Source: Fusobacterium perfoetens (GTDB taxonomy: Bacteria > Fusobacteriota > Fusobacteriia > Fusobacteriales > Fusobacteriaceae). From it: DNA of 64,000 bases. The notes under the pieces were generated by a model. That model worked only from the letters and a program-made list of their open reading frames with translations. It had not been told where the DNA came from and searched no databases. The stretch spans positions 1 to 64,000 of the forward strand of contig NZ_JADYTX010000006.1 in assembly GCF_021531475.1 (NCBI RefSeq), given 5' to 3'. The stretch's first letter is position 1; every line of letters starts with the position of its first letter. Made by a program: the position numbers and the translations under genes. Below, piece after piece: positions 1 to 64,000 of this stretch.

Positions 1-3
1 CTC

Positions 4-26
4 CTATGATATTAATTTTATCATAG
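4..26. repeat. Short inverted repeat at window edge
   Basis: CTATGATA (4-11) and TATCATAG (19-26) form a perfect 8-bp inverted repeat around a 7-base AT loop. It could be an operator or the hairpin of a gene outside the window. No T-tract decides a direction. Confidence 0.3.
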
Positions 27-73
27 AAAGCTATTAAAAGTTAGTATTATTTAATTTACAGAATCTTTTTCAC

Positions 74-126
74 AGGCTCAAATATATGATTAAAAATTGA
101 AATTACAAGAGCCTCTTTTTTATTTA
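74..126 (+). terminator. Possible terminator-like inverted repeat
   Basis: AGGCTC (74-79) pairs with GAGCCT (109-114) across a long 29-base loop. On the + strand a T-tract follows. It overlaps the 3' end of the leftward ylmH gene, but the T-tract faces the other way, so it would serve a rightward transcript from outside the window. The stem is short and the loop long, so this is weak. Confidence 0.25.
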
Positions 127-890
127 AACATCTTTATCAAAATTTTTATCTTACCTTTTTTATTTTCTCCGACTATATTTTCAAAAATAAATTTCCCAAC
201 TTTTCTTATTGTTATTATATCTTTTTCCTTTAATTCTAAAGACTTGGATTTTTGGATATTATAATTTACCATTACAAATCCCTCATCTATAAGAGAAACT
301 GATTTTTGACGTGAATTATTTGTGATTTCTCCAACAACACTATCAAGTCTTATTGAGGGAACTGTTATCAAAAGCTCTTTAAATTCACTTTGAGGCACTT
401 CATCTTTTGAGATTTCAGAGATTTTTACTGGAATATTTGAAACTTTTTCTAAGTTTTCGATAATTTCAAATTTTTCTTTTAATATTACACCGTAGGCGAT
501 ATTTTCTTTTACAATCAAGTCCCCTAAAATCTCTCTTTTTATTCCAAGGCTCATTATTGTTCCTAAAAAATCTTTATGCTCTAACTCTTTAAAACGATTG
601 GTTCCATCTATCTTAAAAAATGTAAGTTGAAATTCTGGCATCTCTCCTTGAAAATCTTTTGGAAAAATTATTATATTTTTTTTCTCGCTGTTTTCTGTCA
701 ATCCACACATTAAAAACTTCATTCCATTAATATTTATTTTTTCCAATATATTCCAGATATTTGGTGGATAAAACATATCAGTTTCAATAAAATAATCTAT
801 ATTTTGAGCTAACTCAATATCTTCCCATAATTTTACTATAATTTGTTCATCATCATTTTTAAAAAGATTTAAAAAACCTTTTTTATCCAT
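120..890 (-). CDS. ylmH: YlmH-family S4-domain RNA-binding protein
   Basis: This 256-residue protein matches the Bacillus YlmH family (about 257 aa) along its length. The middle has the family pattern HKDFLG..M.LGIKRE..GD (about residues 105-125). The C-terminal third is an S4 RNA-binding domain: SIRLDSVV, NSRQKS, and IRKVGKF near the end. In Firmicutes YlmH sits beside cell-division genes and its S4 domain binds RNA; homologues have been linked to rescue of stalled ribosomes. Here it stands alone, divergent from the hydrolase gene at 1053. The start has a GGAGAG-type ribosome site just upstream (on the minus strand). Confidence 0.85.
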   Translation of the reverse strand: MDKKGFLNLFKNDDEQIIVKLWEDIELAQNIDYFIETDMFYPPNIWNILEKININGMKFLMCGLTENSEKKNIIIFPKDFQGEMPEFQLTFFKIDGTNRFKELEHKDFLGTIMSLGIKREILGDLIVKENIAYGVILKEKFEIIENLEKVSNIPVKISEISKDEVPQSEFKELLITVPSIRLDSVVGEITNNSRQKSVSLIDEGFVMVNYNIQKSKSLELKEKDIITIRKVGKFIFENIVGENKKGKIKILIKMFK

Positions 891-923
891 TTTACTCTCC
901 TTTAATTATATTTTTCATTCTCT

Positions 924-929
924 ATTATA
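924..929 (-). promoter_or_regulatory. -10 box for ylmH
   Basis: The minus strand reads TATAAT here, about 35 bases before the ylmH start, in the divergent spacer with the hydrolase gene. No convincing -35 hexamer is seen. Confidence 0.4.
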
Positions 930-1052
930 CCATAATTTTGTTTAAATTTATCTTTTCTAAAACTCTTAATTATGGTATTATATATTATACATTTAAAATA
1001 ATTTTTGTTATATGATTGGTGTATTTTCAATCAAATATTTCGAGGTGAGAGA

Positions 1053-2306
1053 ATGAAAAAATTATTCTTATTTCTTTTTTTAACTATGGGATTAAATCTA
1101 CTTGCTTATGATTTTCCTTTAAAAGACCCATATATTGCAACTGTTTTTGGTTCATCTACTCTTATGGCAAAAGGTATTCAAGAAAAAATTCCTCTTAAAT
1201 ATTATACAACAGATTTTGTTGATACAAGAGAAATTCCAGCTAATCTTGAATATCAAGATGATTATAAATTTACTATGGCTCTACAGGATAAAAAAGCACC
1301 ACTTGTATTTATTCTTTCTGGTACTGGTTCAAGTGCATCTTCTTTAAAAACTCAGTACTTCCAAAGAATATTTTATTCAGCTGGTTATCACGTTGTAGGA
1401 ATTTCTTCAATAATGAATGCAAACTCTTTAGTTTCTCTTTCATTTGAAAAAATCCCTGGAAATCTTATAAACGACGGAATGGATTTGTATAGAGCTTTAG
1501 AAAAAATAAAACCATTTGTAGAAAGCAAAGTGGCTGTTGAAAATTATAATATTATGGGATACAGTCTTGGAGGAACTCACTCAGCTGTAGTTTCTTTCTT
1601 AGACAGCAAAGAAAAAGTTTTTGATTTTAAAAATGTATTTATGGTAAATCCTGCTGTTAATCTTTTTGACTCAGCAAGTCTTTTAGATAATATGTTTGAT
1701 AAATCTGTTAATTACAATGTGGATAATTTCTTTATAAAAATAAATGAGATTTTAACTGCTCTATCATATTCACAAGGAACTTCTGTTGATAATTTTACAA
1801 AAAATCCTGCTAAAATTTTAAAGGATCTGAAAATATCTGAAAATGAATTAAAAATGGGAATTGGTCTTGTATTTAGATTAAATGCCATTGATGTAAACTT
1901 CTTAACAGATTACTCAAATCAAATGAAAAATTATTCTGACTATAAAATAGATAAATATGAAAATATGGGAAAATATTTTGAACGTGTTAATTTCGCAACT
2001 TTTGGTGATTATATTGAGAAAATCGCTCTTCCATATTATCAAGAAAGATACAATAAAAATATGACTGTTAAAGATGTGGCAAAATTCTCTGATTTAAAAA
2101 TTATAGACAACTACCTAAAAAATGCTAAAAATATAAAAGTTGTTACAAATAAAGATGAAATTATTTTAACAAAAGCTCATCTTAATTATTTAAAGAAAAC
2201 TTTTGGAGATAGATTATACATCTATCCATATGGTGGACATTGTGGAAATATGTTCTATCAAGAAAATATCGATTATATGCTAAATGCTATGAAGGAGGGA
2301 AGATAA
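1053..2306 (+). CDS. Secreted alpha/beta-hydrolase (serine hydrolase)
   Basis: The protein (417 aa from this start) begins with a signal peptide: MKK, a run of Leu/Phe, then an Ala-Tyr-Asp cleavage region. That suggests a periplasmic or envelope location. The nucleophile elbow G-Y-S-L-G-G at about 169-174 gives Ser171. A late GGHCGN motif supplies a candidate catalytic His, and a TNKDEI segment before it a candidate Asp. ATG 1053 is preferred over an in-frame start 48 bases upstream because a GAGGTGAGAG ribosome site precedes it and it yields the signal peptide. The stop lies 2 bases before the mlaA start, so the two are translated as a pair. The substrate is unknown; an envelope lipid is plausible from the neighbour. 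Confidence 0.75.
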   Translation: MKKLFLFLFLTMGLNLLAYDFPLKDPYIATVFGSSTLMAKGIQEKIPLKYYTTDFVDTREIPANLEYQDDYKFTMALQDKKAPLVFILSGTGSSASSLKTQYFQRIFYSAGYHVVGISSIMNANSLVSLSFEKIPGNLINDGMDLYRALEKIKPFVESKVAVENYNIMGYSLGGTHSAVVSFLDSKEKVFDFKNVFMVNPAVNLFDSASLLDNMFDKSVNYNVDNFFIKINEILTALSYSQGTSVDNFTKNPAKILKDLKISENELKMGIGLVFRLNAIDVNFLTDYSNQMKNYSDYKIDKYENMGKYFERVNFATFGDYIEKIALPYYQERYNKNMTVKDVAKFSDLKIIDNYLKNAKNIKVVTNKDEIILTKAHLNYLKKTFGDRLYIYPYGGHCGNMFYQENIDYMLNAMKEGR

Positions 2307-2308
2307 TT

Positions 2309-3079
2309 ATGAAAAAATTTAAAATGCTTTCTTTGATTTTTATCTCCTCTCTTTTGATTGGTTGTAGCAACACTTCAGAAAAATCTGCTGAAATAGATAA
2401 AAATTTTGTAGAAACAACTGTGCAAGAGGATAAAGATATACTTTTTGGAAAATCTGATTATTTTAGTCCAATAAACAGAAGAGTTTATGCTTTTAACTCC
2501 TTTGCAGATAGAGTTGTACTAGCTCCAACTTTAAGAACATATGATTATTATACTCCTGATTTTGTTCAAGATAGAATTAAAAATTTCTTTTCAAACTTTG
2601 GAGATATAAAAACAGCTGGAAATTTATTACTTCAATTTAGAATCCCAGAAACTTTAGAAACTATTTTTAGATTTGGAATAAACTCATCAATCGGACTTCT
2701 TGGAACTTTTGATGTGGCATCTAAAATGGGATTTCCAAAATATAGAGAGTCTTTAGGAAATACTTTTGCTTATTATGGTGTTCCTTCTGGTCCTTATATT
2801 GTAGCTCCTCTTTTAGGTCCTAGCAATTTTAGAGATTTAGTTGGACTTGGTGTGGAAAGCTATGGATTATCAGAACTTGATCCATATGACGATATTCATA
2901 TTGATGTTGGTTCTATCTGGTTTACATCACTTTTTGGACTTCAAACTAAAAAAAATGCAGGAATATATTTTGGAGAGACAGATTTTATATTTGAGTATGA
3001 ATATATGCAATATTTATCAAAAAAATTAACAGAATATAACTTAAATAAAGCTAAAAATACAAGAAAAAATATTCTATAA
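2309..3079 (+). CDS. mlaA: MlaA (VacJ) outer-membrane lipoprotein
   Basis: The 256-residue protein has a lipoprotein signal with the lipobox L-I-G-C and lipidated Cys19. The body follows the MlaA/VacJ pattern: SPINRRVYAFN, D..V.AP, YTPDFVQDRIKNFF.NFGD, RF.INS.IGLLGTFDVA, and GPYIVAPLLGPSNFRD. MlaA removes mislocalised phospholipid from the outer leaflet and passes it to the Mla retrograde transport chain. ATG 2309 was chosen over a longer in-frame start at 2240 because it has GGAGG upstream and starts the signal peptide. Other mla genes are not in the window. The tight coupling to the preceding hydrolase is notable. Confidence 0.9.
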   Translation: MKKFKMLSLIFISSLLIGCSNTSEKSAEIDKNFVETTVQEDKDILFGKSDYFSPINRRVYAFNSFADRVVLAPTLRTYDYYTPDFVQDRIKNFFSNFGDIKTAGNLLLQFRIPETLETIFRFGINSSIGLLGTFDVASKMGFPKYRESLGNTFAYYGVPSGPYIVAPLLGPSNFRDLVGLGVESYGLSELDPYDDIHIDVGSIWFTSLFGLQTKKNAGIYFGETDFIFEYEYMQYLSKKLTEYNLNKAKNTRKNIL

Positions 3080-3097
3080 AATTTAGAAAGGAAAAAA

Positions 3098-3880
3098 ATG
3101 GAAATATCAATACTTGGTAGTGGTAGTGGAGGAAACTCTACTTTTATAAATATCGATGGTATAAAAATTTTAGTTGATGCTGGTTTTAGCGGAAAAAAAC
3201 TAGAAGAAAAACTTAATAATATTGGAGAATCTTTAGAAAATATAAAAGGGATTCTTATAACTCACGAACATACAGACCATATTCAAGGGGCTGGGATTGT
3301 ATCTAGAAAATATAATATCCCTCTTTATATTACAAAAGAAAGTTTTTTTGCTGGTCAAAAAAAACTTGGAAAGATCTCTGAAGAAAATTTAAAATTTATT
3401 GATACTTTTGAATTTTTTATAAACGATAAAATAAAAGTTCAACCTTTTGATGTTATGCACGACGCTGAAAGAACTGTGGGATTTAGAATTGAGGAGATCT
3501 CTTCTAAAAAAGTTTTGGGAATATCAACTGACATAGGATATGTTGACAATAGAGTAAGAGAATTTTTTAGAGGGGTCAACATTATGATAATCGAATCAAA
3601 CTATGATTATCAAATGCTTATGGAGTGTAACTACCCTTGGGATTTGAAAGACCGTGTAAAAAGTAGAAATGGACATCTTTCTAATAATGATGCTGCAAAA
3701 TTTGTTTGTGAAAATTATTCGTCTAATCTAAAAAAAGTATACTTGGCACATATTAGCAAAGATAGTAATAATTTTAATATCGTTTCAAATACTATTATCA
3801 GTGAAATGAATAGAAGAAATATCTCTATACCTATTGAAATCACAACTCAAGATACTGTTACTAAGTTGTACAAACTATAA
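3098..3880 (+). CDS. yycJ: YycJ/WalJ-type metallo-beta-lactamase-fold hydrolase
   Basis: The 260-residue protein opens with the YycJ-like strand and loop ILGSGSGGNST. It contains the metal-binding motif H-E-H-T-D-H (about residues 56-61), a second His in DVMHDAE, Asp in STDIGY, and a late AHISKDSN segment with the final His. This is the complete ligand set of a dinuclear MBL-fold enzyme of the YycJ/RNase J-like branch. The family has been implicated in DNA or RNA metabolism and in cell-wall coordination in Firmicutes. It follows mlaA by 18 bases and precedes the UDG-like gene by 13, so it is probably co-transcribed. Confidence 0.8.
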   Translation: MEISILGSGSGGNSTFINIDGIKILVDAGFSGKKLEEKLNNIGESLENIKGILITHEHTDHIQGAGIVSRKYNIPLYITKESFFAGQKKLGKISEENLKFIDTFEFFINDKIKVQPFDVMHDAERTVGFRIEEISSKKVLGISTDIGYVDNRVREFFRGVNIMIIESNYDYQMLMECNYPWDLKDRVKSRNGHLSNNDAAKFVCENYSSNLKKVYLAHISKDSNNFNIVSNTIISEMNRRNISIPIEITTQDTVTKLYKL

Positions 3881-3893
3881 ATGAGGTGATATT

Positions 3894-4511
3894 ATGGAAA
3901 AGAAAGAACTATGGGAAGAACTTTCCTTTGAGATAAATAATATTCCAAAAATAAAAGAGAGCTTTGAAGATGATGATGAAAAGGCTATTCTTGGAAGTGG
4001 AAATAAATCTGCAAATCTTTTATTCATTGGAGATGAAAGCGACCTTTACGAAACAGAAGATTTAAAAGTTATGGTAGGTTCTAGTGGAGAATTCCTAATA
4101 AAACTTTGTGATATGGCTGGATTTATCCCAGAGGATTATTATATAACTACTCTTACAAAATGCCAATTAAAATATAAAGACCTTTTTGAAGAGGAACAAA
4201 ATTATTTAAGAGAGCTTTTAGATATGCAAATAGCTATTACAGAACCAAAAATCATCGTTACTTTTGGACAATATTCTGCTGAAGCTTTACTTGGCAGAGA
4301 GATTAATTTTGGAAAAGAGAGAGGAAAATTTATCGATTGGAAAGGTGGAATAAAAGTCCTTATTACTTACGATGTTAGATTTGTAAAAGAGGCTCGTGAA
4401 AATACAGGAAGAAATTCTACTGTTGCTATTGATTTTTGGAAAGATCTACTTTTAGCTAAAAAAGAACTCGAAAAATTAAACTCTCCTCAAGAGGAAAACG
4501 GAAATGAATAA
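3894..4511 (+). CDS. Uracil-DNA glycosylase superfamily protein, degenerate
   Basis: The 205-residue protein has the family-4/5 UDG layout. LLFIGDESDLYETEDL stands where GEAPG..ED is expected, followed by VGSSGEFL (G..GxLL), the YITTLTKC strand, and P.IIVTFGQYSAEALLG. The motif-I GEAPG is replaced by GDESD. The usual late HPS/T motif is replaced by ITYDVR. Only two Cys are seen, so the four-Cys iron-sulfur site of family 4 is absent. Activity on uracil therefore cannot be assumed. The start has GAGGTGAT upstream. Its end overlaps the next gene by 8 bases. Confidence 0.65.
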   Translation: MEKKELWEELSFEINNIPKIKESFEDDDEKAILGSGNKSANLLFIGDESDLYETEDLKVMVGSSGEFLIKLCDMAGFIPEDYYITTLTKCQLKYKDLFEEEQNYLRELLDMQIAITEPKIIVTFGQYSAEALLGREINFGKERGKFIDWKGGIKVLITYDVRFVKEARENTGRNSTVAIDFWKDLLLAKKELEKLNSPQEENGNE

Positions 4512-5061
4512 CCAAGAGATCAAAAAAAATCTAAGAAAAAAAATTAGAAAAATTCGCGAATCTCTTTCTTTTGAAGAAAAAGAAAATCTAAGTGATATGA
4601 TTATAAAAAAATTTTTAGAAGATGATGTTTTAAAAAATTCTAAAACTATTATGAGTTATATGTCTTTTAAAAACGAGGTTGAAACCACTAAACTTCACGA
4701 ATATCTTTTAAGCCTTGGAAAAACTATTCTTTTACCTAAAATGGTAGGAGATAATATAATCCCTATAAAAATTTCTAAAGAGTTTTCCTGTGGAAATTTT
4801 GGAGTAGTAGAGCCAATAGGAGATGAGTTTTTAAGAGATATTGATCTGGTTATCGTTCCTGGAGTTGTTTTTAATAAAAAAGGGGATAGGATTGGTTTTG
4901 GAAAAGGATTTTATGATAGGTTTTTATCTTGTGAAAAATATAAAAACTCTTATAAAATATCTCTTGCTTATGATTTTCAATTAGATGATAGTTTTTCAGG
5001 TGAAGAGTTTGATATAAAAATTGATAAACTTATTACAGAAAAAGAGATTTTAACTTTTTAA
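4504..5061 (+). CDS. 5-formyltetrahydrofolate cyclo-ligase
   Basis: The 185-residue protein matches the MTHFS/YgfA family in length and motifs. It has an N-terminal basic helix (KKNLRKKIRKIRESL), and the C-terminal signature D.VIVPGVVFNKKGDRIGFGKGFYDRFL at about 128-153. It converts 5-formyl-THF to 5,10-methenyl-THF using ATP, recycling a dead-end folate. The start lies inside the end of the preceding gene, with GAGGAAAACGG as ribosome site, which indicates translational coupling. Confidence 0.9.
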   Translation: MNNQEIKKNLRKKIRKIRESLSFEEKENLSDMIIKKFLEDDVLKNSKTIMSYMSFKNEVETTKLHEYLLSLGKTILLPKMVGDNIIPIKISKEFSCGNFGVVEPIGDEFLRDIDLVIVPGVVFNKKGDRIGFGKGFYDRFLSCEKYKNSYKISLAYDFQLDDSFSGEEFDIKIDKLITEKEILTF

Positions 5062-5094
5062 ATTTTTATAAATAATAAAGTATTCTACGAAATA

Positions 5095-5123
5095 TTGAAA
5101 ATTTTTAATTAATGTGATAAAAT
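5095..5123 (+). promoter_or_regulatory. Sigma70-type promoter of yebC
   Basis: TTGAAA (5095-5100) and TAAAAT (5118-5123) are spaced by 17 bases. The yebC start lies 35 bases downstream, behind TAGGAGG. Confidence 0.6.
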
Positions 5124-5157
5124 ATTTAAGATAATTTTATATACTTAGGAGGATGTA

Positions 5158-5910
5158 ATGTCAGGACATAGTAAATGGAATAACATTCAACACAGAAAAG
5201 GAGCTCAAGATAAAAAAAGAGCTAGCTTATTTACAAAATTAGGAAAAGAGTTAACAATCGCAGCTAAAGAAGGTGGAGGAGATCCTAACTTCAACCCAAG
5301 ACTTAGACTTGCTATTGATAAAGCTAAAGCAGGAAATATGCCTAAAGACATATTAGAAAGAGCTATAAAAAAAGGAACTGGAGAATTAGAAGGTGTAGAC
5401 TACATCGAAATGAGATATGAAGGATATGGACCAGCTGGAACTGCTTTCATCGTTGAAGTTGTTACTGATAATAAAAACAGATCTGCTTCTGAAGTAAGAA
5501 CTGCTTTCTCTAGAAAAGGTGGAAACCTTGGAGCTGACGGAGCTGTTTCTTGGATGTTCAACAAAAAAGGAGAAATAATCATCTCTGCTGAAAATGTTGC
5601 TGATTCTGAAGAATTTATGATGGTAGCATTAGAAGCTGGAGCTGAAGATATAGTTGAAGAAGATGGAGAATTCCAAGTTTTAACTGACCCTGCTGATTTC
5701 CAAACTGTTCTTCAAACTTTAACTGATGCTGGATATAAATACGAAGAAGCTGAAATCACAATGTTACCAGAAAACAAAGTTGCTATCACTGATCTTGATA
5801 CAGCTAAAAAAGTTATGGTACTTTATGATGCTCTTGATGACTTAGATGATGTTCAAGAAGTTTTCTCTAACTTTGATATTCCAGATGAAATAATGGAACA
5901 ATTAAACTAA
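5158..5910 (+). CDS. yebC: YebC/PmpR (TACO1) family protein
   Basis: The 250-residue protein begins with the family hallmark MSGHSKWNNIQHRKGAQD. It keeps the N-PRLR.AI.KAK..NMPKD segment, the EGYGP.G.A..VE strand and the conserved N-R motif. YebC/TACO1 proteins act as ribosome-associated factors that ease translation of difficult stretches such as polyproline, or as regulators (PmpR). The length is typical. It has its own promoter and a strong terminator, so it is monocistronic. Confidence 0.95.
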   Translation: MSGHSKWNNIQHRKGAQDKKRASLFTKLGKELTIAAKEGGGDPNFNPRLRLAIDKAKAGNMPKDILERAIKKGTGELEGVDYIEMRYEGYGPAGTAFIVEVVTDNKNRSASEVRTAFSRKGGNLGADGAVSWMFNKKGEIIISAENVADSEEFMMVALEAGAEDIVEEDGEFQVLTDPADFQTVLQTLTDAGYKYEEAEITMLPENKVAITDLDTAKKVMVLYDALDDLDDVQEVFSNFDIPDEIMEQLN

Positions 5911-5920
5911 TTTAGTTTTT

Positions 5921-5960
5921 ATACACCTATGGGTTTTTTAAGCTCTAGGTGTATTTTTTT
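5921..5960 (+). terminator. Rho-independent terminator of yebC
   Basis: ATACACCT (5921-5928) pairs with AGGTGTAT (5947-5954), followed by a T-tract, 10 bases after the yebC stop. Confidence 0.8.
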
Positions 5961-6001
5961 ATTCTTTTTTTAACCATTTAATTCTTTATTAAAATAAAAA
6001 A

Positions 6002-6037
6002 GACTGTTGCACTTAATCCTACAACAGTCGATTTTTT
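6002..6037. terminator. Bidirectional terminator
   Basis: GACTGTTG (6002-6009) pairs with CAACAGTC (6022-6029). T-tracts flank the stem on both strands. It can end the leftward operon that finishes with the DUF368 gene and back up the yebC terminator. Confidence 0.75.
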
Positions 6038-6771
6038 TATATATTTATTAAAAGCTCAACTAAAGATGCTACTACTATACCAAGTATTACAAATAGTGTC
6101 TTACTTCTATAATTTACCAAGAAATAATTTATTATTTTAGTGAATATCAATATTCCAAGTCCTACTCCCACAGTAAAATAAGCAAGAGGTATTATATCAA
6201 CTCTACCTATATAATTTATAACATTTTCGTGTTCTCCTAGTGCCAAAAGAAGTAACGATCCAGAAATTCCTGGTATTATCATCGCTCCGCCAGCTAAAGC
6301 ACCACATAGACAAAGTTTTAATCCATAAGCAGTAGTAAAAATCTCTTGTCTTTCAAAAGAGTTTCCAGAAAATTTATGAGTAATCATAAAGAAACCTATT
6401 ACAAACATCAATCCAAATGCAAAAGCAAGAATATTTTTAACATTTGCAAAACTTTCCCCTTTTATAATAACAGGTATTGAAGGAAGTACTAAGATGATAA
6501 AAGCTCCTTTTGTATATATTGGATAATTTTCATATAAGTAACCTATTATATTAGCAAAAAATAAAATTCCAACTCCACAACCTATCACTAGAGGTAATAA
6601 AAATTTAATATACTCTATCTTTTTTTCTTTTGGGGCTTGCAAAAAATTTGCTATACACTCAACTAATTTATCATATATTCCAAATAGAACAGCCATTGTT
6701 CCACCTGAAACACCAGGAATAACATTGGCAATTCCAATTCCAATTCCCTTTAAAAAATTCATTAAAAACAT
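6037..6771 (-). CDS. DUF368 (PopT-type) undecaprenyl-phosphate transporter
   Basis: This 244-residue polytopic membrane protein carries the DUF368 signature IGIANVIPGVSGGTMA near the N-terminus and its pseudo-repeat MIIPGISGSLLLL later (about residue 164). The family has been reported as one of two C55-isoprenoid transporters that return undecaprenyl phosphate to the cytoplasmic face for envelope polymer synthesis. An internal start at 6762 (MNFLKG) is also possible. It is the last gene of the leftward block, 11 bases after the pseudouridine synthase. Confidence 0.85.
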   Translation of the reverse strand: MFLMNFLKGIGIGIANVIPGVSGGTMAVLFGIYDKLVECIANFLQAPKEKKIEYIKFLLPLVIGCGVGILFFANIIGYLYENYPIYTKGAFIILVLPSIPVIIKGESFANVKNILAFAFGLMFVIGFFMITHKFSGNSFERQEIFTTAYGLKLCLCGALAGGAMIIPGISGSLLLLALGEHENVINYIGRVDIIPLAYFTVGVGLGILIFTKIINYFLVNYRSKTLFVILGIVVASLVELLINI

Positions 6772-6782
6772 TTTTTCTCCTT

Positions 6783-7661
6783 TTAGTCACCAAGTTTTTT
6801 TACAAAAAAATCTGGCAGACTATTTTCTATTTTTATATTATATTTTGGTATCTCGCAATAAAAAGAGTTTAGATACAGTGTATTTTCTCCATCTTTTTTC
6901 CCATAACGAGTGTCTCCAACTATTGGATTTCCTATATTTGAAAGTTGAACTCTCAGTTGATGTGTTCTTCCTGTTAAAAGTTCCCCTTCTAAAAGAGTAT
7001 ATTTTTCATATCTTTTTATAACTTTAAAATGAGTTATTGCAATTTTTCCCTCTTCATCATTAGCATTAGTTACAATTACTTTATCTTCTATTTTTTTTAG
7101 ATAATTTTCAATAATAAATATATTTTTTTGAATATTGCCATGAACTAAAATATAATATTTTTTTCTTATATTATTTTCTCTTAACTCTTCAGCTAAAACT
7201 CTTGTGGAAATTTTATTCTTAGCACCGATTACTAAACCAGAAGTTTTTTTATCTATTCTATTGATAAAGTTAAAATCATCTGTTTCGTAGTAAGATTTAA
7301 ACATTTCTGAAATTCCATATTCAAATCCACTACCTTTGTGCATAACAATATCTTTATCTTTATTAAAAATTATCAAATCATCATTTTCAAAAACTATATT
7401 TTTAGATAAAAACTCTCTATCCTCTTGAGATAACTTTATAAAATCTTTTTTCTCTTCCATCTCTTCTAGATTTCCAATTCCTATAAAGATTTTATCTCCC
7501 TCTACAAGACGATAATTTTCTTTCTTTTTTTTATTATTTACTTTTATTTTTCCGATTCTCAAAGCTTTAAATATCTCTGTAAGTGGTGTATCTTTTAGTT
7601 TTTTTCTAAGATATCTATCAAGCCTTACACCCTCATTATCTTTTTCTATTATATATTTCAT
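6783..7661 (-). CDS. RluA-family rRNA pseudouridine synthase
   Basis: The 292-residue protein has an N-terminal S4 domain (EGVRLDRYLRKKL and KIKVNNKKKKENYRL) followed by an RluA/RluC/RluD catalytic domain. The motif-II sequence reads N-R-I-D-K-K-T-S-G at 134-142, so the catalytic Asp137 is kept, with Asn in place of the usual His. GRTHQLRVQL and GD.RYG are the other family motifs. It isomerises uridines in 23S rRNA; which site cannot be told from sequence. It starts 2 bases after dut ends. Confidence 0.88.
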   Translation of the reverse strand: MKYIIEKDNEGVRLDRYLRKKLKDTPLTEIFKALRIGKIKVNNKKKKENYRLVEGDKIFIGIGNLEEMEEKKDFIKLSQEDREFLSKNIVFENDDLIIFNKDKDIVMHKGSGFEYGISEMFKSYYETDDFNFINRIDKKTSGLVIGAKNKISTRVLAEELRENNIRKKYYILVHGNIQKNIFIIENYLKKIEDKVIVTNANDEEGKIAITHFKVIKRYEKYTLLEGELLTGRTHQLRVQLSNIGNPIVGDTRYGKKDGENTLYLNSFYCEIPKYNIKIENSLPDFFVKKLGD

Positions 7662-7663
7662 AA

Positions 7664-8101
7664 TTATCTTCCAGTGTGACCGAATCCACCTTCTCCTCTT
7701 TCTGTAGCTGATAACTCTCCCTCTACTAAATCCATTTGATATACTTTTCCAAGTACAAGTTGAGCTATTCTTTCACCAGGGTTTATAACAAAATCTTCTT
7801 TGCTTAGATTTATCATTATAACTCCGATTTCTCCTCTATAATCGCTGTCTATTGTTCCAGGAGTATTTGCCATAGAAATTCCGTGTTTTAAAGCTAGTCC
7901 ACTTCTTGGTCTAACTTGCACTTCATATCCCATTGGTATTTCCATTTTTATTCCTGTTGGAACTAAAACTCTTTCTAAACTTCCTAAAGTGATTGGCTCT
8001 TTTATATTTGCTCTTACGTCCATTCCAGCTGACCCTTCTGTCATATACATTGGTTTTTGTACTCCATCAGCTAATGTTATTTTTACTGTTACTTTTTCCA
8101 T
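7664..8101 (-). CDS. dut: dUTP diphosphatase (dUTPase)
   Basis: The 145-residue trimeric-type dUTPase shows all five motifs in order: [39 protein letters not shown] and [11 protein letters not shown]. The Ser commonly seen in motif 5 is His here. It cleaves dUTP to dUMP and PPi, keeping uracil out of DNA and feeding dTMP synthesis. Its ATG begins at the base where the M16 peptidase stop ends, so the two are coupled. Confidence 0.95.
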
Positions 8102-9348
8102 TAGTTTAAATCTCCTTCTTCTATATTTCCAAGAACTGTTAAAGAATAATATTTTTCATCGAATACTTCTTTTGCAACTTCTTTTATATCCTCTACAGTT
8201 ATTTTTTCAATCTCTTTTAATACATCATCTAAATCTTTAACTTCTTTGTAGAATAGATAAGAATTTGCCATTCTAGTCATTCTACCTTTACTGCTTTCAA
8301 GACCAAAAGTTACAGCACTTAAAAATTGATTTTTAGTTTTTTGTAACTCTTTTTCACTTATTCCATTATTTTTTATATCTTGAAACTCTTCTCTTATTAA
8401 TCTTACAACCTCTTTATAGTCTTTAAGAGTAGTTCCAGCATATATAGTTATTATTCCTCCCTCTTCAAAAGATGAAGTATAACTATATACTGAATAAGCA
8501 AGACCTCTGTCCTCTCTTATTTTTTGGAAAAGTCTTGAACTCATATTTCCACCAAGAGTATTGGCTAAGATTGCCACTTCATATCTTTTTGGGTCAGTAG
8601 CAGATTTTCCAATAGTATTAAAGCAAAGATGTACTTGATTACTATCTTTTTTAATAATAGTTTTTGGAGTTTTTATCTCCATCTTTCCATTATATTCTCT
8701 TTTTCTTTCTATTTTTTCTATAGTTCCAAATCCACTATTTAACTTTTCAAATACATCTTCTTCATCAAAGTTTCCAGCTATAGAGATTACCATATTTTCT
8801 GGGCTATATTGTTCTTTTACATAGTTAATTATCTTTTCTCTTGTAAGTTCTCCTACACTTTTTACACTTCCAAGAATAATATTACTTTGTGGTCCAGAGA
8901 TTACAAGACTTCCATTTTTATCATGAATAATTTCTTCAGGAATATCTTCATACATATTTATCTCTTCAATAACTACACCTTTTTCTCTTTCGATATTTTC
9001 TTCCAAGAAATTAGAATTTAGAAACATATCTGTTAAAACATCAATTCCTATTTGAATTCTATTGGATAACATTTGTACATAATATGTAGTTACTTCTTTT
9101 CCAGTATAAGCGTTAATTATTCCACCAACATTATCTATCTCTTCTGATATTTCTTTAGCTGTTCTATTTTTAGTCCCCTTAAACATCATATGCTCTATAA
9201 AATGAGAAATTCCCTCTTCTCCAGGAAGTTCATTTTTAGCTCCAGTTTTTACAAAAACACCTAAAGAGGCACTACTTATCCCTTGAATTTTATCCATAAG
9301 AACAGGTATTCCATTATCAAGAGTTCTTTTTTTTATATTATCTGACAT
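8101..9348 (-). CDS. M16 family zinc peptidase
   Basis: The 415-residue protein belongs to the pitrilysin/MPP-like M16 family. The inverted zinc motif H-F-I-E-H is at 49-53, with the downstream ligand Glu129 in [10 protein letters not shown] at the usual spacing. The [10 protein letters not shown] motif of the C-terminal half is present. The length is that of the YmxG/PqqL-type single-chain enzymes. Bacterial members degrade or process small peptides; the substrate here is not known. It starts after AGGAGGAAGT and lies between lptG and dut. Confidence 0.85.
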
Positions 9349-9356
9349 ACTTCCTC

Positions 9357-10436
9357 CTAATACTCAGCCTTTCTTACAAAATATATTCCTATCAATAAAA
9401 ATATTATATTTGGTATCCAACCACAGACAAAAGGATTTAAATATCCATTTTTTCCATAAGCTTCAAATGAGGCTTGAACTATATAATATCCATATCCTAA
9501 AAATACACTTATTATTACATTAATAGCTGAAGAATTTCTTACATATCTACTTCCAAGTGAAAGTCCCAAAAATACTATTATAAAACTTGCAAATGGAAAT
9601 GAATATCTTCCTGCTATCTCTGATAATCCATCTCTTGTATCAATTCCAGTATTTTTTAAATTTACAAGTTCATGTCTAAGTTCTCTGTTAGTTAATATTC
9701 TAGCATCTACAAGACGTGTTACAAATTTTTCTGGTTCTTCATCATACTCATCAGATGTGTAAGTTTTTAAATTCTCCTGAGTTTTAGAATCTATATTACT
9801 TATCTTTACATTTTTTAAAACCCATCTATTTGTTTTTCTATCAAATGACGCTTTATCAGCAAATAAAACTCTGTCTATTTTTTCAAAATCATCACTCATC
9901 TCAACTACTTGTACACCTTTAGCCTCTCCAGCAGGTACATTTAAGTAATCAAACATATAAAGATTATTATGCTCGTCTCTTATAAATCCATTTCTTTTTT
10001 CTGTTGGAAGAAGAGTTGAAATTGCATCTCCTCTTAATTCTCTTTGCATTCTTTCTCCGATTGGATAAAGATATCCGTTTATTACAAAAACAAAAATAGA
10101 AATTATAAAAGCAATTATAAGTGGAAAACGGATAATTCTCCTAAAACTAATCCCAGCAGTTTTTAAAGATATTATTTCAAGATTACTTGCCATCTTACTT
10201 ATAAACATCAAAGCTCCCAAAAGTACAGCAAGAGGAGTAACATTCATTATAACTTTTGGCAACATACAAAGAATATATAAAACTCCCTCATTTGGAGTAA
10301 GTCTTCCCTCTCCTACATATCTAAATACTTTGAAAAGTTGGCTTAGTACAAATATATTTACAAAAGCTATAAGAGATATGAAAAAAGATTTTATAAAACT
10401 TTTACTTATATAAATATCTAATTTTTTCATTGCCAT
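9357..10436 (-). CDS. lptG: LptG/LptF-type LPS export permease (second copy)
   Basis: The protein is about 359 residues from this start. It has the YjgP/YjgQ plan: N-terminal transmembrane helices beginning KKLDIYISKSFIKSF, a periplasmic domain of about 150 residues, and three C-terminal helices with FPFASFIIVFLGLSLG. It partners LptF and LptB to pull lipopolysaccharide from the inner membrane. The start at 10436 overlaps the lptF stop as TAATG. A longer in-frame start at 10505 would lie within lptF and is less likely. The F versus G assignment rests on gene order only. Confidence 0.85.
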   Translation of the reverse strand: MAMKKLDIYISKSFIKSFFISLIAFVNIFVLSQLFKVFRYVGEGRLTPNEGVLYILCMLPKVIMNVTPLAVLLGALMFISKMASNLEIISLKTAGISFRRIIRFPLIIAFIISIFVFVINGYLYPIGERMQRELRGDAISTLLPTEKRNGFIRDEHNNLYMFDYLNVPAGEAKGVQVVEMSDDFEKIDRVLFADKASFDRKTNRWVLKNVKISNIDSKTQENLKTYTSDEYDEEPEKFVTRLVDARILTNRELRHELVNLKNTGIDTRDGLSEIAGRYSFPFASFIIVFLGLSLGSRYVRNSSAINVIISVFLGYGYYIVQASFEAYGKNGYLNPFVCGWIPNIIFLLIGIYFVRKAEY

Positions 10437-11512
10437 TATACCAACCTTACCTTTCTTGAATACATTATAAATGTATAGATATAAAGAAGAATATTTGGTG
10501 TCCATACTCCAACTACTGGGCTTACAATTCCTCTATAAGATAATACCATTCCAATATTTAAAAGAACTATATATAAAAATATTACTACTATTCCTATACC
10601 AAAATTTATTCCTTTTCCAGCTCTTGAATTTCCTATTGAAAGTAAAACTCCTAAAATTGCAAGGGCAATTGTTGACATAGGAACAGCTATTTTTCTATTT
10701 ATCTCTACTATATATGGAAGTATCTCCAACTTATCTCTTGTCTTAATCTCATTTATAAGTTGAGCTATATTCATTCCCTCTATTTCTTTGACTTTTACTC
10801 TTATATCTTTAAAATATGATGTGAATGGAACTCTTTTCTTTTCAAAATTTCCAGTTACAACTAAATCTCCTTTATCATCATATCTATAGAAATCAGCATC
10901 TTTCATCAAAAGTGCCGCATCTTCCCAGTTGGCAGTTTTTCCAAGAACTAAAGTTGGATATTTGCTATTTTCTTCCTCTACCATAACAAGAACATTTTCT
11001 GCATCCTTAGTTCTTTTATTAACTGAGTCTATATATATTTTATAATTTGATACACCATCTATCAAAACTTTATCCTTTAGTTGAAAAACTGGATTTTCAT
11101 ATACCATTTTATAAGAAAGCTGTTGAAGTTTTATATATGATCTTGGAACTAAACTTTCTTGTAAGAAAAATATAAATAAAGTTGCTAAAACTCCTATACT
11201 TATTACAGGTTTTAAAATTTGATTTAGTGAAACTCCCATAGAATTTAGAGCTGTTATCTCACTATTTTTAGCAAAATTTCCAAAAGTTATCATTATCCCC
11301 AAAAATATTCCCATTGGAATAGTTTGAGAAAGTATCATCGGCAAGTAAAAAGATATCATTCTAATTACATCTATTATTGAAAGACCTCTTACAAGTATAC
11401 TTTCCATCATTGATACTATTATCTCTATTAAGAAAATGAAAGTAAACAAAACGATACCAAAAGCTATTGATAATTTTGATTCTTTCAATATATAGTCATT
11501 TATTATCTTCAT
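10436..11512 (-). CDS. lptF: LptF/LptG-type LPS export permease (first copy)
   Basis: The 358-residue membrane protein starts IINDYILKESKLSIAFG, a typical YjgP/YjgQ opening. It has N-terminal helices (about 15-120), a beta-rich periplasmic section and C-terminal helices with PMSTIALAILGVLLSIG. With its paralogue next door it forms the LptFG permease dimer powered by LptB, which is encoded at 19728-20453. ATG directly follows the cvpA TAG stop. Finding both permeases means the organism exports an LPS-like lipid. Confidence 0.85.
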   Translation of the reverse strand: MKIINDYILKESKLSIAFGIVLFTFIFLIEIIVSMMESILVRGLSIIDVIRMISFYLPMILSQTIPMGIFLGIMITFGNFAKNSEITALNSMGVSLNQILKPVISIGVLATLFIFFLQESLVPRSYIKLQQLSYKMVYENPVFQLKDKVLIDGVSNYKIYIDSVNKRTKDAENVLVMVEEENSKYPTLVLGKTANWEDAALLMKDADFYRYDDKGDLVVTGNFEKKRVPFTSYFKDIRVKVKEIEGMNIAQLINEIKTRDKLEILPYIVEINRKIAVPMSTIALAILGVLLSIGNSRAGKGINFGIGIVVIFLYIVLLNIGMVLSYRGIVSPVVGVWTPNILLYIYTFIMYSRKVRLV

Positions 11513-12064
11513 CTATTTACTCCCCCACATTCCATCTAACTTATTCATATATTTTTCCACAGTTTTTTCATTTTTTATCTCTTGAATTTTAGATTTTAAA
11601 TTTTTAGGAATATAAAAATCTACATTATCTGTTACCTTTAAAAAATATTCATTAAATATACTATCTTTTCCTATTTTTCTAATAGGCTCTATTTTTTCTT
11701 GTGCTACATTATAAAAAGTAAACATTATAGCACAGATAAGAAGTCCTTTTGCAAGACTTACAAATCCACCTAATAATCTAAATATCATAGATGTATTTTG
11801 ACTTTTTAAGAATAGATTTAAAAGATGTAATATTATAGCAATTACCATAAATACTACTAAAAATGTTATAGCATAAATATATGTTTCATCTTGTCTTTTT
11901 AATAACTCCTCTGTAAATTTACAGAAAAAAGGAGTTAATTTGTGTGTAATGTATAGATTTATCAAAATTCCAAAAGTCGAAATAAATTCTACAACAAATC
12001 CATTACTTATTCCACTTAATACAGAGATTCCCAAAATAATAAGAGTTATTATATCAAGATACAT
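11513..12064 (-). CDS. cvpA: CvpA family membrane protein
   Basis: This 183-residue protein begins with the CvpA-like pattern LDIITLIILGISVLSGISNGFV, in a shortened form YLDIITLIILG...NGFVVE, and has four predicted hydrophobic segments. The second helix contains the family's long Val/Ile run (AITFLVVFMVIAIIL), followed by GG.V.L.KGLLI. CvpA was named for colicin V production and is linked to envelope stress tolerance; its mechanism is unsettled. It lies 12 bases after the methyltransferase and directly abuts lptF. Confidence 0.75.
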   Translation of the reverse strand: MYLDIITLIILGISVLSGISNGFVVEFISTFGILINLYITHKLTPFFCKFTEELLKRQDETYIYAITFLVVFMVIAIILHLLNLFLKSQNTSMIFRLLGGFVSLAKGLLICAIMFTFYNVAQEKIEPIRKIGKDSIFNEYFLKVTDNVDFYIPKNLKSKIQEIKNEKTVEKYMNKLDGMWGSK

Positions 12065-12076
12065 AACTTACCTCCT

Positions 12077-13252
12077 TTATACTATTTTTACCCATAAAGC
12101 CTTTAAATATAGTGTTTCTGGTACGTGTAATATCCAAGGATGATCTGCTGGTTGATAGTTTATCCCAATAACTTGCAACATTTTTCCATTATTTGATGCA
12201 GCCATTCTTGTTACTTCCAAAAGATCTTGTAAACTTATATGATAAGCACAAGTGATAACCCCTAAGATTCCCCCTTTATCCATTAATTTGAAACTACTGT
12301 TACATAATTCATAAAAGAAATCTCTTCCTCTTTTTATATCTATTTTTTTCTTAATAAGTGATGGTGGATCAAGAGTTATTACATCATATTTTTCTCCTCT
12401 TGTAATAAGAGTTTTTAAAAGCATAAATGCGTCACCCTCTAAAGTTTCAAAAGAGTTTGTAAATCCATTAAGCTCATAGTTTTTATGACAAAGTTCTAGT
12501 GCATGTGGCTCTTTATCTATTGCTACTACTTTTTCACAATTTTCTTTTAAGGCAGCCATAGAAAATCCACCACTACTTGAAAATACATCTAAAAATCTTG
12601 TTTTTTCATTAAGAAATGGTCTTATAAATTTTCTTGAATCTCTTTGGTCTAAGAAAAATCCAGTTTTTTGTCCATTTACTATATCGATTGTATATTTTAA
12701 ACCATTGTCTTCCATAACGATTTCTGCTGGTATTTCTCCATAGATTACTCCAGTTTTTTCCTCTACACCTTCGTGAACTCTATTTTCAACATCACTTCTT
12801 TCATAGATTCCTTTTGGTTTCATATATTTTTTTACAGCATTTATTATTGTTTGTCTAAATGTTTCAACACCTGAATTTCTAAATTGAATAGAGATATATT
12901 TTTCAAATTTATCTATTACAAGACCTGGTATTCCGTCAGCCTCTGAGAAAAATACTCTTGCACAGTTAGTTTCATCTTTTAAAAAATCTCTTTTATCATA
13001 AGCCTCTTTTATTTTTCTATAAATAAAATCTTTATCTATTGGTTCATCTTGAGTAGTTAATACACGAACAAAAGCTGATGTTCCTTCTGTTACATAACCT
13101 CTTCCAACAAACATCATATCTTCTCTTACGACATCTACTACATCTCCATTTTTTATCTCTCCAATTGTATATTTTATCTCATCTTTAAATACATTTGGAT
13201 AAAAATTTCTTATTTTCTTTTCTTTATCTTTCATTAATACAACTTGTGCCAT
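12077..13252 (-). CDS. PUA-domain class I rRNA methyltransferase (RlmI-like)
   Basis: The 391-residue protein has an N-terminal PUA-like RNA-binding region (about 1-75: NGDVVDV, FVGRGYV, VRVLTTQDEPID). A RlmI/YccW-type middle follows (ETNCARVFFSEADGIPGLVIDKFEKYISIQ). The C-terminal Rossmann methyltransferase has the SAM loop LDVFSSSGGFSMAAL and the target-base motif DPPS. E. coli RlmI makes m5C in 23S rRNA, but this family contains several specificities, so no symbol is given. Its GAGGAG ribosome site overlaps the end of alr. Confidence 0.85.
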   Translation of the reverse strand: MAQVVLMKDKEKKIRNFYPNVFKDEIKYTIGEIKNGDVVDVVREDMMFVGRGYVTEGTSAFVRVLTTQDEPIDKDFIYRKIKEAYDKRDFLKDETNCARVFFSEADGIPGLVIDKFEKYISIQFRNSGVETFRQTIINAVKKYMKPKGIYERSDVENRVHEGVEEKTGVIYGEIPAEIVMEDNGLKYTIDIVNGQKTGFFLDQRDSRKFIRPFLNEKTRFLDVFSSSGGFSMAALKENCEKVVAIDKEPHALELCHKNYELNGFTNSFETLEGDAFMLLKTLITRGEKYDVITLDPPSLIKKKIDIKRGRDFFYELCNSSFKLMDKGGILGVITCAYHISLQDLLEVTRMAASNNGKMLQVIGINYQPADHPWILHVPETLYLKALWVKIV

Positions 13253-13254
13253 TC

Positions 13255-14328
13255 TTACTCCTCTATATATACTCTTTTTACTCTAGGGTTTATCCCTGTT
13301 ATTATTTCATAAGTAGATGAACCTATAAGTTTTGCCTTTTCAACTAAGTCATCACCATAAAGTATAACTTCATCTCCTATTTTTACACTATCCACCATAT
13401 CTTCTGGTATTTTTACCATAAGCATATCCATACAAACTTTTCCTACAACTAGACACTGTCTTCCTTGAATATTTACAGTGATTTTATTTAAAGCTCCCCT
13501 TTTAAATCCGTCAGCATATCCAGCAGCAATCGTAGCCACCACTTCACCTTTTTTTAAAGTACAAGCTCTACCATAAGATATATCCATATCCTCTATAAGA
13601 GTTTTTATAAAAAGTATCTTACTTTTAAATGAGATAACTGGTTTAAATCCCTCTATCCAATTTTCTCCACAGATACCATACATCACAATACCAACTCTTA
13701 CATAGTTTCCGTTGTCCATACCTGAATAACTTAAAATACCACCACTATTTAATATATGTCTATATTTTATTGTGTCTATTTCGCTAAAATTATTAAATTT
13801 TTTAATTTGATTGATTGTATAAACTCTATTTTCTTCACTATCTTCATCTGCCACAGATAAATGAGTATATACTCCAATTATATTTTTTAGATTATTTTTT
13901 TTTACATATTTTTTTACTTTTTCAACTTCTTCAAAGTTAAAACCTATTCTACCCATTCCTGTTTCAATAGCTAAATGACATTTTACTTGAATATTATTTA
14001 TATTTATATATTCTAATTGATCAAAACGAGATAATGCCACTTGTAAATTATATTTTTCTGCATCTTTTAGCTCATCATCAAAAACTCCACCAAGTATCAA
14101 GATTTTTTCTTTTATTCCAGCCTCTCTAAGTTCAATTCCTTCTGAAAGAGTGGCCACTGCAAAAAAATCTACTCCACATTTTATCAACTCTTTTGTTATT
14201 TCAACTGAACCTAGTCCATAAGAATTGGCTTTTACTATACCAATTATCTTTCTATCCCCTATTTTCTCATAAATTTTTCCTATGTTATACTTAAGATTTT
14301 TAGTATTTACTTCCAACCAAGTTCTCAT
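13255..14328 (-). CDS. alr: Alanine racemase
   Basis: The 357-residue fold-type III PLP enzyme has the PLP lysine in IGIVKANSYGLG (Lys33). The second-base tyrosine sits in the ISYGRA motif, followed by IAAGYADGFKRG and the CMDM segment. It interconverts L- and D-alanine, supplying D-Ala for peptidoglycan. It follows secF across a 145-base spacer rich in nested inverted repeats, the widest gap in this block, so a separate promoter is possible. Confidence 0.95.
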   Translation of the reverse strand: MRTWLEVNTKNLKYNIGKIYEKIGDRKIIGIVKANSYGLGSVEITKELIKCGVDFFAVATLSEGIELREAGIKEKILILGGVFDDELKDAEKYNLQVALSRFDQLEYININNIQVKCHLAIETGMGRIGFNFEEVEKVKKYVKKNNLKNIIGVYTHLSVADEDSEENRVYTINQIKKFNNFSEIDTIKYRHILNSGGILSYSGMDNGNYVRVGIVMYGICGENWIEGFKPVISFKSKILFIKTLIEDMDISYGRACTLKKGEVVATIAAGYADGFKRGALNKITVNIQGRQCLVVGKVCMDMLMVKIPEDMVDSVKIGDEVILYGDDLVEKAKLIGSSTYEIITGINPRVKRVYIEE

Positions 14329-14353
14329 TCTTCACTCCTAATTTATTGATGGA

Positions 14354-14462
14354 ACTGTTATAAAATAATCTTTTTAAAATTAAAAAATTTAATAATTTAG
14401 AGATAATAGGAGCTGTTATAAAAATATAACAGCACCTAATTATAATTTTAATTCATAACAGT
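14354..14462. repeat. Nested inverted repeats between secF and alr
   Basis: An outer pair, ACTGTTAT (14354-14361) and ATAACAGT (14455-14462), encloses a perfect 9-bp hairpin, GCTGTTATA (14412-14420) and TATAACAGC (14425-14433). The four arms share one core word. No T-tract follows on either strand, so it is not an ordinary terminator. Confidence 0.6.
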
Positions 14463-14473
14463 AAATTTTATTA

Positions 14474-15412
14474 CTATACTAATATTTTTTCTTTATGCTC
14501 ATCATCGTCGCCATTATCTAAATATTTAGAATTTTCCACTTTTTTATCTCTATCTTTTTCAAGTAGATAAATTAGAGGAGTGGCAATAAAGATTGATGAA
14601 TATGTTCCAGCCATTATTCCTATTAAAAGAGTTGTTATAAATGTTCTTAAAGACTCTCCACCAAATATTAAAATAGCTACAACTGCTAATAAAGTTGTGA
14701 TTGAAGTATTTAATGATCTTACCATAACTTGGTTTACACTTTTATTAAGTATTTCACCAAAAGTTAGATCACTTTTCTTTCTAAGTGTTTCTCTTATTCT
14801 ATCAAAAACTACTATTGTATCATTGATTGAATATCCTAGTATTGTAAGAACAGCCGCTATAAAAGCTGTATCTATTTCATAACCTAATAGAGATATTCCA
14901 CCTATCGCTATTATGATATCGTGTAAAAGAGCTAAAATTCCAGCTACTGCAAACATAAATTCAAATCTTATAGTAATGTATGCTACAATCATTACTGTAC
15001 CGATTGCTAAAGAGTACACCGCTGACATTTTTAGTTCTTTACCTACACTAGCTCCAACTTTGTCTTCTTTTACTATTTCATATTTTCCAACTTCTTTTAT
15101 TTCATCATAAAATTTATTTTTTTCTTTTTCTGTAATTTCTTGAATTCTTATTAAAACTTCATTTCCTTCAGAAATTTGAACTTTTCTACCATTTCCACCA
15201 AATTGATGGATATCTTTTCCAATTTTATCTAAGGCTGTATTAATTTCTTTTAGAGTAACAGGTTTTTCAAATTTAAGTTGGAATAAGTTTCCTCCAGAGA
15301 AATCAATTCCATAGTTCAATCCTTTTGTTAAAAGAGAACTTAAAGAAATAACTATAAATACAAGGGATAAAGCTACCCATCTTTTGCTGTTTTTTACTAT
15401 TTCTATGTGCAT
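14474..15412 (-). CDS. secF: SecF protein-export membrane subunit
   Basis: The 312-residue RND-family protein has the SecF opening (short helix, then LNYGIDFSGGNLFQL), a soluble first periplasmic domain of about 90 residues, and five further helices. These include the conserved GYSINDTIVVFDRIRE motif and LNTSITT. With SecD it uses the proton gradient to complete protein translocation through SecYEG. It begins 3 bases after secD ends. Confidence 0.95.
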   Translation of the reverse strand: MHIEIVKNSKRWVALSLVFIVISLSSLLTKGLNYGIDFSGGNLFQLKFEKPVTLKEINTALDKIGKDIHQFGGNGRKVQISEGNEVLIRIQEITEKEKNKFYDEIKEVGKYEIVKEDKVGASVGKELKMSAVYSLAIGTVMIVAYITIRFEFMFAVAGILALLHDIIIAIGGISLLGYEIDTAFIAAVLTILGYSINDTIVVFDRIRETLRKKSDLTFGEILNKSVNQVMVRSLNTSITTLLAVVAILIFGGESLRTFITTLLIGIMAGTYSSIFIATPLIYLLEKDRDKKVENSKYLDNGDDDEHKEKILV

Positions 15413-15414
15413 TC

Positions 15415-16638
15415 TTATTTCCCCCTTACTCCAAATAATTTAGTATTTTTTACTCCAAATACTTCTACAAAAATATCTAATAATACTCTAGTTATTGTTA
15501 TTGCTGTAAACATTGATGCTAGAGTACCTATTGTAAGAGTAACTGCAAATCCTTTTACAGGTCCTGTTCCAAATATAAATAATATTGTTGTTATAATAAG
15601 AGTTGTTAAGTTAGAGTCAAATATTGCTACAAATCCTTTACTAAATCCTGATTTTATAGCTCCTCTTATTGTATTACCAAATCTTAATTCCTCTTTTATT
15701 CTTTCAAAGATAATAACATTGGCGTCTACTGCCATTCCTGTTGAAAGGATAAATCCTGCAATACCAGGTAATGTTAAAGTTGCACCAATAAAGTTAATTA
15801 CTCCAAAGTTTATAATTCCAAAACATATTAACGCCATATCAGCTATAAGTCCTGGCATTCTATAGAAAAGTAACATAAATAACATTACAAGTCCTACTCC
15901 AACTTTTCCGGCTACCATACTTGCTGCTATTGATTCATCTCCAAGAGATGCTCCAACAGTTCTTGTTTCTATTATCTCAGCTTTTATTGGTAATGCTCCA
16001 GAATTTAAAAGCATAGCTGTTTTTTGAGCTTCTTCTACTGTATAATTTCCACTGATACTTCCACTACCACCAGCTATTTCTGTTTTAATAACAGGAGCTG
16101 TTTGGACTTTTCCATCAAGTACAATAGCAAGTTGTTTTCCTATATTTTCTCTTGTAATTTTAGCAAATTTTATTGCTCCTTCTGGTTTTAATTCAAAGTT
16201 AATTTGTGGATCTCCTAATTGTCCTTGACCAACTTGAGCTTTTTTCAAGGCTCCACCAGTTAAAAGAGTTTCTCCTAAGTTTCCTTTTTCATCCATTATT
16301 TTAAATTCCAAAAGAGCTGTCTTACCAATCATATTTATAGCTTCCTTAGTATCTTTTACTCCAGGAAGTTCAATGATTACTCTATTGCTTCCAGCTTTTT
16401 GTACAACAGATTCTGCAACTCCAATTCCGTTAATTCTTCTATCTAATACTTCTATTAAACTATCCATTGTTTCTGAGTCTATCTCTTCATTAGGATTTTC
16501 TGGAGTGGCTTCAAGAACTGCATAAACTCCCCCTTTTAAATCTAGTCCTAATTTCATTGGTTCTTTTTTTATAGACCATAGTGACCCCATAAGAACAATC
16601 ATTACTAATAAAAATCTTAGTAATATTTTTCCTTTCAT
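15415..16638 (-). CDS. secD: SecD protein-export membrane subunit
   Basis: The 407-residue protein shows LGLDLKGGVYAVLEA near the N-terminus, the periplasmic P1 region with RINGIGVAE and R.IIELPG, and the C-terminal RND helices with LPGIAGFILSTGMAVDANVIIFERIKEEL. SecD is somewhat short against E. coli (615 aa), but this is the usual length in low-GC bacteria. It pairs with SecF downstream. Gene secG lies separately at 36570. Confidence 0.95.
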   Translation of the reverse strand: MKGKILLRFLLVMIVLMGSLWSIKKEPMKLGLDLKGGVYAVLEATPENPNEEIDSETMDSLIEVLDRRINGIGVAESVVQKAGSNRVIIELPGVKDTKEAINMIGKTALLEFKIMDEKGNLGETLLTGGALKKAQVGQGQLGDPQINFELKPEGAIKFAKITRENIGKQLAIVLDGKVQTAPVIKTEIAGGSGSISGNYTVEEAQKTAMLLNSGALPIKAEIIETRTVGASLGDESIAASMVAGKVGVGLVMLFMLLFYRMPGLIADMALICFGIINFGVINFIGATLTLPGIAGFILSTGMAVDANVIIFERIKEELRFGNTIRGAIKSGFSKGFVAIFDSNLTTLIITTILFIFGTGPVKGFAVTLTIGTLASMFTAITITRVLLDIFVEVFGVKNTKLFGVRGK

Positions 16639-16653
16639 ACAAACTCCTCCAAA

Positions 16654-17076
16654 TTATTTTCTTCTAGAATCTAAAAATGTCTGAAGAATTATAGCAGCCG
16701 CTATTTTATCTACAACTTTTCTTTTTTCTAGAGCACCTTTTTTTCCACCATCTGTAAGCATTCTATCTGCTGATACAGTTGTCATTCTCTCATCTACTTC
16801 GTAAATTTCTAGCCCGTCAATATTTTTTTTAAGTTTTTCTATATACTCTCTTACTTTTTCAGCTTGTCTTTTTTCGCTTCCATCAAGACTTTTTGGAATA
16901 CCAACCACAAGAGATTTAGTGTTATTTTCTTCTAATATCTCAGCTATTCTCTTTACAGATTTTACTTTTTTTCTATTTATAACTTCATAGGGAGTGGCAA
17001 GCATTCCCATCATATCTGATCTTGCCACACCTATTCTTACATCTCCTATATCAAGAGAAATATATTTTTTATACAT
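16654..17076 (-). CDS. ruvX: RuvX/YqgF-type Holliday-junction-resolvase-fold nuclease
   Basis: The 140-residue RNase H-fold protein keeps the family acidic sites: SLDIGDVRIGVARSD at the N-terminus, the GIPKSLDG motif, the E-V-D-E-R-M-T-T motif and the late K.VDKIAAA.ILQ.FL. YqgF proteins process the 5' end of 16S pre-rRNA in E. coli and are also called putative Holliday-junction resolvases. It follows alaS by 9 bases, an association common in many bacteria. Confidence 0.92.
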   Translation of the reverse strand: MYKKYISLDIGDVRIGVARSDMMGMLATPYEVINRKKVKSVKRIAEILEENNTKSLVVGIPKSLDGSEKRQAEKVREYIEKLKKNIDGLEIYEVDERMTTVSADRMLTDGGKKGALEKRKVVDKIAAAIILQTFLDSRRK

Positions 17077-17085
17077 TTTTACCTC

Positions 17086-19695
17086 TTATAATTTTTCAGA
17101 AAGTAAAGTTTTAGCTACTTCAAGAGCTTCGTGAACTTTCGCTCCGTCTTTTCCTCCAGCTTGAGCAAGGTCAGGTCTTCCTCCACCATTTCCTCCAGCT
17201 AGTTGTGCAAGTTGTTTAACTAAATCTCCAGCTTTTACTTTAGAAGTTAAATCTTTTGTTACTCCGACTGCAAATATTGCTTTTCCATTGTTAGATCCAA
17301 GAACTACTACGCAACTTCCAAGTTTATCTTTAGCTTTATCAACTATTTCTCTTAAAGAGTCACTTTCTTTATTTTCAAATCCTTTAACTAATACTTTTAC
17401 TCCGTTGATTTCTGATACTTGTTCAAATAAAGAGTTTACTTCAAAACTTGCTATTTTAGATTTTAATTCTTCTATCTCTTTAAGTGATGCTCTTAATTCT
17501 TCACTTACTTTTTCTACTTTTTCTTCAAGTTTTGACGCATCAGTTTTTAATACTTTTGAAACTCTGTCTATTAATTTTTCCATAGATTTTACTGTTTCAT
17601 AAGCGTGGAATCCAGTTTGAGCTTCAATTCTTCTTACTCCTGCAGCAATTCCTGTTTCAGATACTATTTTGAATAATCCGATTTCAGAAGTATTTGCCAC
17701 GTGGATACCTCCACATAATTCTGTTGAGAAATCTCCAAAAGATACTACTCTAACTATATCTTGATATTTATCTCCAAATAGTGCCATAGCTCCTAATTTT
17801 TTAGCTTCGTCCATTGACATCTCTCTTATATTTGATGCAACAGCTTCTGATATTTTAGCATTTACAAGTCTTTCTACTTTTTCTAATTCTTCATCTGTTA
17901 CAGCTTCGTAATGGTTGAAGTCAAATCTTAATCTATCAGCTGACACTAAAGATCCAGCTTGTTGAACGTGAGTTCCTAAAACTTCTCTCAATGCTTTTTG
18001 TAATAAGTGAGTAGCACTGTGGTTTTTAGAAATAGCAGATCTTCTATTTGCGTCTACTGTAAGCTCAACTTCTGTTCCTTCTACTAAGTTATAAATTCCA
18101 TTTACTATTTTAACTGTATGCATAAAGATATCTTTTTGTTTTTTTACATCTATTACAATTCCACTACTTCCTGTATTAGAAACCATAGAACCACAGTCAG
18201 CTTCTTGTCCACCTGATTCAGCATAGAATGGAGTTCTGTCTGTTATAACCATAAATTTATCTTCATCTAATTTTTTTACAAAAAGGATTTTTGCAGTTTC
18301 TTTTAAGCTTTCATATCCAGTGAATATAGTTTTTCCGTGTTCATCAAAGAAAGCTTCTATAAATGCATCTTGTCCTTTTTCCATTACTACTTCTCTTGAA
18401 CTTCTAGCAAGTTCTCTTTGCTCTTCCATTTTTTGGTCAAATTCATTTTTATATACTTTTATTTGATTTTCTCCACAGATTTCTTCTGTTAATTCATATG
18501 GGAATCCATAAGTATCATAAAGTTTGAATGTAACATCTCCAGATAAGAAATCTTCTCCTTTTGCTTTTGCCTCTTCTATTGCATTCATAACATGTTGAAT
18601 TCCAAGATCAAGAGTATTTGAGAATTTTTCTTCTTCTATTTTTACTACTTTTTTAATATGTTTTAAATTTGTAGCTAGGTCTGCGTAAGAACCTTTCATT
18701 AATTCTACTATTGTATCAACTAAATTATATAAGAATAATTCTTTTACTCCTAAAAGTCTTCCATGTCTTATAGCTCTTCTTAAAATTCTTCTTAGGATAT
18801 ATCCTCTTCCTTCATTTGATGGGATAACTCCGTCATTGATTAAGAATGTAACTGCTCTTGTATGGTCAGCGATTACTTTTAAAGAGAAGTCCATTTTTGG
18901 ATTATCTCCATATTTTATTCCTGCAACTTTTGCCATCTCTTCAACAATTGGGAATAATAAATCTGTTTCAAAGTTATTTGCTTTTCCTTGAACAACTGAT
19001 GCTATTCTTTCAAGTCCAGCACCTGTGTCGATATTTTTCTTAGGTAATGGTTCTAAGTGCCCATCTTCCATTCTATTCCATTCAGTGAATACTAAGTTCC
19101 ATATTTCTATAAAACGGTTATCAGTATCAGCATCTCCAAGTCTTGAATTTTCATTTCCTCCAAATTCAACACCTAAATCAACATAGATTTCTGAACAAGG
19201 TCCACAAGAACCAGTTGGTCCAGCTGCCCACCAGTTGTCATCTTCTCCAAGTCTTACTATTCTTTCTCTTGGGAAGTTACATTCTGATACCCATAACTCT
19301 TCAGCTTCGTCGTCAGTTTCAAAAACTGATACCCAAAGTCTATCTTTTTCTATTTTTAATACTTCTGTTATAAATTCATAAGACCATTTTATCGCTTCTT
19401 TTTTGAAATAATCTCCAAAAGAGAAGTTTCCAAGCATTTCAAAAAATGTATGGTGTCTTGCTGTTCTTCCAACATTGTCTAAGTCATTTGTTCTTATACA
19501 TTTTTGGAATGTTGTTACTCTTGGAGTTGGAGCTGGTTTTTGACCTAAGAAATAAGGTTTAAATGGAACCATTCCTGCTACTGTCAAAAGTAAAGTTGGA
19601 TCATCTGGTATTAATGATGAACTTTCAAAGTGTCTGTGATTTTTACTTTCGAAAAATTCTATAAATTTTTCTCTAATTTCGTTACCTGTTAACAT
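17086..19695 (-). CDS. alaS: Alanyl-tRNA synthetase
   Basis: The 869-residue class II synthetase is full length. The N-terminal catalytic core has FFESKNH, the motif-2 region RTARHHTFFEMLGNFSFGDYF and IDTGAGLERI. The editing domain carries HSATHLLQ and CGGIHVANTSEIG zinc-site residues (with Ile where Thr is usual). A C-terminal DHHA1/C-Ala region ends GGNGGGRPDLAQAGG. It charges tRNA-Ala and clears mischarged Ser/Gly. Confidence 0.97.
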   Translation of the reverse strand: MLTGNEIREKFIEFFESKNHRHFESSSLIPDDPTLLLTVAGMVPFKPYFLGQKPAPTPRVTTFQKCIRTNDLDNVGRTARHHTFFEMLGNFSFGDYFKKEAIKWSYEFITEVLKIEKDRLWVSVFETDDEAEELWVSECNFPRERIVRLGEDDNWWAAGPTGSCGPCSEIYVDLGVEFGGNENSRLGDADTDNRFIEIWNLVFTEWNRMEDGHLEPLPKKNIDTGAGLERIASVVQGKANNFETDLLFPIVEEMAKVAGIKYGDNPKMDFSLKVIADHTRAVTFLINDGVIPSNEGRGYILRRILRRAIRHGRLLGVKELFLYNLVDTIVELMKGSYADLATNLKHIKKVVKIEEEKFSNTLDLGIQHVMNAIEEAKAKGEDFLSGDVTFKLYDTYGFPYELTEEICGENQIKVYKNEFDQKMEEQRELARSSREVVMEKGQDAFIEAFFDEHGKTIFTGYESLKETAKILFVKKLDEDKFMVITDRTPFYAESGGQEADCGSMVSNTGSSGIVIDVKKQKDIFMHTVKIVNGIYNLVEGTEVELTVDANRRSAISKNHSATHLLQKALREVLGTHVQQAGSLVSADRLRFDFNHYEAVTDEELEKVERLVNAKISEAVASNIREMSMDEAKKLGAMALFGDKYQDIVRVVSFGDFSTELCGGIHVANTSEIGLFKIVSETGIAAGVRRIEAQTGFHAYETVKSMEKLIDRVSKVLKTDASKLEEKVEKVSEELRASLKEIEELKSKIASFEVNSLFEQVSEINGVKVLVKGFENKESDSLREIVDKAKDKLGSCVVVLGSNNGKAIFAVGVTKDLTSKVKAGDLVKQLAQLAGGNGGGRPDLAQAGGKDGAKVHEALEVAKTLLSEKL

Positions 19696-19727
19696 TTTTC
19701 CTCCATATTTATTTTAAATTTTATTTT

Positions 19728-20453
19728 TTAATCAAGTTTAAAGTTTTCTCCTAAATAAACTTTTCTAGCCACTTCATTTTGAGCTATCTCTTCAGGAGTT
19801 CCGCTTATTAGAACCTCTCCCTCTGCCATTATATAAGCTCTGTCTGTTATTCTTAAAGTTTCTCTTACGCTGTGGTCTGTTATTAAAATTCCAAGCCCTC
19901 TTTCTTTTAGATATCTTATAATATCCTGAATATCTTCAACAGCTATTGGGTCAACTCCTGCAAATGGTTCATCAAGAAGTATGAAGTCTGGATTGTTTGC
20001 AATAGTTCTTGCTATCTCAACTCTTCTTCTTTCTCCACCTGACAGAGAATATCCATAAGATTTTGCAATATGTGATAGTTTAAATTCTTTTAAAAGCTCA
20101 GTTACTATTTTATCTTGCTCCTCTTTAGAAAGATTTTTCATCTCAAGAACAGCATAAATATTGTCTTCAACTGTTAAATTTCTAAATACTGATGCCTCTT
20201 GTGCAAGGTATCCTATCCCTAGGTTTGCTCTTTTGTACATAGGGAATGTTGATATATCGTCGTCATTACAGTAAACTTTTCCACTATCTGGTTTTATTAT
20301 ACCGGTTATCATATAGAAAGTTGTTGTTTTTCCAGCACCATTAGGTCCTAAAAGTCCAACTATCTCTCCCTTTTTTACCTTAAGACTTACATCTTTTACA
20401 ACTTGTCTTTTCTTATAAGTTTTACACAGATGTTGCCCTTCTATACTTTTCAT
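19728..20453 (-). CDS. lptB: LptB, LPS export ABC ATPase
   Basis: The 241-residue ABC ATPase has Walker [10 protein letters not shown] (36-44), Q-loop [16 protein letters not shown], signature [13 protein letters not shown], Walker [14 protein letters not shown] and H-loop ITDHSV. The segment [13 protein letters not shown] and the length match LptB rather than other ABC ATPases. It drives LPS extraction with LptF and LptG. It lies 13 bases after the OstA-like gene, so the Lpt machinery is split between two places in this block. Confidence 0.93.
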
Positions 20454-20466
20454 AGACCTCTCCTTT

Positions 20467-23169
20467 TTATTTAATCTTGTAATCTATCTTTGTATTTCCA
20501 AAAGCTTTTACCTTTTGAGTTTTCTTATTATAAATAATTCTGTCAGCACTAAATATAAATTGATTATTTTCCATTTTTACATTTTCTTTAAGCTCAACAG
20601 TTTCTTGTTTATTATCAACAACTCCACTATTTCCAACTAAAGTTGTTTTTTCATTTTTCTCATTATAACTTTCAATAGTTGTTTTAGCTTTCAAATAAAG
20701 TTTCTCTTCGTTTAGGTTACCTTCCATTTTTTCACCTAAAATAGTAGTTCTATTTTTATTGTCATTCATATAAATTCTATTATTTTTATTAGCAACTACT
20801 GTTCCTTTTAAGAAATTATAAACTATATCATCAGATTTTATATTTTGATCTTCTCTTGTTATTGTAGTTTCTTTCTTTCCAGCAACTCTATGAACTTTAT
20901 TTTTTCCCTTATCTTGAGTAAACGTTAAAGTGACATCTTCTCCTTTTAATGTAGTTGGAATTTGTCCTTTTTCATCTTTTGTCATAAAACTTCCGTTTAC
21001 GTTATCTAAGAATCTAAACATCATTTTATCAAGATTTCCTTTAAATTTATTTGAAGAAATTTGTTCATTTTTATCTGTAACCATATGAATTTTTTCTCCA
21101 GATACATCTTTAGTAAGATTATTTAGAAGAATATTTTCTCCAGTAAGTTTTGTATTAGATTGATAGTTCATCTTAACATTTCCAACTGCGAAAATTTCAT
21201 TTTTCTTAGTATCATAGATAACTTCGTTTCCAGAAAGTTTTGAGTCAGTATTTGTTACAATAACATTATTTTTAAGTTTTGCTTTCTTTTCATTTAGAGA
21301 ATATTCTAATTTATCAGCAACTATATTTTCTCCCTTGTTGCTTACTCCAGAAAGTTTATTTCCAACAAATATTTTTTTAGAATTATAAAGTTTTCCATTT
21401 ACTAAGTTTCCTTTAAAACTTCCGTCTAAAGCTCTAAACTCTATCTTATTTGGAATATCAACTATATCTTTTGAAAAACTATAGTTTGCTTCTGTTGTTG
21501 TCATCTCTTCAGATTTTGTTGTAAGTTTTACATTTTCTTTTATATTTAAGTAATTTTCTTTTTTGAATACTGCCTTATCTCCAGTAATATTATTTCCTGA
21601 TTTAGAGTCTTTATAGTTTACAGCACTTAATATTTCTCCCTCTTCTGTTGTCAAGTCATATAAAATTCCTTTACCAGAAAGATATGAATCTTTGTTTGTG
21701 TAATTAAATTCCTCTTCACTTGTCACTTGATTTTTAGAAATTGTATAAATAGCATTTTTACCATTTATTATACTTCCATCTTTTTTATTTTTCATCACAA
21801 AATTATTTGGTATTATTCCCTTATCTTGAGATGTAAAATATTCTACTTTATCAGTTGTAACTATACTATTTTTACTATCTATTCTTACATCACCAATAGC
21901 AGTGTAATCTTTTTTAGTAGTGTCAAAATTTATTTCATTAGCTTTTAAGTTTTCTCCAGTAGCTTTTACAAAAACTTTTCCTTCTTGGATATTTCCTATT
22001 TTTGAAATATTATCATATTTCATATTTTTACCAATACTTCTATACTCATTATCTTCAAAAACATATCCATCATTTAACAGCATATTTTCTTTATTAAAAT
22101 CATATACCATTTTTTTAGTTGTTACTTTTCTAGTTTCATAAGTGTAAACTACATCTTTTCCTTTGTTGCTCAAATCAGCTATCTTAGTTTCAAAGTTATA
22201 TCTTACTAAATCTCCAGTGATTTTTTCCCCTTTTGAGTTAGCAATAACAACATTTCCATTAAGATAAAGGATTTTCTCGTCCATTTTATAAACTCCGTAA
22301 TCTCCACTAAATCTTATATCTCCATTTGTTCCTGAAACTTTTCCTACAATATCTATCTCATTTTCAGGTCTTAATTTTTTTATTTCACGAGAATTTATTG
22401 TATATCCATCTATCTGAATTACAGGATTATTTCTTGATATAAAAGTTTGGTTAGCATTGTTATAGTCTAAACTTTTTCCTTTTATAATTGCATCATCATA
22501 GTAACCAGTATAACCATATCTCAGTTCTATCTTATCTTTATCTGTATAATATTTTCCTTGGTTAAACTCCCCAGAAATTTTTTCTGCTCCAAGACTTTCA
22601 AATTTTCCATTTCCAGCAAGAACAAATTGTTTCATCTTATCTTTATAGTTTCCTTTATCTCCAGATATTTTTATTCTGTCATTTGACAATATAACATCTT
22701 TTGAAATATCTATTACATCAAATTTTTTATTTGTTACAATCTCTTTTCCCTCAAGGGTTAAATTTTCAGCCTCATTTACAGCTTTCATTCCCTTATTAGA
22801 AGTTAGTTGATCTTTGTATTGGTTGTAACTCATAGCCTCTGAGTACATTTTCCAACCAGCACCATTATCCCCAACTATATTTTCCTCTAAGAAAAGATTT
22901 TTTCCAGCGTCTAAAAATACCTTATTACCAGAAAGGGTCATCTCATCATATTTTGCTGTGGCTTTTTCAAATTTTGTTGTGTCTAAATCCATATCGTCAA
23001 TCTGTTTTTCTGCCTCAATATGATAACCTGAAGTATCATATACAACATTTGTTGTTTCTATTACGTTTGGTATTACCCCAAAACCATCTTCCTCTTTATA
23101 ATAATTCAGATAGCCAAGTAAGATTATTCCAACAAATAATATAGAATTTCTTATTCTTTTCTTATTCAT
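20467..23169 (-). CDS. Giant OstA/LptA-LptC-like periplasmic protein
   Basis: The 900-residue protein has one N-terminal transmembrane anchor (basic MNKKRIRN then a helix to about residue 24). About 870 residues follow of repeating short beta-strand units with recurrent motifs such as [42 protein letters not shown] and [19 protein letters not shown]. These are the OstA_N/LptA beta-jellyroll pattern repeated many times, with an LptC-like membrane-anchored start. Next to lptB this suggests the periplasmic LPS bridge. Typical LptC is about 190 aa and LptA about 180, so this is roughly five times longer. Low Cys, high Lys/Asn/Asp. Separate lptA or lptC is not seen here. Confidence 0.75.
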
Positions 23170-23202
23170 TATTTCCTCCCATTTTATATGACATCAACAA
23201 AA

Positions 23203-25821
23203 TTAATTTAAAATCTTTTTAAGTTCGTTTATTTTAAGTAGTGCCTCCATTGGAGTAAAGTTATTAATATCAATCTCTTTTAATATATCTATTACTTTTC
23301 TTTCTTCACTGGTTGCGGTCTCAATATTTTCTCTATTTTCTATTTCTTCTTTTGTGTCATTTACTTCTGTAGATCCTCCAAAAAGCATCATCTGTTCAAC
23401 ACCGAAGTTTCTTTCAATTATATTTTTTCTCTCTTCCAAAATATTTAATATTTTTTTAGAATTTACAAGTATCTCTTTTGGAAGACCAGCAAGTCTTGCA
23501 ACCTCAATTCCATAAGATTTGTCTGCTCCACCTTGAACAATTTCTCTTAAGAATTTTATTTTATTATCTTTTTCTTGAACTTCTATTCTAAAGTTTGAGG
23601 CTCTTTCTAACCTTTCCCCAAGCTCTGTAAGCTCGTGATAATGTGTTGCAAATATTGTTTTAGCTTTTATTTTGTCGTGAATGTACTCTGTTATAGCTGA
23701 GGCGATTGATATTCCATCAAAAGTTGATGTTCCTCTACCAATCTCATCTAAAATTATAAATGATCTGTCAGTTGCACTGTTTAAAATATTTGCAACCTCA
23801 CTCATTTCTAGCATAAAAGTAGACTGACCTGTAAGCAGATCATCACTTGCCCCTATTCTTGTAAATATTTTATCTGTTAAAGATATTTTCGCATAATCAG
23901 CTGGTACATAAGAACCCATATGAGCCATTATTATAATTAAGGCTATCTGTTTCATATAAGTTGATTTTCCAGACATATTAGGACCTGTAAGAATAATAAA
24001 ATCTTTTTTGCTATTTAGCATAACTCTATTTTTTACAAACTCCCCAGCTGGTATAAGTTTTTCAACTATTGGGTGTCTTCCACCTAAAATTTCTATTGTA
24101 CCATCATCTACAATCTCTGGTTTTATATAACTATTTTTTATAGCTATGTAAGCCAGGTTTGATATAACATCTAAGTAAGATATTTTATCACTTAAGTCTT
24201 GTAACATTTGAGTATAATTTTTTATTTCTCCAACTACTTCTTTGAACAGATAATATTCTAAAGTGGCTATTCTATTTTTAGCATTTAGAATTTTATCTTC
24301 GTACTCTTTTAACTCTGGTACAATATATCTTTCAGCATTTACTAAAGTTTGTTTTCTAATGTAATAGTCTGGCACAAGCTCAGCATTTGCCTTTGTAACC
24401 TCTATAAAATATCCAAAAACTTTATTATATTTTATCTTAAGAGCTTTTATTCCTGTTTTTTCTCTCTCTTCAGTTTCTATTTTTAAAAGATAGTCTTGTC
24501 CGTGTTCAGCTATATTTCTAAGTTCATCAAGTTCTAAGTTATATCCATCTTTTATAAAGCCACCCTCTCTTATTGAAAATGGAGGCTCATCAATTATAAC
24601 TTTTTCTATTAAATTATAAATCTCTATTATTTTATCTACATCTATTTTTAAAATATCAGAATTATTATCAATAAGCACTTTGTAAATTTCTAAAATATTT
24701 CTCATTGACTCTTTTAGAGCCACTAAATCTCTACCATTTACAGTTTCAAGTGTTAATTTTCCAATAATTCTTTCAATATCATATATCTCTTTTAATTTTT
24801 CCCTTATCTCTTCTCTTACTAAAACCTCTTTGATAAAATACTCTATATCATTTTGTCTTCTATGAATTTCATCTATATCTAATGTAGGATTTTTTACAAT
24901 TTTTTTTAAAAATCTACTTCCCATTGAACTTTTACAAAAATCTAAAATCCCAAGTAGTGTCCCTGTATCATTTCCCTTATAATTTTCAACTATATCAAGA
25001 TTTCTTTGGGTAGTTAGATTAAGTTCCATTATATTATCGGTACTTTCATAAGAAATTTTGCTTATTGGTAGCTCATTTCCTTTTTGAAGATCTACAACAT
25101 ATTTTAAAGTTGTAGCACATATTTGAATAATCTCATCTAAATTTTTTATACCAAAGCTATCAAGAGATTTAATATCAAAATATTCTAAAAGATATTTTTC
25201 TGGATTTTTTATATTTTGGACTTTTGTTATGTTTAAATTTTCAAAAATTCTACTAGACTCTAATTCATTTTTTATAATTCCATAACTTTTTTCATCAATA
25301 ACTATCTCTTTTGGGAAAATTTTATTGATCTCTCCCATAAGTTTATAAATAAGATTTCCTCCAGCTATTTTTGAAGTTTTAAACTCTCCAGTAGTTATAT
25401 CCACGTAAGATATTCCTATACTTTTATCTTTTATAATTATTCCCATAAGATAGTTATTATTTTTTTCATCAAGATACTCTGTATCAATAACTGTTCCCGG
25501 AGTGATAACTCTTATAACCTCTCTTTTAACTATTCCTTTTACTTCTTTTGGATCTTCAACTTGCTCACATATTGCAACTTTATAACCTTTACTTACTAAT
25601 TTTGCAATATATGATGAAGATGAATGGTAAGGAATTCCAGCTAAAGGTACGTCCATTTTCTTATTTCTTTTTGTAAGAGTTAAACCTAATTCTTTTGATG
25701 CTATTTTTGCATCTTCGTAAAACATCTCATAAAAATCCCCAAGTCTAAAAAATAAGATGCTATCTTGATATTGATTTTTTATCTCTCCGTATTGTTTCAT
25801 CAAAGGTGTTTCATCAACCAT
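23203..25821 (-). CDS. mutS: DNA mismatch repair protein MutS
   Basis: The 872-residue protein is full-length MutS. The mismatch-reading F-x-E motif is in GDFYEMFYEDA near the N-terminus, followed by core and lever domains. The ATPase has Walker A TGPNMSGKSTYMKQ, the STFMLEM motif, Walker B FIILDEIGRGTSTFDG and ATHYHEL. A C-terminal tail with a helix-turn-helix/dimer region ends in NELKKIL. MutL is not in the window. It is 5 bases after dusB. Confidence 0.97.
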   Translation of the reverse strand: MVDETPLMKQYGEIKNQYQDSILFFRLGDFYEMFYEDAKIASKELGLTLTKRNKKMDVPLAGIPYHSSSSYIAKLVSKGYKVAICEQVEDPKEVKGIVKREVIRVITPGTVIDTEYLDEKNNNYLMGIIIKDKSIGISYVDITTGEFKTSKIAGGNLIYKLMGEINKIFPKEIVIDEKSYGIIKNELESSRIFENLNITKVQNIKNPEKYLLEYFDIKSLDSFGIKNLDEIIQICATTLKYVVDLQKGNELPISKISYESTDNIMELNLTTQRNLDIVENYKGNDTGTLLGILDFCKSSMGSRFLKKIVKNPTLDIDEIHRRQNDIEYFIKEVLVREEIREKLKEIYDIERIIGKLTLETVNGRDLVALKESMRNILEIYKVLIDNNSDILKIDVDKIIEIYNLIEKVIIDEPPFSIREGGFIKDGYNLELDELRNIAEHGQDYLLKIETEEREKTGIKALKIKYNKVFGYFIEVTKANAELVPDYYIRKQTLVNAERYIVPELKEYEDKILNAKNRIATLEYYLFKEVVGEIKNYTQMLQDLSDKISYLDVISNLAYIAIKNSYIKPEIVDDGTIEILGGRHPIVEKLIPAGEFVKNRVMLNSKKDFIILTGPNMSGKSTYMKQIALIIIMAHMGSYVPADYAKISLTDKIFTRIGASDDLLTGQSTFMLEMSEVANILNSATDRSFIILDEIGRGTSTFDGISIASAITEYIHDKIKAKTIFATHYHELTELGERLERASNFRIEVQEKDNKIKFLREIVQGGADKSYGIEVARLAGLPKEILVNSKKILNILEERKNIIERNFGVEQMMLFGGSTEVNDTKEEIENRENIETATSEERKVIDILKEIDINNFTPMEALLKINELKKILN

Positions 25822-25826
25822 AATTT

Positions 25827-26765
25827 TTATCCCTTCATTTGCTCTTTCAATTCTTCTAATATTTTTATTACTTCCAAATAATCTTCCTGTTTATTAATTC
25901 TATTTTTTGCCTCTGAAGACCCACGAATACCTTTTAGGTACCAACAAATATGTTTTCTCATCTCAAAAATAAACTTATCACTTTCATTATCTTCACGAGC
26001 CATTAAAATATGTCTTATAGCCATATCAATTTTTTCTTCGTCAGTTACTCTGTGTTTTACCTCTCCAAATTCAAAAATCTCTTTTATATCTCTAATAAGC
26101 CAAGGATTTCCACACATTCCACGAGCAAGCATAACTCCGTCTACTCCTGAAAGTTTTACTCTCTCAAGAGCATCTTCTGCTGTAAAAATATCCCCATTTC
26201 CAATAACAGGAATTGATACAGCATCTTTTACCTCTTTTATTTTTTCCCAATCAGCTTTTCCAGTGTACATTTGTTCTCTAGTTCTTCCGTGAACAGTTAT
26301 ATGAGTGCAACCAACTTCTTCAGCAATTTTTGCAATCTTTACATATTCTTTTACACCTTTAAAACCAACTCTTATTTTTATTGAAATATTTGTTTCAGGC
26401 TTTAGTGCCTCTCTCATTTTTGTTAAAATCTCTTTTATTTTTTCAGGACTTTCTAAAAGACCAGCTCCAGAACCATTTTTTGTAACCTTTGGCATTGGAC
26501 AACCTGCATTAAGGTCAATTTGTTTTACACCTTTTCCCTCAAGATATAAAGCACTGTTTACAATTTTATCTATATCTGAACCAAAAACTTGAACTGCCTC
26601 TCCTGCGTTTAGTCTTAATATTTTATTTATTGTTTTATCATTTAAAACTTCTAAGGCGTTAACACTTACCATTTCAGTAAATATCATATCAGGTTCAAAC
26701 TCTTTTAAGATTCTTCTAAAAGTGTAATCTGTAACCCCAGCCATCGGAGCTGTATATATTTTCAT
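25827..26765 (-). CDS. dusB: tRNA-dihydrouridine synthase (DusB type)
   Basis: From ATG 26765 the protein is 312 residues. The FMN-binding TIM-barrel shows APMAGVTD at the start, [25 protein letters not shown] with the catalytic Cys, [19 protein letters not shown] and [11 protein letters not shown]. The preferred start has AGGATTA upstream; a longer in-frame reading to 26828 adds a Lys/Cys-rich stretch not found in the family. It reduces uridines in the tRNA D-loop. It heads this leftward block. Confidence 0.92.
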
Positions 26766-26916
26766 TAATCCTCCATTTTTGCAATAAAATTTATTGATTT
26801 TTATTTCACACTTGACAATTATCCACAATACTAAATTTTAGCATATTTTTTTATTTTTTTCAATTAATCTACTAAATTTATGAAATAATTTTTTCACTTT
26901 TATAGTTTCCCTGTGG

Positions 26917-26922
26917 TATAAT
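26917..26922 (+). promoter_or_regulatory. -10 box of the ruvA transcript
   Basis: TATAAT lies in TGGTATAATTTAA. A weak -35-like TTCACT is at 26893-26898, 18 bases upstream. Transcription would begin near 26929, about 80 bases before ruvA, leaving a structured leader. Confidence 0.5.
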
Positions 26923-26939
26923 TTAATAAATTATTTAGC

Positions 26940-26996
26940 AAGGAGGTATTAAAAACTATTACTAATTGTAATAAAAAATTAAAGTATTAGTTTTTT
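26940..26996 (+). promoter_or_regulatory. ruvA leader: remote ribosome site plus hairpin
   Basis: A perfect AAGGAGG (26940-26946) lies 62 bases before the ruvA ATG, and no such site lies close to the ATG. Between them AAAACTATTACT (26952-26963) pairs with AGTATTAGTTTT (26983-26994) with one mismatch, ending in a T-tract. The hairpin could bring the site nearer to the start, or act as an attenuator. No start codon suits a leader peptide at the usual distance. Confidence 0.5.
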
Positions 26997-27008
26997 GAAA
27001 AAATAAAA

Positions 27009-27605
27009 ATGTTTGAATATTTAAAAGGAATTGTGACTTATAAAAAATTAGACTATATCGCCTTAGAAGTTGGAGGGGTTGGATATAGAGTATATATTTC
27101 TTTACGTACTTATGACAAAATTGAAACTAACAAGGAACTAAAAATATATATTTTTAATTTTATAAAAGAAGATGAATATAAACTTATTGGTTTCTTAGAA
27201 GAGAGAGAAAGAAATCTTTTTGAAATGCTTTTATCTGTTAAAGGAATTGGAGTTTCATTAGCTCTTTCTATAATGTCATCTTTTGATATTGATACTATAA
27301 AAGGATTAATTTTAAAAGAAGATTATATAACTTTAAAAAATGTTCCAAAACTTGGGGAGAAAAAAGCTCAACAAATTATCCTAGACCTTAAGACAAAAAT
27401 AAAAAAATTGGATATTACTTCTTCAGAAACTATTTTAAATATCGGTGTAGATTATGGAATTGAAGAAGAACTTGTAATGGCTCTTGAGGGACTTGGATAT
27501 TCTAAAAAAGATATTGATAAGATTATTGATAAAGAAAAAATTAAAAATTATAAAAATATTCAAGAGGCTATCAAAGATACTCTTAAAAGTCTTCAAGTAA
27601 AATAA
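27009..27605 (+). CDS. ruvA: Holliday junction DNA helicase subunit RuvA
   Basis: The 198-residue protein opens MFEYLKGIV.YKKLDYI.LEVGGVGYRV, the RuvA OB-fold. Helix-hairpin-helix motifs LLSVKGIGVSLALSIMS and LKNVPKLGEKKAQQIILDLK follow, then a C-terminal domain III (about 150-198) that contacts RuvB. RuvA holds the four-way junction open for RuvB branch migration. RuvB and RuvC are not in the window. No in-frame start exists upstream because TAG at 26988-26990 closes the frame. Confidence 0.95.
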   Translation: MFEYLKGIVTYKKLDYIALEVGGVGYRVYISLRTYDKIETNKELKIYIFNFIKEDEYKLIGFLEERERNLFEMLLSVKGIGVSLALSIMSSFDIDTIKGLILKEDYITLKNVPKLGEKKAQQIILDLKTKIKKLDITSSETILNIGVDYGIEEELVMALEGLGYSKKDIDKIIDKEKIKNYKNIQEAIKDTLKSLQVK

Positions 27606-27692
27606 AGGAAATTTTTCTTTTATTTAGAATAATATAGTAAATAGAAAAGATGTACTTTTTTTATTATCACGTACTAAAAGGAGAGTTCGACT

Positions 27693-28997
27693 ATGAGAAA
27701 AATATTTGTTTTAGACACTAACATTTTAATTCACGATCCTAATTCTATTTACAACTTTAGAGGAAACGATGTTTTTCTTCCTATCGAAGTTATTGAAGAG
27801 ATTGACAAACTAAAAGGAAAACCTGATACAGGTATTCACGCCAGAATGGCTACAAGAGTTATTGAGGAGATAAGACAAAAAGGAAATATTTCTGAGGGAG
27901 TGGAACTTCCAGATGAAATATTCTTCAAAGTTATAGTTGATACTGGTAAAGATTGTATTCCTGAGGGACTTAGAAAAGATTCAACAGATAATAGTGTCCT
28001 TGGACTTACTTTAAAAATAAAAAATAAATATCCTGATAGAAAAGTTATTTTGGTTACAAAAGATATAAATCTTAGAATTAAAGCTGACGCAATAGGTCTT
28101 GAGGTAGAAGATTATTCAACAGACAGAGTTGTTTATGATGAACTTGATAAAGGTTATGCTGAAATTGAAGTTTCAAAAGATATTTTTGATAAATATGATA
28201 AATCTGGAAAAATAGATATTTCTGAACTTGGACTTGACTATGCTCCTACTCCAAACTTTTTCTTTATTATAAAATGTGGACAAGAAAAAACATCTGGTAG
28301 AGTTATTGGAGATAAAGTTAAAAAATTTATAAATGGAGATATTAATGCTTGGGGAGCTAGAGCAAGAAATGACGAACAAAGATTTGCAATGGAACTTCTT
28401 ATGGACGATGATGTAAAAGCTGTTACTTTAGTTGGAAAAGCTGGTACTGGTAAAACTTTACTTGCTATCGCAGCTGGACTTGAACAAGTGGTTGAGAGAA
28501 AAAAATATTCTAAACTATATATTGCTAGACCTATAATTCCTATGGGAAAAGATTTAGGATATTTGCCAGGTAGTGAAAAAGAAAAATTAAGACCTTGGAT
28601 GCAACCGATATTTGATAACATTGAACTTTTAAGTGATTTTAAAGGGGATAAAACTGGTGAAAAAGTTATAACAGGACTTGAAACAATGGGACTTTTAAAG
28701 GTTGAGGCTTTGACATATATAAGAGGTAGAAGTATTCCTAATGGATTTATTATAATCGACGAGGCTCAAAACTTAACTCCTCTTGAAATTAAAACTATAA
28801 TCACAAGAGCTGGAGAAAATACAAAGATAGTATTTACAGGAGATCCGTTCCAAATTGATAGCCCTTATCTTGATGCCAATACAAATGGTTTAACTTATTT
28901 GGCTGAAAAATTAAAAGATGAAAAAATAATTGGTCATATTACTTTGGTTAAAGGTGAACGTTCTCCACTAGCTGAAATCTCAGCTAAGTTATTATAA
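27693..28997 (+). CDS. PIN-PhoH family ATPase (YlaK-like)
   Basis: The 434-residue protein fuses an N-terminal PIN nuclease domain and a C-terminal PhoH ATPase. The PIN acidic set is visible: Asp8 in VLDTN, Glu35/36, Asp99 in STDNSVLG and Asp124 in VTKDINLR. The PhoH part has Walker A GKAGTGKT (248-255), the conserved YIARPIIPMGKDLGYLPG, Walker B FIIIDEAQN and FTGDPFQID. PhoH2-type fusions have RNA helicase and RNase activities in characterised members. Start has AAGGAGAG upstream. Confidence 0.9.
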   Translation: MRKIFVLDTNILIHDPNSIYNFRGNDVFLPIEVIEEIDKLKGKPDTGIHARMATRVIEEIRQKGNISEGVELPDEIFFKVIVDTGKDCIPEGLRKDSTDNSVLGLTLKIKNKYPDRKVILVTKDINLRIKADAIGLEVEDYSTDRVVYDELDKGYAEIEVSKDIFDKYDKSGKIDISELGLDYAPTPNFFFIIKCGQEKTSGRVIGDKVKKFINGDINAWGARARNDEQRFAMELLMDDDVKAVTLVGKAGTGKTLLAIAAGLEQVVERKKYSKLYIARPIIPMGKDLGYLPGSEKEKLRPWMQPIFDNIELLSDFKGDKTGEKVITGLETMGLLKVEALTYIRGRSIPNGFIIIDEAQNLTPLEIKTIITRAGENTKIVFTGDPFQIDSPYLDANTNGLTYLAEKLKDEKIIGHITLVKGERSPLAEISAKLL

Positions 28998-28999
28998 AA

Positions 29000-29046
29000 A
29001 AAACTGCACTCAAAATCTTAATTGATTAGGGTGCAGTTTTTTATTT
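29000..29046. terminator. Bidirectional terminator between converging units
   Basis: AAAACTGCAC (29000-29009) pairs with GTGCAGTTTT (29031-29040), with T-tracts on both strands. It ends the PIN-PhoH gene and probably the leftward accessory operon. A second hairpin, CGCCAA (29048-29053) with TTGGCG (29069-29074), follows. Confidence 0.8.
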
Positions 29047-29139
29047 CCGCCAACTTTCTATTTTAGTTTTGGCGATATTTAATATTAGTTGTTTCAAGAT
29101 TTTATTTAAACTTTACTGCCAATTTTAATTATTATTTTT

Positions 29140-29829
29140 TTAACCCATTATTCTTTTTATGAGGTTGTGAACATTACTAACAAATTTTTCTTCATCAGAT
29201 GTTAATTCTCCTGTTTCTTTCGCATTTTCGCTATGCTTTTCAACAATTTTTTCCAAATTTTTTTTATCACTTAAAAACTCTTTGAATACTTTTTTTTCTT
29301 CTGTTCCCATTTGAAGTTCTTCATTTAATGAATCTTGAATATTATTAGATGATAAACTTTTAAAAAATGAACCACTCAAATTGTTAAAAAAATCAACAAA
29401 CGGCTGAACTAACTTTTCTGTAAATTCGTTTTCTTCTGTTAAGATGCCAATGTCTGATTTTTCTACTAAATATGTTCCTAGACCTTTTTCAGCAATATCA
29501 AAAGCTGTATTTGCTATACCAAAAAATTGTCTCATCTCTTCACTCTTAACTAATTCTGTTGTATCTTTATTTTCAGTCATTTTTTCAAAAACATTTTCTA
29601 ACTCATTATTATCATATTTTTTTTCAATTTCTGCTGTTAGTTTTTCTCTTTTTAAGACTTTTTTTATATCTTCTATTTCTTCTTCTGTTAAATCTCTATT
29701 TAATTTTCTTTTTAAAACTTTAATTAAAGCTGTCTCTATTTTTGAAAGAGGAATACTTTTCTTCTTTGACTCTTCCATCAATTCTTCGATTACTTCATTT
29801 ACAAATTCTTTTACCTCATTTTTTTCCAT
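29140..29829 (-). CDS. Acidic helical protein of the WYL-AAA cassette
   Basis: I do not recognise a family for this 229-residue protein. It is rich in Glu, Lys and Asn and is predicted to be almost wholly alpha-helical. The N-terminal 70 residues alternate charged helices (LSKIETALIKVLKRKL, LTEEEIEDIKKVLKRE). A central, less polar region has Phe-rich helices (FFGIANTAFDIAEKGLGTYL, FVDFFNNLSGSFFKSL). No signal peptide, transmembrane helix or catalytic motif is seen. It follows the AAA-FGE gene by 85 bases with its own GGAGAGG site, and is the last gene before the terminator. It may be an adaptor or immunity-type partner, which is a guess. Confidence 0.7.
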   Translation of the reverse strand: MEKNEVKEFVNEVIEELMEESKKKSIPLSKIETALIKVLKRKLNRDLTEEEIEDIKKVLKREKLTAEIEKKYDNNELENVFEKMTENKDTTELVKSEEMRQFFGIANTAFDIAEKGLGTYLVEKSDIGILTEENEFTEKLVQPFVDFFNNLSGSFFKSLSSNNIQDSLNEELQMGTEEKKVFKEFLSDKKNLEKIVEKHSENAKETGELTSDEEKFVSNVHNLIKRIMG

Positions 29830-29914
29830 TTAAAACCTCTCCTTTCATAATGTACAATCTACTTTTCATCAATAAAATAATTTTTTACGCTTTCATTTTA
29901 TTTAATAATACTTT

Positions 29915-32134
29915 TTATGCATTTCTTACTATACGAAGTCCTATAATATCATTTTTTTCACTTTCTTGAATGGAAAATCTCATCTTTATTTGACAATCTT
30001 TTGTATTCCAAGCTCCTCCTCTCAATATTCTTTTGCTATCAAAAGATACTTCTCCGGCAAAATCATAGCACCATTCCCATAAATTACCGCTACAATCATA
30101 TATCCCTAATTCATTTGGTCTTTTAGTTCCTATAGTATGTGTTTTAAATTTAGAGTTTTCTTTATACCAAGCAACCTCATCTATATTGTCACTTCCTGCA
30201 TACTTTGTATCAAAACTATTTTCTTGAATGGCTACTTCTCCACCACGAGCAAACCATTCCCATTCTACTTCTGTTGGAAGTCTGTATCCTTCTGTTTGTT
30301 TAAAGTTTGCTATTTTAGGAGTAACCTCTTTTCCATCTTTATAAATTATTTTTACTAAATTATTATCCTCTATTTTATAAACAGGTTTTAATCCATATTT
30401 TTCACTTAATTTATTACAAAATTCTAACGATTCTATCCAACTGATGTTTTCTACTGGATTTTTCCTTTCCAAATAATCGCTTGGATTATTTTTCATTATA
30501 TTTTCCCAATTAAATTGTGATATTAAATATTTTCCAACATATAAATCGCTTACTTTCTTCTCTACATTTGTAAAGCTTGGCTTATATTTTCCACCACGAA
30601 CTAATATCATATCTTTAAATACATCACTTTTTTTCTTTTCACCTTCTTTTAATGAGGCTGATTTTAGTTTAAATATTTCATAAGCTTTTTGTAATTCTGT
30701 TATTTTTTTCTCTATTGTGCTTTTCATAGAATCTGTTTTTTTAATTCCAAAAATAATGTCATTAGTATACATTATTTTATCTGCATTATCACTTAAAAAT
30801 AAATTTTCTACGGAAATTTTAACAGCCTCTTCTATATCAGCTCCACAAAATCCATCTGTGAGACTTGCTAATTTTCCTAAATCAATTAATTCTTCATTAT
30901 ATTTTCCACGTTTTTCAAGATGGATTCTAAATATCTCTTCTCTTTCATCTTTATTTGGAAAATCCACATAAAATATTTCATCAAATCTTCCTTTCCTTAA
31001 AAACTCTGGCGGAAATGAAGAAATATCATTAGCTGTTGCTACTACAAAAACTGTATTTTCTTTTTCTTGTAACCAAGTTAAAAATTGTCCAAACAATCTT
31101 TTTGTAATATCACTAGCTCCTCCTGATTGGTCTATTCCAGCAAAAGCTTTTTCTATCTCGTCTATCCATAAAATACAAGGACTTATTGATTCTGACATCT
31201 TAAGAGCCATTCTTAAATTATGTTCTGACTCTCCAACATATTTTCCAAGAAGTCTTCCTATATCAAGTCTTAAAAGTGGCACATTAAACATTCTTGAGGC
31301 TACTTTTGCAGTTAATGATTTTCCACAACCGGGCATTCCTACAAGCATCAATCCCTTTGGAGTATCTACACCAAATTTTTTTGCTTCATCAAGTCTACGG
31401 AAAATTTTTGCTTTATTTTCTAGCCACTCTTTTAGATTTTCAAGTCCACCTATATCTGAAATTTTTTCTTTGAAGTCTATAAGCTCTAATATCCCTGATT
31501 TTTTTATAATTTGACCTTTCTCTTTTATGATTTTTTGAATATTAGAAGTTGAAATTATATCCATCATATTAAGAATTTGAGTTATATACCATTTTGATAA
31601 ACCTTTTAAAGAAATAGCTATCTCTCCCAAATCATCTTGATTTACTTTTATTTTTCTTTCATTGGCTACCTCTTTTATGTATTCTTCAATTTCATCTTTA
31701 TCTAATATTGGTATTTCTACAATACTTATATAGTTTTCTAACTCTTTTGGAACTTGGATATTTTGTGAAACTATTATTATAGTTAAATTATAATCTAAAT
31801 TATAAACGTCTATTTCAGCTATTTTTTTAATCATTGCTAAAACTTCTGGATTTTCTAATTCATTATCTATATCTTTTAAAACTAAAAATACTTTCTCAAA
31901 TAATCCTAAGCTATAATTTTTATTTAAAAATTTAAATAGATTTACTTTTTCTTCTTCTAAAACTTTTTTAGTTTTAAAATCTACCTCTCCAATAGAACGA
32001 TATTCAAAAATTTTTGAAATATTTACTTCTTTAGCTCCTTCTTCTATCATTTTATCAATCTCTTTATAATCATAATGATTGATATATAAAATTGGTCTTT
32101 TAGCTTTTACATAAGTTGATATTTGATTATCCAT
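29915..32134 (-). CDS. Ycf46-type AAA+ ATPase fused to an FGE/SUMF1-like domain
   Basis: The 739-residue protein has three parts. Residues 1-200 resemble the degenerate N-terminal half of Ycf46-type AAA proteins (YVKAKRPILYINHYDY). Residues 225-470 are a classical AAA+ module: Walker A GMPGCGKS (266-273), Walker B ILWIDE (321-326), sensor ATAND (366-370), arginine fingers in FLRKGRFD and sensor-2 GFCGADIEEAV. Residues 508-739 are a formylglycine-generating-enzyme fold: MILVRGGKY, NPSDY.ERKNPVENISW.ES, YRLPTEVEWEWFARGG, GNLWEWCYD, ILRGGAWN and C-terminal GLRIVRNA. The paired active Cys of true FGE is not evident, so the domain is probably for binding. The ribosome site is AGGAGG. Confidence 0.85.
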   Translation of the reverse strand: MDNQISTYVKAKRPILYINHYDYKEIDKMIEEGAKEVNISKIFEYRSIGEVDFKTKKVLEEEKVNLFKFLNKNYSLGLFEKVFLVLKDIDNELENPEVLAMIKKIAEIDVYNLDYNLTIIIVSQNIQVPKELENYISIVEIPILDKDEIEEYIKEVANERKIKVNQDDLGEIAISLKGLSKWYITQILNMMDIISTSNIQKIIKEKGQIIKKSGILELIDFKEKISDIGGLENLKEWLENKAKIFRRLDEAKKFGVDTPKGLMLVGMPGCGKSLTAKVASRMFNVPLLRLDIGRLLGKYVGESEHNLRMALKMSESISPCILWIDEIEKAFAGIDQSGGASDITKRLFGQFLTWLQEKENTVFVVATANDISSFPPEFLRKGRFDEIFYVDFPNKDEREEIFRIHLEKRGKYNEELIDLGKLASLTDGFCGADIEEAVKISVENLFLSDNADKIMYTNDIIFGIKKTDSMKSTIEKKITELQKAYEIFKLKSASLKEGEKKKSDVFKDMILVRGGKYKPSFTNVEKKVSDLYVGKYLISQFNWENIMKNNPSDYLERKNPVENISWIESLEFCNKLSEKYGLKPVYKIEDNNLVKIIYKDGKEVTPKIANFKQTEGYRLPTEVEWEWFARGGEVAIQENSFDTKYAGSDNIDEVAWYKENSKFKTHTIGTKRPNELGIYDCSGNLWEWCYDFAGEVSFDSKRILRGGAWNTKDCQIKMRFSIQESEKNDIIGLRIVRNA

Positions 32135-32159
32135 CTTATTTTCCTCCTACTTTTTATTT

Positions 32160-32552
32160 TTACCAACCAAAAAATCCTGCAATACCACTAGCAACTGATG
32201 TGGTACAACCCCAAACTCCACTAGCTACTGCTTTTACTCCACTCCAAGCACAACTTGTCACAGTTTTTACTGCACTTATTCCAACACTTACCACTTTTTT
32301 TGCTCCACTTACAACTCCACCAACAATAGCTTTTGCTCCATTATATAATGGTTTTGCTATGGCTGTTCCAACTGTAGCAACTACTGACCCAACAACAACT
32401 GCCGCAACTGTTGTTGCTAACGCTCCTGCTCCCATCATTCCAGCTAGAGTTGCTATAGCTGTATTTGTTTTTGCTAACATCATTCCTTTTGATATTATCA
32501 TTCCAGCTGTAAAAGTTTCTCCCAAAGAGTTCATTCCCTCTTTAAAACTCAT
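32160..32552 (-). CDS. Small Gly/Ala/Val-rich hydrophobic protein
   Basis: The 130-residue protein is not of a family I recognise. After a polar N-terminus (MSFKEGMNSLGE) it is almost continuous small and hydrophobic residues: a segment about 30-70 (TLAGMMGAGALATTVAAVVVGSV and similar). Then come repeats of the form K-x-V-x-S-x-V/A-W-S-G-V-K-A-V-A-S-G-V-W-G, ending SGIAGFFGW. It has many Gly and two Cys in the tail. Such composition suits membrane insertion or a colicin-like hydrophobic hairpin. It lies between the nuclease-like gene (16-base gap) and the AAA-FGE gene (25-base gap). The + strand also stays open here, but lacks a ribosome site and runs against the operon. Confidence 0.65.
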   Translation of the reverse strand: MSFKEGMNSLGETFTAGMIISKGMMLAKTNTAIATLAGMMGAGALATTVAAVVVGSVVATVGTAIAKPLYNGAKAIVGGVVSGAKKVVSVGISAVKTVTSCAWSGVKAVASGVWGCTTSVASGIAGFFGW

Positions 32553-32568
32553 CTCTCCACTACCAACT

Positions 32569-33960
32569 TTAAATAGCCTCTATACTTGTAAAAGCCACAG
32601 CTGATATAAAAGTACTTTTAGCAAAAACTCCTTTTAAAACTCCTTTTTTGGCTGCTGTTGTCATAGCCCCGTGTACTGCTGTTGTAACTCCTGTAGTTGC
32701 TCCTGTTTTAATAGCTGTTTCCACAACTTCTTCTCCGCTAATTTCTTCGCCAGTAATTATTTTTTTACCTATATTCATTCCAACAGCAATAGCTCCAGAA
32801 TATATACTATTTCTAACAGCTTTATATCCTACTCTTTTTAAAACTTCATAAGTATTTACATCTTTTTCAAAACTTAAATTAAGAACATCCATATCCCCAC
32901 TTTGAGCTTTTTTTTGCATCTCCTTCGCTTCTTGTTTGCTTAGAGGTTTACTTTTTGCTCCACCATATTCTATTTTATCTACTCCATTAGGTATATCATT
33001 TACTTGGTCACTACTAACTAATTTTTTTTGAAAATAATATCTATACTCTCCTGATTCTCCTTTAAAATAGCTTTCTGTAGCCTCAGCGTCTTTTCCAAAT
33101 TTTGCTTGATATTTTCTAACTATTTCTTCACTACCATTTGAAATTTTTTTTATTACAATATCAACTGAATTTTTTCCATATACATCTGGTTTTAAATCCT
33201 CTGCTCTTAACTTTAATTCTTTTGTAGTAGCGTCTACATTAAAAGTATTGGCATGATATGATTCAGCTATAAAACCATCAAGATTTGGATTTTGATTAAT
33301 ACAACCATCTTGTCTCAATATCGTGTCTTGCATATTTGCATTAGCATTTTCTATTGCTTTGTCTATATTTCCAATATAATTATTTACATCTGTTTGACCT
33401 AAAGTTTTTCCTATTGATGTTACTGTATCTAAACTACTATCCTCTGAAATCTCCATTTCACTCAAAGTATAAATTTTATCAATAGCGTCATTTGTTAACT
33501 CTTCATCTAACTTTAAAAGAATTTCTTTTTTATTTTCTATTTTTTTAAATTCTTCATCATTTCCTATTTTTGTTGCAAAATATTCACTTGGATTTATTCC
33601 TAACTCTCCAGCTCTTTTTACTTCTTTATATATTTTATAACTTTCATTTGTTCCATTTACTACTTCATTTTTTAACTTTATTATCTCTTTTTCATCTAGC
33701 TCTGGAAAATCTTCCCTAAACATCAACATAAGCCATTCTTCTATAGACATCTTATCTTTATATTTAGAATAACTTTTTAAATATTTTTTTATTAATGATG
33801 ATAGTTCTTCTTTTTGTTTTTTTGTAAGAGTCTCTTCTTTTTTTAACTCATAGACCTCAAAATCTTTTCTCTCTTCCTCTGATACATCATCTACAATCTC
33901 GGCTACTAAATAATCTCCATTTTCATATTGATTTATGATTTCTCTTCTAATTGTCTTCAT
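32569..33960 (-). CDS. Putative PD-(D/E)XK-like nuclease with hydrophobic C-terminus
   Basis: The 463-residue protein starts with about 200 residues of charged helices (EEERKDFEVYELKKEE onward). Residues 226-300 hold a nuclease-like signature: G-F-I-A-E-S-Y-H-A with Glu233, then KPDVYGKNSVDIVI with Asp259/Asp267, then the Q-A-K motif at 285-287 in RKYQAKFGKDAEAT. The spacing E...D...QxK fits restriction-endonuclease folds. A KSKPLSKQEAKEMQKKAQ segment follows. The last 80 residues are Gly/Ala/Thr-rich and hydrophobic (SGAIAVGMNIG, KTGATTGVTTAVHGAMTTAA), like the next gene. Proteins of this plan occur near mobile or conflict genes in Firmicutes, from memory. Not experimentally characterised to my knowledge. 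Confidence 0.65.
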   Translation of the reverse strand: MKTIRREIINQYENGDYLVAEIVDDVSEEERKDFEVYELKKEETLTKKQKEELSSLIKKYLKSYSKYKDKMSIEEWLMLMFREDFPELDEKEIIKLKNEVVNGTNESYKIYKEVKRAGELGINPSEYFATKIGNDEEFKKIENKKEILLKLDEELTNDAIDKIYTLSEMEISEDSSLDTVTSIGKTLGQTDVNNYIGNIDKAIENANANMQDTILRQDGCINQNPNLDGFIAESYHANTFNVDATTKELKLRAEDLKPDVYGKNSVDIVIKKISNGSEEIVRKYQAKFGKDAEATESYFKGESGEYRYYFQKKLVSSDQVNDIPNGVDKIEYGGAKSKPLSKQEAKEMQKKAQSGDMDVLNLSFEKDVNTYEVLKRVGYKAVRNSIYSGAIAVGMNIGKKIITGEEISGEEVVETAIKTGATTGVTTAVHGAMTTAAKKGVLKGVFAKSTFISAVAFTSIEAI

Positions 33961-33970
33961 CTATCCCCCC

Positions 33971-34888
33971 TTATAAGACTTCAATATCTTTCCCTTGACT
34001 TAATATCCATTTATCAATACCTTTTCCAAAGACTTCTGCTGAAATTAAGTATCCATTCTCTATCTCCTCAATTACTTGTGCTGTTGGCACTTTATCAAGT
34101 ACAGCCTCTAAAGAATTTCCAAAATACTTAAATTTTATCTTTCTTAATTTTCCACCAGTCATAAATTGAACTCTTTTTCTAAACTCTCCCTCTTCAAATC
34201 TATCTTTATATGGGATTGGAAAATGCTCTTCTAAAACTTCAAAACTTCTTATTCTATCTATTCTATAAATTGTAGGAAATACATCATCTTTATTTTCAAA
34301 ATATTTTTCCTTATCAATTCCATCTATATGAGCAAGAACATAAAAATAATATTCTGAAAACATAATCCCCACTGGTAAAATAGTTCTCTCAACTAGTGCC
34401 TTGTCCATTCTTTCATAAGTTATTTTCATTTTAAAATGATTTTGTACAGCCTCTCCAATCTCCCAAAGATTACCTAAAAACTCTTTTTTATGTTGTAACT
34501 CTATATAATGAAACTTTTCATTTTCAACTAACTTTGATACTTTCAGGTAACTATCTTTTGGAACACATTGCTTAATAAGTTTATCTATTATTCCAACCAT
34601 TTCAGATTTTACAAAAGCTCTACTATCTAAAAGTATTTTACACACAGCTAAAATCTCACTATTCGTTAATTTTTGATTATCCTCATTTTTTAAAATATAC
34701 CCATTTGTTTTATCATCATAAACTATCTCTGAAAGATTATTAGTTGAAATTAAAAAATTTCTTAAATCACTAATATCTCTATGAATACTTCTTTCGCTTA
34801 CTTCATATTCTTGAGCTAATTTTTTTCTATTTACCTCTTTATTATTTAATAATCTTAAATAAATATCTAACATTCTTTGGTTTTTCAT
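33971..34888 (-). CDS. WYL-domain transcriptional regulator
   Basis: The 305-residue protein has an N-terminal HTH (about 5-60: LDIYLRLLNNKEVNRKKLAQEYEVSERSIHRDISDLR split by wing residues) and a central-to-C-terminal WYL-type ligand domain (about 150-230: ERTILPVGIMFSEYYFYVLAHIDG, YRIDRI, FEVLEEHFPIP). WYL regulators commonly sense nucleic-acid or nucleotide ligands and repress phage-defence operons (BrxR and CapW are characterised examples). It is the first gene of the leftward cassette, 10 bases before the next gene, with a perfect palindrome at its own promoter. That suggests autorepression of the whole operon. Confidence 0.85.
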   Translation of the reverse strand: MKNQRMLDIYLRLLNNKEVNRKKLAQEYEVSERSIHRDISDLRNFLISTNNLSEIVYDDKTNGYILKNEDNQKLTNSEILAVCKILLDSRAFVKSEMVGIIDKLIKQCVPKDSYLKVSKLVENEKFHYIELQHKKEFLGNLWEIGEAVQNHFKMKITYERMDKALVERTILPVGIMFSEYYFYVLAHIDGIDKEKYFENKDDVFPTIYRIDRIRSFEVLEEHFPIPYKDRFEEGEFRKRVQFMTGGKLRKIKFKYFGNSLEAVLDKVPTAQVIEEIENGYLISAEVFGKGIDKWILSQGKDIEVL

Positions 34889-34935
34889 AAGATTCCTCCC
34901 TAAATTTTATTTAAGATTATTTTATAATTTTTTAT

Positions 34936-34958
34936 ATGACATTTTTTGTCATTTTATA
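34936..34958 (-). promoter_or_regulatory. Palindromic operator and -10 of the WYL operon
   Basis: ATGACA (34936-34941) and TGTCAT (34947-34952) make a perfect inverted repeat with a 5-base spacer. On the minus strand TATAAA (34953-34958) lies directly upstream of it as a -10 box, which puts the palindrome over the predicted transcription start. The place is right for a repressor site. No clear -35 is seen. Confidence 0.5.
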
Positions 34959-35081
34959 CTAAAATATTTTAATTTTAATCTCATCTTAATTATACCTTAA
35001 AAATTAATAAAATCAAAATTTTCAAATTATTTTTTTACAAACACAGTTTTCCAAAATTGTGATTTTAATTTTTTTATTAAA

Positions 35082-35178
35082 TATAACTGATAAAATTTCT
35101 AAAAAATATATTTTTATCAGTTATAACTTATAAAAGTTATAATTTTATCTTTTTTATCAGTTATAACTGTGATATAAT
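35082..35178 (+). promoter_or_regulatory. Operator array and -10 box of the DUF4143 gene
   Basis: The word TTTTATCAGTTATA occurs at 35112-35125 and 35152-35165, and its inverse TATAACTGATAAAA at 35082-35095. Two copies contain the perfect palindrome AGTTATAACT (35119-35128 and 35159-35168). A further arm AGTTATAA is at 35135-35142. The last palindrome sits 4 bases before the -10 TATAAT (35173-35178), in the -35/-10 spacer. A dimeric repressor binding several sites is the simple reading; no linked repressor gene except WYL is nearby. Confidence 0.6.
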
Positions 35179-35197
35179 ATTTATAGAGGTGATTAAT

Positions 35198-36403
35198 ATG
35201 ATAAAAAGAGACTTGTATCTAAATAAAATTAAACCGTTTATTGATAAAGAGATTATAAAAGTTTTAACTGGAATTAGAAGAAGTGGAAAATCTGTTATGC
35301 TAAAACTTTTGATGAATGAAATTTTAAGTCAAGAAGTATCCAAAGAACAGATTATTTATCTTAATTTTGAAGATTTAAAAAATAGATCTCTTTGCTCTTT
35401 TGATGTTCTTCACAATTATATTTTAAAAAACTCAGAAAAAAATAAAAAAACTTATCTTTTTTTAGATGAGATACAGGAAGTTACCTCTTGGGAAAAATGT
35501 ATAAACTCCTTAAGAGTACAAGAAGATTACCAATTTGATATTTATATCACTGGTTCAAATGCAAGACTTTTATCTGGAGAGTTAGCCACATATCTTGCTG
35601 GAAGATATGTAGAGTTTATAATTTATCCATTTTCTTTTAAGGAGTTTTTAGAGGCTATCTCTCAAATAAAACCACTTTCAAAAGCTCAAGCTTTTAATGA
35701 ATATATAAAATTTGGTGGAATGCCATTTTTACACAACTTAAATTTTCAATTAGAGCCAAGTCTTCAATATTTAAAAGATGTCTATTCTTCAATTATTTTA
35801 AAAGATATTACCCAAAGAAATAATATAAGAGATATTGATTTATTAGAAAAAATCATCACTTATGTTATAATGAATATTGGAAATACTTTTTCAGCTACTT
35901 CAATATCAAAATTTTTTAAAAGTGAAAATAGAAAGACTTCTCCTGAAACAATTTTAAACTATATTAAAGTTTGTGAAGAAGCTTTCCTTATTTATAAAGT
36001 TCAAAGAAATGATTTGATTGGAAAAAAAATATTAAGTGTAAACGAAAAATATTATATAGCAGACCACGGAATAAGAGAGGCTATATTTGAAAATAATCAA
36101 AGAGATATAAATCAAATTCTTGAAAATATTATCTATATTGAGATGTTAAGAAGAGGGTATGAGGTAAAAATTGGAAAAATAAATGATTTAGAAGTTGATT
36201 TTATTTGCACAAAATATGACGAAAAAATTTATATCCAAGTTACCTATCTTTTGGCATCTCCAGAAACTATTGAAAGAGAATTTTCAGTGCTTGAGTTAAT
36301 AAAAGATAATTTTCCAAAATATGTTGTTTCTATGGATCAATTTGATATGTCAAGAAATGGAATTAAGCATTATAATATAATTGATTTTTTATTGGGGGAA
36401 TAA
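35198..36403 (+). CDS. AAA ATPase with DUF4143 C-terminal domain
   Basis: From ATG 35198 the protein is 401 residues. It has the COG1373 layout. An N-terminal ATPase has Walker A LTGIRRSGKS (about 25-34) and Walker B TYLFLDEIQEV, sensor YITGSNARLLSGE, and the GRYVEFIIYPFSFKEF motif. The C-terminal DUF4143 part has LLEKIITYV.MNIG, YYIADHGIREA and a restriction-fold-like end (EN..YIEMLRRGYEV, EVDFICTKYDEKIYIQV). The ATG is preferred to a GTG 9 bases upstream that lies within the GAGGTG ribosome site. Function is unknown; such genes are widespread, often multicopy and mobile in anaerobes. Confidence 0.85.
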   Translation: MIKRDLYLNKIKPFIDKEIIKVLTGIRRSGKSVMLKLLMNEILSQEVSKEQIIYLNFEDLKNRSLCSFDVLHNYILKNSEKNKKTYLFLDEIQEVTSWEKCINSLRVQEDYQFDIYITGSNARLLSGELATYLAGRYVEFIIYPFSFKEFLEAISQIKPLSKAQAFNEYIKFGGMPFLHNLNFQLEPSLQYLKDVYSSIILKDITQRNNIRDIDLLEKIITYVIMNIGNTFSATSISKFFKSENRKTSPETILNYIKVCEEAFLIYKVQRNDLIGKKILSVNEKYYIADHGIREAIFENNQRDINQILENIIYIEMLRRGYEVKIGKINDLEVDFICTKYDEKIYIQVTYLLASPETIEREFSVLELIKDNFPKYVVSMDQFDMSRNGIKHYNIIDFLLGE

Positions 36404-36440
36404 TTTTTTTATAAAGATTATGCCAATTCTAAAATTTTTC

Positions 36441-36469
36441 TTTTAATTTTCCCCTTTTTATATTATAAT
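36441..36469 (+). promoter_or_regulatory. Possible secG promoter
   Basis: TATAAT (36464-36469) has a weak -35-like TTTTAA (36441-36446) at 17 bases. A small hairpin, CCTTG/CAAGG (36531-36547), lies in the leader before the AAGGAGG of secG. The rest of the 166-base spacer shows nothing. Confidence 0.35.
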
Positions 36470-36569
36470 ATCTATTAGAAAATAAAAATTTCTTTTTTTA
36501 GATAGAGGTTTTATTAAGGAGATTTTAGTTCCTTGTAAATTTCAAGGGCAGAAAATTTAAGGAGGAAAA

Positions 36570-36800
36570 ATGGAAAGCGTATTAACAGTCTTATTATTCA
36601 TATTTGCTTTAGCCTTAATAGTCCTAGTCCTAATCCAACCAGATAGGAGTCACGGAATGTCTGGTAGTATGGGAATGGGAAGTGCTAATACAGTATTTGG
36701 ACTTTCTAAAGATGGTGGACCACTTGCAAAAGCAACAAAAATAGTAGCTACACTTTTTATTGTAATAGCTTTATTTTTATACCTATACTCAGCGAAATAA
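36570..36800 (+). CDS. secG: SecG preprotein translocase subunit
   Basis: The 76-residue protein has two transmembrane helices (about 2-22 and 54-73) flanking a Gly/Ser/Met-rich loop with GSANTVFG, the SecG signature. ALIVLVLIQPDRSHG ends helix 1. It is the non-essential third subunit of SecYEG. The ribosome site AAGGAGG is ideal. An imperfect hairpin with AGACG/CGTCT arms follows (about 36811-36834), just before rarA. Confidence 0.95.
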   Translation: MESVLTVLLFIFALALIVLVLIQPDRSHGMSGSMGMGSANTVFGLSKDGGPLAKATKIVATLFIVIALFLYLYSAK

Positions 36801-36856
36801 AATAATATAAGACGTGTTGTTTTGGACGCGTCTTTTTATTATATTAAGGAGGTAAG

Positions 36857-38089
36857 ATGAACTCCCCTACACTTTTTCAAAATAATTATCAAGATGTAAA
36901 ACCTTTAGCTATGAAACTTAGACCTAAATCTCTAAAAGATTTTATTGGGCAAGAGGAACTACTTGGAGAGGGAAAACTTTTAAATAAAATTATTAAAAGT
37001 GGAGATATTAGTAATATGATTTTATTTGGTCCTCCTGGTTGTGGTAAAAGTTCTCTTGGAGAGATTATTTCAAATGAACTTAGTTGCAATATTGAAAATC
37101 TAAATGCCACTACAGCTTCTTTAAATGATTTGAGAGAGATTGTTGAAAGAGCTAAAAAATCAATAGAACTTTATAATAAAAAAACAGTTTTATTTTTAGA
37201 TGAAGTTCATCGTTTTAATAAACTGCAACAAGATGCACTACTTTCTTATACTGAGTCAGGTATACTTATTTTAATTGGAGCCACTACTGAGAATCCTTAC
37301 CACAATCTAAATAATGCTCTACTTTCAAGATGTCTTGTATTTGAATTTAAACCTCTTGATAGAAAAAATATTGAAGAAATTTTAAAAAGAGGAGAGAGAT
37401 ATTATAATAAAACTCTTCCTGAAAATATCAAAAAAATTATTTTGGATATATCAAAAGGAGATTCAAGAATTGCACTAAACTATCTTGAACTTTATTTTAA
37501 AAATTGTGATTCAGGAGATACAAAAGATATAGAGGAGATTTTTTCTCAAAGAAAAGCGTCTTTTCACAAAGAAGAAGATAAATACAATATAATCTCAGCT
37601 ATGATAAAAAGCATAAGAGGAAGTGATCCTGATTCAGCTATTTATTGGCTTGGAAGGCTTTTGTATGGAGGAGAAGATCCTCGTTATATAGCTAGACGTC
37701 TTGTAATTCTTGCCAGTGAAGATATTGGAATGGCAAATCCTGATGCCTTAAATATTGCTACATCAGCATATTTTTGCTCAGAGAGAGTGGGAATGCCTGA
37801 GATAAGAATTATTCTTTCTCACGCAGTTGTATATTTAGCTATTTCAAGTAAAAGTAATTCATGCTATAATGGTATTAACCAAGTTTTAGAAGATATAAAA
37901 AATGGAGATTTACAAGAAGTCCCTGTTCATATTTCTGATAGGGCATTGGGATATAAATATCCTCACGATTATGAGGGAAACTTTGTAAAACAACCATATA
38001 GAAATAATAATAAAAAATACTATATCCCAGGAAATAATAAATTTGAAAATCAAATAAGGGATAAATTGGAAAAACTTTGGAAAAAATAA
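36857..38089 (+). CDS. rarA: Replication-associated recombination protein RarA (MgsA)
   Basis: The 410-residue AAA+ clamp-loader-like ATPase has PLAMKLRPKSLKDFIGQEELLG at the N-terminus, Walker A FGPPGCGKSSLG, Walker B VLFLDEVHRFNKLQQDALL, sensor GATTENPYHNLNNALLSRC and the C-terminal MgsA domain (SDPDSAIYWLGRLLYGGEDPRYIARRL). RarA acts at stalled replication forks with SSB. It follows secG and precedes hisS by 32 bases. Confidence 0.95.
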   Translation: MNSPTLFQNNYQDVKPLAMKLRPKSLKDFIGQEELLGEGKLLNKIIKSGDISNMILFGPPGCGKSSLGEIISNELSCNIENLNATTASLNDLREIVERAKKSIELYNKKTVLFLDEVHRFNKLQQDALLSYTESGILILIGATTENPYHNLNNALLSRCLVFEFKPLDRKNIEEILKRGERYYNKTLPENIKKIILDISKGDSRIALNYLELYFKNCDSGDTKDIEEIFSQRKASFHKEEDKYNIISAMIKSIRGSDPDSAIYWLGRLLYGGEDPRYIARRLVILASEDIGMANPDALNIATSAYFCSERVGMPEIRIILSHAVVYLAISSKSNSCYNGINQVLEDIKNGDLQEVPVHISDRALGYKYPHDYEGNFVKQPYRNNNKKYYIPGNNKFENQIRDKLEKLWKK

Positions 38090-38121
38090 ATTTAAGAATA
38101 TATTAATATTGGAGGAAGACT

Positions 38122-39360
38122 ATGAAATTAATTAAAGCAGTCAGAGGAACAAAAGATATTTTAGAAGGTACAGCTGCTAAATATTCTTACATCCGTAGAG
38201 TTGCCGAAGATTTATTTTCAGCGTATGGATTTTCTTACATAAAAACTCCTATTTTTGAAGAAACAGACCTTTTCAAAAGAGGAATAGGAGAGGCTACTGA
38301 CGTTGTAGAAAAAGAGATGTATACTTTTCTTGACAGAGGTGAAAGAAGTATCACTCTAAGACCAGAAGGAACAGCTTCAGTTGTTAGAGCATATTTAGAA
38401 AATAAAATATACGCAAAAGAAGATGTATCAAAATTCTATTATATGGGGTCTATGTTTAGATATGAAAGACCACAAGCTGGAAGACAAAGAGAATTTAACC
38501 AAGTTGGAGTTGAAGTTCTTGGAGAACATTCTCCACTTTTAGATGCTGAGATCATCACTATGAGTTACCACTTATTAGAAAAACTTGGAATCACAGACTT
38601 AGAAGTTAATATAAACTCTATTGGTGGAAATGAAACTCGTCAAAAATATAGACAAGCTCTTATAGATTATTTAACACCATTTAAAGATGAACTATGTGAA
38701 GATTGTCAAAGAAGAATTGAAACTAATCCTTTAAGAGTTCTTGACTGTAAAGTTGAAACTTGTAAAAAACACACTCAAGATGCTCCAAGCATAATTGATT
38801 CTTTATCTGAAGAAGAAAGAAATCACTATGAAGAAGTTAAAAAATATCTAACTATATTTGGAATACCATATGTAGAAAATTCTAGACTTGTAAGAGGTCT
38901 TGACTATTACTCAAGTACAGTTTTTGAAATTGTTACTAACAAACTTGGTGCACAAGGAACTGTTCTTGGTGGTGGAAGATATGACAACCTTCTAAAACAA
39001 TTAGGAGATAAAGAGATTCCTGCATTTGGTTTTGCTGCTGGTGTAGAGAGAATAATGATGCTTATGGAAGATATTCCAGCTAAAGAAACTGATGTTTATA
39101 TAGCTTGGCTAGGAGAAAATGTTTGTGAATTTGCTATGAAATTAGCTGATACTCTTAGAAAAGAAAATATAAAAGTAGCTGTTGATTTTAATGCCAAAGG
39201 TATGAAAAGTCATATGAAAAAAGCTGATAAACTAAATGTTAAATACACTGTTATTGTTGGAGAAGATGAAATGGAAAAAGGAGTTGTAGTTCTTAAAGAC
39301 TTCGCTTCTAGAACTCAAGAAGAATTAACAGTTGATCAATTAGTAGAGAAATTAAAATAA
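38122..39360 (+). CDS. hisS: Histidyl-tRNA synthetase
   Basis: The 412-residue class II enzyme has the opening AVRGTKDIL, motif 2 YMGSMFRYERPQAGRQREFNQ, the histidine motif RGLDYYSSTVFE, motif 3 GFAAGVERIM and a C-terminal anticodon-binding domain (TDVYIAWLGE to the end). It charges tRNA-His. It lies 24 bases before aspS; the hisS-aspS pair is common in bacteria. Confidence 0.97.
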   Translation: MKLIKAVRGTKDILEGTAAKYSYIRRVAEDLFSAYGFSYIKTPIFEETDLFKRGIGEATDVVEKEMYTFLDRGERSITLRPEGTASVVRAYLENKIYAKEDVSKFYYMGSMFRYERPQAGRQREFNQVGVEVLGEHSPLLDAEIITMSYHLLEKLGITDLEVNINSIGGNETRQKYRQALIDYLTPFKDELCEDCQRRIETNPLRVLDCKVETCKKHTQDAPSIIDSLSEEERNHYEEVKKYLTIFGIPYVENSRLVRGLDYYSSTVFEIVTNKLGAQGTVLGGGRYDNLLKQLGDKEIPAFGFAAGVERIMMLMEDIPAKETDVYIAWLGENVCEFAMKLADTLRKENIKVAVDFNAKGMKSHMKKADKLNVKYTVIVGEDEMEKGVVVLKDFASRTQEELTVDQLVEKLK

Positions 39361-39384
39361 TTAAATTCTTGTAAGGAGAGTAAA

Positions 39385-41160
39385 ATGATATACAGAGATC
39401 ATAATTTAGGAGAACTTAGAAAAAATAATATTGGAGAAACAGTTATTTTATCTGGTTGGGTTGCTACAAAAAGAGACCTTGGAGGACTTACTTTCGTAGA
39501 CCTAAGAGACAGAGAAGGAATAACTCAAATAGTTTTTGATATTGATGTGGCTTCAAAAGAAGTTGTTGAAACTGCTCAAAAATTAAAAACTGAATCAGTT
39601 ATAAGAGTAGAGGGAGTTGTTAAAGAAAGATTTAGCGTTAATAAAAATATCCCTACTGGAGAAATAGAAGTATTTGCAACTGATATAAAAGTATTAAACT
39701 CTTGTGAACCACTTCCTTTCCAAATGACAGATGAAGGACTTAGTGAAAATATAAGACTTAAATACAGATACTTAGATTTAAGAAGAGAACAAATGATAAG
39801 AAACCTTAAAAAAAGACATAGAATGATAATGTCTATAAGAAACTATATGGACCAAAAAGGATTCTTAGATGTAGATACTCCACTTTTAACAAAATCTACT
39901 CCAGAAGGAGCAAGAGATTTCTTAGTTCCAAGCAGAACTAATGCTGGACAATTCTACGCTCTACCTCAATCACCACAACTTTTCAAACAACTTTTAATGA
40001 TATCTGGTGTTGAGAAATATTTCCAAATCGCTAAATGTTTTAGAGATGAAGATTTAAGAGCTGACAGACAACCAGAATTTACTCAACTTGACATTGAAAT
40101 GTCTTTCGTTGAATTAAATGATGTTATAACAGAGATAGAAGGACTTGCTAAAAAAGTTTTCTCAGAAGTTACTGGAGAAACTGCTGACTATGAATTTCCA
40201 AGAATGGAATGGATAGATGCTATGGATAGATTTGGTTCTGACAAACCTGATACAAGATTTGGAGTAGAATTAAAAGATATCAGTGAAATAGCTAAAAATT
40301 GTGGATTTAAAGCTTTCGCTTCTACTGTTGCAGATGGTGGAGTTGTAAGAGCTATCGTTGCACCAAATGTTGCTGATAAATTCTCAAGAAAAATTCTTGA
40401 CGACTATCAAGAATATGTAAAAAGATATTTTGGAGCAAAAGGACTTGCTTATATAAAACTTACAAAAGATGGAATCAATTCACCAATCGCTAAATTCTTA
40501 AGCGAAGATGAAATGAAAGCTATAATAGAAAAAACAGAAGCTAACCAAGGAGATGTAATCTTAATCGTTGCTGATAAATTAAAAGTAGTTCGTGCAGCAC
40601 TTGGAGCTTTAAGACTTAGAGTTGGTAAAGAATTAAATCTATACAATAAAAATGAATTCAAATTCTTATGGGTAGTTCACTTCCCAATGTTTGAATATGA
40701 CGAAGAAGAAGGAAGATACAAAGCTGAACACCACCCATTCACTTCAATAATGGAGGAAGATATGCCTAGATTCTTCGATGGTGATATGACAATAAGAACA
40801 AATACTTATGACTTAGTTCTTAACGGAAATGAAATTGGTGGAGGAAGTATAAGAATACATAACCCTCAAGTTCAAAAAAAAGTTTTTGAAAAATTAGGAC
40901 TTTCTCAAGAACAAGCTCGTGAAAAATTTGGATTCTTCGTTGACGCATTTAAATATGGTGCACCACCTCACGGAGGACTTGCTTTCGGAATAGACAGATG
41001 GCTTATGGTAATGCTTGGAGAAAACTCAATAAGAGATGTTATCCCATTCCCTAAAACAAATAAAGGTCAATGTCTAATGACAGAAGCACCAAATGTTGTT
41101 GAACAAGAACAACTTGATGAATTATTTATAAAATCAACTTATGAAGAAGAGGAAAAATAG
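39385..41160 (+). CDS. aspS: Aspartyl-tRNA synthetase
   Basis: The 591-residue bacterial-type AspRS has the N-terminal OB anticodon domain ([26 protein letters not shown]), the class II core with motif 2 [23 protein letters not shown], the GAD insert (about 290-420) and motif 3 GLAFGIDRW. The sequence does not tell whether it is discriminating or also charges tRNA-Asn. The ribosome site is AAGGAGAG. Confidence 0.97.
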
Positions 41161-41225
41161 TTGTATATTTTCCAATAATTTTTACCTAATTATAGTTGAT
41201 TAAAGTTATTTTTGGAAAGTTAATA

Positions 41226-41254
41226 TTGCAATAAAAGTTAAAATGTGATATAAT
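41226..41254 (+). promoter_or_regulatory. Strong promoter of the 6S-like RNA
   Basis: TTGCAA (41226-41231) and TATAAT (41249-41254) have an exact 17-base spacer. No ribosome site follows, and the transcript would start near 41261. Confidence 0.75.
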
Positions 41255-41260
41255 CCAATC

Positions 41261-41488
41261 AAAGAATATAAGTTTCTGGTCTACACGTTATTTCCTGATG
41301 TTTTGGGCCTATGGTCGCTACTGGGGTTGTCCCTGTTAGGAGTAAATCAGATAAGTCACGAAAACCTTTGTTTTACGGACCCTGTATGCCGCTAGCAAAT
41401 AACTACCACTTATTAATTTGGCGACCAAAACAGAGGGGGAGACGGTAGATCGGTATTTATTCTATGTGAGGACCTGGTCCTCTTTTTT
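41261..41488 (+). ncRNA. ssrS: Structured non-coding RNA, likely 6S RNA
   Basis: A 228-base transcript unit lies between aspS and argS with its own promoter and terminator and no good open frame. It folds by eye into a long rod. The outer stem TCTACaCGT (41280-41288) pairs with ACGGTAGA (41442-41449). Next, CTG (41295-41297), TTTT (41301-41304) and GGTCGC (41313-41318) pair with the unbroken strand GCGACCAAAACAG (41421-41433). A lopsided bubble follows (3 bases against 12), then TGGGGTT (41322-41328) with AACTACCA (41401-41408). TGTTAG/CTAGCA and a CGAAAAC/GTTTTACG tip close it. A rod with a central bubble is the 6S plan, which mimics an open promoter and binds RNA polymerase. CCTGATGT near the 5' side resembles Bacillus 6S from memory. 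Confidence 0.6.
41468..41488 (+). terminator. Terminator of the 6S-like RNA
   Basis: GAGGAC (41468-41473) pairs with GTCCTC (41477-41482) around a CTG loop, followed by six T. It lies 34 bases before the argS start. Confidence 0.8.
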
Positions 41489-41522
41489 ATTTATTATAAA
41501 AATTTTATTAAGGGAGAATACT

Positions 41523-43235
41523 ATGTTAAGAATAGAAAAGTATATAGAAGAAGTTTTTTATAATGCTATACACAAAGCATTCCCTGAAAAAGAAGTAAAA
41601 CCACTAGAGATAACAATAGCTACAAATGAAAAATTTGGAGATTTCCAAACAAACTTTGCTATGATGAACTCTAAAATCATTGGTGGAAATCCAAGAAAAA
41701 TAGCTGAAGAATTAGTTAATAATATTCCAGAAAATGAAGTTATAGAAAAACTTGAAATTGCTGGACCTGGATTTATAAATATATTTTTAAAAGACTCATT
41801 TGTTTCTAAATATGTTGGACTTATGACATCAGAAAAATATGAGTTCAAAGAATTAGACACTCACGGAGATATAATCATTGACTACTCATCTCCAAATATC
41901 GCTAAAAGAATGCACATTGGGCATCTTCGTTCTACTATAATCGGAGATTCTGTAAAAAGATTATGTAATTTCTTAGGTTACCACACTGTTGCTGATAACC
42001 ATATCGGTGACTGGGGAACTCAATTTGGAAAACTTATAGTTGGTTACCATAACTGGCTTGATAAAGAAGCTTATGAAAAAAATCCTATCGAAGAACTTGA
42101 AAGAGTTTATGTAGAATTTACAAAACAAAGTGAAGAGCACCCAGAACTTGAAGATATAGCTAGAGAAGAACTTAAAAAACTTCAAGACGGTGACGAAGAA
42201 AATTATAAACTTTGGCAAGAATTTATCAAAGTTTCTCTTCAAGAATATAATAAACTTTATACAAGAATGGGAATCCATTTTGATACTTACTATGGAGAAT
42301 CTTTCTATCATCCTATTATGCCTAGCGTAGTAGAAGAACTTGTAGAAAAAGGATTAGCTATAGAAGACCAAGGAGCAAAAGTTGTATTCTTTGATGAAAA
42401 AGATAATCTTCATCCTTGTATAGTTCAAAAAAAAGATGGTGCTTTCCTATATTCTACTTCTGATATAGCTACAATTAAATTTAGAAGAGAGAATTATGAT
42501 GTTAATAAAATAATTTACTTAACAGATGAAAGACAACAAGACCACTTTAAGCAATTCTTTAAAATAACTGAAATGCTTGGTTGGGATATAGAAAAAGTTC
42601 ACATCTGGTTTGGAATAATGAGATTTGCTGATGGTGTGTTCTCTACAAGAAAAGGAAATGTTATAAGACTTGAACAACTACTTGACGAAGGTAAGAAAAG
42701 AGCCTTAGAAATAATCGAAGAAAAAAATCCAAATCTTTCTGCTGAAGAAAAAGATAATATTGCTGAAGTAGTTGGTGTAGGAGCTATCAAATACGCTGAC
42801 CTTTCTCAAAATAGACAAAGTCCAATAATATTTGAATGGGACAAAATCCTAAGCTTTGAAGGAAATACAGCTCCATATCTACAATATTCTTATGCAAGAA
42901 TCCAATCTATTCTTAGAAAAGCCGAAGAAATTGGAAAACCATTAAATGAAAAATTTGATATGAAGATAAGTGAAAAAGCTGAAAGAAATCTTGCTACATA
43001 CTTAACTTTATTCCCTACAATGGCATTAAGAGCAGGAGAGGCTTACAAACCAAATCTTTTAACAGATTATTTATTTGAACTTGCTAAAAAATTCAATACA
43101 TTCTATAACTCTTGTCCAATATTAAATCAAGAAGACGATGTTTTATTCTCAAGACTTGTACTTATTGATAGAGTTGCAAAAACTTTAAAAACTGGATTAG
43201 ACTTACTTGGAATTAATACTGTAAACAGAATGTAA
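41523..43235 (+). CDS. argS: Arginyl-tRNA synthetase
   Basis: From ATG 41523 the protein is 570 residues, the usual length. It has the N-terminal Arg-specific domain (FGDFQTNFAM), class I HIGH motif A-K-R-M-H-I-G-H-L-R-S-T, GDWGTQFGKL, the STRKGN form of KMSKS and the DALR anticodon domain to the C-terminus. The longer in-frame reading back to 41418 runs through the upstream RNA gene and lacks a ribosome site; AAGGGAGAA precedes 41523. Confidence 0.97.
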   Translation: MLRIEKYIEEVFYNAIHKAFPEKEVKPLEITIATNEKFGDFQTNFAMMNSKIIGGNPRKIAEELVNNIPENEVIEKLEIAGPGFINIFLKDSFVSKYVGLMTSEKYEFKELDTHGDIIIDYSSPNIAKRMHIGHLRSTIIGDSVKRLCNFLGYHTVADNHIGDWGTQFGKLIVGYHNWLDKEAYEKNPIEELERVYVEFTKQSEEHPELEDIAREELKKLQDGDEENYKLWQEFIKVSLQEYNKLYTRMGIHFDTYYGESFYHPIMPSVVEELVEKGLAIEDQGAKVVFFDEKDNLHPCIVQKKDGAFLYSTSDIATIKFRRENYDVNKIIYLTDERQQDHFKQFFKITEMLGWDIEKVHIWFGIMRFADGVFSTRKGNVIRLEQLLDEGKKRALEIIEEKNPNLSAEEKDNIAEVVGVGAIKYADLSQNRQSPIIFEWDKILSFEGNTAPYLQYSYARIQSILRKAEEIGKPLNEKFDMKISEKAERNLATYLTLFPTMALRAGEAYKPNLLTDYLFELAKKFNTFYNSCPILNQEDDVLFSRLVLIDRVAKTLKTGLDLLGINTVNRM

Positions 43236-43245
43236 TTAATATAAA

Positions 43246-43287
43246 AGCTGTACCGATGATATTTTATCATTTATACAGCTTTTTTTA
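43246..43287 (+). terminator. Terminator of argS
   Basis: AGCTGTA (43246-43252) pairs with TACAGCT (43274-43280), with an inner GATGATA/ATCAT pairing and eight T after it. It also lies between the converging argS and MATE genes. Confidence 0.8.
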
Positions 43288-43298
43288 TTTGTTATTTT

Positions 43299-44642
43299 TT
43301 ATAGCCATTTAGCTTTCCAAATATAAATTATCATTAAAGCTAATCCTATTCCCCAAGTTACTGGATATAGAATATAAATATTTCCTATTGTGTTATTTAG
43401 AGGTAAAATAAATTGAAGCCAAATAATTCTAAAGATACACATTGAGAAAAGTAAAATTATCATTGGTGGCATTGTTTTTCCAGCTCCTCTCACTGCTCCA
43501 GCCAAACAATGTAAAATCGCAAGAATTGAGTAGAAAGGACAGAAATATTTCATAGCCTCTGTTCCTGCAAGTATTATTCCCTCATCTTGTGTGAATAGTT
43601 GCATCAATGGACGTTTAAACATTAAAAGTAAAATTCCTGTAATAATTGTATAAATTATTCCAATAGCCAATGTAATCCAAATCCCTTTTTTTACTCTATC
43701 TTTTTTTCCAGCTCCACAATTTTGACCTGTAAAAGTTGTACTAGCCATACTCAAGCTTAAAACTGGTAAAATATTAAATCCATCTATTTTTAGATAAGCT
43801 CCAAATCCTGCCATTATACTAGGACCATAGACATTTACATTAGATTGAATTAAAACATTAGAAAGAGAGATTACCGTGCTTTGAATTCCAGTAGGAAGTC
43901 CCATTTTTATAATTTTTATAGCCGTTTCTTTATGAAGTTTTATTTTATTCAAATAAACTTTATAATTATCATTTACTTTCATTAAAAATCCAAGAGCCAA
44001 TAAACAAGAGATCATTTGACTTAAATTTGTAGCAATAGCCACACCTTTTACTCCCATACCTAAAATTTTTACAAAAAGTAAATCAAGAATAATATTTGTC
44101 ACAGAAGCAATTCCTAAATATAATAAAGAACGTTTTGAGTTTCCAACAGCGTTTAAAATTCCCGCCTCCATATTATAAACAATATTAAATACCATTCCTA
44201 TTGAAAATAATCTTAAATAAGTTACAGATTCTGGCATAACTTCAGCTGGAGTTTTCATCCATTCTAAAAGTTGTGGTGTAAATATAAAACCGATAATAGA
44301 AAGACAAGTTCCTAATAAAATCGCTATCATTATAGCTGTATGCACTGAAAGACGAATTTTTTTCCTGTCGTTGGCTCCTATTGAATGAGAAACAATTACT
44401 CCTGCTCCAACTGCTATCCCTTGACTAAATCCGATCAAAAGGTTTATCAATGCTGTACTTGAACCAACAGCTGCCAGAGCATTACTACCAACATAATTTC
44501 CAACGATTATAGAGTCTACTGTGTTATAAGTTTGTTGTAAAAGATTTCCTAAAATCAATGGAACTGAAAATAATAAAAGTATTTTTACAATGCTTCCCTC
44601 TGTCATCAACATAGAATTTTTTTTCTCTTTTTTAATCTCCAT
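43299..44642 (-). CDS. MATE-family multidrug/cation antiporter
   Basis: The 447-residue protein has about 12 transmembrane helices and MatE domain motifs: LLFSVPLILGNLLQQTYNTVDSIIVGNYVG, ALAAVGSS, GI.VGAGVIVSHSIGA and a second-half repeat with GIQSTVISLSNVLIQSNVN. MATE exporters use Na+ or H+ to expel drugs or metabolites; the substrate cannot be told. It follows a 49-residue membrane protein by 21 bases. A second, different MATE gene is at 46864. Confidence 0.9.
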   Translation of the reverse strand: MEIKKEKKNSMLMTEGSIVKILLLFSVPLILGNLLQQTYNTVDSIIVGNYVGSNALAAVGSSTALINLLIGFSQGIAVGAGVIVSHSIGANDRKKIRLSVHTAIMIAILLGTCLSIIGFIFTPQLLEWMKTPAEVMPESVTYLRLFSIGMVFNIVYNMEAGILNAVGNSKRSLLYLGIASVTNIILDLLFVKILGMGVKGVAIATNLSQMISCLLALGFLMKVNDNYKVYLNKIKLHKETAIKIIKMGLPTGIQSTVISLSNVLIQSNVNVYGPSIMAGFGAYLKIDGFNILPVLSLSMASTTFTGQNCGAGKKDRVKKGIWITLAIGIIYTIITGILLLMFKRPLMQLFTQDEGIILAGTEAMKYFCPFYSILAILHCLAGAVRGAGKTMPPMIILLFSMCIFRIIWLQFILPLNNTIGNIYILYPVTWGIGLALMIIYIWKAKWL

Positions 44643-44663
44643 ATGCCCCCCTATATTTACAAA

Positions 44664-44813
44664 CTACCCTAAAATATTTGTATGTTGAAAAAAGTAAAAA
44701 TATATTACGCCAGCCATTGCTACAAGAAAAAATATTTTCATAAATATTTTTGTAATTTTCCAAAAAATAAATAGACACAATAAAGCCCCTAAACATAAAA
44801 TAATATTTTCCAT
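44664..44813 (-). CDS. 49-residue membrane protein upstream of MATE gene
   Basis: A short frame codes for a 49-residue, almost entirely hydrophobic protein: MENIILCLGALLCLFIFW, then a KITKIFMKI turn, then FFLVAMAGVIYFYFF. It looks like two transmembrane helices. A GAGGAGTGAG ribosome site lies just before the ATG, and an extended -10 box lies upstream. It is 21 bases from the MATE start and likely co-transcribed. I do not recognise the family; it may be an accessory peptide of the exporter. Confidence 0.55.
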   Translation of the reverse strand: MENIILCLGALLCLFIFWKITKIFMKIFFLVAMAGVIYFYFFQHTNILG

Positions 44814-44854
44814 CTCACTCCTCAAATAACTTTTCTTCTTTTTTCCTAAAGAAT

Positions 44855-44863
44855 ATTATAACA
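44855..44863 (-). promoter_or_regulatory. Extended -10 promoter of the small-protein/MATE operon
   Basis: The minus strand reads TGTTATAAT, an extended -10 element, about 40 bases before the 49-residue protein. It faces away from the pepF promoter. Confidence 0.5.
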
Positions 44864-44900
44864 TATTTTTTAAAAATTTTTTAAGTAAAAATTGTTTTTC

Positions 44901-44929
44901 TTGATTTATAGTTTTTAACATTGTATAAT
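44901..44929 (+). promoter_or_regulatory. Promoter of pepF
   Basis: TTGATT (44901-44906) and TATAAT (44924-44929) with a 17-base spacer; pepF starts 36 bases later behind AGGAGG. Confidence 0.65.
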
Positions 44930-44965
44930 ATTATGAAAGTCTAACAACAAATTAGGAGGCTAATT

Positions 44966-46786
44966 ATGGAAACAATTTTATCAAGAGAAAATATTGATAA
45001 TAAATATAAATGGAATTTAAGTGATATTTATGCAAATTGGGAATCTTGGGAAAAAGATTTAGAAAATCTAAAAGAAATTATAAAAGAAATCCCAACTTTT
45101 GAAACAAGTATCACAACAGATGAAAAAAAATTTATAGAACTTATAAAATTAGAAGAAAAAATCCAAAGAATGATTGATAAACTTTATCTTTATCCATATA
45201 TGCTTAGAGATTTAGATTCAAAAGATGTGGTTGCTGCTGAAAAAATGCAAATCATTGAACATATCTACTCTGAATATAGCGTTATATCTTCTTGGATAGT
45301 TCCAAAAATTTTAGAAATTCCAAAAGAAACTATGGATAAATGGATTGAGAGAAATCCTGAACTTCGCGAACATAGATTTGGTTTAAATGAACTTTATAGA
45401 CTGAGAGAACATGTACTTGATAAAGATAAAGAAAAACTTTTATCATATTTCTCTCAATATATGGGAGCTGTAAATGATATTTATGATGAACTTTCTATCT
45501 CTGATATTAAATGGAATGAAGTTGAACTTTCAAACGGAGAAAAAGTACAAGTTACAAATGCAATGTACTCAAAAATCTTAGAAGAAAATAAATGTCAAGC
45601 TGACAGAAAAAAAGCTTTTGAGGCTCTTTACAACTCATATTTTATAAACAGAAATACTTACGCAGCAATCTACAGAGGACAAATCCAAAGAGATGTGGCT
45701 GGAATGAAAGCTAAAAATTATAAATCTACTTTGGAAAGAGCTTTAGAATCTAATAATATTCCTGTTGATGTATACTTAAATCTTATTGGGTCAGCTAAAG
45801 AAAACTCTGCTCCTCTAAAAAAATATATAGAACTTAGAAAAAAATATCTTGGAATTTCTGAGTATCATTATTATGACAATCAAATAAAAATAGTTGACTA
45901 CAAAAAAGAGTTTACTTATGAAAATGCAAAAGATATAGTTTTAGAATCTGTTTTACCACTTGGAAAAGAATATCAAAATAATCTTTCTACTGCTATAAGT
46001 GAAGGTTGGCTTGATGTTTTTGAAACTCCAAATAAAAGAAGTGGTGCTTATTCATTAAATATTTATGATGTTCACCCATATATGCTTTTAAATTTTAACG
46101 GAACTTTAGATTCTGTCTTCACTTTAGCTCATGAGCTTGGACATACTCTTCACAGTATGTACTCTACAAAACATCAACCTTATGCAACTCACGATTACAC
46201 AATTTTTGTTGCTGAAGTGGCATCTACTTTTAATGAAAAACTTTTACTTGATCATATGTTAAAAATATCAACTGATAAAAATGAAAGAATTGCTTTAATT
46301 GAAGAAGCTATTGGAAATATAGTTGGAACATATTATCTTCAAAGTCTTTTTGCAAATTATGAGTATGAGGCTTATAAATTAGTAGAAAATGGAACTCCTA
46401 TCACTGCTGACACATTAGATAAAATTATGGATAGATTATTCAAAGAATATTTTGGAGAAGAACTAACTATGGACGAGCTACAAAAAATTATTTGGGCTAG
46501 AATCCCTCACTTCTTCAATTCACCATATTATGTATATCAATATGCTACTAGTTTTTCTGCATCATCAAAACTATATGATAAAATCACAAATGAAAAATAT
46601 TCTGAAGCTGAAAGAAAAGAGTCTTTAGAAAAATATCTAAATCTTTTAAAATCTGGTGGAAATGATTTTCCTATCAATCAATTAAAAGACGCTGGAGTAA
46701 ATCTTCTTGAAAAAGAAAATTTTGAAGCTGTGGCAATGGAGCTTTCAAGACTTACAGAGCTTTTAGAAAATGAATTAAATAAATAA
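44966..46786 (+). CDS. pepF: Oligoendopeptidase F (M3 family)
   Basis: The 606-residue zinc peptidase has the M3 active site H-E-L-G-H in LAHELGHTLHSMYS and the downstream Glu ligand in FVAEVASTFNE. The PepF N-terminal pattern WNLSDIY..WE.W is present, as is NIYDVHPYMLLNF. It cleaves peptides of about 7-17 residues in the cytoplasm. It is monocistronic, with its own promoter and a terminator. Confidence 0.95.
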   Translation: METILSRENIDNKYKWNLSDIYANWESWEKDLENLKEIIKEIPTFETSITTDEKKFIELIKLEEKIQRMIDKLYLYPYMLRDLDSKDVVAAEKMQIIEHIYSEYSVISSWIVPKILEIPKETMDKWIERNPELREHRFGLNELYRLREHVLDKDKEKLLSYFSQYMGAVNDIYDELSISDIKWNEVELSNGEKVQVTNAMYSKILEENKCQADRKKAFEALYNSYFINRNTYAAIYRGQIQRDVAGMKAKNYKSTLERALESNNIPVDVYLNLIGSAKENSAPLKKYIELRKKYLGISEYHYYDNQIKIVDYKKEFTYENAKDIVLESVLPLGKEYQNNLSTAISEGWLDVFETPNKRSGAYSLNIYDVHPYMLLNFNGTLDSVFTLAHELGHTLHSMYSTKHQPYATHDYTIFVAEVASTFNEKLLLDHMLKISTDKNERIALIEEAIGNIVGTYYLQSLFANYEYEAYKLVENGTPITADTLDKIMDRLFKEYFGEELTMDELQKIIWARIPHFFNSPYYVYQYATSFSASSKLYDKITNEKYSEAERKESLEKYLNLLKSGGNDFPINQLKDAGVNLLEKENFEAVAMELSRLTELLENELNK

Positions 46787-46793
46787 AAATTTT

Positions 46794-46832
46794 AAGAAAG
46801 AACTATCCTATTTTTATAGGGTAATTCTTTTC
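46794..46832 (+). terminator. Imperfect terminator after pepF
   Basis: AAGAACTATCCTA (about 46798-46810) pairs imperfectly with TAGGGTAATTCTT (46817-46829), followed by T-rich sequence. Confidence 0.55.
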
Positions 46833-46863
46833 TTTATGTTTATATAAGTTTAGGAGGTAATTA

Positions 46864-48249
46864 ATGGATCAAAAACATCAATTTATGGGAGAAGAAAAAA
46901 TAACAAAACTTTTATTTCATTTTTCTATCCCTGCTATTATAGGAATGCTTGTTAATGCTCTCTATAATGTTGTAGATAGAATTTATATAGGACGTATCAG
47001 AGAAGTTGGACATTTAGCTATCTCTGGTGTTGGAATTACATTTCCTATAACTCTATTTGCTTTTGCTTTTGCTCTTTTAATCGGACTTGGGGGAGCCACA
47101 AATATCTCTCTTACACTTGGAAGAAAACAACTAAAAAAAGCTGAAAGATATTTAGGAACAGCTTTTAGTTTTGGGATTATAGTTTCTATTCTTTTAAGTG
47201 TTTTTACTTTATTTTTTATTGACAGCTTAATTTGGAAAATGGGTGGAAGTCAAGATACTTTTAAGTATGCAAAAGATTATTTATATATTGTAGCTTTTGG
47301 ATTTCCAGGAATTTTAACAGGATATATTACAAATACAATTATCCGTTCTGACGGAAATCCTAGAATAGCAATGGCTACTCTTCTTATAGGAGCTATCACA
47401 AATATTATTTTAGACCCTATTCTAATTTTCTATTTTGATATGGGAGTAAAAGGTGCTGCTTGGGCCACTATCATCTCTCAATATATTTCTGCCATTTGGG
47501 CTACTGGATATTTCTGTTCAAAATACAGCGGACTTAAACTTCGTAAAAAATATTTAAAACCAGATTTACATAAAGTAAAACAAATTTCAATTCTTGGTGG
47601 TGCTTCTTTTGCACTTCAAATTGGAACAAGTTTAGTTAACTATATCTTCAACTACACATTAAAAAATAATGGTGGAGATATTGCAATTGGAGCTATGGCA
47701 ATTATTCAAGGGATAGTAATGTTTATAACAATGCCACTTTTTGGAATAAATCAAGGTTTACTTCCAATTCTTGGTTATAACTATGGAGCAAAACTTTTCC
47801 CAAGAGTTAAAGAGGCTCTATTTAAAGGAATATTTGCAGCGACATTTGTTTGTGTTTTAAATTTCTTAGCTATCCAATTTTTATCAAAATATTTTATAAT
47901 TATTTTTAATGATAAACCTGAACTTTTAAACATAGCCTCTCGTGGACTTAGAATTCAAACTTTTATGTTGCCAATAATTGGATTCCAAATAGTTTCTTCT
48001 ATCTATTTCCAAGCTATTGGAAAGCCAAAAATGAGTATGTTTATGGGGCTTTCAAGACAAATAATTATTCTTATACCTTGTATAATTATTTTGGCAAAAT
48101 TCTTTGGACTTAATGGAATTTGGTTTGCAGCTCCTACTTCTGACTTTATAGCTACTGTTATAACTTTTATCCTTATTAAAAGAGAGTTAAAACATTTAAA
48201 AGAACTTGAAGAAAAAGAAAATACTCTTAAAGCTATGGAGCAAAACTAA
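46864..48249 (+). CDS. MATE-family efflux transporter (MepA-like)
   Basis: The 461-residue protein has about 12 helices. Its opening, LLFHFSIPAIIGMLVNALYNVVDRIYIG, GHLAISGVGITFPIT and GLGGATNISLTLG, is that of the MepA branch of MATE proteins. IIRSDGNP.IAM and TNIILDPILIFYFDMGVKGAAWAT are further family motifs. Start has AGGAGG upstream. It ends in a Lys/Glu-rich cytoplasmic tail (KRELKHLKELEEKENT). Not closely alike to the MATE protein at 43299. Confidence 0.9.
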   Translation: MDQKHQFMGEEKITKLLFHFSIPAIIGMLVNALYNVVDRIYIGRIREVGHLAISGVGITFPITLFAFAFALLIGLGGATNISLTLGRKQLKKAERYLGTAFSFGIIVSILLSVFTLFFIDSLIWKMGGSQDTFKYAKDYLYIVAFGFPGILTGYITNTIIRSDGNPRIAMATLLIGAITNIILDPILIFYFDMGVKGAAWATIISQYISAIWATGYFCSKYSGLKLRKKYLKPDLHKVKQISILGGASFALQIGTSLVNYIFNYTLKNNGGDIAIGAMAIIQGIVMFITMPLFGINQGLLPILGYNYGAKLFPRVKEALFKGIFAATFVCVLNFLAIQFLSKYFIIIFNDKPELLNIASRGLRIQTFMLPIIGFQIVSSIYFQAIGKPKMSMFMGLSRQIIILIPCIIILAKFFGLNGIWFAAPTSDFIATVITFILIKRELKHLKELEEKENTLKAMEQN

Positions 48250-48269
48250 AAAATAAAATATTTTAATCA

Positions 48270-48309
48270 AAAATCACTGGACTTAACAAAAAAGTTTAGT
48301 GATTTTTTA
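48270..48309 (+). terminator. Terminator after the second MATE gene
   Basis: AAAATCACT (48270-48278) pairs with AGTGATTTT (48298-48306), then T-rich sequence. Confidence 0.7.
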
Positions 48310-48379
48310 TTTGAGTTTTTTACCAAATCTTAATTTTTTTATGATATTGTAAAAATATTAAATAAAACTTGGAGGAAAA

Positions 48380-49891
48380 ATGAAACAAGATCTAAAAAAT
48401 TATTTTAAAATAGCTTTTACTTTTTTTATTATTACTATTCCTTTTGCTCTCTTAAGGTTTCCAGATATTAAGAATGAGATGAAATATTTTATAGTGACAA
48501 ATAATATGCTCACTGATAAAAATTTCTTTATTCTAAAATATTTCCAAGAACTATATCCAGATAAACCACCTTTTTATTTTTGGATTTTAAGTTTGATAAA
48601 AACAATATCTAAAGAACATTTTTATTTCTTTAATATTTTTATAGGCTCTACTCTTTTTGGATTTGGGATTCTAATTTTGACATATAAACTTATTAAAAAT
48701 TTAAAAGACTCTCAAACAGCTCTTTTTATAACTTTATCTCTAGAAACTATCCCATTTTTTATAGGGGTTTCTGTTCTTCAAAGAATGGATATTATGATGA
48801 GCTTTTTTATTTCTCTAGCTCTATACTTTTTCTTTGGATTTTATTATAATTTTTGTAAAATTTCTATAAAAAATCTATCTATTTTTTATTTTTCTATTTT
48901 TATGGGAGTATTTACAAAGGGAGTGGCTGGGATTGCAATACCAATTTTAGTAATTTTTACATTTCTTATTCTTGAAAAAAATCTAAAATTTTTAAAGGAA
49001 ATAAAATTTATTAGAGGATTTTTATTTATTATTTTTCTTTTTAGATTATGGTTTTATGCTATCTCTCTTTCACCAAATGGAAATGAGTATATAAATCTTT
49101 TATTAGGGCAAGAAACAGTTGGAAGAATAGTAAAATCTAAAAATCATATAAAACCTTTTTACTATTATATAAAAAATATAGCTTATATTTTTTATCCTTA
49201 TGGATTGATATTTTTATCACTTGCAGTTGTCTATGTAAAAAAATTCAAATCTTGGAAAAATTGGGAAAGTCTAGAAAAAATAAGTTTTATCTCAAGTATT
49301 ATTCCGCTTATTATGTTTTCTTTAGCAAGTGGTAAACTTCAAATATATCTTACTCCTATTTTACAATGGGCTATTATATTTGTTATTTTTACTCTTGAAA
49401 AAAATTTGGATAAAAAACCAATAAACTTTATTTTTAAACTTTCTGAAATTCTTTCAATTTTTCCTATATTTTTTAGAAAAAAAGAGTTTCAAGCTAGAAT
49501 TAAAGCAATAAATATATCTATGTTTAGTATATTGATATTTTTAGTTTTTGGTGTTAACTTTTATAATAAAAACTATACTTTAAAACCTTTTGAAAAATTT
49601 TTAAAAAGAGAAGATATTAGAATCTCTTCATATAAGTTTCCAAATTCAAATAATTTATCATACCTTTCTGGATATTACATTATAGATTATAATTCAAAAG
49701 AGGAAATCCCAAAAGATTGTCAATATATTTTAAAGAAAAATAAAGTTTCTGATAGCCTAGAAGATAACTATTCATTAGTTTTAAAAAATATTCTCTTTAT
49801 AAAAAAATATAAAAGAGCTGAGAAAAAATCTCAGCTCAAAAATTATTTAGAATATTTTTCTACAAATTTTGCAAAACCTTTAAATGTATAA
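48380..49891 (+). CDS. ArnT/PMT-type membrane glycosyltransferase
   Basis: The 503-residue protein has about 10-12 transmembrane helices and the GT-C (PMT_2) pattern: first-loop acidic region FPDIKNEMKYF and the PDKPPFYFWILSLIK motif typical of ArnT-like enzymes. A glycosyltransferase domain covers the first 350 residues, then a soluble tail. Members move sugars from polyprenyl phosphate to lipid A or protein; the acceptor is unknown. The gene is monocistronic. Its last 49 bases overlap a convergent gene, and a terminator for that gene lies inside its coding sequence. Confidence 0.8.
   Translation: MKQDLKNYFKIAFTFFIITIPFALLRFPDIKNEMKYFIVTNNMLTDKNFFILKYFQELYPDKPPFYFWILSLIKTISKEHFYFFNIFIGSTLFGFGILILTYKLIKNLKDSQTALFITLSLETIPFFIGVSVLQRMDIMMSFFISLALYFFFGFYYNFCKISIKNLSIFYFSIFMGVFTKGVAGIAIPILVIFTFLILEKNLKFLKEIKFIRGFLFIIFLFRLWFYAISLSPNGNEYINLLLGQETVGRIVKSKNHIKPFYYYIKNIAYIFYPYGLIFLSLAVVYVKKFKSWKNWESLEKISFISSIIPLIMFSLASGKLQIYLTPILQWAIIFVIFTLEKNLDKKPINFIFKLSEILSIFPIFFRKKEFQARIKAINISMFSILIFLVFGVNFYNKNYTLKPFEKFLKREDIRISSYKFPNSNNLSYLSGYYIIDYNSKEEIPKDCQYILKKNKVSDSLEDNYSLVLKNILFIKKYKRAEKKSQLKNYLEYFSTNFAKPLNV
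49808..49837 (-). terminator. Terminator of the DUF6485 gene, inside the glycosyltransferase gene
   Basis: GAGCTGAGA (49815-49823) and TCTCAGCTC (49829-49837) form a perfect 9-bp stem with a 5-base loop. On the minus strand a T-rich tract follows. It begins 6 bases after the stop of the leftward DUF6485 gene, and lies within the 3' coding end of the rightward gene. Confidence 0.75.
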
Positions 49892-50055
49892 TCTTCATTT
49901 TCAGGTCTTTCTTCAGATAATTTTTTAAAAAAGCAAGTTGGAATTTCATTTGCTTTTAAACATTTTAACACACATAGGGTACAACCTTCTTGATGATTTA
50001 TAGGATTATTTGGACATTTATAATCTCCACAAGTACAAAAATCTTTTGCTTCCAT
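49843..50055 (-). CDS. Cys-rich DUF6485 family protein
   Basis: The 70-residue protein has seven Cys (7, 9, 14, 25, 28, 32, 41) and His21 in the pattern CxCxxYxCPNNPxxHxxGCTLCxxKCL, then EIPTCFF. That is the DUF6485 family, small proteins of anaerobes that probably bind zinc or an iron-sulfur cluster. Function is unknown. It overlaps the end of the convergent glycosyltransferase gene by 49 bases. Ribosome site GAGAGGAAAAA lies upstream. Confidence 0.8.
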   Translation of the reverse strand: MEAKDFCTCGDYKCPNNPINHQEGCTLCVLKCLKANEIPTCFFKKLSEERPENEDYTFKGFAKFVEKYSK

Positions 50056-50113
50056 TTTTTCCTCTCTTCATTTTTATAATTTAATTAAGAGGTGTTACAT
50101 TTTTATTAAAAAG

Positions 50114-50281
50114 AATATAGATTAAAAATTACGGAAATTATGGAGAAAAATTAGATTTATAAAGCGACATTGAACGCTAAAAATCACAACTGTTTGAACG
50201 AAGTGAGTTTTGTGATTTTAGTGAGAGGAGCTTTTAATAAATCAATTTTTCGTAATCTGTAGTAATTTTTAATCTTATATT
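50114..50281. repeat. MITE-like palindromic element of 168 bp
   Basis: The outer arms AATATAGATTAAAAATTAC (50114-50132) and GTAATTTTTAATCTTATATT (50262-50281) are inverted with one bulged base. Inside, a second imperfect pairing (about 50136-50165 with 50230-50257) and a tip hairpin CTAAAAATCACAA/TTGTGATTTTAG make nearly the whole element one long hairpin. It carries no open frame with a ribosome site. It looks like a miniature inverted-repeat element or extragenic palindrome. Confidence 0.65.
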
Positions 50282-50311
50282 TCTTAAATTTGCACAACCC
50301 TTTTAAAATAA

Positions 50312-51550
50312 TTAATCAAATTTTTTATTTACCCAATCTTTTCCTTCAACAAATCTTGTGATAAGCATTGAAGCAATTGTATCTCCACTAGCATTAATCA
50401 TTGTTGCTGGTGGGTCAACTAAATATCCTATTGTAGCGATTATTGGGAATGCTTCAGGTGGGAATCCATACATTGAAACTATAAACATCTCTCCAATTAA
50501 TCCTCCACCGGGAACTCCAGACATTACAACTCCACCTGCAATAGCTAAGAATAAAGCACTAATATAAGTTCCGACACCAGTAAATGGTATTTGGAAAATT
50601 CCAAACAAGAAAGTTATTTTTAAAATAGAACTTAAAACAGTTCCGTCCATATGAGCTGTAGCTCCTATTGGAAGAACAATCTCTCTTATATCTTTTGGCA
50701 CTCCTATTTTTTCACAAGCCTCTAAATTTACAGGAAGTGTTGCTATACTACTTTGAGTAGCCACAGCTGTTATTGCTGGAGAAATTACATATTTTAATCT
50801 TCTTATCCCTTCCATTCCACCAGAAATCCAAGCATATAATGGAAATGCTGTAAACATATAAAATATACATAATGGATAATAAATTGCCATAGCTCTTGCA
50901 TAAGAACCTAATAATTCTTTTCCATATTCTCCTGTAAGAGAAGCAAAATATGCACCTAATCCTATTGGAGCATAATACATTAAAAGACTTATCATTTTTA
51001 AAAATACTTCTGATAGAGCCTCTAACCCTTTTGCAATTATTCTTCCCTTTTCTCCAATCAAATTTACACAGATGCCAAAAACTATAGAGAATAAAATTAA
51101 AGGTAACATATTTCTTTTAGAGATAAGTTCTGGAAAATCTGTAACTGTGATAGCTTTTACTACTTGCTCTCCTGTTGAAAATGGCTCTATTGCCTCAGCT
51201 ATTGGCATAGCTAAATTTACTCCTTGAGCTGGTGGAAAAACTTTTACAGTAATAAAAATATAAATTGCTGCTAAAAATCCTGTTGATACAAATGTTAAAA
51301 GAAGTGTTTTTAATATTTTCTTAAGTCTATTCATATCACTCATTGAAGATACAGAACCACTTATAGTAACAAATACTAAAGGAACAACTAACATAAACAT
51401 ACCATTTATAAATAGATCTCCAAAAGGTTTAAACATTTTTGCTTTATCTCCCATTTGTAGACCAACTATACTTCCAATAAATATAGCTCCTAATAATATT
51501 ATGGAGAATTTATAAGCTGCCCATACACTTTGTTTTTTAGTTTCCTTCAT
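50312..51550 (-). CDS. Dicarboxylate/amino acid:cation symporter (DAACS)
   Basis: The 412-residue protein belongs to the GltP/GltT/SstT-type symporter family: GDLFINGMFMLVVPLVFVTI, the serine-rich re-entrant loop ATQSSIATLPVNLEACEKIGV, and the transport core GATAHMDGT, followed by PGGGLIGEM. Members take up glutamate, aspartate, serine or C4-dicarboxylates with Na+ or H+. Fusobacteria ferment amino acids, so uptake of an amino acid is likely, but the substrate is not determined. Single gene; the ribosome site is GGGAGGGG. Confidence 0.9.
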   Translation of the reverse strand: MKETKKQSVWAAYKFSIILLGAIFIGSIVGLQMGDKAKMFKPFGDLFINGMFMLVVPLVFVTISGSVSSMSDMNRLKKILKTLLLTFVSTGFLAAIYIFITVKVFPPAQGVNLAMPIAEAIEPFSTGEQVVKAITVTDFPELISKRNMLPLILFSIVFGICVNLIGEKGRIIAKGLEALSEVFLKMISLLMYYAPIGLGAYFASLTGEYGKELLGSYARAMAIYYPLCIFYMFTAFPLYAWISGGMEGIRRLKYVISPAITAVATQSSIATLPVNLEACEKIGVPKDIREIVLPIGATAHMDGTVLSSILKITFLFGIFQIPFTGVGTYISALFLAIAGGVVMSGVPGGGLIGEMFIVSMYGFPPEAFPIIATIGYLVDPPATMINASGDTIASMLITRFVEGKDWVNKKFD

Positions 51551-51593
51551 AATAAACCCCTCCCGCTTTCTTTTTTATAATAAACTTATACAG

Positions 51594-51599
51594 ATTATA
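51594..51599 (-). promoter_or_regulatory. -10 box of the symporter gene
   Basis: The minus strand reads TATAAT in TGGTATAATC, about 44 bases before the start. The -35 region is unclear. Confidence 0.4.
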
Positions 51600-51655
51600 C
51601 CATATTTTAACAAAAAAATGTTTATAAAATTTTTATTTTTATCTTTTTGTAAAAT

Positions 51656-52510
51656 TTATTTAATAAGGCTATATAGATATTCTATCTCTTCTTTCCAAAT
51701 TGTATTATCGATAGTTTCAAGAATAATTGGAATATTATCAAAACGAGAATCATTCATAAATCTTATAAAAAATTCCTCTCCTAATTTTCCCTTTCCAATA
51801 CTTTGATGTCTATCTTTTTTAGAGCCTGTATCAAACATTGAATCATTTAGATGAACTCCTTTTAGATATTTAAAACCTATATATTTTTCAAACTCATCAA
51901 AAGTTTTATTATATCCCTCTTCATCTTTCAATTCATAGCCTGAAGCAAGAGTGTGACAAGTATCTATACAAACTCCTATTCTTGATTTATCTTCTATAAG
52001 CTCTATTATTTTTCCTATCTCAGAAAATTTACTTCCTATATTGCTTCCTTGCCCAGCTGTATTTTCAAGAACAACAACTACATTTGGAACTTTTTTGTGG
52101 GCTTTATTTATCCCATCAGCAATAAATTTTATACACTCATCAACTGATATTTCATTTAAATGACTTCCTGGGTGCATATTTATTTTGTTAAGTCCTAAAA
52201 GATTACATCTTTCCATCTCATCGACAAAAGCATTAAAAGATTTTTCTCTTTTTTCTGGATCAGGACTTCCTAAATTATGAAGATAACTATTGTGTGGCAA
52301 TACATAATCAGGAAAAATTCCACTCTCTTTTAATAATTTTTTAAATTTTAATATTTCTTCCTCTTCTAATGGTTTTGAATCCCATCTTCTTTGATTTTTA
52401 GTAAATATTGCAAAAGCTCTAGCATTTATATTTTTAGCATTTTCAATAGCATTAGAAACTCCACCTTGTGCTGATACATGTGCTCCTATAAATTTATTTA
52501 TTTTACTCAT
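51656..52510 (-). CDS. nfo: Endonuclease IV (deoxyribonuclease IV)
   Basis: The 284-residue TIM-barrel AP endonuclease begins IGAHVSAQGGVSNAI. It has the metal-binding signatures NMHPGSHL, VVLENTAGQGSNIG, IGVCIDTCHTLASGY and LKGVHLNDS, and HQSIGKGKLG. It cuts 5' of abasic sites using three zinc ions. Length and motifs are complete. Confidence 0.96.
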   Translation of the reverse strand: MSKINKFIGAHVSAQGGVSNAIENAKNINARAFAIFTKNQRRWDSKPLEEEEILKFKKLLKESGIFPDYVLPHNSYLHNLGSPDPEKREKSFNAFVDEMERCNLLGLNKINMHPGSHLNEISVDECIKFIADGINKAHKKVPNVVVVLENTAGQGSNIGSKFSEIGKIIELIEDKSRIGVCIDTCHTLASGYELKDEEGYNKTFDEFEKYIGFKYLKGVHLNDSMFDTGSKKDRHQSIGKGKLGEEFFIRFMNDSRFDNIPIILETIDNTIWKEEIEYLYSLIK

Positions 52511-52627
52511 AACTTAATTTTGACCAAAATATTTTAGTCTACTTCCTCCTTATATTTTTCATTTAATTATATCATATTTTGAATGATTTTAAAATTGAAA
52601 AAAATACTTTATTTTTTTGAATAAATA

Positions 52628-52636
52628 TGCTATAAT
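52628..52636 (+). promoter_or_regulatory. Extended -10 promoter of the rubredoxin unit
   Basis: TGCTATAAT is an extended -10, about 34 bases before the 80-residue gene; a matching -35 is not seen. Confidence 0.5.
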
Positions 52637-52669
52637 AAATTATAAAGTTAAAACTAAAGGAGGCAATAT

Positions 52670-52912
52670 ATGAATAAAGAGCTAAATCAAAAATTTAACT
52701 ATCTATTATTAGGTGATGAGAAATATACTGAATGTCCCCATATTTTAACAATAACTACTGAGGAGAAAGGAATATCTCTTACAGAAGACTGTGGTGATTT
52801 AAAAGAATTAAAAATTTCTTATGAAGAAATTTTAGATAATATTTTAAGTGATGAACAAGGTAAAGAAATCGTTGCTGAAATTATAAAAAGATTAGTTTGG
52901 GAAAAAAGATAA
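52670..52912 (+). CDS. 80-residue hypothetical protein
   Basis: I do not recognise this acidic protein. It has two Cys (CPH at about 22 and CGD at about 41), a beta-rich middle (HILTITTEEKGISLTED) and a C-terminal helix ending RLVWEKR. The ribosome site is AAAGGAGG. It precedes the rubredoxin gene by 36 bases and shares its terminator, so the two are probably one transcript. Confidence 0.65.
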   Translation: MNKELNQKFNYLLLGDEKYTECPHILTITTEEKGISLTEDCGDLKELKISYEEILDNILSDEQGKEIVAEIIKRLVWEKR

Positions 52913-52948
52913 ATTAAATTAGGAAGATTTGAAAAGGAGAGATGAAAA

Positions 52949-53116
52949 ATGGAAAAATACATTTGTAAAATTTGTAAATATGTTTATGATCCTGCAAAAG
53001 GAGATGCTAAAGGCGGAATAAAAGAAGGAACTTCTTTTGAAGATTTACCACATGACTGGGTATGTCCTTTATGTAAAAAAGGAAAAGAAGTTTTTGAAAA
53101 AGTAGAAGAAAAATAA
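52949..53116 (+). CDS. Rubredoxin
   Basis: The 55-residue protein is a complete rubredoxin. The iron is held by Cys6-x-x-Cys9 ([12 protein letters not shown]) and Cys39-x-x-Cys42 ([10 protein letters not shown]), and the middle has the family pattern [15 protein letters not shown]. It is a one-electron carrier that, in anaerobes, passes electrons to oxygen- or peroxide-reducing enzymes. No partner enzyme is adjacent. The start at 52949 is behind AAAGGAGAG; an ATG 7 bases earlier is out of frame and soon stops. Confidence 0.92.
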
Positions 53117-53127
53117 TTTTAAAAATT

Positions 53128-53158
53128 AAGTGTGGTTTTAAAAGCCACACTTTTTTAT
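53128..53158 (+). terminator. Terminator of the rubredoxin gene
   Basis: AAGTGTGG (53128-53135) pairs with CCACACTT (53145-53152), followed by a T-tract. Confidence 0.8.
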
Positions 53159-53223
53159 TTTTTAATATTTTATAGAAATATTATACTTTTTTAAATAAAA
53201 ATGTAATTATTACATTTTTATAC

Positions 53224-53252
53224 TTGATATATTTTTATTTTTGTGATATAAT
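53224..53252 (+). promoter_or_regulatory. Promoter of the two small genes
   Basis: TTGATA (53224-53229) and TATAAT (53247-53252) with a 17-base spacer, in front of the gene at 53283. Confidence 0.65.
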
Positions 53253-53282
53253 CAAAATATAAAGATTTCATAGGAGGTTTTT

Positions 53283-53522
53283 ATGGAAAGATTAACAAAT
53301 GAAGAAACTTTAAATATAATAAAGACTATGAAAGAAAATGGACAATATGAAAAATTTCAAGAAATGATACTTGATGATTTTGAAGAACATAATATTGTCT
53401 ATACTTTAGATAATGATGAAATAATTGCTCTAGCTTATAAAAATAATACAATTCCTTTTAAAATGCAAGAGTTTTATAATTGGCATGAAATAAATATTTT
53501 AACAGAAGAGGATTTAGATTAA
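53283..53522 (+). CDS. 79-residue hypothetical protein
   Basis: No family is recognised. The protein is acidic and mostly helical, with NEETLNIIKTMKENGQYEKFQEMI at the start split over two helices and EEDLD at the end. No Cys. The ribosome site is AGGAGG. It ends one base before the next gene, so the two are coupled. Confidence 0.6.
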   Translation: MERLTNEETLNIIKTMKENGQYEKFQEMILDDFEEHNIVYTLDNDEIIALAYKNNTIPFKMQEFYNWHEINILTEEDLD

Positions 53523-53523
53523 A

Positions 53524-53709
53524 ATGGAAAACTTAGATCTTTATCAATCTGAACTTAAAAAAATATTAAAGGGCTGTGACAGTTGTAGGGCAAAGATGTG
53601 TAATGTTTGTCCCAATGGAAAAAGGAAAAAAATATTAAGAGCTAGAATAAAAGAGCTATCCCCTACTAAAGAAACTTGGCTAGAAAGATTAAAAAATTTC
53701 TTTAGTTAA
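53524..53709 (+). CDS. 61-residue Cys-rich protein
   Basis: The small basic protein has four Cys in CDSCRAKMCNVCPNG (about 18-32), a possible zinc knuckle or iron-sulfur site, followed by a Lys/Arg-rich helix (KRKKILRARIKEL). The ATG follows the previous stop by one base. The function is unknown; coupling suggests a two-protein unit. Confidence 0.6.
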   Translation: MENLDLYQSELKKILKGCDSCRAKMCNVCPNGKRKKILRARIKELSPTKETWLERLKNFFS

Positions 53710-53737
53710 ATGTATAAATTAAACTTTGTCTAAAAAG

Positions 53738-53765
53738 AGTTATCACTAGTTGGTAACTTTTTTTA
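53738..53765 (+). terminator. Terminator of the small-gene pair
   Basis: AGTTATC (53739-53745) pairs with GGTAACT (53752-53758), allowing one G-T pair, then T-rich sequence. Confidence 0.6.
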
Positions 53766-53795
53766 TTTATAATTTAATAATATTTTATAAAAATA

Positions 53796-53804
53796 TGTTA
53801 TAAT
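53796..53804 (+). promoter_or_regulatory. Extended -10 promoter
   Basis: TGTTATAAT is an extended -10 about 33 bases before the TTG start of the YchJ-like gene. Confidence 0.5.
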
Positions 53805-53836
53805 AAAATTAAAATTAATAATAAGGAGGTTTTATT

Positions 53837-54175
53837 TTGACAAATCCAAAAACTGCTCTTGAACTTATGAAAGCTAGATATGAAGCATATGTATCTGGAG
53901 ATATTGATTTTATAAAAAAGACTCACGATCCTAAAACAGCAAGGGGAATTAATTGGAAAGATGCTGAAGAATGGTCTAAAAATTCTAAATGGCTTGGACT
54001 CGAAATTATAGAAACTGTTCGTGGAACTCAATTTGATATTGATGGAATAGTTGAGTTTAAAGCAACATATATTGATCTTACAACAAATGAGGAAATAGTT
54101 CATCACGAAAGAAGTTACTTTGTAAAAAAAGGTCGTCATTGGTACTATAAAGGTTGGCTTCCAATCTCTGAATAA
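53837..54175 (+). CDS. YchJ-like NTF2-fold protein
   Basis: The 112-residue protein matches the central domain of the YchJ/UPF0225 family: ALELMKARYEAYVSGDIDFIKKTHDP, then W..LEIIET..G, a VEFKATY strand and HERSYFVKKGRHWYYKG. The SEC-C zinc motifs that flank this domain in YchJ are missing. The start is TTG, with AAGGAGG at the right distance (53823-53829) and no ATG upstream in frame. Function unknown. Confidence 0.75.
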   Translation: MTNPKTALELMKARYEAYVSGDIDFIKKTHDPKTARGINWKDAEEWSKNSKWLGLEIIETVRGTQFDIDGIVEFKATYIDLTTNEEIVHHERSYFVKKGRHWYYKGWLPISE

Positions 54176-54187
54176 TATTTAAAACAA

Positions 54188-54217
54188 AAAAGCTGGAGAA
54201 TTTCCAGCTTTTTTTGT
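54188..54217. terminator. Bidirectional terminator
   Basis: AAGCTGGA pairs with TCCAGCTT (54190-54210) with T-tracts on both strands. It ends the YchJ-like gene and the leftward TRAP-kdu operon. Confidence 0.8.
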
Positions 54218-54241
54218 CTTATCATATTTATTTCTAGAGGA

Positions 54242-55015
54242 TTATCTAACTAACCATCCACCATCTACTGCTAATATATGTCCGTTTACATAATCTGCTG
54301 CTCTACTTGCTAAAAATACTACTGTTCCCATTAAATCAAATGGTTCTGCCCATCTATCTGCTGGGATTCTTGATAATATTTCTGCATTTCTTTTTTCATC
54401 TGCTCTTATTGGTGCTGTGTTTGCTGTTTTTATATATCCTGGTGCTATTGCGTTTACTTGGATATTTTTACAAGCTAATTCATTTGCAAATGCTTTTGTT
54501 ATTCCTGCTACTCCATGTTTACTTGCTGTGTAAGGTGGTACAAATTTTCCTCCTTGGAATGAAAGCATTGAAGCTATATTGATTATTTTTCCGCTTCCTT
54601 GTTCTACCATTACTTTTGCTACGTCTTGACTCATATAGTATACAGCGTTTAAGTTTATGTTCATTACTGCTTCCCAGTCAGAATCTTTGTATTCTAATAA
54701 TGGAGCTCTTCTTATTGTTCCTGCATTATTTACTAATATATCTATTTTTCCATAAACTCTTTTACATTCTTCTACAGAAGCTGTTACTTGCGCTCTATCT
54801 GTTAAGTCAGCTTGGAAAAAGTGAATTTTTCTTCCTTCTGCTTCTACTAATTTTCTTGTTTCTTCCCAATCTCTATCATAAGTTACTACAAATAAATCTG
54901 CACCAGCTTTTGCAAAAGCTACTACATATCCTTGTCCTAATCCTGTATTTCCTCCAGTTACTATTGCTACTTTTCCTTTTAATGAGAAAAAGTCCATTGA
55001 AAATTCATTTAACAT
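54242..55015 (-). CDS. kduD: KduD, 2-dehydro-3-deoxy-D-gluconate 5-dehydrogenase (SDR)
   Basis: The 257-residue short-chain dehydrogenase has the NAD site TGGNTGLGQGYV, NNAGT, the catalytic Ser, and Y-T-A-S-K in PPYTASKHG. FSLKGKVA at the N-terminus and AIAPGYI.T.NT.PIRADE.R are KduD-like. It reduces 2,5-diketo-3-deoxygluconate (DKII) to 2-keto-3-deoxygluconate. It is the last gene of the TRAP operon, directly after kduI, whose product it uses. Confidence 0.9.
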   Translation of the reverse strand: MLNEFSMDFFSLKGKVAIVTGGNTGLGQGYVVAFAKAGADLFVVTYDRDWEETRKLVEAEGRKIHFFQADLTDRAQVTASVEECKRVYGKIDILVNNAGTIRRAPLLEYKDSDWEAVMNINLNAVYYMSQDVAKVMVEQGSGKIINIASMLSFQGGKFVPPYTASKHGVAGITKAFANELACKNIQVNAIAPGYIKTANTAPIRADEKRNAEILSRIPADRWAEPFDLMGTVVFLASRAADYVNGHILAVDGGWLVR

Positions 55016-55044
55016 TTTTTCCTCCTAAATTTCCCTATATTTTA

Positions 55045-55875
55045 TTATCTTAAATCTTCCATTGCAACATGATCCATATCTGTGAATGTTTGATTTTCTC
55101 CTACCATTCCCCAAATAAATGTATATCCTCCTGTACCTACTCCACTGTGGATTGACCAAGATGGAGATATTACAGCTTCATCATTTTTCATAACTATGTG
55201 TCTTGTCTCTGTTGGTTCTCCCATTAAGTGGAATATTCTTGTATCTTCTGCCATATCAAAGTAGAAATATACTTCCATTCTTCTGTCATGAGTATGACAA
55301 GGCATACTATTCCATACTGATCCATCTTCTAAAGCTGTCATTCCCATTACTAATTGACAACTATCTAATACATCTGGATGGATATATTGGTTTATTGTTC
55401 TTTTGTTTGATGTTTCTATACTTCCTAAGTGAACTTTTCTCGCATCAGCTAATCCTATTTTTTTAGTTGGATAAGCTTTATGCGCTGGAGCTGAGTTCAT
55501 ATAGAATTTAGGTGGATTTTCTGGGTCTACTCCTTTAAATAGAACTTCTTTTACTCCCATTCCTACATAGATAGCGTCTTTAAAATCTAATTCATATTCT
55601 ACACCATCTAAAGAAATAACTCCTTTTCCTCCTACGTTTATTACTCCTAATTCTCTTCTTTCTAAAAAGAAATTAGAACCTAATTCTTTACTTCCTTCTA
55701 ATTTTATAGCTTCAGTTGTTGGACAAGCTCCTCCAACAATGATTCTATCATAGTGAGAATAAACTAATTTTATATTATTTGGTGTAAAAAGATCTTGAAT
55801 TAAATATTCCTCTCTTAATCTTGCAGTATCATAATGTTTTGCATCTTTGTTACTTGAAGCATAACGAATTTCCAT
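55045..55875 (-). CDS. kduI: KduI, 5-keto-4-deoxyuronate isomerase
   Basis: The 276-residue cupin enzyme has the KduI motifs MEIRYASSNKDAKHYDT at the start, YSHYDRIIVGGA, LERRELGVINVGG and the zinc-binding region MPCHTHDRRMEVYFYFD, with HSGVGT later. It isomerises 4-deoxy-L-threo-5-hexulose uronate, from unsaturated uronate ends of polysaccharide lyase products, to DKII. An intercistronic hairpin separates it from the dctM gene upstream. Confidence 0.95.
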   Translation of the reverse strand: MEIRYASSNKDAKHYDTARLREEYLIQDLFTPNNIKLVYSHYDRIIVGGACPTTEAIKLEGSKELGSNFFLERRELGVINVGGKGVISLDGVEYELDFKDAIYVGMGVKEVLFKGVDPENPPKFYMNSAPAHKAYPTKKIGLADARKVHLGSIETSNKRTINQYIHPDVLDSCQLVMGMTALEDGSVWNSMPCHTHDRRMEVYFYFDMAEDTRIFHLMGEPTETRHIVMKNDEAVISPSWSIHSGVGTGGYTFIWGMVGENQTFTDMDHVAMEDLR

Positions 55876-55910
55876 TTTTCCTCCTTAAAAATATATATTT
55901 TTTAAATAAG

Positions 55911-55938
55911 TTTGAGACTGATATACACCAGTCTCAAA
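55911..55938 (-). other. Intercistronic hairpin between dctM and kduI
   Basis: TTTGAGACTG (55911-55920) and CAGTCTCAAA (55929-55938) form a perfect 10-bp stem. In the direction of transcription (minus) no T-tract follows, so it is more likely an RNA stability or partial attenuation element than a full terminator. Confidence 0.55.
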
Positions 55939-55945
55939 TTTTTAA

Positions 55946-57253
55946 TTATTTTATTAGTCCGAATATTTGTGGTAAGAATAGTGAAAAACTTGGTACAAAA
56001 GTTACTAAGAATAATATTAATATTGTAACGGCGTAGAATGGTAGTAACCACTTAAAGACTTCCTCAATGGTTACATTACCAATCTTACATCCAGTAAACA
56101 GTATAGGTCCAACAGGTGGTGTAATTGTTCCTATACAAAGGTTAAATACTAACATTATACCGAAATGAACTGGTGTCATTCCAAAACTTTGTACTATTGG
56201 TAAAAATATTGGTGTAAATATTAATACTGCAGGTGTTGGGTCCATAAATGTTCCTATTATTAATAATAAGATATTCATTATTATTAATATAACTATTTTA
56301 CTATCTGTAACACCTAAAAGTAATTCAGCTATTTTTTGAGGTATATGAGCAAATGCCATTACCCAAGACATTATAGATGAAACACCAATCATAAATATAA
56401 CTATCGCTGTCATTTGAGCTGAGCTTAAGAAAATTTTTGGTAGATCACTTAATTTCATTTCTTTATAGATGAACGAAAGTATTAAAGAGTAAACAACAGC
56501 TATTGCAGATCCTTCTGTTGCTGTGAATATTCCTTTTAAAATTCCACCGATTACTATTATAACTAATAATAAACTTGGTACTGCATCTAAAACTATTTTT
56601 ATCATTTGACTTGTACTCATTGAGTCTTCTGATTTATATTTTAGTTTTTTAGCCATTAAGCTAGCAACTATCATAATTCCTAATCCCCAAAGAATTCCAG
56701 GAATATAACCAGCTATAAATAAAGCTGATATTGAAACACTTCCTGCAACTGTTGAGTAAACTATCAATGTGTTACTTGGTGGTATTAACATTCCTGTTGG
56801 TGCTGAAGAGATATTTACTGCAGCACTATATTTTTTATCATATCCTTCTTTTTCTTCAATTGGAGATATTGTTCCTCCTACTGCAGCTGCTGCTGCAACT
56901 CCAGAACCACTAATCGCTCCAAAAAGCATATTTGCCACAACATTAGCTTGTGCTAAAGGTCCATAAAATTTTCTTCCAAAAAGTTTTGCACAATTTATAA
57001 GTCTTATAGCTATTCCACCTGTGTTCATTATATTTCCTGCTAATATAAAGAACGGTATTGCTAAAAGTGAAAATGAGTTAGTTCCTATAAAAACTCTTTG
57101 TGCTGATGTTATCATTGCCCCATCAAAAGGTAAAATAAGTAACATTGCCATTGTAGAAGAAAGTCCTATACTGATACTGATTGGTACCCCTAATGCTAAG
57201 AATATAGCTAATGTTATAAATATTATCATTCCTACTTGTATTGCCAAATCCAT
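55946..57253 (-). CDS. dctM: TRAP transporter large permease (DctM type)
   Basis: The 435-residue protein has about 12 helices and DctM motifs: ALGVPISISIGLSS, LAIPFFILAGNIMNTGGIA, GAISGSGVAAAAAVG, EKEGYDKKYSAAVNISSAPTG.LIPPSN and the C-terminal GTITPPVGPILFTGC. It is the Na+-coupled transport subunit for an organic acid. Context with kduI and kduD points to a uronate. It starts 12 bases after the small permease. Confidence 0.92.
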   Translation of the reverse strand: MDLAIQVGMIIFITLAIFLALGVPISISIGLSSTMAMLLILPFDGAMITSAQRVFIGTNSFSLLAIPFFILAGNIMNTGGIAIRLINCAKLFGRKFYGPLAQANVVANMLFGAISGSGVAAAAAVGGTISPIEEKEGYDKKYSAAVNISSAPTGMLIPPSNTLIVYSTVAGSVSISALFIAGYIPGILWGLGIMIVASLMAKKLKYKSEDSMSTSQMIKIVLDAVPSLLLVIIVIGGILKGIFTATEGSAIAVVYSLILSFIYKEMKLSDLPKIFLSSAQMTAIVIFMIGVSSIMSWVMAFAHIPQKIAELLLGVTDSKIVILIIMNILLLIIGTFMDPTPAVLIFTPIFLPIVQSFGMTPVHFGIMLVFNLCIGTITPPVGPILFTGCKIGNVTIEEVFKWLLPFYAVTILILFLVTFVPSFSLFLPQIFGLIK

Positions 57254-57264
57254 AACTTTCTCCT

Positions 57265-57741
57265 TTATTTACCTTTTTTACCACAGGCAATCACTTTTAT
57301 ATTGTGAATTGCATAGAATATTACAAACACTCCACTTATTGGAATTGCTGAATATATAACTCCCATTGGTATTTGTAAAGCTGCATCCACTTGCCCCATT
57401 TGTCTTAACGCTGAAAAATATCCCCCATAAATCATAACTATTAGAACAAATATAGTAATTATTATTTCTTGAAAAATATCTATTACTTTTCTTAGAGTTC
57501 CTGATGTCAAATCTCTAACGAAAGAAATTTGCATATGTTCTCTTTTTCCAAATACATAGGCTGAACCATACATAACTAACCATACAAATAAATATTGTGA
57601 TGTTTGCTCTGTAAAAATACTAGGATTATTGAAAACATATCTTGTAATAACTTGCCAAGTTACTAAAACTGTCATAACTCCCATTATAACTATACAAAAT
57701 AGTTCTATTATCTTATCCAGACAATTTTTTATTTTTTCCAT
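57265..57741 (-). CDS. dctQ: TRAP transporter small permease (DctQ type)
   Basis: The 158-residue protein has four transmembrane helices and the DctQ pattern: VTWQVITRYVFNNPSIFTEQ.SQYLFVWLV, then GSAYVFGKREHMQI. It scaffolds the DctM subunit. It lies between dctP and dctM. Confidence 0.9.
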   Translation of the reverse strand: MEKIKNCLDKIIELFCIVIMGVMTVLVTWQVITRYVFNNPSIFTEQTSQYLFVWLVMYGSAYVFGKREHMQISFVRDLTSGTLRKVIDIFQEIIITIFVLIVMIYGGYFSALRQMGQVDAALQIPMGVIYSAIPISGVFVIFYAIHNIKVIACGKKGK

Positions 57742-57759
57742 TCCTATCTCCTCTAGCTA

Positions 57760-58764
57760 TTATTTAGCTAAATCTCTAACATCTTTGTAGATTTTTTTAG
57801 TCATATCAGAAATATTAGAAACTTCTTCTTGAAGAGGTTTTACTCTTTCTTGGAATGGTTTAATATCTACTTCGATGAATTTTGCTCCGTTTTCTGTTGC
57901 TACTTTTTTAGCTTGTTCTACGTTTTCGTTCCATACTGTAAATTCATTTTCTATTGTTTGTTTCATTAAGTCATCAAATATTTTTCTGTTTTCTGGAGTC
58001 ATTCCATTGTATAATTTTTCATTGATGATGATTAAATCTGGAACCATTAAGTGGTTAGTATATGAAAAGTAAGGTGCTACTTCATAATGTTTTAAGTCAA
58101 CATAAGTAACTTCGTTATTTTCTCCACCTTCAATAACTCCTTGTTGAACAGCTGTATAAACTTCTCCTTGTCCCATAGGAGTTCCAATTCCACCCATATA
58201 GTCAACCATTTTTTTCATTGTATCAGATTGCATTACTCTGAATTTGTATCCTTTTAAATCTTCTGGTTTTGTCATTGGTTTATCTGTATAAAGACATCTT
58301 GCTCCTGCTGTAAATGCTCCTATAACTTCAAATCCATTTGGTGCTACTGATTTAAATAATGGATCTAATACATCAGATGTAAATACTTTCTTTTGATGTT
58401 CTAAGCTGTCATATAAATATGGTAATCCTATTACAGCAAAGTCTTTATTGAAACTTTCAACAACTGGATTTCCTACTACAGACATTTGAATAACTCCGTT
58501 TTGAACTAATTCGGCTGTAGCTCTTTGGTCTCCTAATAATTCGTTTGGAGATATTTCTAATTTATAAGCTCCTTTTGTTTGTGCTTCTAAATCTTTACTA
58601 AATTGCTCTAACGCTTTGTATTGTGGATGTTTTTCTGATTGATTAAAAGCTACTTTTAAAACTTGTGTTTTAACTTTTGCATCAGATGATGCTTCTTTTT
58701 CCTTTCCACATCCCATAAATAATCCCATAACTGCTAAACTTCCTACAAATAATACTTTTTTCAT
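57760..58764 (-). CDS. dctP: TRAP transporter solute-binding lipoprotein (DctP type)
   Basis: The 334-residue protein has a lipoprotein signal with Cys19 (FMGC) and a DctP domain: LKVAFNQSEKHPQYKALEQF, LGDQRATAELVQNG, GARCLYTDKPM..PEDLKGYKFRV and GEVYTAVQQGVIEGGEN. The Arg in KFRVM is the residue that usually grips the substrate carboxylate. The lipid anchor suits an outer-membrane bearing or fusobacterial periplasm. It is first in the operon, with a good promoter. Confidence 0.93.
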   Translation of the reverse strand: MKKVLFVGSLAVMGLFMGCGKEKEASSDAKVKTQVLKVAFNQSEKHPQYKALEQFSKDLEAQTKGAYKLEISPNELLGDQRATAELVQNGVIQMSVVGNPVVESFNKDFAVIGLPYLYDSLEHQKKVFTSDVLDPLFKSVAPNGFEVIGAFTAGARCLYTDKPMTKPEDLKGYKFRVMQSDTMKKMVDYMGGIGTPMGQGEVYTAVQQGVIEGGENNEVTYVDLKHYEVAPYFSYTNHLMVPDLIIINEKLYNGMTPENRKIFDDLMKQTIENEFTVWNENVEQAKKVATENGAKFIEVDIKPFQERVKPLQEEVSNISDMTKKIYKDVRDLAK

Positions 58765-58790
58765 TTAAAACCCCCTCATCTTTATCTTTG

Positions 58791-58814
58791 TTCGTTATTA
58801 AGAACTAGTTCGCA
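58791..58814. promoter_or_regulatory. Putative operator of the TRAP-kdu operon
   Basis: GAACTAGTTC (58803-58812) is a perfect 10-bp palindrome about 12-22 bases downstream of the predicted start. A second half-site TTCGTTATT lies next to it (58791-58799), the tail TTCG being shared. It is a fair site for the divergent IclR-family regulator. Confidence 0.45.
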
Positions 58815-58830
58815 TTTAAGTATATTATAA

Positions 58831-58859
58831 ATATACTACATGTTTTTTCTTTTGTCAAG
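58831..58859 (-). promoter_or_regulatory. Promoter of the TRAP-kdu operon
   Basis: On the minus strand TTGACA (58854-58859) and TATATT (58831-58836) are spaced by 17 bases, a near-consensus promoter upstream of dctP. Confidence 0.65.
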
Positions 58860-59016
58860 TTCTATTTTTATTTTTTTATATATTTTTTAAAAACTTAATT
58901 AACTAAATAAATACATATTTTATATAATTATAAGTTTTTATTTTAAATTTAGATAGCTTTTTTTTGTTTTTTCTGATATCATATTTTAGTAAAACGATTT
59001 TTTGGAGGATAAAAAA

Positions 59017-59784
59017 ATGGAGCTACACAAACCAACTGAAAGAGTTGTTAATATTTTGAATATAATTTCTAAAAATTCTGGACAACTAACCTTTTCAAAT
59101 ATTTCAAAATTAATAGATATTCCAAAAAGCACTCTTTCTCCTATATTAAAAACTTTAGTTGAACTTGAACTTCTAGTGATAGATCCTACTTCTCAAACAT
59201 ATACAATAGGTTTAAATGCTTTTCAAATAGGACAAACATATTTAGAAAATATAAATGGGTTGGATCTAATAAAATCTCATATGAGAACTATAGTTAATGA
59301 ATGTAATGAAAATTGCCAAGTAGGAATTAATCATAATCATGAAGTTTTATACTTAGCTAGGATAGAATCTCCTCAACCAATAAAAATGATGTCATCAATC
59401 GGAAGAAATCTTCCTCTTTACTGTACTGGACTGGGAAGAGCTTTGCTTTGTGAATATTCTGAATCAACTATAAAAAAATTATATTCTAATGAATTAAGAA
59501 AATTTACTGAAAATACTATTACTGATGTTAATGAGATTGTTAAAATAATAGAAAAAGCTAAAAATGATGGGTATTGTGAAGAGATAGGAGAGATTACTTC
59601 AGATGCTCAGTGTGTAGCTGTACCTATTATAAGTAATGGAAATATTATTGCTGCTCTTGGGGTTAGTTTACCTATTTTTAGAGCTTCTTCTGAGCAAATA
59701 GAAAAAATTAAAGTTCTTTTAAGAGAACATTCCAGTGCAATTACAAAGGAACTTGAAAACTTAAATATTACTTCTTTAATTTAA
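59017..59784 (+). CDS. IclR-family transcriptional regulator (KdgR-like)
   Basis: From ATG 59017 the protein is 255 residues. It has an N-terminal winged HTH (PTERVVNILNIIS, LTFSNISKLIDIPKSTLSPILKTL) and the IclR effector domain: GRNLPLYCTGLGRALL, GYCEEIGEITSDAQCVAVPI and a late ALGVSLPIF. The ATG is preferred to a TTG 15 bases upstream, which is part of the GGAGGA ribosome region. It is divergent from the TRAP-kdu operon and most likely regulates uronate use, as KdgR does in enterobacteria. Confidence 0.9.
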   Translation: MELHKPTERVVNILNIISKNSGQLTFSNISKLIDIPKSTLSPILKTLVELELLVIDPTSQTYTIGLNAFQIGQTYLENINGLDLIKSHMRTIVNECNENCQVGINHNHEVLYLARIESPQPIKMMSSIGRNLPLYCTGLGRALLCEYSESTIKKLYSNELRKFTENTITDVNEIVKIIEKAKNDGYCEEIGEITSDAQCVAVPIISNGNIIAALGVSLPIFRASSEQIEKIKVLLREHSSAITKELENLNITSLI

Positions 59785-59799
59785 CAAATTTTTATTCTA

Positions 59800-59842
59800 A
59801 AAGAAAAAGATGCTACATTAAAAGTAACATCTTTTTCTTTGG
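59800..59842. terminator. Bidirectional terminator between iclR-type gene and uxuB
   Basis: AAAGAAAAAGATG (59800-59812) pairs with CATCTTTTTCTTT (59828-59840), a 13-bp perfect stem between the converging genes. Confidence 0.75.
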
Positions 59843-59857
59843 TAGTTATTAATAATA

Positions 59858-61459
59858 TTATCCTAAATATTTAGTTAAAACTTTGCTTACTGCCCCTTCT
59901 CCCTCTAACATTTCTACGAAATATTTTTCAACATCAGAAGAAAGACCAATTTCCACTAAATCAACGCCAAAAATTGATTTATTTTTTAGTATCTCTTTTA
60001 ATTGACCATTGTATGTTTCTGGTTTTCCAAATTCTACTCCATCAAGAGTTTCTTTTAACATTTCTAACATTGGGTCTGGACTTATGCTTCTTTCTTTCCC
60101 TATATCATCTACACCTAATAAATATCTAAACCAACCAGCATAAACTAATGGAATATATTTTATATCAGATATTTTTAATTCATTACTTGCTAAATAAGCT
60201 TTTAATGTTTCACCATATCTTATTCCAACTTTTTGAGAAGTATCTGTTGCTATTCTTTCTGGTTGATCTGGAATAAACGGATTAGCAAATCTTTCGTTTA
60301 TAACTTCATCTATAAAATCTTTTGGGTTTAATATTTTTGGATCTTCTACAACTTTTAAAGCTTCATTATATCCAATATTTTTTATTAATTTATTTAATAA
60401 AGGATTAGAAACTGCATCATATATTGTTTTTTCATTTAATAGACATCCATATACTGCTAAAGCTGTGTGTAATGGATTTAAGCAAGTTGTAACTTTCATT
60501 CTTTCAGTTTTTTCAACAGTTTCTCTATCTGTTACATAAACACCTGCTTCTGCCATTTCAAGTTTTGGTCTTCCATTAGGAAATTTATCTTCTACTACAA
60601 AATATTCTGAAACTTCTGCATTTACAAATGGAGATGTATAAGTTTTTTTATCCGTAATAATAGTTTCCATTCCTTCTAATCCTAAATTTTCTAAATAATT
60701 TTTTACAACTTCGGCTGGTCTAGGAGTAATTTTATCTATCATTGACACTGGAAAAGTTACTTTTTCCTCATTAGAAATATATTCTATAAATTCTTTTTCT
60801 ACAAAACCATTTTTTATCCAATGTTCTGCCACATCAAATACAGCAGCTTTTATTCTATCACCGTTACCTGCGCAGTTATCCATACTTACTATTGCTATTG
60901 GAGTAGCACCATTTTTATATCTAATGTATAAAAGTTCTGTAACTATACTCATAATGTGTTTTGCTTTATTTGGAACATTAGAAAAATCTTCTTCAACTAT
61001 TGGAAAATATTTTCCAACAGGATTTTTTAAATTATATCCTTTTTCTGTTATTGTAAAACTTATCATTTGTAATGTTGGCATTTTTACAATTTCTTCTAAC
61101 TTTTCTCTATTTTCACTTACTTTTAATGAATCAACAATACTTCCTAAAAGTTCTGTTGAAAATTTTCCATCTTTCGACAAAATAACAGATAAAGTTAAAT
61201 TATCATATGGAGTATAAGCTTTCTCAATTATCTCTTCATCAAAACTTTCTGCAACAATAATTCCTGTATCTTCAAGACCTTTATTTAATAGATTTTGTTG
61301 CATCTTTCCAATGTATGCTCTAAATATATTTCCTGCACCAAAATGCAACCATTTAGGTGATTTAATTGTATTTTCCTTAACTTTTACTATATCATATAAA
61401 GGAACTTTTATTTCTTCAATTTTTTTTATATTTTCTATTTCCTTTAAAGAAAGTTTCAT
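59858..61459 (-). CDS. uxuB: Fructuronate reductase / mannitol dehydrogenase family (UxuB)
   Basis: From ATG 61459 the protein is 533 residues, in the polyol-specific long-chain dehydrogenase family: WLHFGAGNIFRAYIGK near the N-terminus (NAD site), SMDNCAGNGDR, FPVSMIDKITPRP and the late TTCLNPLHTALAVYGCLL with KCLN-type active-site region. It reduces D-fructuronate to D-mannonate. The preferred start has GGGAGGA; an upstream in-frame start at 61483 adds a poor tail. The length exceeds E. coli UxuB (486). It follows uxuA. Confidence 0.87.
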   Translation of the reverse strand: MKLSLKEIENIKKIEEIKVPLYDIVKVKENTIKSPKWLHFGAGNIFRAYIGKMQQNLLNKGLEDTGIIVAESFDEEIIEKAYTPYDNLTLSVILSKDGKFSTELLGSIVDSLKVSENREKLEEIVKMPTLQMISFTITEKGYNLKNPVGKYFPIVEEDFSNVPNKAKHIMSIVTELLYIRYKNGATPIAIVSMDNCAGNGDRIKAAVFDVAEHWIKNGFVEKEFIEYISNEEKVTFPVSMIDKITPRPAEVVKNYLENLGLEGMETIITDKKTYTSPFVNAEVSEYFVVEDKFPNGRPKLEMAEAGVYVTDRETVEKTERMKVTTCLNPLHTALAVYGCLLNEKTIYDAVSNPLLNKLIKNIGYNEALKVVEDPKILNPKDFIDEVINERFANPFIPDQPERIATDTSQKVGIRYGETLKAYLASNELKISDIKYIPLVYAGWFRYLLGVDDIGKERSISPDPMLEMLKETLDGVEFGKPETYNGQLKEILKNKSIFGVDLVEIGLSSDVEKYFVEMLEGEGAVSKVLTKYLG

Positions 61460-61483
61460 TTTTTCCTCCCATTTAATTAACAC

Positions 61484-61513
61484 AAGGTTACAAAATAAAA
61501 ATTCTGTAACCTT
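61484..61513 (-). other. Intercistronic hairpin between uxuA and uxuB
   Basis: AAGGTTACA (61484-61492) and TGTAACCTT (61505-61513) form a perfect 9-bp stem. The T-tract is only on the + side, so in the direction of the operon it is not a standard terminator. Confidence 0.5.
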
Positions 61514-61521
61514 TTTTGTTG

Positions 61522-62595
61522 TTATTTATTGTTTTTTTCTAAAGTATCCCAGATTCCCCAAAGATACATAATTCCTAAAGCTCTATCGTAAAGTCCATAC
61601 CCTGGTCTACAAGTTTTTTCTTCTCCCCATAGATGTCTTCCATGATCAGGTCTAACATATCCTTTAAATCCTATATCATGATAAGCTTTTACAACTTCTA
61701 CAATGTCTACATTTCCATCACATGCTCTATGAGAACTTTCTATAAAGTCACCATTTTCAAATACCTTTACATTTCTTATGTGAGCAAAATGTATTCTATC
61801 TCCAAATTTTCTTATAAGATTAGGAATATCATTTTTTAAATTTGGTCCTAAAGAACCACTACATAAAGTTAAACCATTGCAAGGACTATCCACTAATTTT
61901 AAAACTTTTTCTATATGTTCTTCATCTCTAACTATTCTAGGAAGTCCAAATATTGGCCAAGGTGGATCATCTGGATGAACTGCCATTTTGATTCCAACCT
62001 CTTCACAAGTAGGAATTATTTTTTCTAAGAAATATTTAAAGTTTTCTGTTAATTTTTCTTCTGTTACATCTTTGTATTCTTCAAATAATTCATTTAATCT
62101 TGAAAGTCTTTCCGGTTCCCAACCAGGCATTGTTTTATCTCCAGCTCCTTCTAAGATTCTTCTAGTTACTTCTTGAGGAGAAACTCCTGTAACTAAATCT
62201 TTTTGATAAAATAATGCGTTTGAACCATCAGGCATTTCTTTATATAAATCTGTTCTTGTCCAGTCAAAAATTGGCATAAAATTATAGCATATAACTTTTA
62301 CTCCAACTTTTGCTAATTTTTTTATAGTATCTTTGTAGATTTCTATATATTTATCCCTTGTTGGTTTTCCTATTTTAATATCATCATGTACGTTAACACT
62401 TTCCACTACATCTGCATCAAAACCTTTAGATTTTATATAGTCTGTAACTTCTTTTATTCTTTCAAATTCCCATTCTTCACCAGCCACTTTATCGTGTAAT
62501 GACCAAACAATAGATGTTACTCCTGGAATTTGTCTGATTTGGTCTAGAGTTACGTTATCATTTCCTACTCCATACCAACGAAAAGCCATTCTCAT
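61522..62595 (-). CDS. uxuA: Mannonate dehydratase
   Basis: The 357-residue TIM-barrel enzyme has the UxuA opening MRMAFRWYGVGNDNVTLDQIRQ in two pieces, VVESVNVHDDIKIG, MAVHPDDPPWPIFGLPRI, LTLCSGSLG and the late HIRNVK, RPDHGRHLWGE metal sites. It removes water from D-mannonate to give 2-keto-3-deoxygluconate. It lies 23 bases after the large permease. Confidence 0.96.
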   Translation of the reverse strand: MRMAFRWYGVGNDNVTLDQIRQIPGVTSIVWSLHDKVAGEEWEFERIKEVTDYIKSKGFDADVVESVNVHDDIKIGKPTRDKYIEIYKDTIKKLAKVGVKVICYNFMPIFDWTRTDLYKEMPDGSNALFYQKDLVTGVSPQEVTRRILEGAGDKTMPGWEPERLSRLNELFEEYKDVTEEKLTENFKYFLEKIIPTCEEVGIKMAVHPDDPPWPIFGLPRIVRDEEHIEKVLKLVDSPCNGLTLCSGSLGPNLKNDIPNLIRKFGDRIHFAHIRNVKVFENGDFIESSHRACDGNVDIVEVVKAYHDIGFKGYVRPDHGRHLWGEEKTCRPGYGLYDRALGIMYLWGIWDTLEKNNK

Positions 62596-62618
62596 TTTGT
62601 TTCCTCCTAATTTATGTC

Positions 62619-63908
62619 TTAAAGAGCACTAGCTCCATATACAAGATTTGGTAAAAATAAAACAGCATCTTGGAAAAATACCATAAATACTACAACTAAA
62701 AGCACCGCTATATAGAATGGATATCCATATTTAACTGTTTCTTCTACTGAACACCCCATTATATCTGATGTAGTATATAAAGCTGTTCCTACTGGTGGAG
62801 TCATAACTCCAAATGTAACACAAGTCATCATTATCATTCCAAAAACAACTGGATCTACTCCAACACTCTTCATAACTGGTAATAAAATTGGTGTAAGAAT
62901 TAAAGCGATTACTGTTGTTTCCATAAACATTCCACAACCTAGTAAGAAGAATACAACTAGTGCTAAAAGTATTGTCGGATTATCTGATATTCCCATCAAA
63001 GTTGTTGCTAATTTTGTTGTTATATCGTCATAAACTACTCCATAACCAAAAGTTCCTGAAAATGCTAAGATAATTGTAATAACTGTGATATCTTTTACAC
63101 TATCTTTAACTGTTGTAATAAATGTTTCTTTATCTAATTCTTTATAAACAAAAACTCCTACAAATAAAGCATAAGCTACTGCAAAAGCTCCTGATTCTGT
63201 TGGACTTACTATTCCAAATCTTATTAAAACTATTAACATTACTGGGAACATTAACGCCCAGAATCCAGCTGTCATTGTACTTAAGATTTCTTTTAAACTA
63301 GCTCTTTCTTTTCTTTCTGGTTTGTATCCAAACTTACGAGCTGATATTGTACAAGCTATCATAAGAAATACCATCATTAATATACCAGGTAGCCACCCTG
63401 CCATAAAAAGACGCCCTATTGAAACTTCTCCAACAGTTCCATATATTATAAGCCCCATACTTGGTGGAATTGTTGCAACTATTAATCCTGATAATCCATT
63501 TACTGCAGCACTCCATCCTTTAGCGTATCCTAATCTTGTCATTTCAGGCCCTAAGATACGTGATTGCATAGCAGCATCTGCAACTGCTGATCCTGATACT
63601 CCTCCCATCAAAGTACTTAATACACAAGAAACTTGTCCTATATTTCCATACATATGTCCTGTAAGAACGCTAGCCAATTTCATTAAACGACTTGTTATTC
63701 CACTACTATTCATTAAATTTCCTGCAAATATAAATAAAGGAATCGCAAGCATTGTAAAAGATTGTGAAGTTGATATTGATTTTTGCACTAGAACAGACAT
63801 TGGTAAATCTCTTACTAAGAAAAATGTCAATCCTGAAAGTCCAATAGAGAAAGCTACTGGCATTCCTAATACAAGAAAAATTAAAAATACTGGTATAGCA
63901 AATTCCAT
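62619..63908 (-). CDS. dctM: TRAP transporter large permease (second set)
   Basis: The 429-residue DctM-type protein has LGMPVAFSIGLSGLTFF, LAIPLFIFAGNLMNSSGITSRLM, GGVSGSAVADAAMQSRILGPEM, GLIVATIPPSMGLIIYG and FGVMTPPVGTALYTT. It is only distantly alike to the other DctM in the window. The upstream small permease stops in a TAATG overlap with this start. Context with uxuA and uxuB suggests glucuronate, galacturonate or a relative as the cargo. Confidence 0.92.
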   Translation of the reverse strand: MEFAIPVFLIFLVLGMPVAFSIGLSGLTFFLVRDLPMSVLVQKSISTSQSFTMLAIPLFIFAGNLMNSSGITSRLMKLASVLTGHMYGNIGQVSCVLSTLMGGVSGSAVADAAMQSRILGPEMTRLGYAKGWSAAVNGLSGLIVATIPPSMGLIIYGTVGEVSIGRLFMAGWLPGILMMVFLMIACTISARKFGYKPERKERASLKEILSTMTAGFWALMFPVMLIVLIRFGIVSPTESGAFAVAYALFVGVFVYKELDKETFITTVKDSVKDITVITIILAFSGTFGYGVVYDDITTKLATTLMGISDNPTILLALVVFFLLGCGMFMETTVIALILTPILLPVMKSVGVDPVVFGMIMMTCVTFGVMTPPVGTALYTTSDIMGCSVEETVKYGYPFYIAVLLVVVFMVFFQDAVLFLPNLVYGASAL

Positions 63909-64000
63909 TATTTATCCTCCCCCCATTTTTTAGCAGGTTTCTTTATACTTTCAACTAATCTTATAGATGTTGATATTATCATTAAAAAAGCTCCTACTGG
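63908..64000 (-). CDS. dctQ: TRAP small permease, C-terminal end only
   Basis: The last 30 residues of a protein are seen at the window edge: PVGAFLMIISTSIRLVESIK then a Lys-rich tail KPAKKWGEDK and stop. A final transmembrane helix followed by a basic tail, immediately upstream of a DctM gene and overlapping it as TAATG, fits a DctQ subunit. The rest lies outside the window. Confidence 0.7.
   Translation of the reverse strand, partial: PVGAFLMIISTSIRLVESIKKPAKKWGEDK

What the first reader, a model, noticed from the sequence alone, without database searches (positions are those of the whole stretch)
29140..34958. Five-gene WYL-led cassette with an AAA-FGE fusion: candidate undescribed defence or conflict system
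Sequence shows five leftward genes with short gaps and one terminator: WYL regulator, nuclease-like protein, Gly/Ala hydrophobic protein, AAA+ ATPase fused to an FGE-like domain, acidic helical protein. Known: WYL repressors (BrxR, CapW) guard phage-defence operons, and FGE-type domains linked to NTPases occur in bacterial conflict systems. Inference: an ATPase with a recognition domain controls a nuclease and/or a membrane effector. I know no named system with this set.
Basis: partly seen in the sequence, partly recalled or inferred. Interest (0 to 1): 0.8.

Follow-up and report, generated by a model that had tools for sequence, protein, structure and literature searches.

The report
Hypervariable-sensor ATPase with nuclease-like membrane partner
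A movable gene island in a Fusobacteriota genome encodes a protein-remodelling ATPase carrying a fast-changing recognition domain, next to a nuclease-like membrane protein; relatives of this pair occur together in many bacterial phyla, so it looks like an undescribed, modular defence or conflict system.

Summary
The five ORFs are real, but their annotation needs revising. The "Gly/Ala protein" is the C-terminal glycine-zipper part of the "nuclease" protein (G2), split off here by a frame break; Leptotrichia and Cetobacterium have one 585-589-aa ORF. The acidic gene has no relatives found and is not core. The core is a WYL regulator, G2 and an AAA-FGE ATPase. Two sister genomes have an empty site between phoH and secG, so the cassette plus a DUF4143 ATPase gene form an island.

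G2 modules lie next to this ATPase in 58 of 80 loci from many phyla, and on plasmids. Elsewhere a third family (M288) accompanies them, sometimes fused to FGE, DnaJ-C or dynamin domains. The FGE domain resembles the lectin-fold protein TvpA and lacks the catalytic cysteine pair. In five Leptotrichia its C-terminal loop is only 17-37% identical, while the ATPase parts are 86-99% identical; most carriers have no reverse transcriptase.

Best reading: a lectin-fold sensor on an AAA unfoldase controls a nuclease/membrane effector. Conflict function is inferred, not shown. No profile library or paper searched names the system. It is a new variant of NTPase-lectin sensor conflict systems.

The parts
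33971..34888 (-). WYL regulator, 305 aa (HTH_11 + WYL)
   Evidence: Pfam HTH_11 1.2e-8, WYL 4.1e-7; homologous WYL genes near the ATPase in 11 of 80 loci; another WYL protein precedes G2 in Leptotrichia L124
32569..33960 (-). G2, first part, 463 aa: N-terminal helical domain, nuclease-like domain, start of the glycine-rich C domain
   Evidence: 30-sequence alignment; AF2 model of the Leptotrichia homologue
32905..33393 (-). Nuclease-like domain of G2 (residues 190-352; E233, D267, Q285, K287)
   Evidence: The four residues are invariant in 30 of 30 sequences; helix-strand-strand-strand-helix in a confident part of the model; homology to known nucleases not confirmed
32160..32552 (-). G2, second part (the 'Gly/Ala protein', 130 aa): glycine-zipper / hydrophobic C-terminal domain, in another frame
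   Evidence: Fused to the first part in Leptotrichia and Cetobacterium; homology continues through the junction; one hydrophobic stretch
29915..32134 (-). AAA-FGE ATPase, 739 aa
   Evidence: Pfam AAA 8.1e-29, FGE-sulfatase 2e-25; Walker A at residue 266, Walker B at 320, YVG at 299, sensor 1 at 366, RKGRFD at 380
29915..30634 (-). FGE-type lectin-fold domain (about residues 501-739)
   Evidence: Best solved relative is TvpA 2y3c, 6.8e-28
29942..30031 (-). C-terminal loop of the FGE domain (about residues 702-731), equivalent of the loop that is hypervariable in Leptotrichia
   Evidence: Alignment and dN/dS comparison among five Leptotrichia alleles
29140..29829 (-). Acidic helical protein, 229 aa; membership in the system doubtful
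   Evidence: No homologue in 60 related genomes or in the fetched loci
28998..29042 (-). Intrinsic terminator at the end of the operon
   Evidence: Hairpin -17.4 kcal/mol, z -5.3, followed by T-rich sequence
34989..35016 (-). Promoter-like site upstream of the WYL gene (TTGATT-16-TATAAT)
   Evidence: Consensus scan only, 10 of 12; not above what chance allows in this AT-rich region
35189..36403 (+). AAA_14/DUF4143 ATPase gene inside the same insertion; functional link unknown
   Evidence: Pfam AAA_14 3.9e-37, DUF4143 2.8e-16; PADLOC PDC-S01 2.4e-162; absent from the empty sites

Best explanation
A mobile, modular conflict (probably anti-invader) module. Shown: a WYL-family gene heads an operon for G2 (N-terminal helical domain, nuclease-like domain, glycine-zipper C-terminal domain) and for an AAA+ ATPase with intact motor motifs and a C-terminal lectin-fold FGE-type domain. 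Shown: G2 and this ATPase family are linked across phyla, and in relatives the FGE domain varies most in its C-terminal loop. Inferred: the FGE domain is a non-catalytic sensor that binds an invader-derived ligand through that loop. Inferred: binding switches the ATPase, which pulls on or assembles G2, so that the nuclease-like domain attacks nucleic acid and/or the glycine-zipper region enters the membrane, stopping the infection or the cell. Inferred: the WYL protein keeps the operon low until a signal appears. In other phyla the separate M288 protein probably carries the sensor that is fused to the ATPase here. In this genome the split in G2 may give a two-chain effector or may have inactivated it.
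For: Linkage of ATPase, G2 modules and M288, all codirectional, in 58 of 80 loci each. WYL + G2 + AAA-FGE in Leptotrichia. Invariant E, D, QxK in 30 of 30 G2 proteins in a matching predicted topology. Serial GxxxG motifs in relatives and Gly-zipper_Omp at the cut-off in L018. Motor motifs and YVG pore-loop motif intact. FGE domain closest to TvpA. Loop 17-37% identical with dN 0.5-1.5 while AAA is 86-99% identical and G2 dN is 0.01-0.03. M288-FGE fusion beside the ATPase in L064. Island with an empty site in sister genomes. Defence-type neighbours near G2 loci (type III methyltransferase, BnzB, PDC-M09A), none among 73 neighbours of ATPase-only loci. Precedent for NTPase-CLec antigen sensors: PMC10907252, PMC7159879.
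Against: No experiment. The nuclease assignment failed PDB profile, Foldseek and Mrr comparisons. The defence-neighbour counts are small and the two sets are not matched by taxon. Loop variability rests on five Leptotrichia alleles. G2 is split in the window, and the nuclease-like domain is absent from many related loci, so it cannot be the only effector.
Confidence: 0.55

Rival explanations
1. A stress or protein-quality-control module: the ATPase is a CDC48- or Ycf46-like unfoldase that extracts or assembles the glycine-zipper membrane protein for envelope homeostasis, and the nuclease-like domain is a structural or nucleic-acid-binding fold.
For: The AAA domain is closest in sequence to CDC48/VCP-type unfoldases. 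The N and C modules of G2 persist without the nuclease-like domain in many loci. A DnaJ-C fusion of M288 in L049.
Against: Sporadic island distribution, presence on conjugative plasmids, WYL control, defence-type neighbours and a hypervariable loop are unusual for housekeeping.
Confidence: 0.2
2. A self-recognition or inter-bacterial competition system (polymorphic-toxin-like): the variable FGE loop recognises kin or rival proteins and G2 is the toxin.
For: A nuclease-like domain with a membrane-type domain, and one allele per strain with a variable recognition loop.
Against: No secretion gene, secretion signal or immunity gene was recognised in the cassette. The nuclease-like domain is central, not a C-terminal toxin tip.
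Confidence: 0.1
3. In this genome the cassette is a decaying remnant: G2 is frame-broken and the operon no longer works, although the family is functional elsewhere.
For: Frame break between 32569 and 32552 with homology continuing in another frame; no G2 in six congeneric genomes.
Against: All other ORFs and the ATPase motifs are intact. The second part keeps a 130-aa open frame with an ATG 16 nt after the stop, so coupled translation is possible. In Bacteroidota the N and C modules are separate genes. This rival is compatible with the best explanation for the family.
Confidence: 0.3

Closest known systems
NTPase-CLec (FGE/FGS) putative antigen sensors of conflict systems: STAND-CLec, MoxR-vWA ternary systems, AAA-CLec targets in CPR bacteria (PMC10907252, PMC7159879)
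   Same: A C-terminal FGE-type lectin-fold domain with a variable C-terminal loop on or beside an NTPase that would act as transducer to an effector
   Different: A CDC48-like AAA ATPase instead of STAND or MoxR; a G2 nuclease-like/glycine-zipper partner; no vWA or VMAP protein; no resident diversity-generating retroelement in most carriers
Treponema denticola TvpA (2y3c)
   Same: Best solved relative of the FGE domain (6.8e-28)
   Different: TvpA is diversified by a DGR (established knowledge; PMC7159879); here the domain sits on an ATPase and no template copy was found
IetAS (IetA ATPase + IetS protease)
   Same: Both have an AAA ATPase (PADLOC IetA 7e-25)
   Different: The IteA NCBIfam score is 77.5 against a cut-off of 510; no protease partner
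TerY-P triad clusters (vWA, PP2C, kinase)
   Same: A plasmid relative has VWA-G2-AAA beside CARF-PDDEXK, PP2C and kinase genes
   Different: None of the triad genes is in the window cassette; published H. pylori clusters (PMC4978471) do not name a G2-like protein
Ycf46-like AAA ATPases
   Same: About 500-residue layout with an N-terminal region before one AAA domain; the label is from memory
   Different: Most distant members in the census stand without G2 or M288 and without defence-type neighbours

Membership tests
PD-(D/E)xK nuclease superfamily (G2 middle domain) | Conserved E ... D ... (D/E/Q)xK residues | tested here: met
   E233, D267, Q285, K287 in 30 of 30 sequences
PD-(D/E)xK nuclease superfamily (G2 middle domain) | Alpha-beta-beta-beta-alpha core fold, or detectable homology to a member | tested here: inconclusive
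   The order of elements in the confident model fits, but Foldseek, PDB profile and hhalign to Mrr_cat gave nothing significant
PD-(D/E)xK nuclease superfamily (G2 middle domain) | Metal-dependent nuclease activity | not testable with these tools
   Needs biochemistry
Catalytic formylglycine-generating enzyme | Pair of active-site cysteines after the GGS-aromatic motif (from own knowledge) | tested here: not met
   Window reads GGAWNTKDCQIKMRF with a single Cys out of register, and the pair is not conserved in Leptotrichia
DGR variable protein | FGE/CLec fold with a hypervariable C-terminal region | tested here: met
   TvpA match; loop variability in Leptotrichia relatives
DGR variable protein | Reverse transcriptase and template repeat | tested here: not met
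   No reverse transcriptase in four of seven carrier genomes; no second copy of the loop region in the seven genomes
vWA-MoxR / VMAP ternary conflict systems | vWA protein, MoxR ATPase and VMAP protein | tested here: not met
   None recognised in the cassette
IetAS | IetA above its curated cut-off, with an IetS protease | tested here: not met
   77.5 against 510 bits; no protease among the five ORFs
WYL defence regulators (BrxR/CapW-like) | DNA-binding HTH plus WYL domain | tested here: met
WYL defence regulators (BrxR/CapW-like) | Repression of a defence operon through an operator | not tested
   Repeats lie upstream at 35081-35168 but binding is unknown
Ycf46-like AAA ATPases | Homology to reference Ycf46 proteins | not tested
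   No Ycf46 model was met in the libraries; the label is from memory

The most novel reading that the evidence does not exclude
A widespread, unnamed modular immune-like system: AAA unfoldase + nuclease-like/glycine-zipper membrane effector + interchangeable sensors (FGE, DnaJ-C or dynamin on M288, or FGE fused to the ATPase), in which the lectin-fold sensor loop is hypervariable without a resident diversity-generating retroelement.
Probability: 0.45. Interest if true: 0.82.

Novelty: new variant of a known kind. Interest (0 to 1): 0.66.

Why it matters
If right, it adds a cross-phylum conflict system whose linked core families (G2, M288) are missing from the profile libraries searched. It also offers a case in which an antigen-sensor-like lectin-fold domain varies in one loop without a resident retroelement, so ligand recognition, ATPase switching and effector release could be tested with intact relatives in laboratory strains.

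Tried and rejected
Prophage or phage module: a viral-contig scan for G2 found nothing; only one unannotated 4.6-kb 'Bacteriophage sp.' record matched. DGR diversification: rejected for most carriers. Catalytic FGE: rejected. IetAS and MoxR/vWA/VMAP membership: rejected. Fold searches with the G2 and M288 models gave no significant match; whole-chain G2 was a poor query because its C-terminus is modelled at low confidence. Profile comparison of the nuclease-like domain with the PDB and with Mrr_cat gave nothing. Literature searches for Ycf46, FGE + AAA and TerY + WYL found no description of the G2-AAA pair. My first guess at the PADLOC-positive neighbours was wrong; three were then identified, the others were not pinned down.
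Full report
OBSERVATION. The window carries five minus-strand ORFs between phoH and a DUF4143 ATPase gene: WYL regulator (33971-34888), 463-aa protein (32569-33960), 130-aa Gly/Ala ORF (32160-32552), 739-aa AAA-FGE (29915-32134) and 229-aa acidic protein (29140-29829). The terminator is real: a hairpin at 28998-29042 with -17.4 kcal/mol, z -5.3. Pfam supports WYL, AAA and FGE only; the other three ORFs match no family convincingly in Pfam, NCBIfam, PADLOC or PHROGs.

THE GLY/ALA ORF IS PART OF G2. In five Leptotrichia genomes and one Cetobacterium the 463-aa and 130-aa sequences are one ORF of 585-589 aa. In the window the 463-aa frame ends, and the same homology goes on in another frame through the junction (window FKVGSGEMSFKEG, Leptotrichia FKLGSGEISLGEA). 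So the window has a split version. The second part has its own ATG 16 nt after the stop, so it may still be made; that is inference.

ISLAND. Sister genomes G002 and G005 have phoH, a secG-like gene and rarA with only about 450 bp between phoH and rarA. In the window this gap is 7.9 kb and holds the cassette, the DUF4143 ATPase gene (PADLOC PDC-S01) and the secG-like gene at 36570-36800. No G2 was found in six congeners. The cassette is an acquired segment or was lost by the sisters; its patchy occurrence favours acquisition.

FAMILY CENSUS. A genome-collection search with the ATPase kept the best 80 loci. With profiles made here, 58 of 80 have a G2 module (N domain, nuclease-like domain or glycine-zipper C domain) within 6 kb, all codirectional; 31 have the nuclease-like domain; 58 have a third family, M288 ('MAKTIKF...RWLxVRGY'); 11 have a WYL homologous to the window's. 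In Moorena, Ignavibacteriales, Sulfurovum and others the nuclease-like domain is missing while the C domain, and often the N domain, stay; in Bacteroidota N and C are separate genes. M288 is fused to FGE in L064, to a DnaJ C-terminal domain in L049 and to a dynamin GTPase in L057. Its model is confident (pLDDT 90) but matches no solved fold significantly. M288 was not found in the Fusobacteriota loci; there the FGE domain sits on the ATPase itself. The M288-FGE fusion next to the ATPase in L064 suggests that M288 is the usual sensor carrier (inference). Fifteen enterobacterial plasmids, ten predicted conjugative, carry the nuclease-like domain at 50-51% identity. The one read in detail has VWA-G2-AAA beside CARF-PDDEXK, PP2C and kinase genes.

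NUCLEASE-LIKE DOMAIN. E233, D267, Q285 and K287 are invariant in 30 of 30 sequences. The model of the Leptotrichia homologue is confident for this domain and shows a helix with E201, strands near D238 and Q252-K254, then a helix. That fits the PD-(D/E)xK pattern. Sequence, profile and fold searches did not confirm homology, so the assignment is a pattern-based inference. The C-terminus has serial GxxxG motifs in relatives, with a Pfam Gly-zipper_Omp match just at the cut-off in L018.

ATPASE AND SENSOR. Walker A, Walker B, sensor 1, arginine-finger and YVG pore-loop motifs are intact, as in threading AAA unfoldases (established for CDC48/PAN-type enzymes). The FGE domain's best PDB match is TvpA (6.8e-28), ahead of true FGEs (2e-6), and the catalytic cysteine pair is absent. 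Among five Leptotrichia alleles, the loop between RxLRGG and the end FRIVRTI is 17-37% identical with indels and dN 0.5-1.5, while AAA parts are 86-99% identical (dN 0.002-0.09) and G2 has dN 0.01-0.03. L126 and L128 are 99% identical in AAA and 20% in the loop. In the loop dN is about equal to or above dS in most pairs, but dS is itself high and alignment of so divergent a stretch is uncertain, so this shows fast divergence rather than proving positive selection. Four of seven carrier genomes have no reverse transcriptase, and no second copy of the region was found. The loop therefore varies without a resident DGR in most carriers, by mutation or by recombination with unseen donors; which one is not known.

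DEFENCE CONTEXT. Of 90 neighbours of G2-bearing loci, several hit PADLOC at E below 1e-15: a type III methyltransferase in L021, BnzB and PDC-M09A side by side in L014, and others matching PDC-S05 and JukA. None of 73 neighbours of ATPase-only loci did. The two sets were not matched by taxon and the counts are small, so this is suggestive only. In one Leptotrichia locus an Abi_2 gene follows the cassette.

MECHANISM AND KNOWN KINDS. The most likely working is sensor (FGE loop), switch (AAA), effector (G2 nuclease-like domain and/or membrane insertion), with WYL control. Published work proposes CLec domains on NTPases as antigen sensors, with the NTPase as transducer (PMC10907252), and FGS domains in ternary conflict systems (PMC7159879). 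This cassette would work like those but lacks their defining partners, and in most carriers a DGR, so it is filed as a new variant, not as a member. No paper found in six searches describes the G2-AAA pair; subscription literature was not searchable.

Noticed in passing
L124-L128, C-terminal loop of the FGE domain of AAA-FGE proteins: The loop is 17-37% identical between Leptotrichia species although the ATPase part is up to 99% identical; most of these genomes have no reverse transcriptase.
   Followed up: yes
window 35189-36403: A DUF4143 ATPase gene (PADLOC candidate PDC-S01) lies divergently beside the WYL gene inside the same insertion.
   Followed up: partly
window 35081-35168: Repeated TTTTTATCAGTTATAACT motifs, two exact copies 40 bp apart plus an inverted partial copy, lie between the WYL and DUF4143 genes; possible operators.
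   Followed up: no
L130 7903-18450 (plasmid NZ_CP051549.1): A plasmid locus with VWA, G2, AAA (with a biotin/lipoyl-like C-terminus), CARF-PDDEXK, PP2C, kinase and a large AAA/helicase-type protein; similar nuclease-like domains are on 14 further enterobacterial plasmids.
   Followed up: partly
L057 6533-9445; L049 7817-9667; L064 2605-4398: The M288 N-terminal domain is fused to a dynamin GTPase, to a DnaJ C-terminal domain and to an FGE domain, in each case next to the ATPase.
   Followed up: partly
L034 3891-13232 (Anaerobiospirillum): Two M288-AAA-G2 sets lie in tandem.
   Followed up: no
L170 7643-9982 (G023): An AAA-FGE protein about 60% identical to the window's stands alone, without G2 or WYL nearby.
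   Followed up: no
L171 7093-8013 and L172 7290-8210: Congeneric genomes carry a separate 306-aa protein with an FGE domain 50-53% identical to the window's, preceded by a helical stretch.
   Followed up: no
NZ_CP084075.1 in the plasmids collection: A 2.1-Mb Fusobacterium vincentii record, apparently a chromosome, is listed among plasmids.
   Followed up: no
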